NCBI GenBank assembly: GCA_012035135.1
Contig: JAAUPI010000008.1
Coordinates: forward strand, 1 to 47,556
From: Microcoleus sp. CSU_2_2
GTDB taxonomy: Bacteria; Cyanobacteriota; Cyanobacteriia; Cyanobacteriales; Microcoleaceae
Length of the DNA: 47,556 nt
Direction of reading: 5' to 3'
Made by a program: the position numbers and the translations under genes. Shown here one piece after another: positions 1-47,556 of the stretch (its first letter is position 1; each line of letters begins with the position of its first letter). Below the pieces are notes generated by a model, which saw only the letters and a list, made by a program, of their open reading frames with translations, had not been told where the DNA came from and did no database searches.

Positions 1-1
1 C

Positions 2-1849
2 TCTGGGGAAGCTGCCACCCTCAATAACAGCGGCTTAGTCTACTCAGCATTGGGAGACAAACAGAAAGCACTAGAGTATTACAGCCAGTCCCTTCGTCTT
101 AATCGGGCAGTAGGCAATCGCTCTGGGGAAGCTGTCAACCTTCTCAACATGGCTTATGTCAAACGCGATCGAAACAATCTTCCTGAAGCCCTTAAAGACA
201 TTGAATCTTCGATCGCGATCGTCGAAAATCTTCGCACCAAAATAGCCAGCCCAGAACTCCGCAGCTCGTACTTTGCCACAGTACAAAACTACTACGAATT
301 CTACATCGATTTGTTAATGCAACTGCATAAAACTAATCCTAAATCCGGTTACGATACAAAAGCCTTAGAAGTCAGCGAACGTTCTCGCGCCCGCAGCCTC
401 CTCGAACTCCTCCAAGAAAGTAATGCCAACATTCGCGAGGGTGTTTCCCCCGATTTATTGGAACAAGAAAAGAGCTTGCAACAGCAACTCGACGCCACAG
501 AAAAACGCCGGATAGAATTAGTCAGCAGCCCCAATCCCAATCCAGATTTAGTTGAAGCGATCGACAAAAAACGCCGGGAATTATTGCAACAATACCAGCA
601 AAATCAAACCCAAATTCGCAGCACCAGTCCGCGCTATGCTTCGCTCACCAAACCCCAACCTTTAACGCTGCCAGAAATTCAAAAACAGATTCTCGATGAA
701 AATACGATTTTACTGCAATATTCCCTCGGCAAAGACCGCAGTTATTTGTGGGTTGTGACAGCTACTGGAATCACCAGCTACGAACTTCCCAAACGCGCCG
801 ATATTGAAACAGCAGCCCGCACTTTTCGAGACTCTGTAACTCACCCCCGCTACAGAGAAATACCGAAAAGAGTTGCCGAAGCAAGCGCAAATTTGAGTCA
901 GTTAATTTTACAACCAGCCGCTGCCCAGTTAGGACAAAAACGCCTATTAATTGTTCCCGACGGCGTGCTGCACTATACTCCTTTTGCAGGTTTATCACTG
1001 ACACAGGCAGCAGGACAAAATGCTAGTAATTTCTTAATTGCCCAGCATGAAATTATTACCTTGCCTTCCGCATCAACTCTGGGTATTCTCCGGCAAAATT
1101 ACGCGGACAGAAAACAGCCAAGTCGAACTTTAGCAATTTTAGCCGATCCGGTTTTCAGTCTAGATGATGAACGAGTGAAGGGTAAAGTTACTCAAGCAAC
1201 GACCGAAAAGTTAGAATCAAATAATCTCGGTTTAAGTCGATCGAGCCGCGCTTCTAATATGTCATGGCCGCCTAAACGCCTGCCCTTTACTCGCCAAGAA
1301 GCCCAAACAATTTTAAATTTTATTCCGAACGCTTCGAGAACTCAAAACTTTGATTTCTCAGCCAGTCGCCGTAGCGCAACAGATGGCAGTTTAGCCAACT
1401 ATCAAATCTTGCACTTTGCAACTCACGGCATTGCCAACAGCGAACATCCTGAACTATCAGGAATTCTCATGTCTATGGTAGACGATCGAGGCAATCCGGT
1501 CAATGGTTTTTTGCGCCTCACCGACATTTTTAACTTGAAACTAGCTGCCAAATTGGTAGTTTTGAGTGCCTGTCAAACGGGTATGGGACAGAACGTTAAA
1601 GGCGAAGGCATGGTAGGATTGACCAGGGGTTTTATGTATGCTGGCGCGCAGCGGGTAGCCGTAAGTTTGTGGAATGTGGATGATGAAGGAACTTCTGTGT
1701 TGATGCAAAAATTTTATCAGAAAATGCTGCAAGAAAATTTAGCACCGGCAGCAGCGTTGAGGGCGGCGCAAATCGAAATAATGTCACAAGAAAAATGGAA
1801 GTCGCCCTATTATTGGGCAGCTTTTATGCTGCAAGGCGAATGGAAATGA
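2..1849 (+). CDS. TPR-CHAT domain protein, 5' truncated by window edge
   Basis: The open frame runs back to base 2, so the true start lies outside the window; the first internal start-like codon is a TTG at 50. The N-terminal part is the end of a tetratricopeptide array with 40-residue units of the form [15 protein letters not shown] coiled linker follows, then a C-terminal CHAT domain (caspase HetF associated with TPRs). The expected catalytic pair is visible: His in HFATHG (codon at 1424) and Cys in LSACQTG (codon at 1571). CHAT domains are caspase-like cysteine proteases; in cyanobacteria they occur in HetF-like regulators and in stress or suicide modules. The substrate cannot be told from sequence. 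It is a close paralogue of the next gene (2576-5631), in tandem with it, and supplies the intact reference that exposes the frameshift there. Confidence 0.93.
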
Positions 1850-1933
1850 ACCTATGGGAGATTTGAGATTTGAAATTATAAATATTATTGGCAATGGAAA
1901 AGCGAACAAAAAAACAAATTTTAATAACCTGTA

Positions 1934-2000
1934 GGGGCGAAGCATTCGGGCGACGATCGATAGAAAAGACCAGAATTTATCTACCCGAATGCTTCGCCCA
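1934..2000. repeat. Hairpin repeat (GGCGAAGCATTCGGG family), copy 1
   Basis: A perfect 16-bp inverted repeat, GGGCGAAGCATTCGGG at 1935-1950 and its complement at 1984-1999, encloses a 34-base loop. A second copy at 18278-18342 differs in both arms at two base pairs and stays fully paired. The 65-codon open frame over this stretch is an accident of the repeat. Confidence 0.75.
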
Positions 2001-2176
2001 ATCCCCGCAAAAAATCCCCGATCGCACTGTATTTTTCATCAATGATTCGATCTGGCCGAACTTTCTCAATACAAACCCGGAATAGCCTGTAGAATACAAT
2101 TAGGTTTGGTTCAATGTAAGACAATTTAAGTCGCACATGAAAGCAAATGAATCCCATTTGGGTTTATTTGTGGAGT

Positions 2177-2211
2177 ATTGGCAATTGGTAATTGGTAATT
2201 GGTAATTGGTT
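2177..2211. repeat. Heptameric short tandem repeat (GGTAATT)
   Basis: About four copies of the 7-mer GGTAATT in tandem. Short tandemly repeated heptamers like this are typical of intergenic DNA in filamentous cyanobacteria. No coding capacity is seen here. Confidence 0.8.
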
Positions 2212-2256
2212 AAAAAAGTTTTTTATTGTTTTGAGAGTCGGTCGATCGTCCCCAGG

Positions 2257-2408
2257 GTCCGACAGGGGTTAAAAACCCCTGTCTCATAGCGAAAGTCCTC
2301 TAAAAGAGGACTAAAATACAGCGTAATTTATCTTGTAATTACTTATTATTAACAGTCGGTTTTAACCGACTTAAGCTATGAGGCAGGGGTTTAAACCCCT
2401 GCCGGACT
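2257..2408. repeat. Inverted pair of two-hairpin palindromic elements
   Basis: Copy E1 (2257-2312) reads forward: a palindrome of the ACAGGGG...CCCCTGT type, the spacer CTCATAGC, then a hairpin AGTCCTCT...AGAGGACT. Copy E2 (2354-2408) is the same element in reverse; its second hairpin is AGTCGGTTTTAACCGACT, so the stem is different but still self-complementary. The same forward-reverse arrangement recurs at 11445-11754. This occupies most of the gap between the two TPR-CHAT genes. Confidence 0.75.
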
Positions 2409-2575
2409 GTGGGACTGCGGGTTGTATCTGATTGCTGGAATGCAAAAGAAGTCCGCACTACAAACTGTTTTTGTTACGATCGTCGATCGAACACGATATG
2501 ATATCCTCACTTCTTCCTACCTTTACACCAAGCGAGCTAAAGATTAAAATAGAAGTAAATACAAAAGGGGTAGTT

Positions 2576-5500
2576 ATGTTCGATCGCACTCAATTAATTT
2601 TGACTGGAATCTCGATCGCCCTGACCCTCCAATTCATTCCGCCAGTCGCAGCCTTACCACTTGAGGCAGCAGTACAAACAGCACAAACTAACAGCAATGA
2701 TGCCGCCGATCGAATATATCAAGAAGCAGAAAAACTCTACGAACAAGGAACGGCAGCAGCTTTCAAAAGTGCAATAATTAAATATGAAGAGGCTTTGAAA
2801 TTGTATCGAGAAACGGGCGATCGCGCGAAACAAGCGATCGCCCTCAACAGCATCGGTTTAGTTTACTCGCTATTGGGAGAGCAACAAAAAGCTTTAGCAT
2901 ATTTAAATCAGTCATTGCCCCTGAGTCAAGCCGCTGGCGATCGCAAGCAAGTAGCGAGCACTATTAGTAACTTCGGCTTCGTTTACTTAAAATTGGGAGA
3001 AAAACAAAAAGCTTTAGAGTATTTCAAACAATCCCTTCCTCTGGCTAGGGCTGCGGGCGATCGCAGCGGGGAAGCTATCACCCTCACCAATATTGGCAAT
3101 ACTTACTCAGATTTGGGAGAAAAACAGCAAGCTTTAGAATATTACAGGCAATCTCTGCCCCTAACTCGGGCAGTGGGCGATCGCAGGGGAGAAGCCATTA
3201 CTCTCAACAACATCGGCAAAGTTTACTCGGATTTGGGAGAACCACAAACAGCTTTAGAACATTACAACCGATCGCTTTCCTTAAGTCGGGAATTGGGCGA
3301 TCGAACGCAAGAAGCTACCACTCTCAACAACATCGCCGTTGTCTATTTGACTTTAGGAGAAACACAGAAAGCTTTAGAATATTTCGATAGATCCCTGCCT
3401 CTTAGTCGGGCTGTCGGCAATCGCAGTAACGAAGCTGTCACCCTCAGCAACATCGGCAAAATATACTCGGATTTGGGAGAAAAACAGCAAGCTTTGGAAT
3501 ATTACCAGCAATCGCTTTCCCTAAGTCAAACAGCGGGCGATCGATCGATCCAAGCTAATATATTAATCAACCTGGGCGCTGCTTACTCAGAATTGGGAGA
3601 AATAGAGAAAGCTTTAGAATATTACCACCAATCCCTGCATTTCAGTCGGGCTGCGGGCGATCGCATTGGGGAAGCTACCACACTCAGCAACATGGGCAGA
3701 ATCTACGACGATGCGGGAAACAGACAAGAAGCTTTAAAGTATTTCGATCGAGCTCTTTTCTTGAAACGTGCAACGGGCGATCGTAGCGGCGAAGCTACTA
3801 TTCTCAAAAACATCGGCTTAGCGTACTTAAAGCTGGGAGAAAAACAACAAGCTTTAGAATATTTCAGCCAATCACTTGTCCTGAGTCGGGCTGTCGGAAA
3901 TCCCGGAATCGAAGCTGTCACCCTGTTCGGCATGGCGGCTGCCAAACGCGATTTAGGCAAGCTTAATGAAGCCATCAAAGACATCGAAGCCTCCATCAAA
4001 ATTATCGAAAATCTCCGCACCAAAATTGCCAGTAACGAACTCCGTACCTCATACTTTTCCACAGTACAAGACTACTACGAATTCTACATCGACCTGTTAA
4101 TGCAACTGCACAAAACTCAACCGAAATCCGGTTACGATGCTAAAGCTTTAGCAGCCAGCGAACGTTCTCGCGCCCGCAGCCTACTCGAACTATTGAAAGA
4201 AGCAAAAACTAACATTCGCGAAGGTATTTCCTCAGATTTGCTGCATCAAGAACAGCAATTGCAACAGCAACTTGATGACATAGAAAAGCGCCGCATTGAA
4301 TTAGTCAGCAGTTCTACTCCGAACCAAGATGCGGTCGAGAATCTCGACAAAAACGCCTGGAATTATTGCAAAAATACCAGCAAAACCAAACTCAAATTCG
4401 CAGTACCAGTCCCCGCTATGCTTCCCTCACCCAACCCCAACCTTTAGCACTCCGAGAAATTCAGAAACAGATTTTAGATAAAAACACTGTTTTATTGGAA
4501 TATTCTCTCGGTGAAAAACAGAGTTATTTGTGGGTGGTGACAACAACAGAAATTACCAGCTACGAATTGCCAAAACGCGCCGACATTGAAACAGCAGCCC
4601 GCAATTTCCGAGACACAGTTACCAACCCCCGTTACAGAGATTTACCCAAAAGAGTTGCCGAAGCTAGCGCAAATTTGAGTGAATTAATTTTACAGCCAGC
4701 CGCCGCCCAGTTAGGAAACAAACGCCTATTAATTGTTCCAGACGGCGTGCTGCACTATACTCCTTTTGCCGCTTTATCGCTGCCAAAAGCAGCCCAACCA
4801 AATGCCAATAATTTCCTAATTTTCCAGCATGAAATTATTACCTTGCCTTCTGCTTCAACTCTCGCTATTCTCCGGCAAAATTATGCAGATCGAAAACCGC
4901 CAACTCAAACTTTAGCAATTTTAGCCGATCCGGTTTTCAGTCTAGACGATGAAAGAATCAAAGGAAAAATTACCCAAACAACGACCGAAAAGCTAGAATC
5001 AAACAATCTAGGTTTAAGTCGATCGCTCCGTACTTCCGATCTGGGATGGCCACCCGCTCGCCTACCATTTACCCGCCAAGAAGCCCAAACAATATTAGGT
5101 TTATTACCCCCAGTTTCGAGCAGTCAAAAATTTGATTTTGATGCCAGTCGTACTACTGCTACCGATGGCAGTTTAGCCAATTATCAGATAGTTCACTTTG
5201 CCACCCACGGCATCGCCAACAGTCAAAATCCCGAACTATCGGGAATTCTGATGTCAATGGTGGATGACAAGGGCAATCTTGTAAATGGCTTCTTGCGCCT
5301 CACGGATATTTTCAACCTGAAACTGGCAGCAAATTTAGTGGTTTTAAGTGCTTGTCAGACGGGACTGGGGCAGAATATTCAAGGCGAGGGAATGGTAGGA
5401 TTGACAAGGGGGTTTATGTATGCGGGGGCGCAGCGGGTGGGGGTGAGTTTGTGGAATGTAGACGATGAAGGAACTTCTGTATTGATGCAAAAGTTTTATC

Positions 5501-5631
5501 AGAAAATGCTGCAAGAAAAGTTAGCGCCAGCAGCAGCTTTGAGGGCGGCACAGATGGAATTGATGTCGCAAGAAAAATGGCGATCGCCTTATTATTGGGC
5601 TGCTTTTACCCTCCAGGGCGAATGGAAATAA
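2576..5631 (+). pseudogene. TPR-CHAT domain protein, frameshifted
   Basis: The ATG at 2576 follows a GGGG ribosome site and begins a signal-peptide-like stretch ([16 protein letters not shown], then PVAALP), so it is preferred over the upstream in-frame start at 2432. About ten TPR units of exactly 40 residues follow, visible in DNA as a 120-bp period with GGCGATCGC at most GDR junctions. The first frame ends at 4447, before any CHAT domain. The CHAT part continues in another frame (about 4366-5631) with HFATHG (His codon 5206) and LSACQTG (Cys codon 5353). Comparison with the upstream paralogue places the break at 4349-4353: five A here against six A at 566-571, so DKKRRELL becomes DKNAWNYC. 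This is either a genuine disruption or a homopolymer error; read through, it would be a secreted or membrane-attached CHAT protease. Confidence 0.88.
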
Positions 5632-6135
5632 TTCGATTTTAGATTTTAGATTTTAGATTTCTACTCGTTACCAGGCTGTGCCTGGTAATGCAGATCCAGA
5701 GGCTCTGCCTCGAATCTTCCCCAAGCAAGTGAATGCGAAAATTGTTCGTGGCGACGCACCCTACGTTCGCGCTTATTATAAACGAGGTAAGGACACGGCA
5801 ATGCCGTGTCCCTACTAGATTTTATGAATCGGGAAGACGCTGGATCGCCGATTTTAAATCAGTTTAAAATCAGTTTTAAAGCAGTTTAACAGTAGACTGC
5901 TTCAGTTAGGAAAACCTCGATCGCACCTACGATAACCAAGACTGACGCACCCTATTAGTATGGTGCGTCGCTCATTTAAGTTTAGTTAAGTGCAAAAATT
6001 GTGAGTGGCGACGCACCCTAGAATATGACTTTTATGAACTCAAAATTGTGAATTTTATGAATAGACTTTAAGTTCAGCCTGTTCTACAATAAAAATTAAG
6101 TGGTGTGAGGTAAATCGCCTTCATAAAAAACTATT
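5632..6135. repeat. Gene-free gap with several hairpin repeats
   Basis: No gene is seen. The gap holds: a short ATTTTAG tandem (5636-5660); two hairpins at 5668-5688 (TTACCAGG...CCTGGTAA) and 5699-5711 (GAGGCTCTGCCTC), a reverse copy of the element at 18193-18238; a hairpin GGACACGGCAATGCCGTGTCC-like stem near 5793-5813; and three GACGCACC/GGTGCGTC half-palindromes near 5752, 5942-5968 and 6008. These GGTGCGTCGC elements recur at 20951, 27095 and 30005. Confidence 0.6.
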
Positions 6136-6774
6136 ATGGCGTCTAGATATATGGAAAATCGACTGACCGAACCTCAACTAACGCAAATAGTAGCTGAAGT
6201 AGAACGCCTGTCTCGCATCCGGCAATCTCAACTTGATTCCGAAGCAGTCAAAGAAATTTTGCAGGAATTAAACTTGCCTCCAGAGTTGCTAGATGAAGCT
6301 TTAATCCAATTGCAGCGACGGAAAGCGCTGGCCGGAAAGCAGCGAAATCGATGGATTGTTGGAGTATTGGCGGTGGCTGTTGGGGCGATACCGATCGCAC
6401 TTGTCGGATTCTACATTTACCAAAACGAACAAGCGATCGACCGCGTTTCAGTTCAACAAAATCGCATAACTTTAGTGCAGGATAAGGGCGACAATTTAAC
6501 AGTTATTTCCCGGCAAAACAATCCAGAAATATTTTACCGAGTCACCTTAAAAGATGCGCCGATCGGGAAAAAACTCTCGCTATCTTGCGACTGGATCGAC
6601 CCCAGCGGGCAAATTGTCAAACAAAACAGCTATCAAACTCGCGAAATCGATAAAACTATCTGGAATACTCGATGCCGCTACCAAATCGGTAATGCTGCTG
6701 CTAGCGGAAATTGGCAAGTTAAAATGTTTCTAAATAAGCGCGCGATCGGCACCACATCTTTTGAAGTCAAATAA
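6136..6774 (+). CDS. Conserved hypothetical protein with one membrane helix
   Basis: I do not recognise a named family. Residues 1-70 are helical and charged (MENRLTEPQLTQIVAEVERL...), possibly a short regulatory or coiled-coil segment. Residues about 73-95 form one clear membrane helix (WIVGVLAVAVGAIPIALVGF). The remaining 115 residues look like a beta-rich domain outside the membrane, with an LSCDWIDPSG...NTRCRY pair of cysteines and a final strand GTTSFEVK. The ATG at 6136 is used; an ATG at 6151 is equally possible. It lies 87 bases before the AsnB-like gene on the same strand, but the pyrimidine-rich gap gives no sign of an operon. Confidence 0.8.
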   Translation: MASRYMENRLTEPQLTQIVAEVERLSRIRQSQLDSEAVKEILQELNLPPELLDEALIQLQRRKALAGKQRNRWIVGVLAVAVGAIPIALVGFYIYQNEQAIDRVSVQQNRITLVQDKGDNLTVISRQNNPEIFYRVTLKDAPIGKKLSLSCDWIDPSGQIVKQNSYQTREIDKTIWNTRCRYQIGNAAASGNWQVKMFLNKRAIGTTSFEVK

Positions 6775-6861
6775 TCCTCTTTTCTTCTCTCCTTCCTCTC
6801 ACTCTGCGTTCTCTGCGTTCTCTGCGGTTAAAAAAATCCTCTCTTTCCTAACATTTTTCCT

Positions 6862-8685
6862 ATGAAAACCGCCAACAAATCGCGTCAACTTCTAGGATAC
6901 TGGGGCTGCGATTCCCGCCAAAAACTAGAAGCGCTGCTAGCAAAATCTATCCTCCATTCTTTCCGAGAAATCCCAATTCAAAAAATCGCTGATTCCAACG
7001 CTGTTGGCGAAAACTATCCTATTTGGAACGTTGCCAGTACCGAAGTCGATCGCCCGCAAAACCAACAAACAAATAAGGGCGATATTACTGTGCAAATCGC
7101 CGCCCTCTCAGCATCTGGACTGTGTACTTATCCATCAAATAACGGCTTGCTGCTACCCGACGCCTGGGCAAACATTCGCGAAAATTGCCTGATTTTGGGA
7201 CGCGAACCCTTCGGGCGAGTAACGCTTTACTGGACGCAAATCGGACAAACTATTTGGTTTGCATCGAGATTGCAACTGCTGTTAAATATTCGGGAACAGC
7301 CAGAGGCAAGCATTCCCGGTTTGTACGGTTATAGCTGTTTTTCCTATGTGCCAACTCCCTTAACTCCCGTACAAAATGTGTTTGCAGTTACCGCAGGAAT
7401 GGAATTAACTTGGGAGTGCGATCGAGATGCTAGTATGATTTTACCACCCAAATCGCAACGCTTGTTAGAATGGCAAGAAAGTTCGGAAAAAATCCAAAAC
7501 GAAACAGAGGCGATCGACCAATTGCAAAACTTACTTAAAGATGCAATTGGTCGTCAAATTGCCGATATCAACAGCAATGAAACAGTCGGAGTATTTCTCT
7601 CAGGCGGTTTAGATTCCTCAGTTGTTGCAGCTTTATTAGTAAAAGCCGGAGTCAAAGTCCGCGCTTATACTCTCGACTTTGGCGAAGCCGGAATTTCCGA
7701 ATATCCTTGGGCAGAACAAGTAGCCTCCGCACTGCAAATTCCTTTAGTAAAAGTAGATGCCAAGCCGCAGCGAATCAAACAAGTTGTGAATGCTGCTGTG
7801 AAAGCTTTAGATTTACCTTTTGGTGACGGAGTTACAGTCCCGCTGTACCTGTTAAATCAAGCGGCAAGTCAAGAAACTGCGATCGTATTCAACGGCGAAG
7901 GCGGCGATCAGTTATTTGCTGGATGGACGAATAAACCCCTAATTGCAGCTAGCGTTTATCAAGCAGCAAATCCAACTGACAATAATAATTTTGCCCTGCA
8001 ATACTTGCGAACTTTTCACCGACTTTGGGGATGCGAAACTAAAGTTTACCAGCCGGAATTTTACGCTCAAATTCAGAATTTACACCCTCAAGATTGGCTG
8101 TTAGAGGCTCTGAATCCTGCATCAGGCGCGTCTTTGCTGCACCGCCTCCGGCGTGCGAGTTTGATGCTTAAAGGCGCGCAGAACATCCATCCTCGCGCTG
8201 CTAATTTAGCGTTAGATTGCGGGCTGAAAGTACGATCGCCCTTTTGCGATTTTGCTCTCGCAGACTGGACTTTTCAACTGTCAGGAGAGTTGTGTTTGCG
8301 GGGCGCTTGCGAGAAATACATCCTCAAACGGGCAGTGGAAAATTGGCTGCCAGCAGAAATAGTTTGGCGGGAAAAACGGGGGATGGGAGTTCCTTTAACT
8401 TCCTGGTGTTTTAATGAATTTTGGCATCAAATTGGCGATTGGTTGAATCCGGCGGTACTGCTGTCAGAAAAACGCTGGCAACCCGATTTAGCCGATCGAA
8501 TTATCTCGGGCAAATTCGCAGCAGGAATTCAAGGGCGTCGCATTGGCGAAATTTTGTGGCTGTTAATTATGTGGCAAATTTGGCGATCGCAAATTTTAGG
8601 TGAAGAGGTAAAACATAAATCTTGGAATCATCCATTTTGGTTGCCTCGATCGATTTGGAGTTACCGTCAGCGCTGGGCAAAATAA
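6862..8685 (+). CDS. Asparagine synthetase-like protein without glutaminase cysteine
   Basis: 607 residues. The C-terminal half is an AsnB-type ATP-pyrophosphatase domain: the PP-loop SGGLDSS at 247-253, then NGEGGDQLFAGW near 344-355, and the late motif RSPF plus EKYILKRAV...LPAEIVWREKRGM. The N-terminal half keeps the end of the class II amidotransferase fold (LGREPFGRVTLYW, FASRLQLLL, 112-141) but has no Cys at position 2, so glutamine hydrolysis is not expected. The usual acidic DE in GEGxDE is DQ. Related enzymes that lost the glutaminase (beta-lactam synthetase, lasso cyclase) adenylate a carboxylate to make an internal amide; that this one does is an inference. The next gene is a PLP-decarboxylase homologue, and a second member of this subfamily is at 11783, sharing the unusual motif NGEGGDxxFxG...NxP. 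Confidence 0.9.
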   Translation: MKTANKSRQLLGYWGCDSRQKLEALLAKSILHSFREIPIQKIADSNAVGENYPIWNVASTEVDRPQNQQTNKGDITVQIAALSASGLCTYPSNNGLLLPDAWANIRENCLILGREPFGRVTLYWTQIGQTIWFASRLQLLLNIREQPEASIPGLYGYSCFSYVPTPLTPVQNVFAVTAGMELTWECDRDASMILPPKSQRLLEWQESSEKIQNETEAIDQLQNLLKDAIGRQIADINSNETVGVFLSGGLDSSVVAALLVKAGVKVRAYTLDFGEAGISEYPWAEQVASALQIPLVKVDAKPQRIKQVVNAAVKALDLPFGDGVTVPLYLLNQAASQETAIVFNGEGGDQLFAGWTNKPLIAASVYQAANPTDNNNFALQYLRTFHRLWGCETKVYQPEFYAQIQNLHPQDWLLEALNPASGASLLHRLRRASLMLKGAQNIHPRAANLALDCGLKVRSPFCDFALADWTFQLSGELCLRGACEKYILKRAVENWLPAEIVWREKRGMGVPLTSWCFNEFWHQIGDWLNPAVLLSEKRWQPDLADRIISGKFAAGIQGRRIGEILWLLIMWQIWRSQILGEEVKHKSWNHPFWLPRSIWSYRQRWAK

Positions 8686-8724
8686 AATTCAATACCGTTT
8701 ACAGGAATGATGCCTCAAGACCAA

Positions 8725-8801
8725 AGAAACCGGGTTTTTTACCTAATCTTCGGGGTGGGACGCATAATTTTCGTAAAAAAACCCGGTTTCTGACTATGCG
8801 T
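8725..8801. repeat. Inverted repeat between AsnB-like and PLP genes
   Basis: AGAAACCGGGTTTTTTAC at 8725-8742 pairs with 8773-8791, with one extra T in the second arm. An outer ACGCATA (8760) / TATGCGT (8795) also pairs. The same AGAAACCCGG sequence occurs singly near 29140. It could end the AsnB-like transcript or be a miniature mobile element. Confidence 0.55.
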
Positions 8802-8837
8802 GCGTAATTTTATTGAACAAACACCTAATTTACACTT

Positions 8838-10064
8838 ATGCAAACAATTGTCGATCGCACCTCAATTCTCAAACAACCGCCTTTTACTCTCGCCCTAGCT
8901 GAAGAGTTATTAGCTACTTACGGTTCGCCACTTTACGTTTATCAAAGCGATATTTTGCGCGGAACGATCGCCCGCATTACTAACGCAATTTCCTATCCGC
9001 AAACTCAATTTTGTTTTGCCAGCGTGACAAACGGGAACATCGCACTGCTGCAAATTTTTCAAGCTTGCGGGTGGGGACTGCACGCCAATACACCGGGAGA
9101 TATTTATTTAGGAATTAAGGCAGGTTTTGCACCAAAAAAAATAGTTTACAGCGGCAGCAATTTGCACCAAAGCGAGATGGAACAAGTTCTTAGATGGGGT
9201 GTCAAAACTCTGAATTTGGACAGCCTCTCTCAGTTACAATTGTGCTGTGAAGTTTATCAAACTTTAAGGGAAAACCAACAGATTTTAGCACCGCCGCGTT
9301 TGGGATTGAGACTGAATTTGCCCGAACTAACTGGAGACAGTCGCATAGGAGTGCGATCGACTGAATTTCCCGATGCAATTTCCATAGCTAAAACAGCAGG
9401 ATTAAAACTCAGCGGCTTGCATTTTTATCGCGGTACGGGAACTAATTCTACCGCAGCTTTTACTCAAGTAATCGATACTGTAATTGCCACCGCCCAGCAA
9501 TTGCCAGATTGGGAATATCTCGATTTTGGCGGGGGTTTTGGCTATCCTTATCGCGGGGGTACAGCCTTTGATTGGGAACTGTTCGGCGCGGAACTAACTA
9601 ACAGAATTAATCGGCTCTATCGACCGATTGATTTGATTGTTGAACCGGGGCGATCGGCCGTGGCGGGATGCGCAACTTTGCTCGCCAGAGTTGTTTCTAC
9701 AAAATGGCAGGAAGCCAAACAAATAGTCGGCGTAGATACCACTGTTGCGAATCTTTCTGTACCCTCAGTTCACGGCGGTTATCGAGAGATTTGTACTTGG
9801 AATTGCCAGGATTCCTTGCACGTTACAGATGTTTGCGGGAATACCACTTATTCGCGAGATTATTTGGGAAAAAACTGTCAACTTCCGGCTTTGAGAGTTG
9901 GGGAAGTTCTGGGTATTTTAGATGTGGGGGCTTACGGATATGCGATGTCGTCGCACTTTTTGCACCGTCCTAGGCCAGCGGAAGTGCTGTTAGAAAATAG
10001 CCACCACCGCCTAATTCGCCGCAGAGAAGATTACAGAGTTTTGTTAGCCAATCAAGTTTTTTGA
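8838..10064 (+). CDS. Fold-type III PLP decarboxylase homologue lacking the PLP lysine
   Basis: 408 residues, the usual length for the diaminopimelate/ornithine decarboxylase family. Preserved: DFGGGFG (229-235, phosphate-binding glycines), EPGRS (269-273), the Cys of DVCGN (333), and GAYGYAMSSHF (364-374). The segment that is normally F-A-V-K-A-N reads F-A-S-V-T-N at 60-65, so the Schiff-base lysine is Val63 (GTG at 9024). The ring-stacking HxHIGS motif is HFYRGT (195-200), His to Tyr, and the aspartate after it in the family (GFDVAS) is His82. By known family chemistry this protein should not form an internal aldimine; it is probably a pseudoenzyme or regulator like antizyme inhibitor, or it uses PLP differently. 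It sits between AsnB-like genes and is followed closely by the gene at 10085. Confidence 0.9.
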   Translation: MQTIVDRTSILKQPPFTLALAEELLATYGSPLYVYQSDILRGTIARITNAISYPQTQFCFASVTNGNIALLQIFQACGWGLHANTPGDIYLGIKAGFAPKKIVYSGSNLHQSEMEQVLRWGVKTLNLDSLSQLQLCCEVYQTLRENQQILAPPRLGLRLNLPELTGDSRIGVRSTEFPDAISIAKTAGLKLSGLHFYRGTGTNSTAAFTQVIDTVIATAQQLPDWEYLDFGGGFGYPYRGGTAFDWELFGAELTNRINRLYRPIDLIVEPGRSAVAGCATLLARVVSTKWQEAKQIVGVDTTVANLSVPSVHGGYREICTWNCQDSLHVTDVCGNTTYSRDYLGKNCQLPALRVGEVLGILDVGAYGYAMSSHFLHRPRPAEVLLENSHHRLIRRREDYRVLLANQVF

Positions 10065-10084
10065 ATCATCAAGAGGAGAGTTTT

Positions 10085-11386
10085 ATGAAGTGCATTAAAT
10101 GCGGAACAGACAATAAGTTAAAAGATCGCACATCCAGAGGTCGCTGTATGCGATGCAACCATCAGTTTGCTTTTGAACCGACTCGAATGACTGGTGTCAA
10201 AATAACTGACCCGATGTTTGCCAAGGCGATCGACGATGTTTCTGTGAACGATACGCTGTTTTTTACTCCCCGACAGTTATTTTATCTTTTGGACAAGCGA
10301 TCGAAACCAAAAATTTCTAAGGCTTTATTAACAGTCCCAGGATACCTATTTCTTAATGTATGTTTGGGTATCTTTGTTGCTCTCTGGACAGCAGGTATAT
10401 CTTTTGAAGGGAATATAGTTTGGATTCTCATAATGTTTGGGATCAATAGTTTATTGATTAAACAAACTTTTACTGCTAGCCGTTCTAGCACATATCCATA
10501 CCAAGAACGCCAGAAATTTGCGAAAAAATTGCAAATTTGGGGAGTAATAGTTCTGGTTTATGGAATAGGTGTTAATTTGTTATCAAGTTCCTTTCTACTG
10601 TTTTTAGCTAGCTCTATTCTAGGAATGATATCTATCTATTTGGGTAATTTGAAAGTTGATAAACAACCTGCAAATAATCAAGGATTTACGATTAATTTAA
10701 ATCAGTTTCAAGACTGGATTGATACTTGGGTACGAATTAACTCTCTGACTAAATTGCTACCCTCTCCCCGCGATACAAATGAAAATGTCGCCGTCAATCC
10801 CGATGTCAGCGCTTACAGTTTCGATCGAGTGGTTGTGTGCGATCGCGCGGAAATTGCCCAGTTTTTAATCGCCAACAACTTTCATTTTGAACACAACTGT
10901 GCAGTCCTCAGCATTACCGGATATCCTCAAAGTATCTTTGACACAACTATGCAAATGCTGCGCCGAAATCCCGACTTAAAAGTGTACGCTTTGCACGATT
11001 GCACTCCCCGAGGAATTGGTTTAGTTAACCACCTGCGCACCAGTCCTAATTGGTTCCCAGATAGCAGCGCGATAATTATTGATATCGGACTGCTACCCCG
11101 GCAAATTATGGCGGCTGACAGCAATATGTTTGTTCTAAATTCTCAGAGTTCGGCACAAGATGCTAGAGAATTGTCACCAGCAATTCGCCAAGATTTATCT
11201 GCTGAAGAATCCCAGTGGTTGGAATCAGGTAATTATGTAGAATTGGAATCATTCAGTCCTCAAAGGCTCATTCAAATTCTGAATTTAGGAATTGCCGGGA
11301 GTCGAGATTTAGATAGCGATGACAGTAGTTTAATTCTGGTAGGGGGTGTGGGTAGTTCTATCTATGTTGTTGACAGTTTTGGTTGA
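10085..11386 (+). CDS. Zinc-ribbon membrane protein of unknown function
   Basis: The ATG at 10085 is chosen because AGAGGAG lies 6 bases upstream; the longer TTG start at 10061 would overlap the previous stop. The protein opens with a zinc ribbon, CIKCG...CMRCN (residues 3-26). Two or more hydrophobic stretches follow (residues about 85-130 and 165-205). The soluble C-terminal part contains VVVCDRAEIAQFL, HDCTPRGIGLVNHLR and AIIIDIGLLPRQI; this is reminiscent of a TOPRIM-like or nucleotide-binding fold, but I cannot assign it. The 20-base gap to the PLP homologue and the good ribosome site suggest co-transcription. The later half has several HIP1-like sites, the membrane part none. Confidence 0.85.
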   Translation: MKCIKCGTDNKLKDRTSRGRCMRCNHQFAFEPTRMTGVKITDPMFAKAIDDVSVNDTLFFTPRQLFYLLDKRSKPKISKALLTVPGYLFLNVCLGIFVALWTAGISFEGNIVWILIMFGINSLLIKQTFTASRSSTYPYQERQKFAKKLQIWGVIVLVYGIGVNLLSSSFLLFLASSILGMISIYLGNLKVDKQPANNQGFTINLNQFQDWIDTWVRINSLTKLLPSPRDTNENVAVNPDVSAYSFDRVVVCDRAEIAQFLIANNFHFEHNCAVLSITGYPQSIFDTTMQMLRRNPDLKVYALHDCTPRGIGLVNHLRTSPNWFPDSSAIIIDIGLLPRQIMAADSNMFVLNSQSSAQDARELSPAIRQDLSAEESQWLESGNYVELESFSPQRLIQILNLGIAGSRDLDSDDSSLILVGGVGSSIYVVDSFG

Positions 11387-11444
11387 GGTTTGTAGCGTTG
11401 CGCCCGGAAGGGATAGCGCATCTTACCTTAACGTAACAAGCGGC

Positions 11445-11754
11445 GTCCGGCAGGGGTTTAAACCCCTGCCTCATAGCGAAAGTCCTCTGAAGAGGACTAA
11501 TGAATATCAAGAAATTAAAAACTGTTCATGGTTAAGCTGCAATCTAATTTTTCGATAATTATAGCGATCCTAAATGATTCGCAAAATTTGTAGGGGTAGT
11601 GCCCCCGTGCCTACCCCTAATCTATCCGGCGATCGCGGGGGGATTGCCCCTACAATAATTACGCAAATGATTTAGGATTGCTATATCATCAATTCTTCAG
11701 TCCTCTTTTAGAGGACTTTAGCTATTAGCCAGGGGTTTAAACCCCTGGCGGGAT
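11445..11754. repeat. Nested palindromic elements: two-hairpin pair around a MITE-like element
   Basis: E3 (11445-11498, forward) and E4 (11699-11754, reverse) are copies of the element at 2257-2408: palindrome CAGGGGTTTAAACCCCTG, spacer CTCATAGC or its variant, then AGTCCTCT...AGAGGACT. Between them lies a second element, 11561-11684, with roughly 45-bp imperfect terminal inverted repeats beginning ATAGCGATCCTAAATGATT and ending in the complement. The open frame at 11346-11558 runs through these repeats and is not a gene. No other content is seen between 11387 and 11782. Confidence 0.75.
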
Positions 11755-11782
11755 TCTGGGTAAAGCGATATTTCGGAATTCG

Positions 11783-13580
11783 GTGAAATTGACTGTGTTT
11801 AAAAATACATTTAGGTGCCAAAATATGCTCGATTACAAATCATTGTTAAGTAATAAAAGCCACCACCAACAAACATCCCATCTCAGTTCAAATTCAACGC
11901 TTGAATCTGCCTCAAATTGGCGGATAGCCTGGGGTAAAATAGATGCGATCGACCCCTCCAGTACAGTTTTGCATGAAGGTAAAATTGCAATTATCTCCTC
12001 GAATCCCAACGCTCATCTAAGTATAAGTCCTTCAAAACAATTTATAGTAATCGGCGATATTTGGCTCAGCAACCGATTGGAATTGCTGGCAAAATTGGGG
12101 ATTGCTGCTAGTAATTGGCAGGGCTGCGATCGCCAATTAATCGCTCAATTGTGGGAACGCTGGGGAGTTGAATGTTTGCCGCTTTTGGCGGGTATGTTTT
12201 GCTTTGCAATTTGGGATCGGGAAAGGCAAGTTTTGCGGCTGGTGCGCGATCGCGCGGGGGCACGAACTCTCTACTATACTAATGTTGGCGCGACTCGCTG
12301 GATTGCTCCTCAATTGCGGGCGATCGCACCTTACCGTTCCAGCGAACTCGACCTCGTAGCCCTGCGAGATTACCTCTGTTGTTCCTTCGTTCCGGGCGAT
12401 CGTACCCTCTGGCAACAAGTGCGAGAACTCCGCCCAGGAAGCATTTTAAGCTTCCCTGACGGCACGATTTCCGCTTACTGGGAACTCCGAGAACAAGTTG
12501 TCGAAGCCACACAATCTTTAGAATGGCACGGCGCGAGATTGCGTTCTCTTTTAGATGAAATTGTCCGAGAATATTTGCCAGAAAATCAATCTGTAGGCGT
12601 CTTTCTTTCCGGCGGGTTAGACTCTAGCTGCATCGCCGCTTTAGCTGCTAAATTTCACGATCGCACCGTTCATACATACTCAATTCATTTCGGTGCAGAC
12701 ACCCCCAACGAATTAGAGTTTTCCAGTTTAGTTGCCCGCCACTGCAACACCGAACACCACATTTTAGAAATTACCTTTCGGGATATGTGGGAAAAGTTGC
12801 CAGAAACAATGGCTTATTTAGACGATCCGATCGGCGATCCGCTGACAGTGCCAAACTTGCTGTTAGGAAAATTAGCGCGAGAATCTGTCGGAGTTGTCCT
12901 CAACGGCGAAGGCGGGGACCCCTGTTTTGGCGGGCCGAAAAATCAACCGATGTTAATTAACAGCTTGTACAATTCTCTCACTAATTTGGATGCGCTGCCA
13001 GCGTATTTGCTGTCATTTAAAAAGTGCGCTGCGGATTTGCCTCAACTGTTAAAACCGGAAATTTGGGCGGCGGTAAAAACAGCACCTTCGGTATTTACTG
13101 CGGATTTGAATGCTAGTAGCAATTATCTCAATCGATTGATGGCGTTAAACATTAAATTTAAGGGCGCAGACCAGATTTTGACCAAAGTGAATAACTTGAC
13201 TCAAGCAGCAGACTTGCACGGGCGATCGCCCTTTTGACCAGCGAATAGTCGATCTGAGCATGACTGTACCTCCAGAGTACAAACTATCGGGAGTTGTAGA
13301 AAAAGCTGTTTTAAAACAAGCAGTTGCTAACATTTTGCCAGCCGAAATTTTAGAACGACCGAAAAGCGGCATGATGGTGCCAGTACATTTGGGATTTAAA
13401 AAGTTTTGGCAGCGCCAAGCTAGGGATTTGTTGCTGTCAAAAAAAGCTGCGATCGCTCCTTATTTCGAGCGAGATTCGATCGTTCAATGGTTGGATTATC
13501 AAGGAGATACTTGGGGGCGTTACGGCGCTAAACTGTGGCTGTTGGCGAGTTTAGAGATTTGGCTGCAAAACAATAAATAG
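11783..13580 (+). CDS. Asparagine synthetase-like protein 2, interrupted by +1 frameshift
   Basis: The first frame (GTG 11783, or ATG 11825) ends at a TGA at 13235. The rest of the synthetase domain follows in the +1 frame to 13580. It keeps WDRERQVLRLVRDRAGARTLYY (glutaminase-fold end), the PP-loop SGGLDSS (276-282) and NGEGGDPCFGG (about 374-384); there is no N-terminal Cys. Skipping one T restores the canonical RSPFDQRIVDLSM and leads into EKAVLKQAV...LPAEI. The break reads CCC TTT TGA C; a Phe tRNA on TTT can move one base and pair with TTT again, as in the prfB frameshift (CTT TGA C), but no strong internal ribosome site precedes it. It may therefore be recoding, decay or an extra T. Its subfamily signature NGEGGDxxFxG...NxP matches the gene at 6862. 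Confidence 0.87.
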
Positions 13581-13793
13581 GAGATGGGGATGGTAGGGGC
13601 GATATTCATGTCACTCAAATGAGTTACCCCAAATGAGTTTCACTTAAAAAAGCGACTTGTCACTTTATTGGAACCAAAGCATATTTAAATAAATGACTGT
13701 CTAATCCAACTGTTAAAAGCGCTGGCTGTAAGCTGAGGGATTTTAGACAGACATATTAAGTAAATTACGCAAACCAACTGAATCAGTAATTGT

Positions 13794-14309
13794 ATGTGGA
13801 TAGGTTCAATTAGACTGACTGTGGCAACGAAGGATGCGCCTTACTACGCAGGAACCGATAGTTTAGTTCAGGCAACAATATTAAGAGATGGCACCGAGCT
13901 TGGAGTATTGAACTTGGATTACCCGACTGAAGACGATCTGGAACCTGGTGCAGTGCGAAATTATGACTATATCGGACCAACAAAGTTGCCTCGAAGAAAC
14001 GATAAAACACCGGAATTGCCACCTGGGATCGGACAAGATCCGATGCCATATCCAGATTATGGTTTTGAATTCTCCAACGGTTTAAATGGTTCCCTCAAAA
14101 TCCGGTTGAGAATACGCGGACGCGATATGTGGATCAAAGATAATGTGGATTTGTACGTTGTATTTATTCGCCAACGAGCCACTAGCTTTGACACCCTAGC
14201 ATGGCAGGAAGATTCTGACTGGACTTACATTGGCAGTTGGACTCAAGATGTCTCAATGAGTACCGATTCTAGCGAAGGCTTTACAACTTGGACTATGACT
14301 CTGAATTGA
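13794..14309 (+). CDS. PLAT/LH2-like domain protein
   Basis: 171 residues, with no signal peptide and no membrane helix. The opening, RLTVATKDAPYYAGTDSLVQ, matches the start of PLAT/LH2 beta-sandwich domains (T-D-x-x-x-A-G-T-D-S-x-V), and LEPGAVRNYDY fits the following strand. PLAT domains bind lipids or proteins; here one appears to stand alone with a C-terminal beta extension (WTYIGSWTQD...WTMTLN). The start is uncertain because no clear ribosome site precedes the ATG. The 213-base gap upstream separates it from the AsnB-like gene. Confidence 0.75.
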   Translation: MWIGSIRLTVATKDAPYYAGTDSLVQATILRDGTELGVLNLDYPTEDDLEPGAVRNYDYIGPTKLPRRNDKTPELPPGIGQDPMPYPDYGFEFSNGLNGSLKIRLRIRGRDMWIKDNVDLYVVFIRQRATSFDTLAWQEDSDWTYIGSWTQDVSMSTDSSEGFTTWTMTLN

Positions 14310-14392
14310 GAAAAGAATAGTCCCGGCGATTGCTTCGCAGGGACTATGGCAATGATAATATTGTGGGGTAATAAACCCAGATTTGTTATTAT

Positions 14393-15217
14393 TTATCGAC
14401 TGCTAGCTAAAGCCTCCCGCAATTTACGATCGCGCTGCGATTTATCAGAAAGTCGTGGAGTCGCCATCCGCAACACAAAATCCAGCAGCCAAGGGGCAAT
14501 TCGGTGACACCAAACTGCTAAATGACTTTGATATCCTACTAAGATTTCCGGTGCATCTTTGTGCAATCCCGCTACCAGTGCGAGGGCAACTTTTTCGGGA
14601 GTTGTCGGCACCACCCAGCGAAATTGTTCCAAGTCTCGCACCATGTCGGTATCTGTTAGAGATGGGAGCAAAGCAATGACTCGAACATTGTATGCTGTTA
14701 ACTCGCTGCGCAAAGCTTGGGTGAATCCCAAAATGGCAAATTTGGTAGCAGAATAAGTTGCCATTGTCGGCGCAGCAATTTTGCCCATCAAGCTCGAAAC
14801 ATTGACGATTGTTCCGTCTTTTTGCGCCGCCATTCGCCGCGCTATTAAGCGAGTAACTGTGTAAGTTCCGAGTAAATTCAAGGCGATTTCTTCCTCAATT
14901 AACGGTAGCGGGGAACGCAAGAAAGATGCTTGGTGTGCGACGCCTGCACAGTTGACTAACAGGTGAATCGGGCCATGATCTCGCCAAGCTTGGGCGATCG
15001 CAATATTCACCGCTACTGACTGAGTTAAATCTAAAGCTAATGGCACTACTTCTGTACCAAAAACTTCGATTTCTGTCGCCAATTCAAGTAATTGTTGGCG
15101 ATTGCGTGCTACAATCAACAAACGTTTGATTCCTTGTCTTGCTAATTCTAGGGCGATCGATCGCCCAATCCCGCGCGAAGCTCCTGTAACAAGAGCTGTT
15201 TTTCCTTGAAGCTGCAT
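14393..15217 (-). CDS. Short-chain dehydrogenase/reductase (SDR)
   Basis: 274 residues of the classical SDR fold. The nucleotide motif TGASRGIG is at residues 11-18, NCAGVAHQ (the NAG motif) near 88, the catalytic Ser in NVSSLMGKI and the YSATK Tyr-Lys pair near 155-159. The RNRQQ after the second strand suggests NADP rather than NAD (inference). The C-terminal tail is hydrophobic (WLLDFVLRMA), so it may touch a membrane. The substrate is unknown. The start ATG is at 15217; the gene is monocistronic and convergent with the PLAT-like gene, with a short TAGTCCC...GGGACTA stem near 14319 between them. Confidence 0.93.
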   Translation of the reverse strand: MQLQGKTALVTGASRGIGRSIALELARQGIKRLLIVARNRQQLLELATEIEVFGTEVVPLALDLTQSVAVNIAIAQAWRDHGPIHLLVNCAGVAHQASFLRSPLPLIEEEIALNLLGTYTVTRLIARRMAAQKDGTIVNVSSLMGKIAAPTMATYSATKFAILGFTQALRSELTAYNVRVIALLPSLTDTDMVRDLEQFRWVVPTTPEKVALALVAGLHKDAPEILVGYQSHLAVWCHRIAPWLLDFVLRMATPRLSDKSQRDRKLREALASSR

Positions 15218-15647
15218 AGATTAAACCCTCTGAATTTGAAGCTCATCGCGCACGGAGTTATAAGTTGCGAGTTATAAATTTTGTGGAGTTAACTCAAAAC
15301 TTTTGAATCGCCAACGTGCGCGTGAGTTGAACTAAACCGTGACTTACGCAAAAAAATTCTTCGATGTGGTATTGCTGTAAGGTGCGCAGTGTGCATCCTA
15401 CAAGTAGATTTTGTGCATAAGTCCTATCAACTTTTGGTTTGCCAGAAATTTGCCACAAATTTGTCATTAATCTGGCGACTATACCTCAAAAGCGAATTAT
15501 ATTCGCCGGGGATTTTTGAGCAATATAGAGCATCAATCACATACCTCCTAGATATGAGTTTTTCGTCTCTATACACACCTTAACAACTTGACAGAAAAGC
15601 GGCAACAATTTTTAATAAATCTTCCGCAACACTTCTTTACAAACTTC
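15218..15647. other. Gene-free gap
   Basis: About 430 bases between the SDR start and the carotenoid oxygenase stop. The frame at 15389-15583 on the plus strand resembles no protein I recognise. I see no clear hairpin or repeat, only a weak GTGCGCA...TGTGCAT stretch near 15380. It should contain the SDR promoter, which I cannot place with confidence. Confidence 0.4.
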
Positions 15648-17117
15648 TCATACGGCATTTTGCCAAGTGCCATGAAAGCTCAAAGGTATAACACCAGGCA
15701 ATTCTAACTGACAAACAGGAGCGCGATCGAGCTTGTCGCTATCAAATATCCAGACTTCGCTTTTATCAGAATTGCCGTCATAAACAACTGTTACTATCCA
15801 GCCTTTTTCGGAGGAAATATCTGGAACGTAGATGGGTTCTGTGGGGTAGCGATTTTCGCCGCAATCGGCAATTGTGAGAGTGCGATTTTGGGTATCAAAA
15901 CGGGCGATCGCGCCGTAACGTTCCGCTACAATATCAACATCAGGGCGATACATTGCCAGATAAATATATCGCGACTCTTGCCCGATTTCGGCAGCAGGTA
16001 CGATCGGAAATTCGCAAGGTGTATCCAGCAATTCTTCTATTCCTATCACTTGCCCCGTCTGCGGATTGAGATGCACTCGGCAGAGAATTCCCTCCGCATC
16101 AGTGCGAGTTTCACCTGTTGCTACTTCTTGCAATCGCTGATTGCTTTTCAAGTCAGCATAGCGCACAAAATCCACCGCAACCTCACCATCTTTGGTGACA
16201 AAACCGTTAGCAAAATGCCACTGAAACCAAGCATCAGTTTGGCTGCGACTAACCAAAGATAGAGTTTCCGAGTCAACAACTAAAATTTGCGTTTCTAACT
16301 CCGGTTTCCATGCAAACGAGTCGCCGTAACTGCTAATTCCCGCTAACACAGGCAAAAATTTGAGTCGCACCGGTGGCAAAAAAAATACTAGATACTTTCC
16401 TGCAAAAACAAAATCGTGCAACAAAGGAATTCCATCTAAAGCAACAGTTGCTTTTTGGACAATTTTTCCTGTACGATCGCTTTTATATAGATGCAACTTG
16501 GTACTAGCACCAGGGGTAACTCCAAAGTTAAAAATATTGCCACTAATCGGGTCGCACTTGCAGTGAGCGGAATAGGTGAATTGTCCTTGCGAATTTCCTA
16601 AACGCTCTATGCCAATAGTTTCTAAAGTTGTCAAATCAAGGCTGTGAGGCGGCCCACCTTCCCACAAAGCTAAAAGTCGATCGGGCAAAGCTAAAACAGA
16701 AGTATTGGCAGCATTTTTAACAGGTTTAGTCCAACGCAGCCACACAGGTCCTGGTGCAGTCATGCCATAATTAGTGTAGAGAAACTTATCAGCTTTTTCC
16801 TCAGCTTGATATCCCGCTGTTTGCACGTAGCGATAAACAGCAGTAGCACCAACATCGGTAAAATGTACAGCCAAAATAGCACCATCGCCGTCAAACCAGT
16901 GTCCCGCAGGTACGCCACCGCGTTCCAAACGTGCAGGCCCATTGCGATAAAGAGTGCCTCGCAATCCTGCTGGAATTTTGCCACTTTTGACAGATAGCTG
17001 AGTCATGGGAAACTCCGCAGCAGTAAGGACTACCGCTTTTGCCCAAGATTTTTTTGCCGATATTTTACTGTCTGTTTTCATTGAACTCTGATAACTTTTA
17101 ACTGAGATACAATACAT
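15648..17117 (-). CDS. Carotenoid cleavage oxygenase (RPE65/CCD family)
   Basis: Up to 489 residues, normal for cyanobacterial apocarotenoid or carotenoid oxygenases. The four iron-binding histidines are visible in order: YSAHCK, LLHDFVF, QWHFANGF and, near the C-terminus, SFHGTW. Typical family segments are RNGPARLERGG...GHWFDGDGAI near the N-terminus and EFPIVP later. These non-haem iron enzymes cleave a carotenoid double bond with O2 to give retinal or related apocarotenoids; the cleavage site cannot be predicted here. The ATG at 17117 gives the longest protein. An ATG at 17081 (MKTDSKISAKKSWAKA) is also likely, because a TATAAT-like -10 sits only about 13 bases before 17117. It diverges from the gene at 17155. 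Confidence 0.93.
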   Translation of the reverse strand: MYCISVKSYQSSMKTDSKISAKKSWAKAVVLTAAEFPMTQLSVKSGKIPAGLRGTLYRNGPARLERGGVPAGHWFDGDGAILAVHFTDVGATAVYRYVQTAGYQAEEKADKFLYTNYGMTAPGPVWLRWTKPVKNAANTSVLALPDRLLALWEGGPPHSLDLTTLETIGIERLGNSQGQFTYSAHCKCDPISGNIFNFGVTPGASTKLHLYKSDRTGKIVQKATVALDGIPLLHDFVFAGKYLVFFLPPVRLKFLPVLAGISSYGDSFAWKPELETQILVVDSETLSLVSRSQTDAWFQWHFANGFVTKDGEVAVDFVRYADLKSNQRLQEVATGETRTDAEGILCRVHLNPQTGQVIGIEELLDTPCEFPIVPAAEIGQESRYIYLAMYRPDVDIVAERYGAIARFDTQNRTLTIADCGENRYPTEPIYVPDISSEKGWIVTVVYDGNSDKSEVWIFDSDKLDRAPVCQLELPGVIPLSFHGTWQNAV

Positions 17118-17154
17118 TTTGCTATAGAATTATACCAGCAAGTAACTAACAGCT

Positions 17155-18168
17155 ATGATTCTACCGCGTCGCTATCTGCTCCGAACTTTTGGGCTGACCG
17201 CCATTAGCACTCAATTGTTGCCGATCGCCCAAACCAATTTATCCCCACAAACTATCATTAAACCACGCCGCCTGCAAGTCGGTGATACTATAGCTTTAAT
17301 CAATCCTGCTGCTTTCAGCTACGAAAAAGAAATTCAGCAATTTTTTAAAGTGGCAGAAAACTTGGGTTTAAAAGTTAAAGTAGGAAAGCATTTTTACGAT
17401 CGCTACGGTTATTTAGCAGGCAAGGATGCTGAACGCGCTGCCGATGTCAATGCTGCATTTGCTGATGACTCAGTGCAAGCTATTTTTACCGGAATGGGTG
17501 GCTGGGGATGCAATCGAATATTACCGCTGCTGGATTATAACACGATCCGCAATCATCCGAAAATTATCATGGGATTCAGCGATATTACTGCGCTTTTATT
17601 AGCTATTCATGCTAGAACTAATCTGCTCACATTTCACGGGCCTTTGGGTGTGTCTAGCTGGAGTCCATTTACAGTAGATTATGTCAAACAAGTTTTGTTT
17701 GATGGTGAATCTGTTACTATGCAAAACACCAAAACTGTGAAAATTGAAACCATTGGAAGTGGAAAAGCAAGGGGAAAATTACTCGGAGGCAATTTGTCAG
17801 TAATCGCAGCAATGATCGGTTCGGATTATTTGCCAAAGTGGGAAAATAGTATTTTGTTTGTCGAAGAAGTTGGAGAAGAGGTTTATCGGGTCGATCGAAT
17901 GTTGACGCAACTTAAATTAGCTGGAGTTCTCGATCGAATATCCGGTTTTGTTTTCGGACAATGTACGAAGTGCGACGCCGAAAAACCGCAAGAATCGCTA
18001 ACATTAGCTCAAGTTTTGTCCGACCACATTCGCCCGTTGAGAATTCCCGCGTGGTATGGTTCAATGGTCGGTCACATTCGAGATAAGTTTACATTGCCGA
18101 TCGGCTTACAAGTTGAAATTGACGCTGACTCTGGTACAATTAAATTGTTAGAATCCGCTGTCAATTAA
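17155..18168 (+). CDS. LD-carboxypeptidase, peptidase family S66
   Basis: 337 residues with the S66 hallmarks. There is a mid-protein GMGGWGCNRILPLLDY, the nucleophile Ser in IMGFSDITALLLA (about residue 142), the glutamate in FVEEVGEEVYRVDR and the catalytic His in GSMVGHIRDKF. Members (LdcA-like) remove the terminal D-alanine from muropeptide tetrapeptides in murein recycling, or cleave related L-D bonds. The N-terminus PRRYLLRTFGLTAIS looks like a twin-arginine or weak export signal, suggesting a periplasmic role, unlike cytosolic LdcA. The start ATG is 38 bases from the divergent carotenoid oxygenase start, so the two promoters share a very short region. Confidence 0.92.
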   Translation: MILPRRYLLRTFGLTAISTQLLPIAQTNLSPQTIIKPRRLQVGDTIALINPAAFSYEKEIQQFFKVAENLGLKVKVGKHFYDRYGYLAGKDAERAADVNAAFADDSVQAIFTGMGGWGCNRILPLLDYNTIRNHPKIIMGFSDITALLLAIHARTNLLTFHGPLGVSSWSPFTVDYVKQVLFDGESVTMQNTKTVKIETIGSGKARGKLLGGNLSVIAAMIGSDYLPKWENSILFVEEVGEEVYRVDRMLTQLKLAGVLDRISGFVFGQCTKCDAEKPQESLTLAQVLSDHIRPLRIPAWYGSMVGHIRDKFTLPIGLQVEIDADSGTIKLLESAVN

Positions 18169-18192
18169 ATTTTAAACTATTCTCTATCTTGG

Positions 18193-18342
18193 CGAGGCAG
18201 AGCCTCTGGATCTGCGTTCCCAGGCAGAGTCTGGGAACGAGGAAAAACGAGAAAACGAGAAAAATATAGATATGTAGGGGTGAAGCATTTGGGCGACAAT
18301 TCATCTTGAAAACCCTTAATTTTATGCCCAAATGCTTCACCC
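18193..18342. repeat. Two adjacent palindromic repeat elements
   Basis: First element: the hairpin GAGGCAGAGCCTC (18194-18206), then GTTCCCAG...CTGGGAAC (18216-18238). Reverse and partial copies lie at 5668-5711 and 28128-28149. Second element: GGGTGAAGCATTTGGGC (18278-18294) pairs perfectly with 18326-18342; it is copy 2 of the repeat at 1934-2000. The open frame start at 18306 falls inside this element, which argues against it as the real start of the next gene. Confidence 0.75.
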
Positions 18343-18380
18343 TCCCCAGGGGATCGAGAAAATACAAAATTAGGACGATC

Positions 18381-19136
18381 GTGAAAAACCGACAATTCAT
18401 CAAACCACTAGCAGCAATCATCTTAGCAATAATTTGCCTGTTGCCACTCAGTGCTTGTGCAGCGGTAAAAGCAAGTGAAACTGCCAGCAGCAACGCGATT
18501 TACCAGCAGCGAACCGTTCACAATCCCGACGGAATAGGAAAATTTTACATGGGTCGAGAAATTGCCCAAGTCATGGGATATCAAGGCGCTGGCTGGCTGG
18601 AAAGACCCTCTCGCGGCATGGAAGAAAAATCGGCTAGATTAGTTAACAATCTCGATTTAAAACCAACCGATATTGTAGCAGATATTGGAGCGGGTACGGG
18701 ATATTTTAGCTTGCGAATTGCTCCCTTACTTACTGAAGGTAAGGTACTCGCAGTTGACGTGCAGCCGGAAATGATCGAATTTATAAAATTGAACAAACAA
18801 GAGAAAAATATCACTAACGTCGAGCCAGTTTTGGGCAGTATTTCCGACCCAAACTTGCCAGAAAATAGTGTAGATGTCGCGCTGCTAGTGGATGCTTATC
18901 ACGAATTTGCATATCCCAGAGAAATGATGCAAGGAATTGTGAAAGCACTAAAACCGGGCGGCCGTGTAGTATCGATCGAGTTTCGTGGCGAAAACCCGCT
19001 GATTCCGATTAAAGGTTTGCACAAAATGACGCAAAAGCAAGTAAAAAAAGAAATGGCAGCCGTAGGTTTAGTCTGGAAAGAGACAAAAGATATGTTGCCT
19101 CAGCAGCATTTGATGGTGTTCGAGAAATTGAATTAA
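18381..19136 (+). CDS. Predicted lipoprotein, class I SAM-dependent methyltransferase
   Basis: The GTG at 18381 is preferred over the longer start at 18306. It gives an export signal, KNRQFIKPLAAIILAIICL, ending in the lipobox LSAC, and an AGGA ribosome site precedes it. The mature part is a Rossmann methyltransferase with motif I DIGAGTGYFSLRIAP, the acidic strand AVDVQPEMIEF, and ALLVDAYHEFAYP plus LKPGGRVVSIEF for motifs IV-V. The combination of a lipoprotein signal with a SAM enzyme is odd because SAM is cytosolic; related exported methyltransferases are known from genomes, but their function is not clear to me. The substrate is unknown. Confidence 0.88.
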   Translation: MKNRQFIKPLAAIILAIICLLPLSACAAVKASETASSNAIYQQRTVHNPDGIGKFYMGREIAQVMGYQGAGWLERPSRGMEEKSARLVNNLDLKPTDIVADIGAGTGYFSLRIAPLLTEGKVLAVDVQPEMIEFIKLNKQEKNITNVEPVLGSISDPNLPENSVDVALLVDAYHEFAYPREMMQGIVKALKPGGRVVSIEFRGENPLIPIKGLHKMTQKQVKKEMAAVGLVWKETKDMLPQQHLMVFEKLN

Positions 19137-19149
19137 TTGAGAGGCATAG

Positions 19150-19329
19150 TCGCCGAATCGTATTTCCAGCGTTTGACGCAACGTTCAGCTCGATCAGATT
19201 AAGCTCTTCGTGCAAATCTGTCTTAGTAAACTCGCCGCCGAGGCCCACACCCGCGTCGATCGCGTCTACGTGTCGTCCTGTCTTCTGAATCTGGTTGTAG
19301 AGCTTCTCAACTGGATGGTCAACCCATTT
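19150..19329 (-). pseudogene. Remnant of a short-chain dehydrogenase gene
   Basis: On the minus strand this short frame reads VEKLYNQIQKTGRHVDAI, then DAGVGLGGEFTKTDLHEE and LNLIELNVAS. This matches the middle of an SDR protein (xGRxVDxLVANAGVGLGGxF...LNLIxLNV), with a few residues lost at the NAG motif. No Rossmann start and no YxxxK segment flank it, so it is a short internal remnant. It is not derived from the SDR at 14393, whose equivalent segment is different. This and a TTTGAGA tandem (about 19327-19353) fill the gap before 19483. Confidence 0.6.
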
Positions 19330-19482
19330 GAGATTTGAGATTTGAGATTGAAGATTGAACAAAGCGACCTCACGGGTGAATCCGGGGGCTTGTAACCCAA
19401 TTGCTCGATCGTCAAAACCAGCTTGAATTGTCGCAATCTATAATAATAAAAATAACCGGGTAATTTTTATAGAGAGAAACAC

Positions 19483-20787
19483 ATGGCTCCAAATCCGCAA
19501 ATTATGCAAGCTGTCGAACAACTTGGCTACCGCGTTACGGTGGGAGACGTGGCGGCAAAAGCTGGACTAGATGTCAATTTTGCCCAGCGAGAACTGTTAG
19601 CCTTCGCCTCCGAAGCAGGCGGTCACCTGCAAGTAGCAGAATCCGGCGACATTGCCTACTTATTTCCCAAAAATTTTCGAGATATTTTGCGGAACAAATT
19701 CTTGCGCTTGCAGTTGCAGGAATGGTGGCAGAAAATCTGGCGAATTCTATTTTACCTGATTCGGATCTCTTTTGGCATAGTTTTAGTAGCTTCTATCCTC
19801 TTAATTTTTGTGGCGATTACGCTTTTACTATCTAGCAGCAGCGACAACAATGGCGGAGGCGGAGGTGAGGGAGGGAATGACAGGGGCGGCGGCTTTTTCT
19901 TCTTTCCCTACTTCTGGAACGACTTAATTTGGCTATTTTATTGGCACGACGAACCTTACTACCAAAGGCGATCGCGATTAACAGGCCAAAAACCAGAGAT
20001 GAATTTTCTGGAAGCAGTTTTCTCCTTTCTCTTTGGAGACGGCAATCCCAATTACAATTTAGAAGAGCGCAAGTGGAGCAGCATTGCCGCCACTATTCGC
20101 AACAACAAAGGTGCGATCGCTGCCGAACAAATAGCTCCCTATCTCGACAACCTCGGCCAGGGATATGCCTTAGAATACGAAGAATATATGTTACCAGCCC
20201 TCGCCCGTTTTGACGGTCGTCCCGAAGTCAGTCCCGAAGGGCAAATAGTCTACCACTTCCCGCAATTGCAAACCACGGCCACCGACAGAAATTCTGAACC
20301 AGTAGCTGCTTATTTGCGAGAAATGCTCTGGCGTTTCAGCCAAGCTAGCTCTGGACAAGTTATGCTCGCAGCAGGCTTGGGAGCCGTTAATTTGGTCGGT
20401 GCATTAGTTTTGGGAAATTTATTAGCTAAGGGTGCGGCCGCAGGTGGATTTCTTGTTTTTGTTAGCACTATTTATCCCATGCTTTTGATCTACGGCGTCG
20501 GATTTCTGACAATTCCCTTAATTCGCTACTTCTGGATTCAGTGGAGAAATAGCACCATCGAAGCCCGCAATCAAAAGCGACAGCAGCGAGCAATATTATT
20601 AAACCAACCCGATGCCAACTTGCTCCAAAAACTTGCCTACGCCCGCGAGTTTGCAGCAGAAAACGTTCTGACAGGAGAAGATTTAGCTTATACAACAGAA
20701 ACAGAATTAACCGAACAAGAATTAGAACAGTCCGCAAAAATAGATGCGGAATGGCAAAAGCGGATTGGGCGATCGGACAATTTGTAA
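19483..20787 (+). CDS. Conserved cyanobacterial membrane protein of unknown function
   Basis: 434 residues. Residues 1-75 look like a small winged-helix-like domain (MQAVEQLGYRVTVGDVAAKA...HLQVAESGDIAYLFP). A membrane helix (about 95-118) and a glycine-rich loop come next, followed by an aromatic stretch FFFFPYFWNDLIWLFYW. A second copy of the winged-helix-like unit spans about 200-270 (IAATIRNNKGAIAAEQIAPYL...GQIVYHFP). Two more membrane helices (about 298-345) and a charged tail end the protein. The internal duplication around membrane segments is visible by eye. I recognise it as a widespread cyanobacterial type but cannot give a function. It is transcribed alone. Confidence 0.85.
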   Translation: MAPNPQIMQAVEQLGYRVTVGDVAAKAGLDVNFAQRELLAFASEAGGHLQVAESGDIAYLFPKNFRDILRNKFLRLQLQEWWQKIWRILFYLIRISFGIVLVASILLIFVAITLLLSSSSDNNGGGGGEGGNDRGGGFFFFPYFWNDLIWLFYWHDEPYYQRRSRLTGQKPEMNFLEAVFSFLFGDGNPNYNLEERKWSSIAATIRNNKGAIAAEQIAPYLDNLGQGYALEYEEYMLPALARFDGRPEVSPEGQIVYHFPQLQTTATDRNSEPVAAYLREMLWRFSQASSGQVMLAAGLGAVNLVGALVLGNLLAKGAAAGGFLVFVSTIYPMLLIYGVGFLTIPLIRYFWIQWRNSTIEARNQKRQQRAILLNQPDANLLQKLAYAREFAAENVLTGEDLAYTTETELTEQELEQSAKIDAEWQKRIGRSDNL

Positions 20788-20903
20788 CCGAAGGCAGAAG
20801 GAAGAAGAACCCCCCTATGGCTGATACTAACCATAATTTTATCAGACATAAAGTTATGGAAAATCAGCAACAGATTGAAATTAAAATTGTAGAGGAGCTA
20901 GTT

Positions 20904-21063
20904 ATACTAAATCCGGGTTACTTACCCCCTTTATAATCAGCAGTCTCGTAGGGTGCGTCGCCACGAATGATTTTCGCTATAAACCAATATTAAACGAGCG
21001 ACGCACCATACAGTTTATAACGGGGATGAACACCCTCCGCTTCGCTCCGCCCGGATTTGGTAT
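20904..21063. repeat. MITE-like element with GGTGCGTCGC palindrome
   Basis: Outer inverted ends ATACTAAATCCGGG (20904-20917) and CCCGGATTTGGTAT (21050-21063) match with one mismatch. Inside, GGTGCGTCGC (20952-20961) pairs with GCGACGCACC (20998-21007). A close copy of the inner part and right end lies at 30003-30103. The plus-strand frame at 20751-20936 is non-coding overlap. Confidence 0.65.
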
Positions 21064-21086
21064 TAAAGAACTCTCGGCTACAAATA

Positions 21087-21353
21087 TCATTTTTTTTGAA
21101 TCTCAGAAGCTGGGGTTTTTCTCGTTTTTTTAATAACCTTAGGACGTTTGAAAATCAAACAATTTTGGTCGTACTTCGAGTCATGACGGAGAGCCACAAG
21201 TTCCCAGCCTTCCTCCCCCAATTCATTCACAAATAGATACAAGATTCCTTGTTTCCAATCTCGTTTTTCTTCACCGTTGACATATAAACTAATCAACTTG
21301 TTTCCAAAAGGATACATATTCGCATCCACAAATAAATATTCCCACTTTTGCAT
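21087..21353 (-). CDS. DUF4177-like small protein
   Basis: 88 residues. The pattern MQKWEYLF...LYLFVNELGEEGWELVAL...CLIFKRPK is that of DUF4177 proteins (start KWEY, middle LNxxGxEGWELV, end FxxKRP). It is a small soluble beta-rich protein with a lysine-rich tail. The function of the family is unknown to me. It has its own transcription unit and is flanked by repeats on both sides. Confidence 0.75.
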   Translation of the reverse strand: MQKWEYLFVDANMYPFGNKLISLYVNGEEKRDWKQGILYLFVNELGEEGWELVALRHDSKYDQNCLIFKRPKVIKKTRKTPASEIQKK

Positions 21354-21370
21354 ACCAATCCTTAATTTAG

Positions 21371-21575
21371 TAAGTAGTCAGTAGTCACTAGTCATTAGTT
21401 ATAACATATCCGGTCGATCGCCAGTAATAAAAACGGTTTGTACAGAGGATTTTAGTTATTACAATCGAAGGACTAAAGTCCTCATTACAAACTCGTTCGA
21501 TCGGACACGATCTCATTAGTCATTAGTCATTTGTTGCAGCTAATAAATCACAACTGTCAACTGTCAACTGTCAAT
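21371..21575. repeat. Heptameric tandem repeats and AT-rich spacer
   Basis: AGTCAGTAGTCACTAGTCATTAG (described in two halves: 21377-21388 and 21389-21399), CATTAGT units at 21513-21531 and AACTGTC units at 21552-21575. Between them AGGACTAAAGTCCT (21468-21481) is a short palindrome related to the hairpin of the E1-E4 elements. Confidence 0.65.
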
Positions 21576-22750
21576 TACTGAACTGCAATTCTAGCTAAAC
21601 TAGCGCCTCGGTAATAGTGCAACAAAATCTGTTGGTAACCATATCCTTGCCTAGCCAAATTGTATGCCCCCCACTGACTCATGCCCACAGCGTGACCGAA
21701 ACCTTTACCAGCAACTTGAAAACCTGTAGGAGGTTGGCCGCTATTCCTCGCACTCGCCCCGCCCCCGTACTGAGGTATCACTTTAAAGCGCGTGCTCCTC
21801 AAATTTAAAACCCGACGCAAATCCGCACCAGTCATTACTCTAGAACCGCCATCTCCAACTACTTTCATGCTAAGGACGCTGCCATAAGCAGTAGTGCGTT
21901 CCGGCTTCATTGAGATCACATTCCCAACGCCAGAAATCCGGTTGCTGATTTGAGCTCTAGAAAAATTTTCTTTCCACTGGTAAACTGGCGCACCTTGGTC
22001 GAAATCGGGAACAGCCCGCAGGTAAGGTAGCGGTTCCATCCAAACATCCTCGACATTCTCAGTATGTCCGCCAGAAGCAGAGTGAAAAACCGCCAATATA
22101 ATCTGACTATTGTAGGTAAGAACTTGACCGGCGGTGGCATCGACTGCGGTATAAGTGCCCGAAGATTCTGTTTGCAATCCCTTGTAAACTTGCGAGGATT
22201 GAGTATCGTCTACATCATAAAGATCGGTTTCGCTTTTGAGACGCTTGTGGAGAGCGTAGGAACGGGCTGCGACTGCTTGGGCTTTTAAAGCCTCTTGAGG
22301 CCAATTACCACTCATTTCGGCGCCTAGAACGCTGTAGAGATACTGTTCGATATCGACATAGTTGATGGCTGTCAGCCCTCCTTTTTGAGGAAGTAGAAGC
22401 GTGCGGCCGCGATACCATCGATCGCCTATCCAAATATAACCGTTTCCTGTCGGCTCGATCCAAATTTGATTGGCGGCCCACCGATTAATCGCCACTCTTC
22501 CCGATCGAAATTGGGCCGACTGGGCACTGTTTGCGGCTAGTTCGCCCAAATTACGACCGTTACCATCGCGGATTGCAGCTTTAGTAGAACTGCCAACTTT
22601 TACCGCAGAAGCTCCTTCTTGGACTGCAACTCGCAATATCAGTGCGGCCTGTGCTGGGGCCGCTATTACCAGCGAAAACACCAGCGAAATCCAAAAATAG
22701 CGTTTTCCTAAGATAGAAAGAAGGGAAGCAAAGAATACTCCTGGCTGCAT
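21575..22750 (-). CDS. SpoIID/LytB domain protein
   Basis: 391 residues. A signal peptide (residues about 17-36, ISLVFSLVIAAPAQA) is followed by the SpoIID/LytB domain. Recognisable segments: YVDIEQYLYSVLGAEMSGN and PQEALKAQAVAARSYAL (about 130-165), FHSASGGHTENVEDVW (about 222-238), and a C-terminal GFGHAVGMSQWGAYNLA. In sporulating firmicutes SpoIID is a lytic transglycosylase acting on denuded glycan; cyanobacterial members are presumed to act on periplasmic peptidoglycan. The start ATG at 22750 has GGAGGAA about 8 bases upstream, a good ribosome site. It follows priA on the same strand with a gap of about 170 bases. Confidence 0.92.
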   Translation of the reverse strand: MQPGVFFASLLSILGKRYFWISLVFSLVIAAPAQAALILRVAVQEGASAVKVGSSTKAAIRDGNGRNLGELAANSAQSAQFRSGRVAINRWAANQIWIEPTGNGYIWIGDRWYRGRTLLLPQKGGLTAINYVDIEQYLYSVLGAEMSGNWPQEALKAQAVAARSYALHKRLKSETDLYDVDDTQSSQVYKGLQTESSGTYTAVDATAGQVLTYNSQIILAVFHSASGGHTENVEDVWMEPLPYLRAVPDFDQGAPVYQWKENFSRAQISNRISGVGNVISMKPERTTAYGSVLSMKVVGDGGSRVMTGADLRRVLNLRSTRFKVIPQYGGGASARNSGQPPTGFQVAGKGFGHAVGMSQWGAYNLARQGYGYQQILLHYYRGASLARIAVQ

Positions 22751-22920
22751 TTGATAAATTTCCTCCTGTGTTGTACAAGTTTTAAAATTTTAACCAATTT
22801 GAACGGGAAGTCCGCTTTAATTTTTTAGACAGCATTAGGTTCGTAAGAAGATGGTAACATGAATACAAAAGACTTGAGGTGTCTTTGATAACAGACCAAT
22901 AAAATTGTAGTCTATCATAA

Positions 22921-25481
22921 TTACCCAAAATTTAAGGGATCGACATCAATTGTTAAACTAACAGAACGCGGCGTGCGATCGCGCAATCCGATCGAATCCG
23001 ATAAATTCACCGACTCATCCAAAGGTAACTTCAGCAAAATTTGCCACCGATACCGATTTGCAACTCGCATAATCGGTGCAGGTGCCGGCCCCAACAACTC
23101 GCAACCCGGTACAGACAATCGCTGAATGTACTCCTGACAAATAGACGCCAATTGGACTGCTGTTACCGCAACTTCCGCCGCATCTACACTGCTTAATCGC
23201 AACAAAATTAGTCGCCCGGAAGGAGGATAATTCAACGACGCCCTTTCTGCTAATTCTGTTTCCACAAAACTTGTATATTCGTGTCGCTTCACAGCTTGAA
23301 TGACTCGATGTTCGGGAGTATAAGTTTGGATAATTACCCTGCCCGGATCGTCGCCTCTACCCGCACGCCCCGCCACTTGAGTTAAAGTTTGAAATGCTCG
23401 TTCGCTAGCCCGATAATCGGATAAGTTTAGTAACCCATCAGCCGACACAACTCCCACCAATGTAACTCCAGCTAAATCTAACCCCTTAGTTAGCATTTGC
23501 GTACCCAACAAAATATCAGCTTCTCCATTGGCAAATTGCGTTAACAATCGGCGGTGGTCGCCCTTATTTCTCGTCGTATCGCTGTCATACCGAATCGCCC
23601 GCAATTGCGGAAATAATCTAGTTAATTCTTGTTCGACTCGCTGAGTACCGCTACCAAAGTTTTTGAAGTAAGGAGAACTGCATTCTGGGCAGTTTTGAGG
23701 ATGTCTTTCCGTGTGGTTGCAGTAGTGACAGCGCAAGATTTCGGCTGTCCCTTCGCCGACGTGGTGATAAGAAAGCGAAACATCACAATTAGGGCATTCC
23801 ATCACATAGCCACAGCTCCGACAAGAGACAAATGTACTGTGTCCTCTTCGGTGAATAAATAGAATCCCTTGCTGTTGTCTTGCTTGTAATTTTTCCAGAG
23901 CATTTTGCAGGGAATTACTAAAAATAGAACGATTTCCTTGCTGCAATTCTTGACGCATATCGACGATTTCAATCGGCGGCATCGGGCGGGAGTAAATGCG
24001 TCCTGGCAAAGATAAATAATGGATATTTGGTAAGGAGTAATTATGGCTGCGCGTTTCGACAAAAGTTTCTAAAGCTGGGGTAGCAGAACCTAAAATTAGA
24101 GGACAATTTGCTAATTCAGCGCGCCATTTGGCAACGGTGCGCGCGTGGTAGCAGGGGGCTGGTTGTTCTTGTTTGAAGCTGGTGTCGTGTTCTTCATCTA
24201 AAATAATTAAGCCTAATTCCGGTAAAGGTGAAAAAATGGCCGATCGCGTGCCGATGACAATTTGTGGGGTTCCTGTCAGCATCTGACGCCATGTATCGTA
24301 ACGTTCGCCGTCGGATAGGGCGCTGTGATAGACACAAATTTGCTCGCCAAAACGGGCGCGGAATCTGTCGGTAAGTTGCGGTGTGAGGCCGATTTCGGGA
24401 ACGAGGACGATCGCAGATTTGCCACTTGCTAAAATAGGGGCGATCGCCTGTAAATAAACTTCGGTTTTACCAGAACCTGTAACCCCGTGCAGCAACACTT
24501 GACGAAAACCCGAAAAACTGTTAATAACTGCTAAAGCTTCAGCTTGAAAATGAGTTAAAGTTTTCGGTGCATCGGGCAATTGAGCAATTCCGCGATCGCC
24601 TCTGAGCACTTCCCTTTGGTCAATTACCACGCTACCTTTTTGTTCCAAAGCTTTGACAACGGAGGAACTCGTACTGCAAATTTTCAATAAATCGTTCAGC
24701 CACATTTCACCACCGCCGCGCCTCAAAGCTGCCAATACTTCTTGTTGACGCGAAGTTAAATTGGTCACAAAAGCACTGACAATTAATGTGACTGCTGGTT
24801 GGAGTTTGGGTTTCGGAGGATTGGGAGGTTCTAAATAACTTTCGACCCAACCCCGTTTTAATAAATCTCGCAATCCCCGATAAGCACCCTTAACTTGTCG
24901 CTGGAGATATTGCCAAGTATAATCGCCGTTTTTTTGAGCTTGTAATAATTGTAAAATTTGACGGGCTGCGGGATTCAGAAATGTTTCGGCATTCGGAGAA
25001 ATAGCACTTTTAATTAACCGAATTCGGCGCACGGAACGGCTTAACAAACCTGGTGGTAGCGAGGCTCTAATAACTTGAATTAAAGGAGTACAATAATAGC
25101 TAGCAGTGCGATCGAGCAATTCCCAGTAAGTAGGGGCAAAAAATCCCTTGCTGACAATATCTTCTACATCTTTAACTCGCGCTGGATCTAAATCTGGCGG
25201 TAGTTGAGCAACAAAACGAATCGCGATCGCCCCCACCTGCTGATTGCCAATGGTACACTCAAAATATCTCCAGGTTGCACCGTCAGTTCGATCGGCAACC
25301 GATAGGTAAATAGCTTATTTTCCTCCCCTGGGGAGTCCCCTGCACCCCTGAAAGGAGAGTCTACCAACACTTCAATCCACTGTTCCCGGCGAGTGGTGAT
25401 ACTTGGCGGTTGGCTGCTGCCGTAGGATGCTCCAGACTCAGCCACTACTGGCGTTGATAAACCAAAACTGACAGTAGACAT
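22921..25481 (-). CDS. priA: Primosomal protein N' (replication restart helicase), frameshifted near 5' end
   Basis: The main frame (22921-25236) has the PriA helicase: GVTGSGKTEVY (Walker A), LDEEHD (Walker B), and the zinc clusters CRSCGYVMECPNC...CHYCNH...CPEC, then the helicase C-terminal part ending in the PriA C-terminal domain. The first about 80 residues (WIEVLVDSPF...LPIELTVQPGDILSVP) lie in another frame, 25188-25481. One missing T near 25251 (CCATTGGC instead of CCATTTGGC) explains it; restoring it gives DILSVPFGNQQVGAIAIRF. PriA reloads DnaB at stalled forks and is nearly essential, so a sequencing indel is plausible. The segment RGAGDSPGEENK looks like a small insertion in the N-terminal domain. 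The ATG at 25481 is the assumed start. Confidence 0.93.
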
Positions 25482-25553
25482 AGTGTTACGCAAAATTAAG
25501 AGGAACTGCGATCGAAAAGCGTTTTTGTTATCACTTAATTTATCATGTTTATC

Positions 25554-25772
25554 TTAATTTTTGGTTTGGACGATCGGAATTGCGATCGTAAATTCAGTCC
25601 CTTCTCCAACTGCGGATATGCAATGCAACTTCCCACCATGTTTATCCACAACAATCTGATAACTAGTTGACAATCCCAATCCTGTACCTTGACCCACTGG
25701 TTTTGTCGTAAAGAAAGGGTCAAAAATTTTGCCTTTCACTGCATCATCTATGCCCGATCGTCCAAAAGCCAA
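25554..25772 (-). pseudogene. C-terminal remnant of a sensor histidine kinase
   Basis: The frame reads GKIFDPFFTTKPVGQGTGLG, followed by LSTSYQIVVDKHGGKLHCIS and GEGTEFTIAIPI. These are the F, G2 and last strands of an HATPase_c domain. The N, G1 and H boxes are missing; upstream sequence on this strand has no kinase similarity and no start codon fits. It is a truncated remnant, cut just before the G1 box, lying between priA and speE. Confidence 0.75.
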
Positions 25773-25927
25773 CCTACGTATTTCTACATATTTCTAAGTA
25801 AATTAGACACTTCCCAAAAGTAATATAACTAATAAATTTAACCCCAAGGTGTCGATCGCACTCACACACCCGCACCATTTTGTGCTAAGAACTAATACTC
25901 AAGCAGTTTACATTGGGAGAGTATTGG

Positions 25928-26872
25928 ATGTCAGGTAGCGAAGTTCGTGCAGACTTTTGGATGAGCGAGTACATTACCCCTTGGGATATCTACGTTCACG
26001 GCATCATACGGGTGCTTGCTTACAAAAAAACAGCTTTTCAAGAAATGTACGTCGTTGAAACCGGTACCTACGGCAAAGGCTTAGTTTTGGATGGCAAATG
26101 GCAATCTTGTACAGGCGACGAGTTTCTGTACCACGAACCGCTAGTTCACCCAGCCATGGCTATGCACGGTTCACCCAAAAAAGTCCTCGTTCTGGGCGGA
26201 GGCGAAGGAGCTACAATTAGAGAAGTTCTGCGCTGGAAAACAGTTGAGAAAGTGGTGATGATTGATATCGACGGCGAGGTAGTAGATGCTTGCCGCGAAC
26301 ATCTGCCAGAAATGCACCAAAATGCTTTTGACGACCCCCGTTGCGAAGTGGTAATCGGCGATGCTTTGGATTATTTAGATAAAACTGACAGTGATTGGGA
26401 TATTGTCATTTCTGACTTGTCCGATCCCATTGAAGAAGGCCCTTCTTTTCAGTTGTTTACTAAGGAATACTTCGAGAGAGTTCGCCGCGTGATGTCGCCT
26501 ACGGGATATTTTGTTGTGCAAGCGGGCCCAGTTTCTCCGGCAGAAATGAAAATGCACGCTCGTATTGTGAATACGCTGAAGTCGGTTTTTCCCAACGTTC
26601 AATCCTGCACCAGCTTTATTTCTACTTACGGAGCTCCTTGGGGTTTTGCTGTAGCTTCAACTCAAGAGATCAATACCCGTCCCGAACCAGAAGTTACCGA
26701 CAAATTACTCGCTGAGAAAACCATAGGTGGGTTGCGGATGTTCGACGGAATTACACTTTTGGGATTGATGCAAGTTCCCGGTCACTTGCGACAAGTAATC
26801 GCCGCTGAAACCGAAGTTTACACTATTGCAGCACCGCCGAAATTTTTCGGGAAAGGTTCTGTCGGTCAGTGA
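25928..26872 (+). CDS. speE: Spermidine synthase (polyamine aminopropyltransferase)
   Basis: The ATG at 25928 has GGGAGAG 6 bases upstream; the TTG at 25913 is less likely. The protein of 314 residues has the full aminopropyltransferase fold: EYVT-like ITPWDIYVHG, the N-terminal beta domain (FQEMYVVETGTYGKGLVLDG), substrate motif DEFLYHEPLVHPA, the dcSAM motif VLVLGGGEGATIREVL, MIDIDGEVV, the catalytic Asp in ISDLSDPIEEGP, then QLFTKEYF. It transfers an aminopropyl group from decarboxylated SAM to putrescine or a related amine. Related triamine synthases (for thermospermine) cannot be excluded by eye. A 40-base gap leads to the small gene downstream. Confidence 0.94.
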   Translation: MSGSEVRADFWMSEYITPWDIYVHGIIRVLAYKKTAFQEMYVVETGTYGKGLVLDGKWQSCTGDEFLYHEPLVHPAMAMHGSPKKVLVLGGGEGATIREVLRWKTVEKVVMIDIDGEVVDACREHLPEMHQNAFDDPRCEVVIGDALDYLDKTDSDWDIVISDLSDPIEEGPSFQLFTKEYFERVRRVMSPTGYFVVQAGPVSPAEMKMHARIVNTLKSVFPNVQSCTSFISTYGAPWGFAVASTQEINTRPEPEVTDKLLAEKTIGGLRMFDGITLLGLMQVPGHLRQVIAAETEVYTIAAPPKFFGKGSVGQ

Positions 26873-26911
26873 AGTTAAATTGAAAGAGAAAAGTCGTTTG
26901 GAGTAACTGAG

Positions 26912-27082
26912 ATGGGCAATTTAATTCGCATAGTCGCTGCAATTTTTCTTCCCCCTCTGGGCGTATTTTTGACTGTCGGGATTGGCGGTGATTTTTGGAT
27001 CAACCTGCTTCTAACCTGTTTTTTCTGGTTTCCGGGTATGATCCACGCTATTTGGGTGATTGCCAAGCACGATCGAGGTTAA
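26912..27082 (+). CDS. Pmp3/YqaE (UPF0057) family small membrane protein
   Basis: This 56-residue gene is easy to miss. MGNLIRIVAAIFLPPLGVFL opens the first helix and WINLLLTCFFWFPGMIHAIW the second, with a polar loop GIGGDF between; the last residues are AKHDRG. This two-helix hairpin with LPPLGVFL is the signature of Pmp3/YqaE proteolipids, which are stress-induced and affect membrane potential in yeast and plants. A GGAG ribosome site lies 8 bases upstream. It starts 40 bases after speE and may be co-transcribed. Confidence 0.9.
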   Translation: MGNLIRIVAAIFLPPLGVFLTVGIGGDFWINLLLTCFFWFPGMIHAIWVIAKHDRG

Positions 27083-27094
27083 GTTATTTTTGTA

Positions 27095-27235
27095 AGGTGC
27101 GTCGCTGCGAAATTTTCGAGTTGATAATCAGATTGTCGATCGCGACGCACCCTACGGTACTGGAATAGTCAGGTGCGTCGCTGCGAAATTTTCGAGTTGA
27201 TAATCAGATTGTCGATCGCGACGCACCCTACGGTA
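27095..27235. repeat. Tandem duplication of a GGTGCGTCGC palindromic element
   Basis: Two identical 65-bp copies, 27095-27159 and 27171-27235, separated by 11 bases (period 76). Each begins AGGTGCGTCGC and ends GCGACGCACCCTACGGTA, so each can fold on itself. The identity points to recent duplication. The TGGAAT(A)TC spacer is also partly repeated after copy 2. Confidence 0.85.
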
Positions 27236-27379
27236 TTTACTGGAATAATCCACTTTGAGATTTATCGTTGGGTGAGGGCGGGTTTACGAGATTCCTGGTT
27301 TTTATTACAGATATTGGCGAACCCGCCCCTTGTATCTTAAAAGAGACAGTCGATCGAACGGGCATAACATCAGATGTAT

Positions 27380-28630
27380 TTATGATTGTAAATCAAGTTC
27401 TTCGCAAACTAATTCAGCTATTTTCTGCGCCGCCCCAGATTCTCCTCGAACTTTGCGCAAACGATCGCCCATTCGTGCTAATTTTTCAGGATGGCTCAAA
27501 TAGTCGATCGCCCGTTCCGCTACTGCTTCCGGTTCCAGTTTCCCAATCAACTCCGGCACAATCTCTTCCTGGGCCCAAATATTCGGCCAAGCATAAAGTT
27601 TTCCCTTCCCCAATTGCCAAATTAGCCAATTAATAACCGTCGCAAAAACAGAACCAACGAACGGTAAATTTGCCAACAATCCCGGCAAACCATCCCAAGC
27701 TTTCATCGCATCCAATTGCTGCGTCGGAATCAAAACAATCATCGGTACAGCTAATGAACCCAATTCGGCTGTATTGGCTCCAACAGTAGTTAAACACAAA
27801 CTGCATTCTGATAGCAAATCGTAGGCTGGCGTCTGCGTCCACAGTTCTATTTGCAAACCATTTGCTGTCTGCAAAAACGGTGATTCTGTCAAATGAAGTT
27901 CGGCGGTTATATTTCCAAATAAATGCAGACAAGGATTTTGTTCGGGGTCGGCAAAACGTGCTAAAGTTTGTAGATCTATGGTGGGAGCAACGGGAATTAC
28001 AAAGCGAGTTTCAGGGCGAATGCGATGGATGGATTGGGCGATCGACAAACATAAAGGCACGCCTAAAGCTAGTTTTGCAGCCTTGGAGCCTGGTAACAAT
28101 CCAATTAGTTCTTTTTGGGAAGTTGGACGAGGCAGAGCCTGGGAACGAGCTACTTCGGCGATCAAATCTCCGACAACTGTAAATTTAGTAGCATATTTTG
28201 GGGGAATTTTGGCAAAAACTTCAGGTTTCATGGCGGCAAATTTGTCAATCCAGCGATACCACCGCGCGTCCCATTCAGCATAGATAACAGTCCGATATTT
28301 TAGCCTTTTACCAATAACAACCGTAAAAAATTGATCGCCACCTAAAAATAAAACAACTCCTGTTTCGCGCCAATCCCAATTTTCAGCAGTTTTGCCCGAC
28401 AATAGGAAGGTAAAAAAATCCTCTGGTGCTTGTACTCTGTCAACTTCTGGGTAGGAACCTGCGATTTGTGCTTCTTTCCCGGTGGCGTGGGGACAGGGGG
28501 ACAGGACAACGGAAATGCGGACTTGAGTGCGATCGTACCCCAAATGCTGCCGCAAAGCTTGCACAGTAGGACGTACCCAGGTTGCTAATTCTCCGGGGCC
28601 GTTAGAGAGGATTAAAATATCTACTGGCAT
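27380..28630 (-). CDS. Lipid-A-disaccharide synthase-related protein (LpxB-like)
   Basis: 416 residues. The opening DILILSNGPGELATWVRP, VVLFLGGDQFF, TVIYAEWDARWYRW and the late LCLTTVGANTAELGSLAVPM match the LpxB-related glycosyltransferase family common in cyanobacteria (GT-B fold, nucleotide-sugar site in the C-terminal domain). Canonical LpxB joins UDP-diacylglucosamine and lipid X; whether this relative makes a lipid A-like disaccharide or another glycolipid is unknown. Residues VARSQALPRPTS are encoded by a copy of a palindromic repeat (28128-28149) that elsewhere in this window is intergenic. The start ATG is at 28630. It is divergent from the ankyrin gene, 35 bases away. Confidence 0.88.
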   Translation of the reverse strand: MPVDILILSNGPGELATWVRPTVQALRQHLGYDRTQVRISVVLSPCPHATGKEAQIAGSYPEVDRVQAPEDFFTFLLSGKTAENWDWRETGVVLFLGGDQFFTVVIGKRLKYRTVIYAEWDARWYRWIDKFAAMKPEVFAKIPPKYATKFTVVGDLIAEVARSQALPRPTSQKELIGLLPGSKAAKLALGVPLCLSIAQSIHRIRPETRFVIPVAPTIDLQTLARFADPEQNPCLHLFGNITAELHLTESPFLQTANGLQIELWTQTPAYDLLSECSLCLTTVGANTAELGSLAVPMIVLIPTQQLDAMKAWDGLPGLLANLPFVGSVFATVINWLIWQLGKGKLYAWPNIWAQEEIVPELIGKLEPEAVAERAIDYLSHPEKLARMGDRLRKVRGESGAAQKIAELVCEELDLQS

Positions 28631-28665
28631 GGGATTTCAGATTTTAGAAGATGTAAAGGAGAATT

Positions 28666-29139
28666 ATGACAGACCTAATTAATGCTGCCAAGACTGGTGA
28701 TGTATCTACTGTAGAAGCTTCGATCGAACAACGTGCAGATGTCAATGCCAAAGATGAGGAAGGTGCGACGGCTTTGACGGCTGCGGCTGAGGCTGGCAAT
28801 GCTGAAATTGTCAAAAAATTGCTCGCTGCTGGTGCGGATGCCAACAGTCACGATAATGATGGTTGGACGCCGTTAATGAGTGCCGCTGCTGCGGGACATA
28901 CAGAGATTGTACAAGTTTTGCTCTCGGCGGGAGCGGATGTGAATGCTAAAACTAATTTTGGTTTGACGGCTTTGATGAGTGCCGCTGGTAGCGGGCGCAC
29001 TGATGTTGTGGAATTTTTGATCGATAAAGGAGCTGATATCAAAGCTAAGGATAATAATACTTGGACTGCGTTAATTTGGGCATCTTCCGAAAATCACAAA
29101 GATGCGGTTGAGGTGTTGAAGCTGGCACGCAAAAACTAA
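28666..29139 (+). CDS. Ankyrin repeat protein
   Basis: 157 residues, made entirely of about 4.5 ankyrin repeats of 33 residues (consensus D-x-x-G-x-T-A-L-x-x-A-A-x-x-G-x-x-E-I-V-x-x-L-L-x-x-G-A-D-x-N-A-K). No signal peptide and no extra domain; a protein-protein interaction scaffold with unknown partner. The ATG follows AAAGGAG with a spacing of 6, a good ribosome site. A 40-bp piece of this gene (28952-28991) is duplicated at 29960-29999. Confidence 0.93.
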   Translation: MTDLINAAKTGDVSTVEASIEQRADVNAKDEEGATALTAAAEAGNAEIVKKLLAAGADANSHDNDGWTPLMSAAAAGHTEIVQVLLSAGADVNAKTNFGLTALMSAAGSGRTDVVEFLIDKGADIKAKDNNTWTALIWASSENHKDAVEVLKLARKN

Positions 29140-29196
29140 TCAGAAACCCGGTTTTTGGATGGTACAATTAATTAATAAATTTGCCATCTTTCTGTC

Positions 29197-29919
29197 ATGG
29201 TACAGTTCGATCGAGAAACTCGTTTGCCAACTAGCGCCGAACTTCCCTCTTCGGATGATACTCCTGTGGATAACGAAAATCAAAACTTCCTTCCCAACTT
29301 ACTGTTATTCTTGCTCAAATTTCACTGGCGGCAGCGGAACGACTGGTTTTTTGCGGTGGATATGGGAGTTTATCACACCACGGGAGTAAGTCATCTGGTT
29401 CCAATAGTTCCTGATGGCTTCTTGAGTTTAGGTGTGGAAAGATTCAAAGGCGATACTTTGCGCCTCAGTTACGTCCTGTGGGAAGAAAATAATATTCCCC
29501 CGATTTTTGCCCTAGAGATTGTTTCTCAAACTTACGGCGGCGAATACGATAAAAAGATTGATATTTACGCGAAGTTGGGCGTGCTTTACTACGTAATTTA
29601 CAATCCCTACTACTGGCGACGAGACCAACATCAACCGTTTGAGGTTTATCGTTTGGTAAATGGCGAGTACGAACAACAAATTGGTGAACCTTTCTGGATG
29701 CCGGAAGTGGGTTTGGGAATCGGTCGAGGTCGATACAGTGAAGGAGAAACACAGTTGGAGGTTTTGTATTGGTTTGACGAACGAGGTAGTAGGTATTTGA
29801 CGGCTGAAGATACTGCGGATCGAGCACAGCAAAGAGCGGAGGAATCAGAACAAAGAGCGGAGGAAATACAGCAACAGCTTGCCAGATATCGCGATCACTT
29901 TGGGGAGTTGCCGGAATAG
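29197..29919 (+). CDS. Uma2 family (DUF820) PD-(D/E)XK nuclease-like protein
   Basis: 240 residues. VPDGFLSLGVERF carries the first acidic residue, and PPIFALEIVSQTYGGEYDKKIDIYAKLGVLYYVIYNP has the E-x-x-S...K-x-x-x-Y pattern of Uma2 proteins, which are extremely abundant in cyanobacteria. The fold is that of restriction-type nucleases; real activity and target are unknown. The C-terminus is a coiled coil made of repeated ADRAQQRAEESEQRAEE units (about 205-232). A second, different Uma2 protein is at 41957. Confidence 0.9.
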   Translation: MVQFDRETRLPTSAELPSSDDTPVDNENQNFLPNLLLFLLKFHWRQRNDWFFAVDMGVYHTTGVSHLVPIVPDGFLSLGVERFKGDTLRLSYVLWEENNIPPIFALEIVSQTYGGEYDKKIDIYAKLGVLYYVIYNPYYWRRDQHQPFEVYRLVNGEYEQQIGEPFWMPEVGLGIGRGRYSEGETQLEVLYWFDERGSRYLTAEDTADRAQQRAEESEQRAEEIQQQLARYRDHFGELPE

Positions 29920-29959
29920 GCGCATCTTGATGATATATTTTGAAGGTGCGATCGCAGCT

Positions 29960-30139
29960 CTAATTTTGGTTTGACGGCTTTGATGAGTGCCGCGGGTAGA
30001 GCGTAGGGTGCGTCGCCACGAATAATTCTCGCGCTTAAACCGAGATTAAACGAGCGACGCACCATACAATTTATAACGGGGATGAATCAGCCGGATTTGG
30101 TATGATGACCAATGACTAATGACTAATGACTAATGACTA
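29960..30139. repeat. Duplicated ankyrin-gene fragment, palindromic element and heptamer repeat
   Basis: 29960-29999 copies 40 bases of the ankyrin gene (28952-28991) with one mismatch. It joins directly a GGTGCGTCGC element (30006-30063, copy of 20949-21007) with the right end CCGGATTTGGTAT at 30091-30103. AATGACT heptamers at 30107-30139 end the block and reach into the stop region of the minus-strand gene. Confidence 0.75.
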
Positions 30140-31126
30140 TCCAATCATGAAAGTACCGTTACCATTAGATTCTTGGAAAGTCAAATTCAAACCTGCTCCT
30201 CCTTCAATCACGCCGAGCACATCTCCAAAACGCTGGATTAACAAATTACTGCCAACAGGAGTCAAGCTGTAGCCGTCGCTTAAAGAATTTCCTTGCAGTT
30301 GAATCAAATCGTCTGCTGCGTTGAAGTTGCGAATAGTAGCTTGACCGCTACCCAAATACAGCGGTGTCGCGAATGGATTCCCGGCTGAAGGGGGAACTCC
30401 GAGCACGAATGTATCAACTCCCGGACCGCCAATCAGGACATCGAATTCATTGGTTCCAAAGCTTTCAAATTGCCGATTACCTATGGGATTGATACCTACT
30501 TCCACTCCAATCAATTCGGTATTCCCCACGCCAACACCAGTGAGAATATCATTGCTACGGCTGCCAACAAAAGTTGCTTCGCGGGCCGGCTCGTTTTTCC
30601 CGAAATTGAAGTAGTGTTCCCGACCTGTTTTCAAGGCTCCATTGTCGATAAATGGTACAATGTCGGGGTTTTGTTTTAAGTATTCTGGTTCAAAAAATGA
30701 AGTCCCAAAACGGCCTTCTTTGGCCCCGAATTCAATGAAATGTTGGTATCCAGATTTGAAAGGTGCATTCGGACCGATAAATGATCGCAACTCTGGATTA
30801 TTTGCTAAATAAAAATCTTCGTTGTACTCAGGCGATACTTGAGTGCGGCGGCCTCCTTCATCGTAACCGAACTGGATAAAATGATCTAAGCCTGTAGCAA
30901 AAGCTCCGTTTGGATTGACAGTCTTGACAAAGGGTTTGAGGTCGGGATTTCCGTCAAGGTAAGTAGCTTCGTCAAAATAACGCGATATTTTTGTGAGACC
31001 CGCAGCTTGACCAAATTTTTCAAAGTGTTCTCTTCCAGATTTGATAACTCCTGCATCAATCGCTGGTTTGAGCCAAGGATATGAGGCAAGGTAATATTTT
31101 TCGTCAAAAATTGCGTAGTTAGCCAT
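30137..31126 (-). CDS. Repeat protein with RTX-like C-terminal domain
   Basis: The ATG at 31126 has AAGGGGG 5 bases upstream and is chosen over the longer start at 31165. Of the 329 residues, the first about 180 hold four repeats of roughly 40 residues (xFDExYYLxxNPDLKPFIxxG..KTGxxHFxxFGxxEGR). The rest carries GSRSNDILTGVGVG and EFDVLIGGPGVDTFVLG, the beginning and final GGxGxDxFVLG of RTX-type, calcium-binding regions of the kind found at the end of secreted cyanobacterial proteins. ATIRNFNAADDLIQLQG is typical of that tail. No signal peptide is present; type I secretion is an inference. The upstream region has four regularly spaced boxes. Confidence 0.85.
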   Translation of the reverse strand: MANYAIFDEKYYLASYPWLKPAIDAGVIKSGREHFEKFGQAAGLTKISRYFDEATYLDGNPDLKPFVKTVNPNGAFATGLDHFIQFGYDEGGRRTQVSPEYNEDFYLANNPELRSFIGPNAPFKSGYQHFIEFGAKEGRFGTSFFEPEYLKQNPDIVPFIDNGALKTGREHYFNFGKNEPAREATFVGSRSNDILTGVGVGNTELIGVEVGINPIGNRQFESFGTNEFDVLIGGPGVDTFVLGVPPSAGNPFATPLYLGSGQATIRNFNAADDLIQLQGNSLSDGYSLTPVGSNLLIQRFGDVLGVIEGGAGLNLTFQESNGNGTFMIG

Positions 31127-31235
31127 GTTTTCCCCCTTAGGTATTGATGATTTAATTGTTGACAACTATCTGGTTTCTAGGTCTCTAACCGACAACTAAA
31201 AACTCATATATAGCAATTGAAGTTATCAGATAGCG

Positions 31236-31495
31236 TTAAGTTCCCAGCCATAACATTAATTGTTTTTATTCAATTTATAGCCTAGAGCTTACACAATATA
31301 GAAGTTGTAAAATGTCTTAAGTTCCCGACAAATAGCTAGACTTGTTTGGTGCGATCGCCCATTTTAAACTTGCACTATAGTAGATGCTGCAAAACCATTT
31401 TAAGTTCCGCGACAAATATCAACTTCTTTTGTTGGACCGCCAATCTAAAAATTTCACTATCTATGGTAGATGCTGCGAAACTGTTTTAAGTTCCC
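31236..31495 (-). promoter_or_regulatory. Four regularly spaced GGGAACTTAA boxes upstream of the RTX-like gene
   Basis: On the minus strand GGGAACTTAA (or CGGAACTTAA) occurs with its plus-strand complement TTAAGTTCCC at 31236-31245, 31317-31326, 31400-31409 (one mismatch) and 31486-31495. Spacing is 81, 83 and 86 bases. The two distal units share a longer core, GCAGCATCTACYATAG, after the box, and GATATTTGTCG / AGCTATTTGTCG before the next. They lie 110-370 bases before the RTX-like start. It could be a regulator array or a degenerating tandem repeat. Confidence 0.5.
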
Positions 31496-31604
31496 AAGAA
31501 AATATGAGCTTTCCTGTTACCAAGTAACAAGGGCATCGCATCCCCAGATTGGCAGATTGTTTTTAGAGCGGGCTTTAAATCGCAAGCCCTAAAAACTCCG
31601 CCCG

Positions 31605-31639
31605 CAACTGTCAACTGTCAACTGTCAACTGTCAACTGT
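31605..31639. repeat. Heptameric tandem repeat (AACTGTC)
   Basis: Five copies of CAACTGT in tandem. Just before it is the stem GGGCTT (31570-31575) / AAGCCC (31584-31589). The tandem overlaps the end of the coding remnant below, whose last codons are made of repeat. Confidence 0.8.
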
Positions 31640-31785
31640 TTACTAAACTGCTCAGTCCGCGTCGGTTCAATTATTTTCAGTTTCGTTACCAATCGTTCGA
31701 TTTTTGACTCCCTTAATTGTTCGATCGCCTGTTCTATCAGTTCTACAAACTTGGGAACTTCTGTCAGGATTGTTTTCGTCGCAGA
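31618..31785 (-). pseudogene. Short coding remnant with charged helical sequence
   Basis: The frame reads TKTILTEVPKFVELIEQAIE, then QLRESKIERLVTKLKIIEPT and RTEQFSKQ, then a stop within the heptamer repeat. The regular, charged helical character and normal codon use look protein-like. No ATG, GTG or TTG precedes it before an in-frame stop, so it is probably the C-terminal part of a lost gene. I cannot name the family. The remaining 31786-32042 is the chlH leader and shows nothing further. Confidence 0.35.
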
Positions 31786-32042
31786 TTTATTTGTTATTTT
31801 TATTCATCTTAGCTTTTGCTGCATAAATTAATTCATATGTCAAGTAAATTTATGTAAAGAATATTTTGAGCATTTACTCAGTCATTTTGTAACAATATGT
31901 AACGAAAAACTGGCAGATATTTGTCGAATTGTGTAGTGTGCAAGCTCAAATCGCCTAATGGTAAGCGTTTTCTGGTAAAAATGCTCATGGGGTAGAAAAA
32001 TTCCCGATTCCCGAAAACAGCATTTCAAAGGAGCCTAACTGG

Positions 32043-35000
32043 ATGTTCACTCACGTCAAGCCCACCATTCGCCACGTTGTGCCGGAAAACTTGCAGGGTC
32101 GATCGCTCCTCAAGGTGGTATATGTCGTGCTAGAACCGCAGTATCAAAGTGCCTTGTCGGCGGCGGTTCGATCGATAAATAAGAAAAATCCGAATCTGGC
32201 AATCGAAATCAGTGGCTATTTAATCGAGGAACTCCGCAGCCCGGAAAATTACGAAGCCTTCAAGCGGGATGTCGCTGATGCCAACGTATTTATTGCTTCT
32301 CTAATTTTTATCGAAGATTTGGCAGAAAAGGTTGTAGCGGCGGTGGAACCGGTGCGCGACAGCTTGGATGTCGCCGTCGTCTTCCCGTCGATGCCTGCGG
32401 TGATGCGCCTCAATAAAATGGGCAGTTTCTCGATGGCACAATTGGGACAAAGCAAAAGTGCGATCGGCGAATTCATGAAAAAGCGGAAGGAAAAATCCGG
32501 CAGCTCCTTCCAAGACGGAATGCTAAAACTGTTGCAAACTTTGCCGAAAGTTCTGAAATATTTGCCTCTTGACAAAGCCCAAGATGCACGTAATTTTATG
32601 CTGAGTTTCCAATATTGGCTGGGAGGTTCCCAAGAAAACTTGGAAAACTTCTTGCTAATGCTGTCAGATAAATATGTGTTCAAAGGCCAGAGGGCAACCA
32701 CGGGGGGATTGCCCGTACAATATCAAGATCCAGTTGTTTACCCGGACATGGGGATTTGGCATCCTTTAGCACCGTCGATGTTTGAGGATGTAAAAGGATA
32801 TTTGACCTGGTATAATGCCCGCAAAGATATTTCTGCCGACCTCAAAGATCCTCTCGCACCTTGCATCGGTTTAGTGTTGCAACGCACTCACTTAGTAACA
32901 GGAGATGACGCGCACTACGTAGCAATGGTGCAGGAATTGGAGGCAATGGGGGCGCGGGTTGTGCCGATTTTTGCCGGCGGTTTGGACTTCTCAAAACCCG
33001 TTGAAACTTTTTTCTTGGAAGTTGGGGCCAAAGGCGTCACACCGCTGCCAATTGTTGATGCGGTGGTTTCTCTGACTGGTTTTGCGTTGGTGGGCGGCCC
33101 GGCGAGACAAGATCACCCAAAGGCGATCGAATCTTTGAAAAAATTGAATCGTCCTTATATGGTGGCTTTGCCGCTGGTTTTCCAAACAACAGAAGAATGG
33201 GAAAATAGCGATTTAGGCTTGCACCCGATTCAAGTTGCTTTGCAAATTGCAATTCCTGAGTTGGATGGTGCGATCGAACCGATTATTTTGTCGGGAAGAG
33301 ATGGCACGACGGGCAAGGCGATCGCGCTGCAAGATAGAATTGAGGCGATCGCCCAGCGTTCCATGAAATGGGCAATGCTGCGTCGCAAACCGAAATTAGA
33401 TAAGAAAATTGCGATTACAATTTTCAGTTTTCCGCCCGATAAAGGCAACGTGGGAACTGCCGCTTATCTGGATGTTTTCGGCTCGATTTACGAAGTAATG
33501 AAAGCCTTAAAAGGCAACGGTTACGACTTGCCAGAATTGCCGGATTCTGCCGAAAATTTAATGCAAGAAGTCATCCACGATGCCACAGCCCAATATCAAA
33601 CTCCCGAATTAAATATCGCCCACCGGATGTCCGTAGCCGAGTACGAAGAATTCACTCCTTACTCGGAACGCTTGCACGAAAATTGGGGACCACCTCCCGG
33701 ACATTTGAACAGCGACGGACAAAATTTGCTGATTTACGGCAAACATTTTGGCAATGTATTTATCGGAGTCCAACCTACTTTCGGATACGAAGGCGATCCG
33801 ATGCGGTTGTTATTCTCTCGTTCCGCCAGTCCCCACCACGGTTTTGCTGCTTACTATACGTATTTAGAGCGCATTTGGGGTGCGGATGCGGTGCTGCATT
33901 TCGGCACTCACGGTTCGCTGGAATTCATGCCCGGTAAGCAGATGGGAATGTCTGGGGAATGCTATCCCGACAGTTTAATTGGCAAGATTCCTAACATCTA
34001 TTATTACGCGGCTAACAATCCCAGCGAGGCAACAATTGCGAAACGCCGCAGTTATGCTGCAACGATTTCTTACTTGACTCCGCCGGCGGAAAATGCTGGT
34101 TTGTACAAAGGTTTGCAAGAACTCAATGAGTTGATTGCTTCTTATCAAACTTTGAAAGATACAGGCCGCGGCATATCGATCGTAGATGCGATTATTGAGA
34201 AATGCCGTTTGGTGAATCTCGATAAGGATATTGCGTTACCAGTCGATAAAGGTGGACAAGGAAGCGTGGCGGCCCAAATGACTGCCGAGGAACGAGACAA
34301 TTTAATCGGGTTGGTATACCGCAAATTGATGGAGATTGAGTCGCGGTTGTTACCTTGCGGTTTGCACGTTGTTGGGAAGCCACCGACTGCCGAAGAGGCG
34401 ATCGCAACTTTGGTAAACATAGCCAATTTAGACCGTGAAGAAGACGGACTTGTCAGCTTGCCGCGGATTATCGCCAACAGTCTGGGACGCGATATCAATG
34501 AAATTTACACAAACAGCGACAAAGGCATTTTAACCGATGTCGAATTGCTGCAAAACATCACTTTTGCCTGCCGCGATGCTGTTAGCGCCTTAGTCAAAGA
34601 ACAAACCGACGCCGAGGGTCGAGTTTCGCTAGTTTCCAAGTTGAATTTCTTCAACATGGGCAAGAAAGAACCTTGGATTGAATCCTTGCACGCATCGGGC
34701 TACAAAAAAATCGATCCAGAACCCATTAAACCGCTGTTTGAGTATCTGGAATTCTGCTTGCAGCAAGTTTGCGCCGACAACGAATTAGGTGCATTATTGC
34801 GCGCCCTAGAAGGCGAATATATTCTCCCCGGCCCCGGTGGCGATCCGATTCGGAACCCGGATGTTTTGCCGACGGGCAAGAATATGCACGCTTTAGATCC
34901 GCAGTCAATCCCCACCACAGCGGCGGTTAAGTCTGCGAAGATTGTAGTCGATCGACTATTACAAAGACAGCGCCTCGATAACGGCGGCAACTATCCCGAA

Positions 35001-36062
35001 ACCATCGCCGTCGTCCTCTGGGGAACCGACAACATCAAAACTTACGGTGAATCCCTCGCCCAAGTAATGTGGATGGTGGGAGTCAAGCCAGTTCCCGACG
35101 CTTTAGGCCGGGTAAACAAACTCGAATTGCTTTCCTTGGAAGAGTTGGGACGCCCCAGAATTGACGTAGTAATTAACTGTTCTGGCGTGTTCCGCGACTT
35201 GTTCATCAACCAAATGAACCTGTTAGATAAAGCCGTGAAAATGGCAGCAGAAGCCGACGAACCACTAGAAATGAACTTCGTCCGCAAACACGCCTTGAAG
35301 CAAGCCGAAGAAATGGGAATCAACCTACGGCAAGCAGCAACCCGCGTCTTTTCCAATGCCTCCGGTTCCTATTCATCTAACGTCAACTTAGCGGTAGAAA
35401 ACAGCACCTGGGAAAGCGAAAATGAGTTGCAAGAAATGTACTTAGCCCGCAAATCCTTCGCTTTTTCTTCCGACAATCCAGGAACAATGGAACAAGATCG
35501 GCAGATTTTTGAATCATCCTTAAAAACTGCTGAAGTCACCTTCCAAAACTTGGATTCTGCGGAAATTTCGCTAACCGACGTGTCGCACTATTTCGACTCA
35601 GATCCGACGAAATTAATCGGCAGTTTGCGAGGCGACGGGAAACAGCCGGCATCATTTATAGCTGATAGCACGACGGCGAACGCGCAGGTACGGACGCTAT
35701 CAGAAACCGTGCGTTTAGATGCGCGGACAAAGATGCTAAATCCCAAGTGGTACGAGGGGATGTTATCGCACGGATACGAAGGTGTGCGGGAACTTTCCAA
35801 GCGTTTGGTAAACACGATGGGATGGAGTGCGACTGCGGGCGCGGTTGACAATTGGGTGTACGAGGATGTGAATGAAACGTTCATGAAAGATGCGGAAATG
35901 CAGAAGCGTTTGCTTAACTTGAATCCGCATTCTTTCCGCAAGATGGTGAGCACTTTGCTGGAGGTGAATGGCCGGGGTTATTGGGAGACTTCGGAGAGTA
36001 ATTTAGACCGTTTGCGCGAGTTGTATCAGGAGGTGGAAGACCGGATTGAGGGTGTAGAGTAA
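32043..36062 (+). CDS. chlH: Magnesium chelatase subunit H
   Basis: 1339 residues, the normal size for ChlH/BchH. The N-terminal DUF3479-type domain (about 15-180) is followed by the CobN/Mg-chelatase body with [39 protein letters not shown] and the [19 protein letters not shown] segment. ChlH binds protoporphyrin IX and, with ChlI and ChlD (not in this window), inserts Mg2+ with ATP as the first committed step of chlorophyll synthesis. AAAGGAG lies 8 bases before the ATG. It is a single-gene unit with a long leader of about 250 bases. Confidence 0.97.
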
Positions 36063-36291
36063 GATTCCCAAATTAGGTTTAGAATGGTGGATGGGTACAA
36101 GAACCTCATCCATCATTTGAAAACCTTAAACCTCATTATTTGAATTCACGTGAGTTGTTAAAGTTTGTCATGAGGTGCAAGCTGGGACTGACGGCATAGA
36201 TAGAATAGCCTACGATAAAATTTGTGTTTTTCACTCACCTTAGTCACCTTTACAAAAATTAAGTTCAAAATCTAGAGATTTTTTAGCTACC

Positions 36292-37020
36292 ATGACTAAT
36301 CTTTTAAAAGAAGAATTATCCAAACAAGAATTAGGACAAATTCGTTCTAATATTGAACGTATTATTTCTAGTTATAGACACATTTGGGATGTTTATACAG
36401 AACTACTACAAAATAGTGCAGATGCAATTATTGAACAATTTGGAGAGGAAAATATTAGTAAAGGTAAAATTGACCTCCACATAAATCCCGATGATAGAGA
36501 AATTATTATACTAGATAATGGTGTGGGAATAGAAGAAGCAGAAATATCAAAAATACTTGTTACTGGTAAATCTCTTAAAAGAGAGCGTAATGCAGGAAAG
36601 TTTGGTTTTATGGGTTATGGATTTACATTTGTTGTTTTTCAAAGTGAATATTTAAAAATAGAAAGCGTTACAAATGGAAAAAAAGCATCAAGAACATATA
36701 AAAAATTGTATCAATTTGTTTATTCATCTTCAGATATACCAAATTCCGAAGAGGAGGAAGCGGGCTATCAAGCACAAGAAGTTAGTCAAGAAAATGGTAC
36801 AACAATTACAATTAAATTCCCCCAAAACTTTCCAGATGAAGTAGTTGAAGAATCTTTAGCAGCAACATTTAGGATAGCAAAATCAGACGAAAGTATTAAA
36901 GCAGTCCTTAGAACTCAATCAATTGTAGGCTTCTTAGATCGAGTATTTAATGACGGTGATTGTTTTGAATTTAACTTGAAAATAAGTGGAAGAATTATTC
37001 CTATAAAACTGGTTATTTGA
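36292..37020 (+). CDS. GHKL (HSP90/MutL/MORC-type) ATPase, N-terminal part
   Basis: 242 residues with a complete GHKL ATP site: ELLQNSADA (37-45, Mg-binding Asn), LDNGVGI (74-80) and GKFGFMGYGFTF (103-113). The S5-like domain begins at about 200, but the frame ends at 37020 inside it and continues in the next frame from 37017 (overlap TTGA). The gene is AT-rich with no HIP1 site, unlike the chlH neighbour. GHKL proteins of the MutL/MORC kind are known partners of restriction-modification systems (Iyer, Abhiman and Aravind described such MutL-like ATPases as the source of eukaryotic MORC). The methyltransferase and endonuclease downstream fit that. Confidence 0.85.
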   Translation: MTNLLKEELSKQELGQIRSNIERIISSYRHIWDVYTELLQNSADAIIEQFGEENISKGKIDLHINPDDREIIILDNGVGIEEAEISKILVTGKSLKRERNAGKFGFMGYGFTFVVFQSEYLKIESVTNGKKASRTYKKLYQFVYSSSDIPNSEEEEAGYQAQEVSQENGTTITIKFPQNFPDEVVEESLAATFRIAKSDESIKAVLRTQSIVGFLDRVFNDGDCFEFNLKISGRIIPIKLVI

Positions 37021-38156
37021 CTATTAGAGAGGTGGTTCAGTCAGTTCTTAAGAGTGAAAGTCAATTTTATGATAGACCTACTGAATATGAGAAATTTATA
37101 GAGTTGACAGAAAAATTACCTGCAAATGCCAAAGAACAAGCAAGGAAAGCTATAGTATTAGATGAAAAAATAGACCATATAGAAATTGGCATTAGAAATC
37201 CAATACACGCTCGTATATTTATTTCTGCAACAAGTAAATCTCATATTAGTCAATTTAATGAAAATTTTAGAAATGGGGACGGTATCTCCTCAGATTTTCA
37301 GTTAGAACATGGATTGTGGTTGGCAATATGTGGGATGCCTATAGGTGTTTGTTTAGACCCATTTCAACAAAGTAACTACTTGCCTTATACAGTAATTGTT
37401 GATATAAAAGATATGTCTATCCGCAAAGAACTTGATGCTGGTCGTAAAGGGATTAGCGCTTATCGGATGAAACAAATAGCTGATAAAATTTTAGAGGTAT
37501 TGAAGGAAAGAAATTTCATAAAATACCGTCGCTATATTGTAGGGGGTGGTGATAGTCGAATTAGTAATCCCCTCTACGATCCCAAACAAGAGCTGGGTAT
37601 TAAATTTAAACAAAAGAAATGGTTTGATTCAATTTTAACACATAAATATTTTCCTCCCTTTGAAGAACAAGAAGTGATTAGTATCTTTGTGGAAATGGTT
37701 TCTCAAAAAATATTAAGAGGGTATTTCCTTAAAGTTCTTTCAGGTTATCAAGTCTATGATGGGCTTTACGAATATCACTTGGAGCAAAATGAAGAAGTAG
37801 AGTATTCAGAAAATAATAAATTAGGCGTGTACAGAAACATATTCAATGCTAATGGTGGTAGTCTAAAAAAAGAAATTTTGTTAGAATTCAAGAAAGAGTT
37901 AAATACCATTTATAAAGATATCGATACCAACAAAAAAGATATTAGTCACATTGATATTTTAGTGGTTTGGACTGTAAATTTTGAAAGTAGAGATAAACTA
38001 CAAAAAGATAAAGGAGACATTCTCAACGAGAAAGATGTGACTACTAATGTTTTTCATGGTGTCACTCATCAATTGTTTATAGGAAGTAGACAACAACCGT
38101 TACCGATTATTGAACTCAAAAGGATATTAGAAATAATGTATAATTATCAAGAATAA
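37017..38156 (+). CDS. GHKL ATPase, S5-like and C-terminal part (second frame)
   Basis: 379 residues if started at the TTG at 37017, which overlaps the previous stop by 4 bases. There is no ribosome site close to it. The sequence continues the transducer domain (IDHIEIGIRNPIHARIFISA, then VIVDIKDMSIRKELDAGRKG with the RKG typical of GHKL/MORC S5 domains, about 140-150) and a helical C-terminal part of unknown function. The split falls inside the domain, so a single 620-residue protein broken by one missing T at 37015-37017 is most likely; coupled translation at the TTGA overlap is the alternative. Its stop lies 1 base before the methyltransferase ATG, so the three genes are one operon. Confidence 0.8.
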   Translation: MTIREVVQSVLKSESQFYDRPTEYEKFIELTEKLPANAKEQARKAIVLDEKIDHIEIGIRNPIHARIFISATSKSHISQFNENFRNGDGISSDFQLEHGLWLAICGMPIGVCLDPFQQSNYLPYTVIVDIKDMSIRKELDAGRKGISAYRMKQIADKILEVLKERNFIKYRRYIVGGGDSRISNPLYDPKQELGIKFKQKKWFDSILTHKYFPPFEEQEVISIFVEMVSQKILRGYFLKVLSGYQVYDGLYEYHLEQNEEVEYSENNKLGVYRNIFNANGGSLKKEILLEFKKELNTIYKDIDTNKKDISHIDILVVWTVNFESRDKLQKDKGDILNEKDVTTNVFHGVTHQLFIGSRQQPLPIIELKRILEIMYNYQE

Positions 38157-38157
38157 A

Positions 38158-39525
38158 ATGAATCCAACTATGTACGCTCAACAACTAGAATTATTCGATC
38201 TATTCAATCCAAGTTCTAACAAAGCCCGATCGCACTTTACATTTGTAGACTTATTTGCTGGAATTGGTGGCTTTAGAATTCCTCTGGAAGAATTAGGAGG
38301 TCAATGTTTTGGCTATTCAGAAATAGACAAAAAAGCTATTCAAGTTTATCGCAAGAATCTTATTAAAGATGACAACTCGGATGAGGTATATTTAGGAGAT
38401 ATTACCAATCTCAATAAATTTCCTTTTGACATAGATGTATTAGTCGGTGGCGTTCCCTGTCAACCTTGGTCGATCGCAGGTAAATTACAAGGTTTAGACG
38501 ATCCAAGAGGCCAGCTATGGAGAGATGTATTTAGAGTAGTCAAAGCCAATCGTCCCAAAGCTTTTATCTTTGAAAATGTCAAAGGCTTGACCGAACCCAG
38601 AAATATAGAAAGCTTGAAATACATAATTAATAATTTGACAGCATCTGGTTATGTTGTCAAATACGAGGTGCTAAATTCCTATGATTTTGGGCTCCCGCAA
38701 GATAGAGATAGATTGTTTCTTGTTGGCATTAGGAACGACATTGAAAAATCCTGGGGATTTACATTTCCTAAACCCCTCGACCGCCAGATAAAACTTTATA
38801 ATGTAATACCAGGAATTGAGCGCAGCAATTTTCAGAAGAAAAAATTTCCCCCAAGCGTTTTATTTGATGGCAAAATCCCAGCTTCCAGAGGCAGATTTCA
38901 AAAGATAGATGAATTAAATGATTTCTTCTTATTTACTGATATTCGAGATGGACATACTGCCATCCATTCTTGGGACTTAATAGAAACAACCAGCCGGGAA
39001 AAATTAATTTGTCAAACAATTATGAAAAATCGCAGAAAAAATATTTATGGAGACAAGGATGGCAATCCTTTGGAATTTAAAGTGTTAAAAATGCTCGTAC
39101 CTGAGTTACAACAATCAGAACTCGATTGCTTAGTTGCCAAAGACATTTTGCGGACTGTAGATAGTAAAGGTTATGAGTTTGTGAATTCTAAAATATCTTC
39201 AGGAATTAACGGAATTTCTAAGATTTTCTTGCCTCATGCAGATGCGATCGCCACTTTGACTGCAACTGGAACTAGAGATTTTGTAGCCACAATGTCGATC
39301 GAATGTCAAGAACCAGCAGCCTACAAGCAAACCTTTATTACAGAAATTTATCAAAAGCATAAATTCCAACCCTTAACTGCACGAGATTACGCAAAATTGC
39401 AAGGATTTCCCGAATGGTTCAAAATTTATGAAAGTGAAAATACCGCAAAACATCAATTAGGTAATGCTGTGTCAATTCCAGTAGTTTACCATTTAACCAA
39501 AGCGTTACTGGAAATTATTTTGTAA
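38158..39525 (+). CDS. DNA (cytosine-5) methyltransferase of a type II restriction-modification system
   Basis: 455 residues with the C5-methyltransferase motifs in order: DLFAGIGGFR (31-40, SAM site), GGVPCQPWSIAG with the nucleophile Cys101, ENVKGL (139-144), QDRDRLFLVG (motif VIII), and LTARDYAKLQGFP...QLGNAVSIPV (motifs IX-X) at the C-terminus. The region between motifs VIII and IX is the target recognition domain. It methylates C5 of a cytosine in the target; if the partner is TdeIII-like the site could be GGNCC (inference). The ATG starts 1 base after the ATPase stop, and the endonuclease follows after 14 bases. Confidence 0.96.
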   Translation: MNPTMYAQQLELFDLFNPSSNKARSHFTFVDLFAGIGGFRIPLEELGGQCFGYSEIDKKAIQVYRKNLIKDDNSDEVYLGDITNLNKFPFDIDVLVGGVPCQPWSIAGKLQGLDDPRGQLWRDVFRVVKANRPKAFIFENVKGLTEPRNIESLKYIINNLTASGYVVKYEVLNSYDFGLPQDRDRLFLVGIRNDIEKSWGFTFPKPLDRQIKLYNVIPGIERSNFQKKKFPPSVLFDGKIPASRGRFQKIDELNDFFLFTDIRDGHTAIHSWDLIETTSREKLICQTIMKNRRKNIYGDKDGNPLEFKVLKMLVPELQQSELDCLVAKDILRTVDSKGYEFVNSKISSGINGISKIFLPHADAIATLTATGTRDFVATMSIECQEPAAYKQTFITEIYQKHKFQPLTARDYAKLQGFPEWFKIYESENTAKHQLGNAVSIPVVYHLTKALLEIIL

Positions 39526-39539
39526 TTGTCAGGTGAAAT

Positions 39540-40379
39540 ATGGCAGCTATTAGCACAAAACAGCGAGAAAAAATTAAAGGATATCTTGAAGGTTTTATTC
39601 AGGGTATTATAGATGAATATAAAGGGCGTATTATTCACAAATCAACTACTGCAATAGAGTATCTGTCCCGAAATTCACTTAATGGAGAGTTAAAACCTTT
39701 TCAAGCCGCACTAGTTCCACCAGAATTAATACGCATCAATCAATTTGAGCGAGGTTTAAGTACCAGATTAGGAAACACTGTGGAAGAATGCGCTCGCTTA
39801 ATTGCCCTTGAATATCATCAGGATGCACGTCGAGGATACGATATAACAGCGGAAGTCAGTATTGCAGCTTTTGCAGAAGCGGAACGTCAGAAAGAATACT
39901 ATGAATCTATGGCTAACAGAGGACAAGCTAAACCATCTTTTGAGGAGATGGTAACAGCAGTGCTTAATGCTAGACGAAACGATGATTTAGTCACAAAAAC
40001 TGTACGCGCTGACATTTGTGTTTTTGCGAATGACGGAACAGAATACTTATTTGAAATAAAATCTCCCAAGCCCAATAAGGGTCAATGCTTAGAAGTTATC
40101 CAGCGTTTATTGAGGTTTCACTTATTGCGGGGTGCAAAGCGTCCGCAATTGCAAGCTTACTATGCGATGCCTTATAATCCATACGGTGTTACAAAAACTG
40201 TTTATAAATGGACTCAGGCAAGAAATTATATGCCTTTTAATGAAGCTGTAGTTATTGGAGATGAATTTTGGAATATTGTAGGTGGAGCTACTGCTTACGA
40301 GGAATTATTGGAAATATATCTTGAAGTGGGACGCGAAAAAAGTAAATATATGTTGGATGCTTTAGCTTTTGGATTTTAA
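39540..40379 (+). CDS. Type II restriction endonuclease, TdeIII-like
   Basis: 279 residues. The nuclease core VRADICVFANDGTEYLFEIK gives D158-x13-E172-x-K174, a PD-(D/E)XK site. The opening MAAISTKQREKIKGYLEGFI and GLSTRLGNTVEECARLIA match what I know of the TdeIII family of type II enzymes (GGNCC cutters); this family call is from memory of the pattern and is moderate. It directly follows the cytosine methyltransferase on the same strand, as expected for a restriction partner. The gene has no HIP1 site and is AT-rich like the ATPase. Confidence 0.85.
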   Translation: MAAISTKQREKIKGYLEGFIQGIIDEYKGRIIHKSTTAIEYLSRNSLNGELKPFQAALVPPELIRINQFERGLSTRLGNTVEECARLIALEYHQDARRGYDITAEVSIAAFAEAERQKEYYESMANRGQAKPSFEEMVTAVLNARRNDDLVTKTVRADICVFANDGTEYLFEIKSPKPNKGQCLEVIQRLLRFHLLRGAKRPQLQAYYAMPYNPYGVTKTVYKWTQARNYMPFNEAVVIGDEFWNIVGGATAYEELLEIYLEVGREKSKYMLDALAFGF

Positions 40380-40443
40380 GGATTGAAATAGAATCACAGG
40401 CTCAAGCCCCTCCGCTATTAAAACAGGAATAAGTATTACAGCC

Positions 40444-40644
40444 ATGATAACTTACAAAGGTTACAATGCTAGCATTGAAGTAGATTTAGAAGCGGAAATT
40501 CTGTTCGGGCGAGTCCTCGATATTAATGACGTAGTGACTTTTAAGGCGAAAACAGTTGAAGAAGCTCGGCAAGAATTCCAAAGTTCGATCGATGATTATC
40601 TAGAGTTCTGCAAAGAATTAGGACAGGAACCGGATAAACCTTAG
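40444..40644 (+). CDS. HicB family antitoxin, no HicA seen
   Basis: 66 residues. MITYKGYNASIEVDLEAEIL, DVVTFKAKTVEEA, and FQSSIDDYLEFCKELGQEPD match the HicB short form closely (GY-A-x-I-E-x-D...F-G...V-x-F-x-x-x-T-V-E-E...D-D-Y-L). HicB neutralises the HicA RNase, but no HicA-like frame lies on either side, so this is an orphan antitoxin. Its upstream 38 bases and first 15 codons are repeated in degenerate form at 41802-41886. Confidence 0.88.
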   Translation: MITYKGYNASIEVDLEAEILFGRVLDINDVVTFKAKTVEEARQEFQSSIDDYLEFCKELGQEPDKP

Positions 40645-40660
40645 TTCGATCGCTCTTATA

Positions 40661-40858
40661 TTATCTTGCACAATTTGTTAGATGCTGCGAATTCACCTCA
40701 AAGCCGATCGCAAACTCCACTTGCGGCAGCAATCTTTTAATAATTCGCAAATGTTCCTCAGCATCATTTCGGCGGCGAAAACGTGCAACAGTCAGGCGTT
40801 GCAGGTTGGGTAAAAATCGGTAAATCACCCAGGGGTAAAGTTGTTGTTTGTAGTTCAT
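40661..40858 (-). CDS. Small conserved hypothetical protein
   Basis: 66 residues from the ATG at 40858 (MNYKQQLYPWVIYRFLPNLQ, then RLTVARFRRRNDAEEHLRII). It is rich in Arg and aromatic residues and looks like a soluble alpha/beta peptide. The pattern resembles small proteins seen repeatedly in cyanobacterial genomes, but I cannot name a family. It is opposite in direction to the surrounding genes and separates hicB from the XRE regulator. Confidence 0.55.
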   Translation of the reverse strand: MNYKQQLYPWVIYRFLPNLQRLTVARFRRRNDAEEHLRIIKRLLPQVEFAIGFEVNSQHLTNCAR

Positions 40859-40963
40859 GCTAGTTCTGCCATAGATTGCGGACAAAATGAGACACTAGAA
40901 AGGCTGGGCAAATTAACCCCTAACTTTTAGTGGTTTGCCCTTTCTTCGTTCACTTAACGCCAT

Positions 40964-41005
40964 TATGACGCGCCAAATATTGATATGTCAATATGACGCG
41001 CCAAA
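40964..41005 (+). promoter_or_regulatory. Operator-like repeat before the first XRE regulator
   Basis: The 14-mer TATGACGCGCCAAA occurs at 40964-40977 and again at 40992-41005, 28 bases apart centre to centre. Between them the inverted repeat ATATTGA-N4-TCAATAT spans 40977-40994. The block sits 8 bases before the ATG at 41013, suitable for autoregulation by the XRE protein. The longer start at 40935 would put this inside coding sequence, another reason to prefer 41013. Confidence 0.6.
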
Positions 41006-41012
41006 AATCTTC

Positions 41013-41273
41013 ATGAAGAAAGACAGAAGGCCCCAAGATAGTGCTTCACCAATGGAGACGCTGAGAATTGAGCGGACACAGCTTTCTCAAGCGGAATTTG
41101 CCGTGCAGTGCGGCATTCCTTTGCGAACATATCAGCGGTGGATTTCCGGCGAAACAGAAGCAAAACCAACCCCTCGGCAGTGGAAAGCCATGATGCAACT
41201 GCTACACATTGAATCAGCGCTGGACATTCCCGATGATTTCGGTCCGATCGCACTCGGGGAAAATGAAGACTAG
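41013..41273 (+). CDS. XRE-type helix-turn-helix protein (1)
   Basis: 86 residues from the ATG at 41013. PMETLRIERTQLSQAEFAVQ opens an XRE domain, with recognition helix IPLRTYQRWISGE, close to plasmid-copy and phage repressor types. The tail is IESALDIPDDFGPIAL. A longer form from 40935 exists. The operator-like repeat lies directly upstream. It is followed by a second XRE gene after 36 bases and probably shares its transcript. Confidence 0.85.
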   Translation: MKKDRRPQDSASPMETLRIERTQLSQAEFAVQCGIPLRTYQRWISGETEAKPTPRQWKAMMQLLHIESALDIPDDFGPIALGENED

Positions 41274-41309
41274 CAAACTATCGCTTTCTGGGCGATCGCA
41301 CCGGGTATT

Positions 41310-41561
41310 ATGACAAAGCGAAGACAACCTAAAGCAGCAGCGGGTGAATCACCCCTCAAAACACTTCGAGACGAGTTGGGGATGTCTCAGGAAGAATTTG
41401 CTCGGCAAATTGGGACATCGGTACGCACTGTGAGTCGTTGGGAGGCGGGGGATAACGTGCCGACGTTCACCATTGCCCAAATGAAAGCTTTAGTTAATTT
41501 ACTGCGATCGCGCGGGTTAACTCTTGATGACTTGCCCGATCGCTTTGGCCCGCCTGGGTGA
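41310..41561 (+). CDS. XRE-type helix-turn-helix protein (2)
   Basis: 83 residues. A textbook XRE domain: LKTLRDELGMSQEEFARQIG followed by TSVRTVSRWEAGDNVPT (about 16-55). The tail LTLDDLPDRFGPPG mirrors the DIPDDFGP ending of the preceding protein, so the two are probably distant duplicates. Its end overlaps the following BrnA-like gene by 4 bases (GTGA) if that starts at 41558. Confidence 0.9.
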   Translation: MTKRRQPKAAAGESPLKTLRDELGMSQEEFARQIGTSVRTVSRWEAGDNVPTFTIAQMKALVNLLRSRGLTLDDLPDRFGPPG

Positions 41562-41791
41562 GTATGCGATCGCCCCTTATGCTATCCTCTGATACCTCCG
41601 ATCGTCCTGAGTTAGATGCGAGTTTTTGGGAACAAGCCAAACTGGCAAAACCGCTGACAAAACAAGCTATTTCTTTAAGAGTCGATCGCGATGTCTTAGA
41701 ATGGTTTAAAAGTCAAGGAAAAGGTTATCAATCTGTAATGAATGCTGTGCTGCGATCGTATGTTGAGCATCAAATAAAGAACAGTCAATAA
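41558..41791 (+). CDS. BrnA family antitoxin, no BrnT seen
   Basis: 77 residues from GTG 41558, or 75 from ATG 41564. DRPELDASFWEQAKLAK, then ISLRVDRDVLEWFKSQGKGY and QSVMNAVLRSYVEHQ is the BrnA antitoxin pattern, a ribbon-helix-helix DNA-binding protein that represses its operon and neutralises the BrnT toxin. No BrnT-like frame is adjacent, so it is another orphan antitoxin, and the overlap with the XRE gene suggests a regulator operon. Confidence 0.85.
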   Translation: MSMRSPLMLSSDTSDRPELDASFWEQAKLAKPLTKQAISLRVDRDVLEWFKSQGKGYQSVMNAVLRSYVEHQIKNSQ

Positions 41792-41838
41792 AAGTGCGAT
41801 CGCCCCTCCGCTATTGAACAGGAAGAAGTATTACAGCC

Positions 41839-41931
41839 ATGATGACTTACAAGGGTTACAATGCTAGCATTGAAGTAGATTTAGAATCCCCTCAAGACTT
41901 AACTTACTTGAAGTGCTACAATTCTCACTAA
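41839..41931 (+). pseudogene. Truncated copy of hicB 5' end
   Basis: 41802-41886 repeats 40406-40491 with few changes, including 37 bases of leader and codons 1-16 (MMTYKGYNASIEVDLE). After that the sequence diverges (SPQDLTYLKCYNSH) and stops at 41931. It is a broken duplicate of the hicB gene 1.4 kb upstream. Confidence 0.8.
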
Positions 41932-41956
41932 AAGTCTTTTAGCCAGCGATACTTCT

Positions 41957-42532
41957 ATGACAGCTATTACCCTAAACCTCAACCCCATTATTAAGCTGAC
42001 AGACGAACAGTTTTTTCAGTTGTGTCAGGAAAATGAGAATATTAGACTGGAACGCACAGCAAAAGGAGAACTAATTATCATGTCGCCAGCAGGAGGAGAG
42101 ACTGGAAACAGCAATGCAGGATTAACTGCACAGATTTGGATTTGGAACCAACAAAATAAACTCGGTAAAGTGTTTGATTCCTCAACAGGATTCAAACTGC
42201 CTAATGGGGCCGATCGCTCTCCTGACGCTTCATGGGTAACATTAGAACGCTGGGATGCCTTGACTTCCGAACAAAAAACGAAATTTCCCCCAATTTGTCC
42301 TGATTTTGTAGTTGAGTTAATGTCGCCGAGCGATAGCTTGAAAGAAACTCAGGATAAGATGAAAGAGTACCGAGATAATGGTGCGCGTTTGGGTTGGTTA
42401 ATTAATCGCAAATCCCGGCAAGTTGAAATTTACCGTTTGGGTGCAGAAATTGAAGTGCTTCAATCGCCTGCTACTTTATCGGGTGAAGATGTTCTCCCCG
42501 GATTTGTGCTGAATCTCGATTCGATTTGGTAA
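41957..42532 (+). CDS. Uma2 family (DUF820) PD-(D/E)XK nuclease-like protein
   Basis: 191 residues, the usual length. The features are typical: LTDEQFFQLCQENENIRLER, AKGELIIMSPAGGETG, GADRSPDASWVTLERW (acidic residue), CPDFVVELMSPSDSLKETQD, and KMKEYRDNGARLGWLINRKS. Nuclease fold, function unproven. It is a standard member, unlike the coiled-coil form at 29197, and lies between the two gene fragments that I read as remnants of the restriction island. Confidence 0.93.
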   Translation: MTAITLNLNPIIKLTDEQFFQLCQENENIRLERTAKGELIIMSPAGGETGNSNAGLTAQIWIWNQQNKLGKVFDSSTGFKLPNGADRSPDASWVTLERWDALTSEQKTKFPPICPDFVVELMSPSDSLKETQDKMKEYRDNGARLGWLINRKSRQVEIYRLGAEIEVLQSPATLSGEDVLPGFVLNLDSIW

Positions 42533-42630
42533 AGCGATTTCGCTTTTTCCTTATTGTACTGGGGGCATGACTTTCAGGTTTTGCCCGAATTCACCATCTT
42601 ATGTTTGAGTTCAGCGATCGCAACAATAAA

Positions 42631-42723
42631 ATGAATCCAACTGTTGATGCCAAACAACTTGAATTATTCGATCTGTTCAACAAGCCAAATTCTCGGCTCT
42701 CCTGGGTATTCGGTGATAAGTGA
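42631..42723 (+). pseudogene. Truncated copy of the methyltransferase 5' end
   Basis: MNPTVDAKQLELFDLFNKPN copies the first 20 residues of the cytosine methyltransferase at 38158 (MNPTMYAQQLELFDLFNPSS), including the AATAAA before the ATG. Similarity stops at 42693, exactly where the inverted-repeat element 42694-42816 begins; the frame then runs to a stop at 42723. Confidence 0.75.
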
Positions 42724-42816
42724 AGCCTATATGACTCCTGGTATGAGTTTCAATACTTGCACCGGGAGAATTTTATAGCTTAAGATACAGTTTGCACCAC
42801 AATCCCAGGAGAGCCG
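42694..42816. repeat. MITE-like element with 13-bp perfect terminal inverted repeats
   Basis: CGGCTCTCCTGGG at 42694-42706 and CCCAGGAGAGCCG at 42804-42816 are exact complements. The 97-base interior can partly fold (ACTCCTGGT...ACCGGGAGA) and has no coding capacity. It directly abuts the truncated methyltransferase copy, so insertion or recombination at this element probably caused the truncation. Confidence 0.7.
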
Positions 42817-42819
42817 ATC

Positions 42820-43134
42820 TTACCATTCCTTACCCGAACTCGGTGGCAAGCGCAACCTAGGAAATCTATAAAAAGTATCTCCTTCATCATCTACCTCTAA
42901 AACCGCCGAAAAAATCTTAACTTGTCTGTCTAAATACTGCTGAGCGACTTGAGCCTCAACCCTAGCGCTAGCAGCCAGTTGAATCAACGAAATTTGACTG
43001 TTTTGATTTTCCAGTAACTGGTAAAAAGCCTCATCTAACTGTCGTTTTTGCTTGCTTTCATTAACATTATTTACAATCAACAAGCCGACAAATCCACCCA
43101 AACCAATTACAAATAAAAATTCTAAAATTGCCAT
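42820..43134 (-). CDS. Small membrane-anchored hypothetical protein
   Basis: 104 residues. A single N-terminal membrane helix (ILEFLFVIGLGGFVGLLIV, 3-21) is followed by a charged helix and a small domain (ISLIQLAASARVEAQVAQQY, then LDRQVKIFSAVLEVDDEGDT and FYRFPRL). The latter resembles a winged-helix repeat, similar in style to units of the protein at 19483 (RELLAFASEAGG...IAYLFP). That link is an inference. The start ATG is at 43134; the gene's end is 3 bases from the MITE-like element. Confidence 0.75.
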   Translation of the reverse strand: MAILEFLFVIGLGGFVGLLIVNNVNESKQKRQLDEAFYQLLENQNSQISLIQLAASARVEAQVAQQYLDRQVKIFSAVLEVDDEGDTFYRFPRLRLPPSSGKEW

Positions 43135-43233
43135 ATTTTCGATAAAATTGCTGATTTTAAGAACTACACCGAGAAAAGCTATATTCTTCTAATTAAGCTA
43201 ACCTAATTTAACGTAAAATGCTTTTCTGTTAAA

Positions 43234-43260
43234 TACCAGACTTCTTTAAGAAATCTGGTA
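43234..43260. repeat. Short hairpin ACCAGA...TCTGGT
   Basis: TACCAGA (43234-43240) pairs with TCTGGTA (43254-43260), with TTCTT / AAGAA inside the stem. It is close to the ACCAGATTTCTT-type hairpins found throughout cyanobacterial intergenic DNA. Confidence 0.55.
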
Positions 43261-43296
43261 TTTAGGTATTCTGTTTTTTGAGTTGGGCTTACCGAA

Positions 43297-43319
43297 CCGG
43301 CGTAGGCCGGCTTTTTTTT
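43297..43319 (+). terminator. Rho-independent terminator-like hairpin
   Basis: The stem CCGGC (43297-43301) / GCCGG (43306-43310), with a four-base loop, is followed by CTTTTTTTT. It has the form of a plus-strand terminator, but no plus-strand gene ends nearby (the last is at 42532), so it may stop antisense transcription between two minus-strand genes. Confidence 0.4.
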
Positions 43320-43350
43320 GACAAGAAGCGATTGCGATCGCCCTCATTAA

Positions 43351-44478
43351 TTAAACTTGAGGTCGCACCAAATTTTCCATCCCTTTAATTACCTTAGCAG
43401 ATACAATCTTGTCTCCCTGCTTCAGTTGCTCCAAAACTTCTTTTCCTTCAGTCACATAACCAAAAACAGCATAGCGACCGTCCAACAGATTCAGACCAGC
43501 GGGCGTCAGTTCAGGCTCAAACAAGAAAAAGAAAAACTGAGAAGAAGCGCTATCCGGGTCGGTTTCAGTGCGGGCCATCGCCACAGTACCAAAAGCAGAA
43601 AAAGGCAAAACAGGCTCATCGCGATAACGCCCCGCATCTTCTAGAGTAATCCCATAAGTCGGTTCCTTGTCATCCCTGACGAGCACCTCCAGCGGAATAT
43701 TTCGGTATTTGCCAGTAGTAGGGTCAATAAAACCCACTTCCTTGCCTTCGGGATCTCCTGTTTGTAGTACATAGGATTCTTCCGATCGAATAAATGGCAA
43801 ACCATCATAAAAACCTCGATCGACCAAATCCACAAAATTGCCAGCCGTCACCGGCGCACTGTAGCCGTCAACCACAAGAGTAATTTGCCCCTTCTCGGTT
43901 TCTACAACCACAGTAGCGCGACCTTTCAGTTGAGGCAGATTAGCATAGGATGTCGGCACTTCAAAGGGAAATTTTGTCACCATCAACTCTTGGAGTTCGC
44001 CTACCGAACCGAGTATTTTGGCTTTCAAATCAATCACTTTTTCCCTGTCTTTAGCCTCAACAGCTTCAGACAGTTGGGAAACTCTTTCTTGGACTTGTGC
44101 TATTAGAGTTTCAGCTTCGGGCTTTTTCGCGTCGGGAATACTTCCTAAAATTTCAGCATCGCGAATGCTGAGAATTCTGGAAGCCTTACTGACATCGTTG
44201 CTAATCGGCCCCCAACGTTTCGATCGGATGTGATTGCCAATGTCTTCAAGACTGATTTGCAACTCTCGTACAGTCTTATTGTCAATAGGTATAGCGTAGC
44301 GCAGTAGCGCCTGACCATCCGTAATCGCATTGCCCGCAGGCATACTGCTGCTGGGGCGTTTCGCAGCCTGCGAGACCGAACTGAAACTAAGGGAGAATGT
44401 GAATAACAGGAGTGCTAAGACAGCGGTTTTGACCCAGCGCTTGCACGTATCGATCGAGAAATTAGACAAATGCAACAT
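43351..44478 (-). CDS. Cyclophilin-type peptidylprolyl isomerase, TLP40/CYP38-like
   Basis: 375 residues from the ATG at 44478 (a longer frame begins at 44565). The signal peptide WVKTAVLALLLFTFSLSFSSVSQAA places it outside the cytoplasm, probably the thylakoid lumen. An N-terminal helical bundle (KTVRELQISLEDIGNHIRSK and following, about 60-165) is fused to a cyclophilin domain (GNFVDLVDRGFYDGLPFIRS, FSAFGTVAMAR, SQFFFFL, GRYAVFGYVTEG). The architecture is that of plant CYP38/TLP40, which helps photosystem II assembly; catalytic activity is weak or absent in CYP38. Function by homology only. Confidence 0.92.
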   Translation of the reverse strand: MLHLSNFSIDTCKRWVKTAVLALLLFTFSLSFSSVSQAAKRPSSSMPAGNAITDGQALLRYAIPIDNKTVRELQISLEDIGNHIRSKRWGPISNDVSKASRILSIRDAEILGSIPDAKKPEAETLIAQVQERVSQLSEAVEAKDREKVIDLKAKILGSVGELQELMVTKFPFEVPTSYANLPQLKGRATVVVETEKGQITLVVDGYSAPVTAGNFVDLVDRGFYDGLPFIRSEESYVLQTGDPEGKEVGFIDPTTGKYRNIPLEVLVRDDKEPTYGITLEDAGRYRDEPVLPFSAFGTVAMARTETDPDSASSQFFFFLFEPELTPAGLNLLDGRYAVFGYVTEGKEVLEQLKQGDKIVSAKVIKGMENLVRPQV

Positions 44479-44630
44479 AACTTTAACTTTTATTGCCTCT
44501 ATCATCTTCCCACAGCCGTTACAAGAATGATACAGTACATTCAGCGTACTAAAGAGACTCAGCAACCGCTCGTGCAGACAGTAAATGGTAAACTGAGGTA
44601 GTTGTCCGAAAAGAGTTAGCGTAGCAAAAA

Positions 44631-44738
44631 TTGCTCCATCGGCTCGATCATGCAGAATCTATCGCCGCTACTGGCAAGAAAATAGAAGAATTTGAGCCGA
44701 GAAAAGGCAAACCAGCACGAAAGGCTTTAGAAGATTAG
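44631..44738 (+). CDS. Possible short ORF or remnant before the AAA ATPase
   Basis: A 35-codon frame from TTG 44631 reads LLHRLDHAESIAATGKKIEE, then FEPRKGKPARKALED, then TAG. The basic C-terminus and codon use look protein-like, and it ends 10 bases before the ATPase ATG. There is an in-frame TAG just upstream of the TTG, so it is either a tiny leader gene or the last part of a lost antitoxin-like gene. I cannot name it. Confidence 0.3.
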   Translation: MLHRLDHAESIAATGKKIEEFEPRKGKPARKALED

Positions 44739-44748
44739 AATAATTTAT

Positions 44749-45855
44749 ATGCTAAAAAAATTAGAAATCCAAGGCTATAAATCAATCAAAAATCTCAGCA
44801 TTGAATTAAAAAATATCAATATTTTAATTGGAGCAAATGGAGCCGGAAAGTCTAATTTAATCTCCTTTTTTAAATTATTAAGATGGAGCTTGCAAAATCC
44901 CGGTCAGATGCAACTTTTTGTCGCTCAATCTGGCGGAGCCAACTCATTTTTGTTTGATGGTTCTGAAGTGACATCTCAAATAAAAGCTGAATTAAGTTTT
45001 GAAATAAATTCAGGTAGAAATGATTATTTCATGAGGCTATTTCATGCTGCTTCAGACACGTTGATTTTTGCTGAAGAAAAGTATCGTTTTTCTAGCTCCG
45101 ATCGCGATTCTTTAGCTGATTGGATATCTCTTGATTCAGGACATCGAGAATCTAGATTAATCGAACGAGCCGATCGAGGCGATAAAACGGCTATAGTAAT
45201 TCTAAGTTTAATTCAAAAAGATTGTGTTGTTTATCAATTTCATAACACTTCAGACACAGCAAGAATCAAAAGAAGATGGAACATAGATGACAATAAATAT
45301 CTTAAAGAAGATGCTGCTAATTTAGCTCCTTTTCTCTTGAGACTGCGCGAGTACGAACCTAAATATTATTTGAGAATTGTCGCAACAATCCGACAAATCG
45401 CTCCTTTCTTTGCTGATTTTGTTTTAGAACCTGTTGGCAATAGCGTAATTTTACAATGGCGAGAATACAACACAGATCTGATTTTCGGTTCTCATCAAGC
45501 GTCAGATGGAACTTTAAGAACACTATCACTAATCGCCTTACTTTTACAACCTGAAAACCAACTTCCTGATGTAATTATTCTCGACGAACCCGAACTAGGG
45601 TTACACCCTTATGCAATTAATATTCTTGCCGAATTAATGCAGAGCATTTCTCATAGTACCCAAATTATTTTGGCAACTCAATCAACAACTTTGATAGATT
45701 GTTTTGAACCAGAAGATATTATTGTTGTAGAACGTCGAGAAAGAGAATCTTTATTTCATAGGTTAGACTCCCAAAAATTACAAGAATGGCTGGAAGATTA
45801 TTTATTGTCAGAGCTTTGGCAAAAAAATGTTATTGGAGGCAGACCCAGTAAATGA
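44749..45855 (+). CDS. AAA ATPase (RecF/OLD-like, AAA_21)
   Basis: 368 residues of the ABC/SMC-like ATPase type. Walker A is GANGAGKSN (28-36), the signature-like SDGTLRTLSLIALLL comes late, then Walker B VIILDEPELGLHP and the His switch LATQSTTLIDCFE. LEIQGYKSIKNLSIELKNIN is the usual start of this family. Such ATPases pair with TOPRIM or DUF4276-like partners in defence systems (OLD, PARIS, AbiL-type). The overlap ATGA with the next gene supports a two-gene operon. It is AT-rich with one GATCGC-type site (near 45100). Confidence 0.92.
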   Translation: MLKKLEIQGYKSIKNLSIELKNINILIGANGAGKSNLISFFKLLRWSLQNPGQMQLFVAQSGGANSFLFDGSEVTSQIKAELSFEINSGRNDYFMRLFHAASDTLIFAEEKYRFSSSDRDSLADWISLDSGHRESRLIERADRGDKTAIVILSLIQKDCVVYQFHNTSDTARIKRRWNIDDNKYLKEDAANLAPFLLRLREYEPKYYLRIVATIRQIAPFFADFVLEPVGNSVILQWREYNTDLIFGSHQASDGTLRTLSLIALLLQPENQLPDVIILDEPELGLHPYAINILAELMQSISHSTQIILATQSTTLIDCFEPEDIIVVERRERESLFHRLDSQKLQEWLEDYLLSELWQKNVIGGRPSK

Positions 45856-46529
45856 TTAGGCTACATATAATTGCCGAAGGACAGACAGAAGAAACATTTA
45901 TTAGGGATTTCCTGAGCGAATATCTAGGAGGATTTAATATTTCCACTGATGTACGCTGTGTCAATCCCGGTAGCAAACCTACAAGATCTAAAGCAGATAG
46001 AGGTGGTGTTTTAGATTACGAAAATGCCAAAAGAGATATTCAGCGGTGGTTAAAAGAAGATAAGAAGAGCGATGCGCGTTTCACAACTATGTTTGACTTA
46101 TACGCTTTACCTAATAATTTCCCTGGTTTTGATGAAGCAAAAAAGTATAGCAATCCCTCTGAAAAAATTCAATATTTAGAACAAGCTTTTGCAGCAGACA
46201 TAGATGATTATAGATTCTTACCTTATATCCAGCTTCACAAATTTGAAGCTTTAGTGTTATCAGACCCATCTAAATTAAATAATATTTTTTCAGGATATGA
46301 AGAAGCAATCGGGCAATTAGTTAAAGAATGTGAAGGGTATGAGTCTCCAGAATTAATTAATCAAGGAAAAACTACAGCCCCATCCAAGAGAATCATTCGA
46401 GCTATACCAAGATATAGTAAAATATCTGATGGTTTAACGATAGTGGGAAGTATCGGCTTGGATAATATTCGCAGTAAATGCCCTCATTTTAATCAATGGA
46501 TAACTACACTTAAAAAGTTACAGGTTTAA
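45852..46529 (+). CDS. DUF4276 (TOPRIM-like) partner of the AAA ATPase
   Basis: 225 residues. RLHIIAEGQTEETFIRDFL carries the glutamate of the TOPRIM-like motif, and FTTMFDLYALPNNFPGF is the D-x-Y-x-L-P motif typical of DUF4276. IQLHKFEALVLSDP and KTTAPSKRI follow, as in family members. DUF4276 proteins usually stand next to AAA_21 ATPases and are thought to be nuclease effectors of an anti-phage pair, as TOPRIM proteins are in PARIS; that function is inferred. The start ATG overlaps the ATPase stop (ATGA), so translation is probably coupled. Confidence 0.9.
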   Translation: MIRLHIIAEGQTEETFIRDFLSEYLGGFNISTDVRCVNPGSKPTRSKADRGGVLDYENAKRDIQRWLKEDKKSDARFTTMFDLYALPNNFPGFDEAKKYSNPSEKIQYLEQAFAADIDDYRFLPYIQLHKFEALVLSDPSKLNNIFSGYEEAIGQLVKECEGYESPELINQGKTTAPSKRIIRAIPRYSKISDGLTIVGSIGLDNIRSKCPHFNQWITTLKKLQV

Positions 46530-46576
46530 CTGTCTTAGGTCTCTGACTAGCTAATTTACAACATATTATTTAAATT

Positions 46577-46788
46577 GCATCCACACAAAGAGCGCCAGCG
46601 TCCATCGGAGTTCCGGGCGAACACGGGGGTACTGCCTTCGCTTCGCCCAGACGGATAATGGAATAGCTCTGCGCACAGGAGGGCTTTGTTGGTGCAGGGG
46701 CAACCTCAAAGATAGGAATTTGGACCTTTGCATGCCTGCTCTTTAACTGCCCGTGCAATTGGATCCTACAGGTACAAGCCTGGGATGC
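46577..46788 (+). ncRNA. Candidate structured RNA (possibly 6S-like)
   Basis: The sequence is GC-rich for an intergenic gap and full of pairing: closing GCATCC (46577) / GGATGC (46783), hairpin CAGG-TACAAG-CCTG (46769-46782) next to it, GGGCGAA (46615) / TTCGCCC (46642), and TGCAGGGGCA (46693) / TGCCCGTGCA (46748) with one mismatch. About 210 bases, strand taken as plus by pairing only. The closing stem with a small CAGG hairpin next to it recalls 6S RNA, but I cannot confirm that class. The minus-strand frame 46570-46797 is a by-product. The flanks, 46530-46576 and 46789-46994, show nothing more. Confidence 0.4.
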
Positions 46789-46994
46789 GCGGCTCAATCT
46801 CGCACAAAGCTATAAGACAACTGTCCCATTCAGCAACGATCGCCCTCACTCTAAAATTTAGTTACAGTTTCTCGCGCTGGGAACGGTAAAATAAAATGCC
46901 AATTGTTTTTTGATGCCGTCAGCTAGACTGCGACTGTAAACTGCCCGTAGTTCCCCCGTGCCATTTGGCGACGGGATTGCCTGCAAAAATTTAT

Positions 46995-47552
46995 ATGATC
47001 TCCAGTAACGACTTTCGACCAGGTGTTTCAATTGAATGGAATAACGGCGTGTGGCGGGTGATTGAATTCCTCCACGTCAAGCCAGGAAAAGGCTCGGCTT
47101 TTGTGCGGACAAAACTCAAAAACGTCCAAACCGGAAACGTAGTAGAACAAACCTTCCGGGCTGGCGAGACTATGCCTCAAGCCAATTTAGAAAAGAGCGC
47201 CATGCAACATACCTATAAAGAGGGCGAGCAGTTCGTCTTTATGGATATGGAAACTTACGAGGAAAGTACCCTCACTGCCAAGCAAATAGGCGATCGCGTC
47301 AAATACCTCACTGAAGGGATGGAGGTCAATATCCTCCGCTGGAACGACCAAATCCTAGAAGTGGAACTTCCCAACTCGGTTGTCTTGGAAGTGACCCAAA
47401 CCGATCCTGGAGTCAAAGGAGATACTGCTACTGGCGGCAGCAAACCCGCTATCCTCTCCACCGGAGCTCAGATTATGGTACCTCTGTTTATTTCGATCGG
47501 AGAACGGATTCGGATTGACACTCGCGAAGACAAGTACCTCGGCCGAGAATAA
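46995..47552 (+). CDS. efp: Elongation factor P
   Basis: 185 residues from the ATG at 46995 ([20 protein letters not shown]), the standard length; the longer start at 46965 would add ten unconserved residues. The [15 protein letters not shown] loop carries the lysine tip of domain I (PGKG). The OB domains follow: [38 protein letters not shown], and the C-terminal signature [23 protein letters not shown] binds between the P and E sites and rescues ribosomes stalled at polyproline. The gene ends 4 bases before the window edge. No clear ribosome site precedes it. Confidence 0.97.
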
Positions 47553-47556
47553 AGAG

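Follow-up and report, generated by a model that had tools for sequence, protein, structure and literature searches.

A conserved cyanobacterial family of diaminopimelate decarboxylase-like proteins with valine at the Schiff-base lysine position, encoded beside AsnB-like and Toprim-like genes

Gene content of the locus

The window is the whole 47,556-nucleotide stretch of Microcoleus sp. CSU_2_2 that was analysed, and the locus described here comprises five forward-strand genes, one of which encodes a diaminopimelate (DAP) decarboxylase-like protein without the Schiff-base lysine, for which we use the working name VAL:

6136..6774, + strand: conserved protein, with a single hydrophobic segment (by eye) and homologues at 61 of 68 loci
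6862..8685, + strand: AsnB1, an AsnB-like amide synthetase without the N-terminal glutaminase Cys (Pfam Asn_synthase, 1.9e-52)
8838-10064, + strand: VAL open reading frame, 408 aa
10061..11386, + strand: protein with a zinc ribbon, hydrophobic segments (by eye) and a Toprim-like domain (TOP6A-Spo11_Toprim, 21.8 bits, cutoff 24.1)
11783..13580, + strand: AsnB2, a second AsnB-like lineage, in two ORFs of different frames (11783-13237 and 13260-13580)

For the 6136-6774 protein no Pfam family was found at 1e-3 (sub-cutoff matches at 0.011 and 0.031). The conserved start of the Toprim-like gene is probably the ATG at 10085. Its zinc ribbon (CxxC..CxxC) is present in 87 of 89 rows, and the Toprim-like domain has His312 and Gly318 in all 89 and lacks the Glu/DxD pattern of canonical Toprim domains; a search of PDB chains by sequence, with E values up to 1, matched none.

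AsnB1 and AsnB2 are separate lineages (support 100/100 for each in a tree of 23 rows). The AsnB2 of the window is split by either an assembly error or a true break; a relative in another locus (L032) is a single ORF of 587 aa. The PP-loop motif SGGxDS(S) is kept in 75 of 77 AsnB1 and 45 of 45 AsnB2 sequences and the catalytic-Lys motif in 76/77 and 44/45, so that both have the synthetase domain of glutamine-dependent asparagine synthetase, and both lack its N-terminal nucleophilic Cys. With start codons as predicted, no Cys-Gly-Ile occurs in the first 70 residues of any of the 77 AsnB1 or 45 AsnB2 sequences, and Cys is the second residue in 0/77 and 1/45, respectively; other conserved Cys residues lie further in (75 of 78 AsnB1 rows; 44 and 41 of 46 AsnB2 rows). 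AsnB2 gave matches to hydroxyamidotransferase 7ylz (88.8 bits), AsnB 1ct9 (75.7), CarA (67) and beta-lactam synthetase (39.7). Beta-lactam synthetase and CarA also have no glutaminase Cys, and share with AsnB1 and AsnB2 the AsnB-type synthetase domain and ATP loop, although the matches are weak; beta-lactam synthetase uses an amine other than glutamine-derived ammonia. Since the AsnB-like synthetases of the locus have no glutaminase, they too would be expected to use such an amine.

Active-site residues of VAL

Pfam and NCBIfam assigned only general decarboxylase domains to VAL: both Orn/DAP/Arg decarboxylase domains were matched in Pfam (4e-22 and 4e-13), and all NCBIfam models scored below their cutoffs. 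The protein has fold type III (the alanine-racemase fold), with a beta/alpha barrel and a beta domain over its full length; the structure model is a monomer without cofactor, in which loop 308-315 has a pLDDT below 50.

Residues were assigned from four phmmer alignments of VAL, with 2p3e, 3n2b, 2yxx and 4xg1. Reference positions came from two papers: a residue list for ornithine decarboxylase (ODC; PMC5518511), and a FigC structure (PMC7857480) in which the aldimine Lys is K63, the contact to the pyridine N is E287, the phosphate is contacted by G237-239 and R290, H198 stacks against the ring, R151 is close to the hydroxyl and the catalytic base is C354. The assignments are as follows, with counts from the 115 distinct family sequences described below:

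9024..9026, + strand: Val63 (GTG) at the Schiff-base Lys position; V in 115/115
9081..9083, + strand: His82 at the early Asp position (ODC Asp88); H in 115/115
9426..9428, + strand: Tyr197 at the ring-stacking His position, motif HFYRGT; Y in 115/115
9528..9536, + strand: GGG (231-233), phosphate loop, retained; each G in 115/115
9642..9653, + strand: EPGR (269-272), pyridine-N Glu and phosphate Arg, retained; E269 and R272 both 115/115
9759..9773, + strand: Val308 to His312, loop remodelled relative to LysA (R-P-x-x-Y); V308 in 113/115, H312 in 110/115
9846..9851, + strand: Thr337-Tyr338 at the catalytic Cys-Glu position; T337 in 115/115, Y338 in 113/115

A sequence-only reading of this DNA had proposed that valine replaces the Schiff-base lysine, that the early Asp is His82, and that GGG, EPGR and GAYG (364-367) are kept. 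All of this held: Val63 aligns in all four alignments with the Lys of an F/Y-A-x-K-A-N type motif, and the three glycine-containing motifs are present in VAL as described. The same reading took the catalytic Cys to be retained, which is incorrect, as the position is occupied by Thr337 in all four alignments and the following Glu by Tyr338; Cys333 is a different residue. It had also passed over the loop in which the Arg of the LysA R-P-x-x-Y motif, which we take to be substrate-binding, is replaced by Val308 and the Tyr by His312.

Compared with LysA (2p3e, 2qgh, 1twi), VAL therefore shows Lys to Val, Asp to His, Cys-Glu to Thr-Tyr and, in R-P-x-x-Y, Arg to Val. The features that mark a LysA equivalog are absent from it: it has neither the Schiff-base Lys nor the GPxCE Cys-Glu pair that the partner subunit contributes to catalysis, and its score on the lysA model TIGR01048 is 241.2 bits against a cutoff of 297.9. 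The BtrK and exosortase-A-associated decarboxylases (TIGR03099), represented by four rows that we label BtrK-like (L156-L159), retain both Lys and Cys, whereas VAL has neither and scores 94.5 bits on that model (cutoff 478.45). Because Tyr is found at position 197 in all four of these fetched Lys-bearing relatives, the His-to-Tyr change is not tied to loss of the Lys; the substitution itself was read correctly, and we reject Tyr197 as a sign of inactivity.

Size and conservation of the VAL family

A scan of one genome per species (84,980 species) gave 107 stretches, of which 90 are relatives, and the best 80 of the 90, which were retained, are all cyanobacterial by record title. Among 111 loci read, 106 encode family members, every one with Val, and the other five encode an ordinary, Lys-bearing LysA. 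Once deeper loci had been included, there were 150 ORFs with a length of 350 aa or more, which reduced to 131 distinct sequences: 115 family members, 15 others (13 with Lys, 2 with Met) and L138, a truncated, fused copy with Ala at the aligned place that was set aside. Pairwise identity within the family has a median of 68% and falls as low as 37%, so the family is not the result of a recent expansion.

Beyond the positions listed above, Asn65, Asn84, Asp88 and Thr200 are each fixed in 115/115, as are the retained Arg158 and Tyr366, and Thr64 and Arg198 occur in 113/115 and 112/115. Of the columns conserved in the 13 Lys-bearing rows but changed in the family, 27 of 43 are fixed in at least 113/115 sequences, versus 55 of 297 other columns (P = 6e-9, a guide rather than a true probability as the rows are related). 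Eight pairs that include the VAL of the window gave a Nei-Gojobori dN/dS of 0.094-0.125; seven other pairs gave 0.130-0.377, with the least diverged pair at the top of that range. VAL is thus under purifying selection, with a dN/dS of about 0.1.

An aldimine at another lysine, which the sequence-only reading had named as a finding that would overturn it, has no family-specific candidate column. Lys is retained by 80% or more of the family at just two columns, K289 (115/115) and K294 (97/115); the first is Lys in 15/15 non-family rows and the second Lys or Arg in 13/15, and an alternative Schiff-base Lys was rejected on these grounds.

Lysine-less relatives and ancestry

Outside cyanobacteria, a search that covered plasmid records returned distant matches to Lys-less LysA-like proteins on three rhizobial plasmids (L141, NZ_CP050298.1; L142, NC_019846.2; L152, NZ_CP149879.1). 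These have Met at position 63 together with Asn84, Tyr197, Thr200 and Thr337, and retain the LysA Arg308. The proteins WP_280515984.1 and WP_015241380.1 accordingly share with VAL a non-Lys residue at 63, four further residues and their grouping in the tree, and differ from it in Arg308 and in having radical SAM genes as neighbours, not AsnB. The L141 and L142 genes lie directly behind genes for SPASM-type and B12-type radical SAM proteins, the latter nearest to the RiPP maturase ApyD (298 and 239 bits, cutoff 750). Association with AsnB is therefore not a general feature of the Lys-less proteins.

A maximum-likelihood tree was built from 46 rows, 20 of them Lys-bearing. In it, a branch with 100/99 support separates the rhizobial Lys-less proteins plus the VAL family from all 20 Lys-bearing rows, and the VAL family stands alone on one side of a second branch (98/96); the root position is not fixed and some branches are long. 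Removal of 24 trait columns left supports of 99/96 for all Lys-less proteins and 97/93 for the VAL family.

The L141 protein is annotated as alanine racemase and that of L142 as diaminopimelate decarboxylase (the L152 record is unannotated), and one fetched VAL family member is annotated as a decarboxylase. All of these names are carried by proteins without the residue needed for that chemistry.

Neighbourhood and co-occurrence

Of 68 loci of at least 12 kb, 67 have the zinc-ribbon/Toprim-like gene, 66 have AsnB-family genes and 61 have a homologue of the 6136-6774 gene; the next most frequent cluster was found in 20. The check that had been proposed, whether homologues near AsnB-like genes also have a residue other than Lys, thus came out in favour of a dedicated family, with Val in every distinct sequence.

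In a phylum sample of 386 genomes, with the family called by score and an identity of at least 44%, VAL is present in 35 and absent from 351; 23 further genomes gave LysA-type matches, with identity of at most 32%. AsnB1 (E up to 1e-60) occurs in 33 of the 35 VAL genomes and none of the 351 others. The Toprim-like gene (E up to 1e-15) accompanies VAL in all 35 and turns up in four further genomes, once as a fragment; as the rows are related, P values on these counts cannot be read as true probabilities. With these cut-offs, VAL is present without AsnB1 in two genomes (G065 and G398), so AsnB1 is not an obligate partner of VAL. In three genomes of another class of the phylum (G061, G072, G092), the Toprim-like gene and AsnB2 occur without VAL, which is therefore not essential to that pair, and these genomes contradict VAL as obligate to the whole system. 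VAL occurs in 2 of 18 genomes of that class, of which G065 has VAL, the Toprim-like gene and AsnB2, and G097 has these three and AsnB1. This nested pattern suggests stepwise assembly; loss is equally possible.

Individual loci vary. In G219, AsnB1 is on the same contig as VAL and distant from it, and G171 has a fused remnant of VAL and AsnB1. In L165 (G423 C1:3540000-3556000), internal stops in VAL, AsnB1 and the Toprim-like gene indicate joint decay of the locus. In L087, a small ORF and, behind it, a PIN-like ORF lie between AsnB1 and VAL (at 8086-8729) and are toxin-antitoxin-like by eye; the small ORF is also found in L078 (8614-8838).

Two broader assignments were rejected. Among viral contigs, a scan picked up 185 stretches by pattern, and no relative was encoded in any of them, which speaks against a viral origin of VAL. 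PADLOC, run for defence systems on five proteins, gave a weak QueC match to AsnB1 only (26.2 bits).

Proposed function and alternatives

VAL combines a fold under purifying selection with replacement of the catalytic residues, which is the general description of a pseudoenzyme, and is predicted to be inactive. Catalytically dead members of this fold are already known: antizyme inhibitor is a dead relative of ornithine decarboxylase with the same fold, and acts on antizyme. Its match to VAL is only 24.5-27.9 bits. What would be new here is a bacterial, apparently LysA-derived family without the Lys, with a new pocket frozen in place and AsnB and Toprim-like genes for company; among open-licence papers searched by title and the start of the abstract, none was found on the VAL family or the locus.

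At roughly even confidence, we favour VAL as a dedicated LysA-derived pseudoenzyme family that would hold a ligand non-covalently and present it to, or regulate, the AsnB-like and Toprim-like proteins. VAL would have descended from a LysA-type decarboxylase of the alanine-racemase fold. With the internal PLP aldimine and catalytic Cys-Glu gone, no decarboxylation is expected of it, and the loss of the Lys together with the company of genes for amide-forming enzymes makes a job different from that of LysA probable. The phosphate cup and the residues for the pyridine N and phosphate are retained around a new fixed pocket (Val63, His82, Asn84, Tyr197, Thr337, Tyr338, Val308), and the old PLP site may bind a B6 vitamer or some other phosphate-bearing or amino-acid-like molecule. 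VAL could then present this ligand to the neighbouring AsnB-like ATP-dependent amide synthetases and the zinc-ribbon/Toprim-like protein, or regulate them, and an amide would be the product of the synthetases. The sequence-only reading had likewise arrived at a pseudoenzyme, perhaps acting with the AsnB-like proteins; the conserved non-Lys residue and the AsnB association partly support it, the latter as adjacency and co-occurrence, and its statement that the catalytic Cys is kept does not stand.

With phosphate and nitrogen contacts frozen and the Lys and Cys gone, VAL bears on whether non-covalent ligand binding can be a reason to keep a PLP fold. An uncharacterised pathway of amide formation, present in many cyanobacteria, is suggested by the linked AsnB-like enzymes that have no glutaminase Cys. 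With a Lys-less VAL, AsnB-like proteins without the glutaminase Cys and a degenerate Toprim, several folds of the locus are conserved with the textbook catalytic residue replaced. Tentatively, and with well under even weight, we sketch a wider history: within the LysA fold, a Lys-less branch of ancient origin, spanning two cyanobacterial classes and rhizobial plasmids, may have turned the PLP pocket into a site without a Schiff base, binding or catalytic, which in cyanobacteria was built stepwise (Toprim-like and AsnB2, then VAL, then AsnB1) into an undescribed amide-ligase system that would make an amide product.

The main rivals to the pseudoenzyme reading are catalysis without an aldimine and a substrate-binding role in peptide tailoring. 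VAL could still be a catalyst of altered chemistry, holding PLP, PMP or another phosphate-bearing substrate non-covalently, with His82, Tyr197 or Thr337/Tyr338 as acid-base; we regard this as possible though doubtful. PMP-using enzymes without the Lys exist in another PLP fold, and in VAL G231-233, E269, R272, R158, Y366 and T200 are invariant and the catalytic residues have been swapped for equally invariant polar ones. However, Val is incapable of transaldimination, a second catalytic group (Cys) is lost as well, and titles and abstract beginnings in the literature search offered no precedent for this fold.

It is rather unlikely that VAL and its rhizobial sisters are the substrate- or peptide-binding parts of RiPP-like tailoring systems, with an AsnB-like cyclase or ligase in cyanobacteria and radical SAM enzymes in rhizobia. 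The position of the L141 and L142 genes behind radical SAM genes, with an ApyD-like neighbour, and the grouping of their products with VAL, trait columns included or removed, fit this idea, but precursor genes do not. Twelve small ORFs in the gaps of the window matched only the window's own DNA, plus one weak match in L024, and in nine other loci the ORFs between AsnB1 and VAL were, by eye, common only to near relatives (L094/L096/L106; L078/L087), and a RiPP precursor in the locus was rejected accordingly. On the lasso cyclase model (cutoff 525), AsnB1 scored 45 and AsnB2 133 bits.

Regulation of true LysA by VAL, through inactive or modulated heterodimers over the common dimer interface, is improbable. 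Antizyme inhibitor and prozymes regulate other decarboxylases in this manner, and a LysA-type match was found in 25 of 26 VAL-family genomes; active sites in enzymes of this fold are shared between dimer subunits (PMC7857480). Yet LysA in these genomes and VAL share only about 25-30% identity, LysA lies on another contig in the window's own genome, and VAL does not track the distribution of LysA: a LysA-type or family match occurs in 59 of 59 genomes of a sample of relatives, VAL is absent from 351 of 386, and it follows the AsnB and Toprim-like genes instead. Amidation of mDAP with VAL as the mDAP-binding subunit is also thought unlikely, given Val308 in place of the LysA Arg and the missing N-terminal Cys in both AsnB lineages. 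Finally, a sequencing error at Val63 or a decaying VAL pseudogene, suggested by a fragmented assembly (357 contigs, 84% complete) and the split AsnB2 alongside, is refuted for practical purposes by the low dN/dS and by a Val found in 115/115 distinct sequences whose GTG codon is a minimum of two base changes from Lys.

Additional observations

Beside the locus, the window has TPR and CHAT-domain ORFs (50-1849, 2432-4447 and 4366-5631, with an overlap in different frames between the second and the third), and L037, L064 and L068 likewise have TPR/CHAT-like genes upstream of the locus. Further along are an ordinary CobN/Mg-chelatase protein (32043-36062) and an ordinary C-5 cytosine DNA methylase (38158-39525; Pfam 2.2e-76). 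In Gloeothece verrucosa PCC 7822, the locus is carried on a plasmid (L140; NC_014534.1) typed as conjugative and given in its record as linear, where it lies near a small ORF annotated as PEP-CTERM and a protelomerase-family gene.
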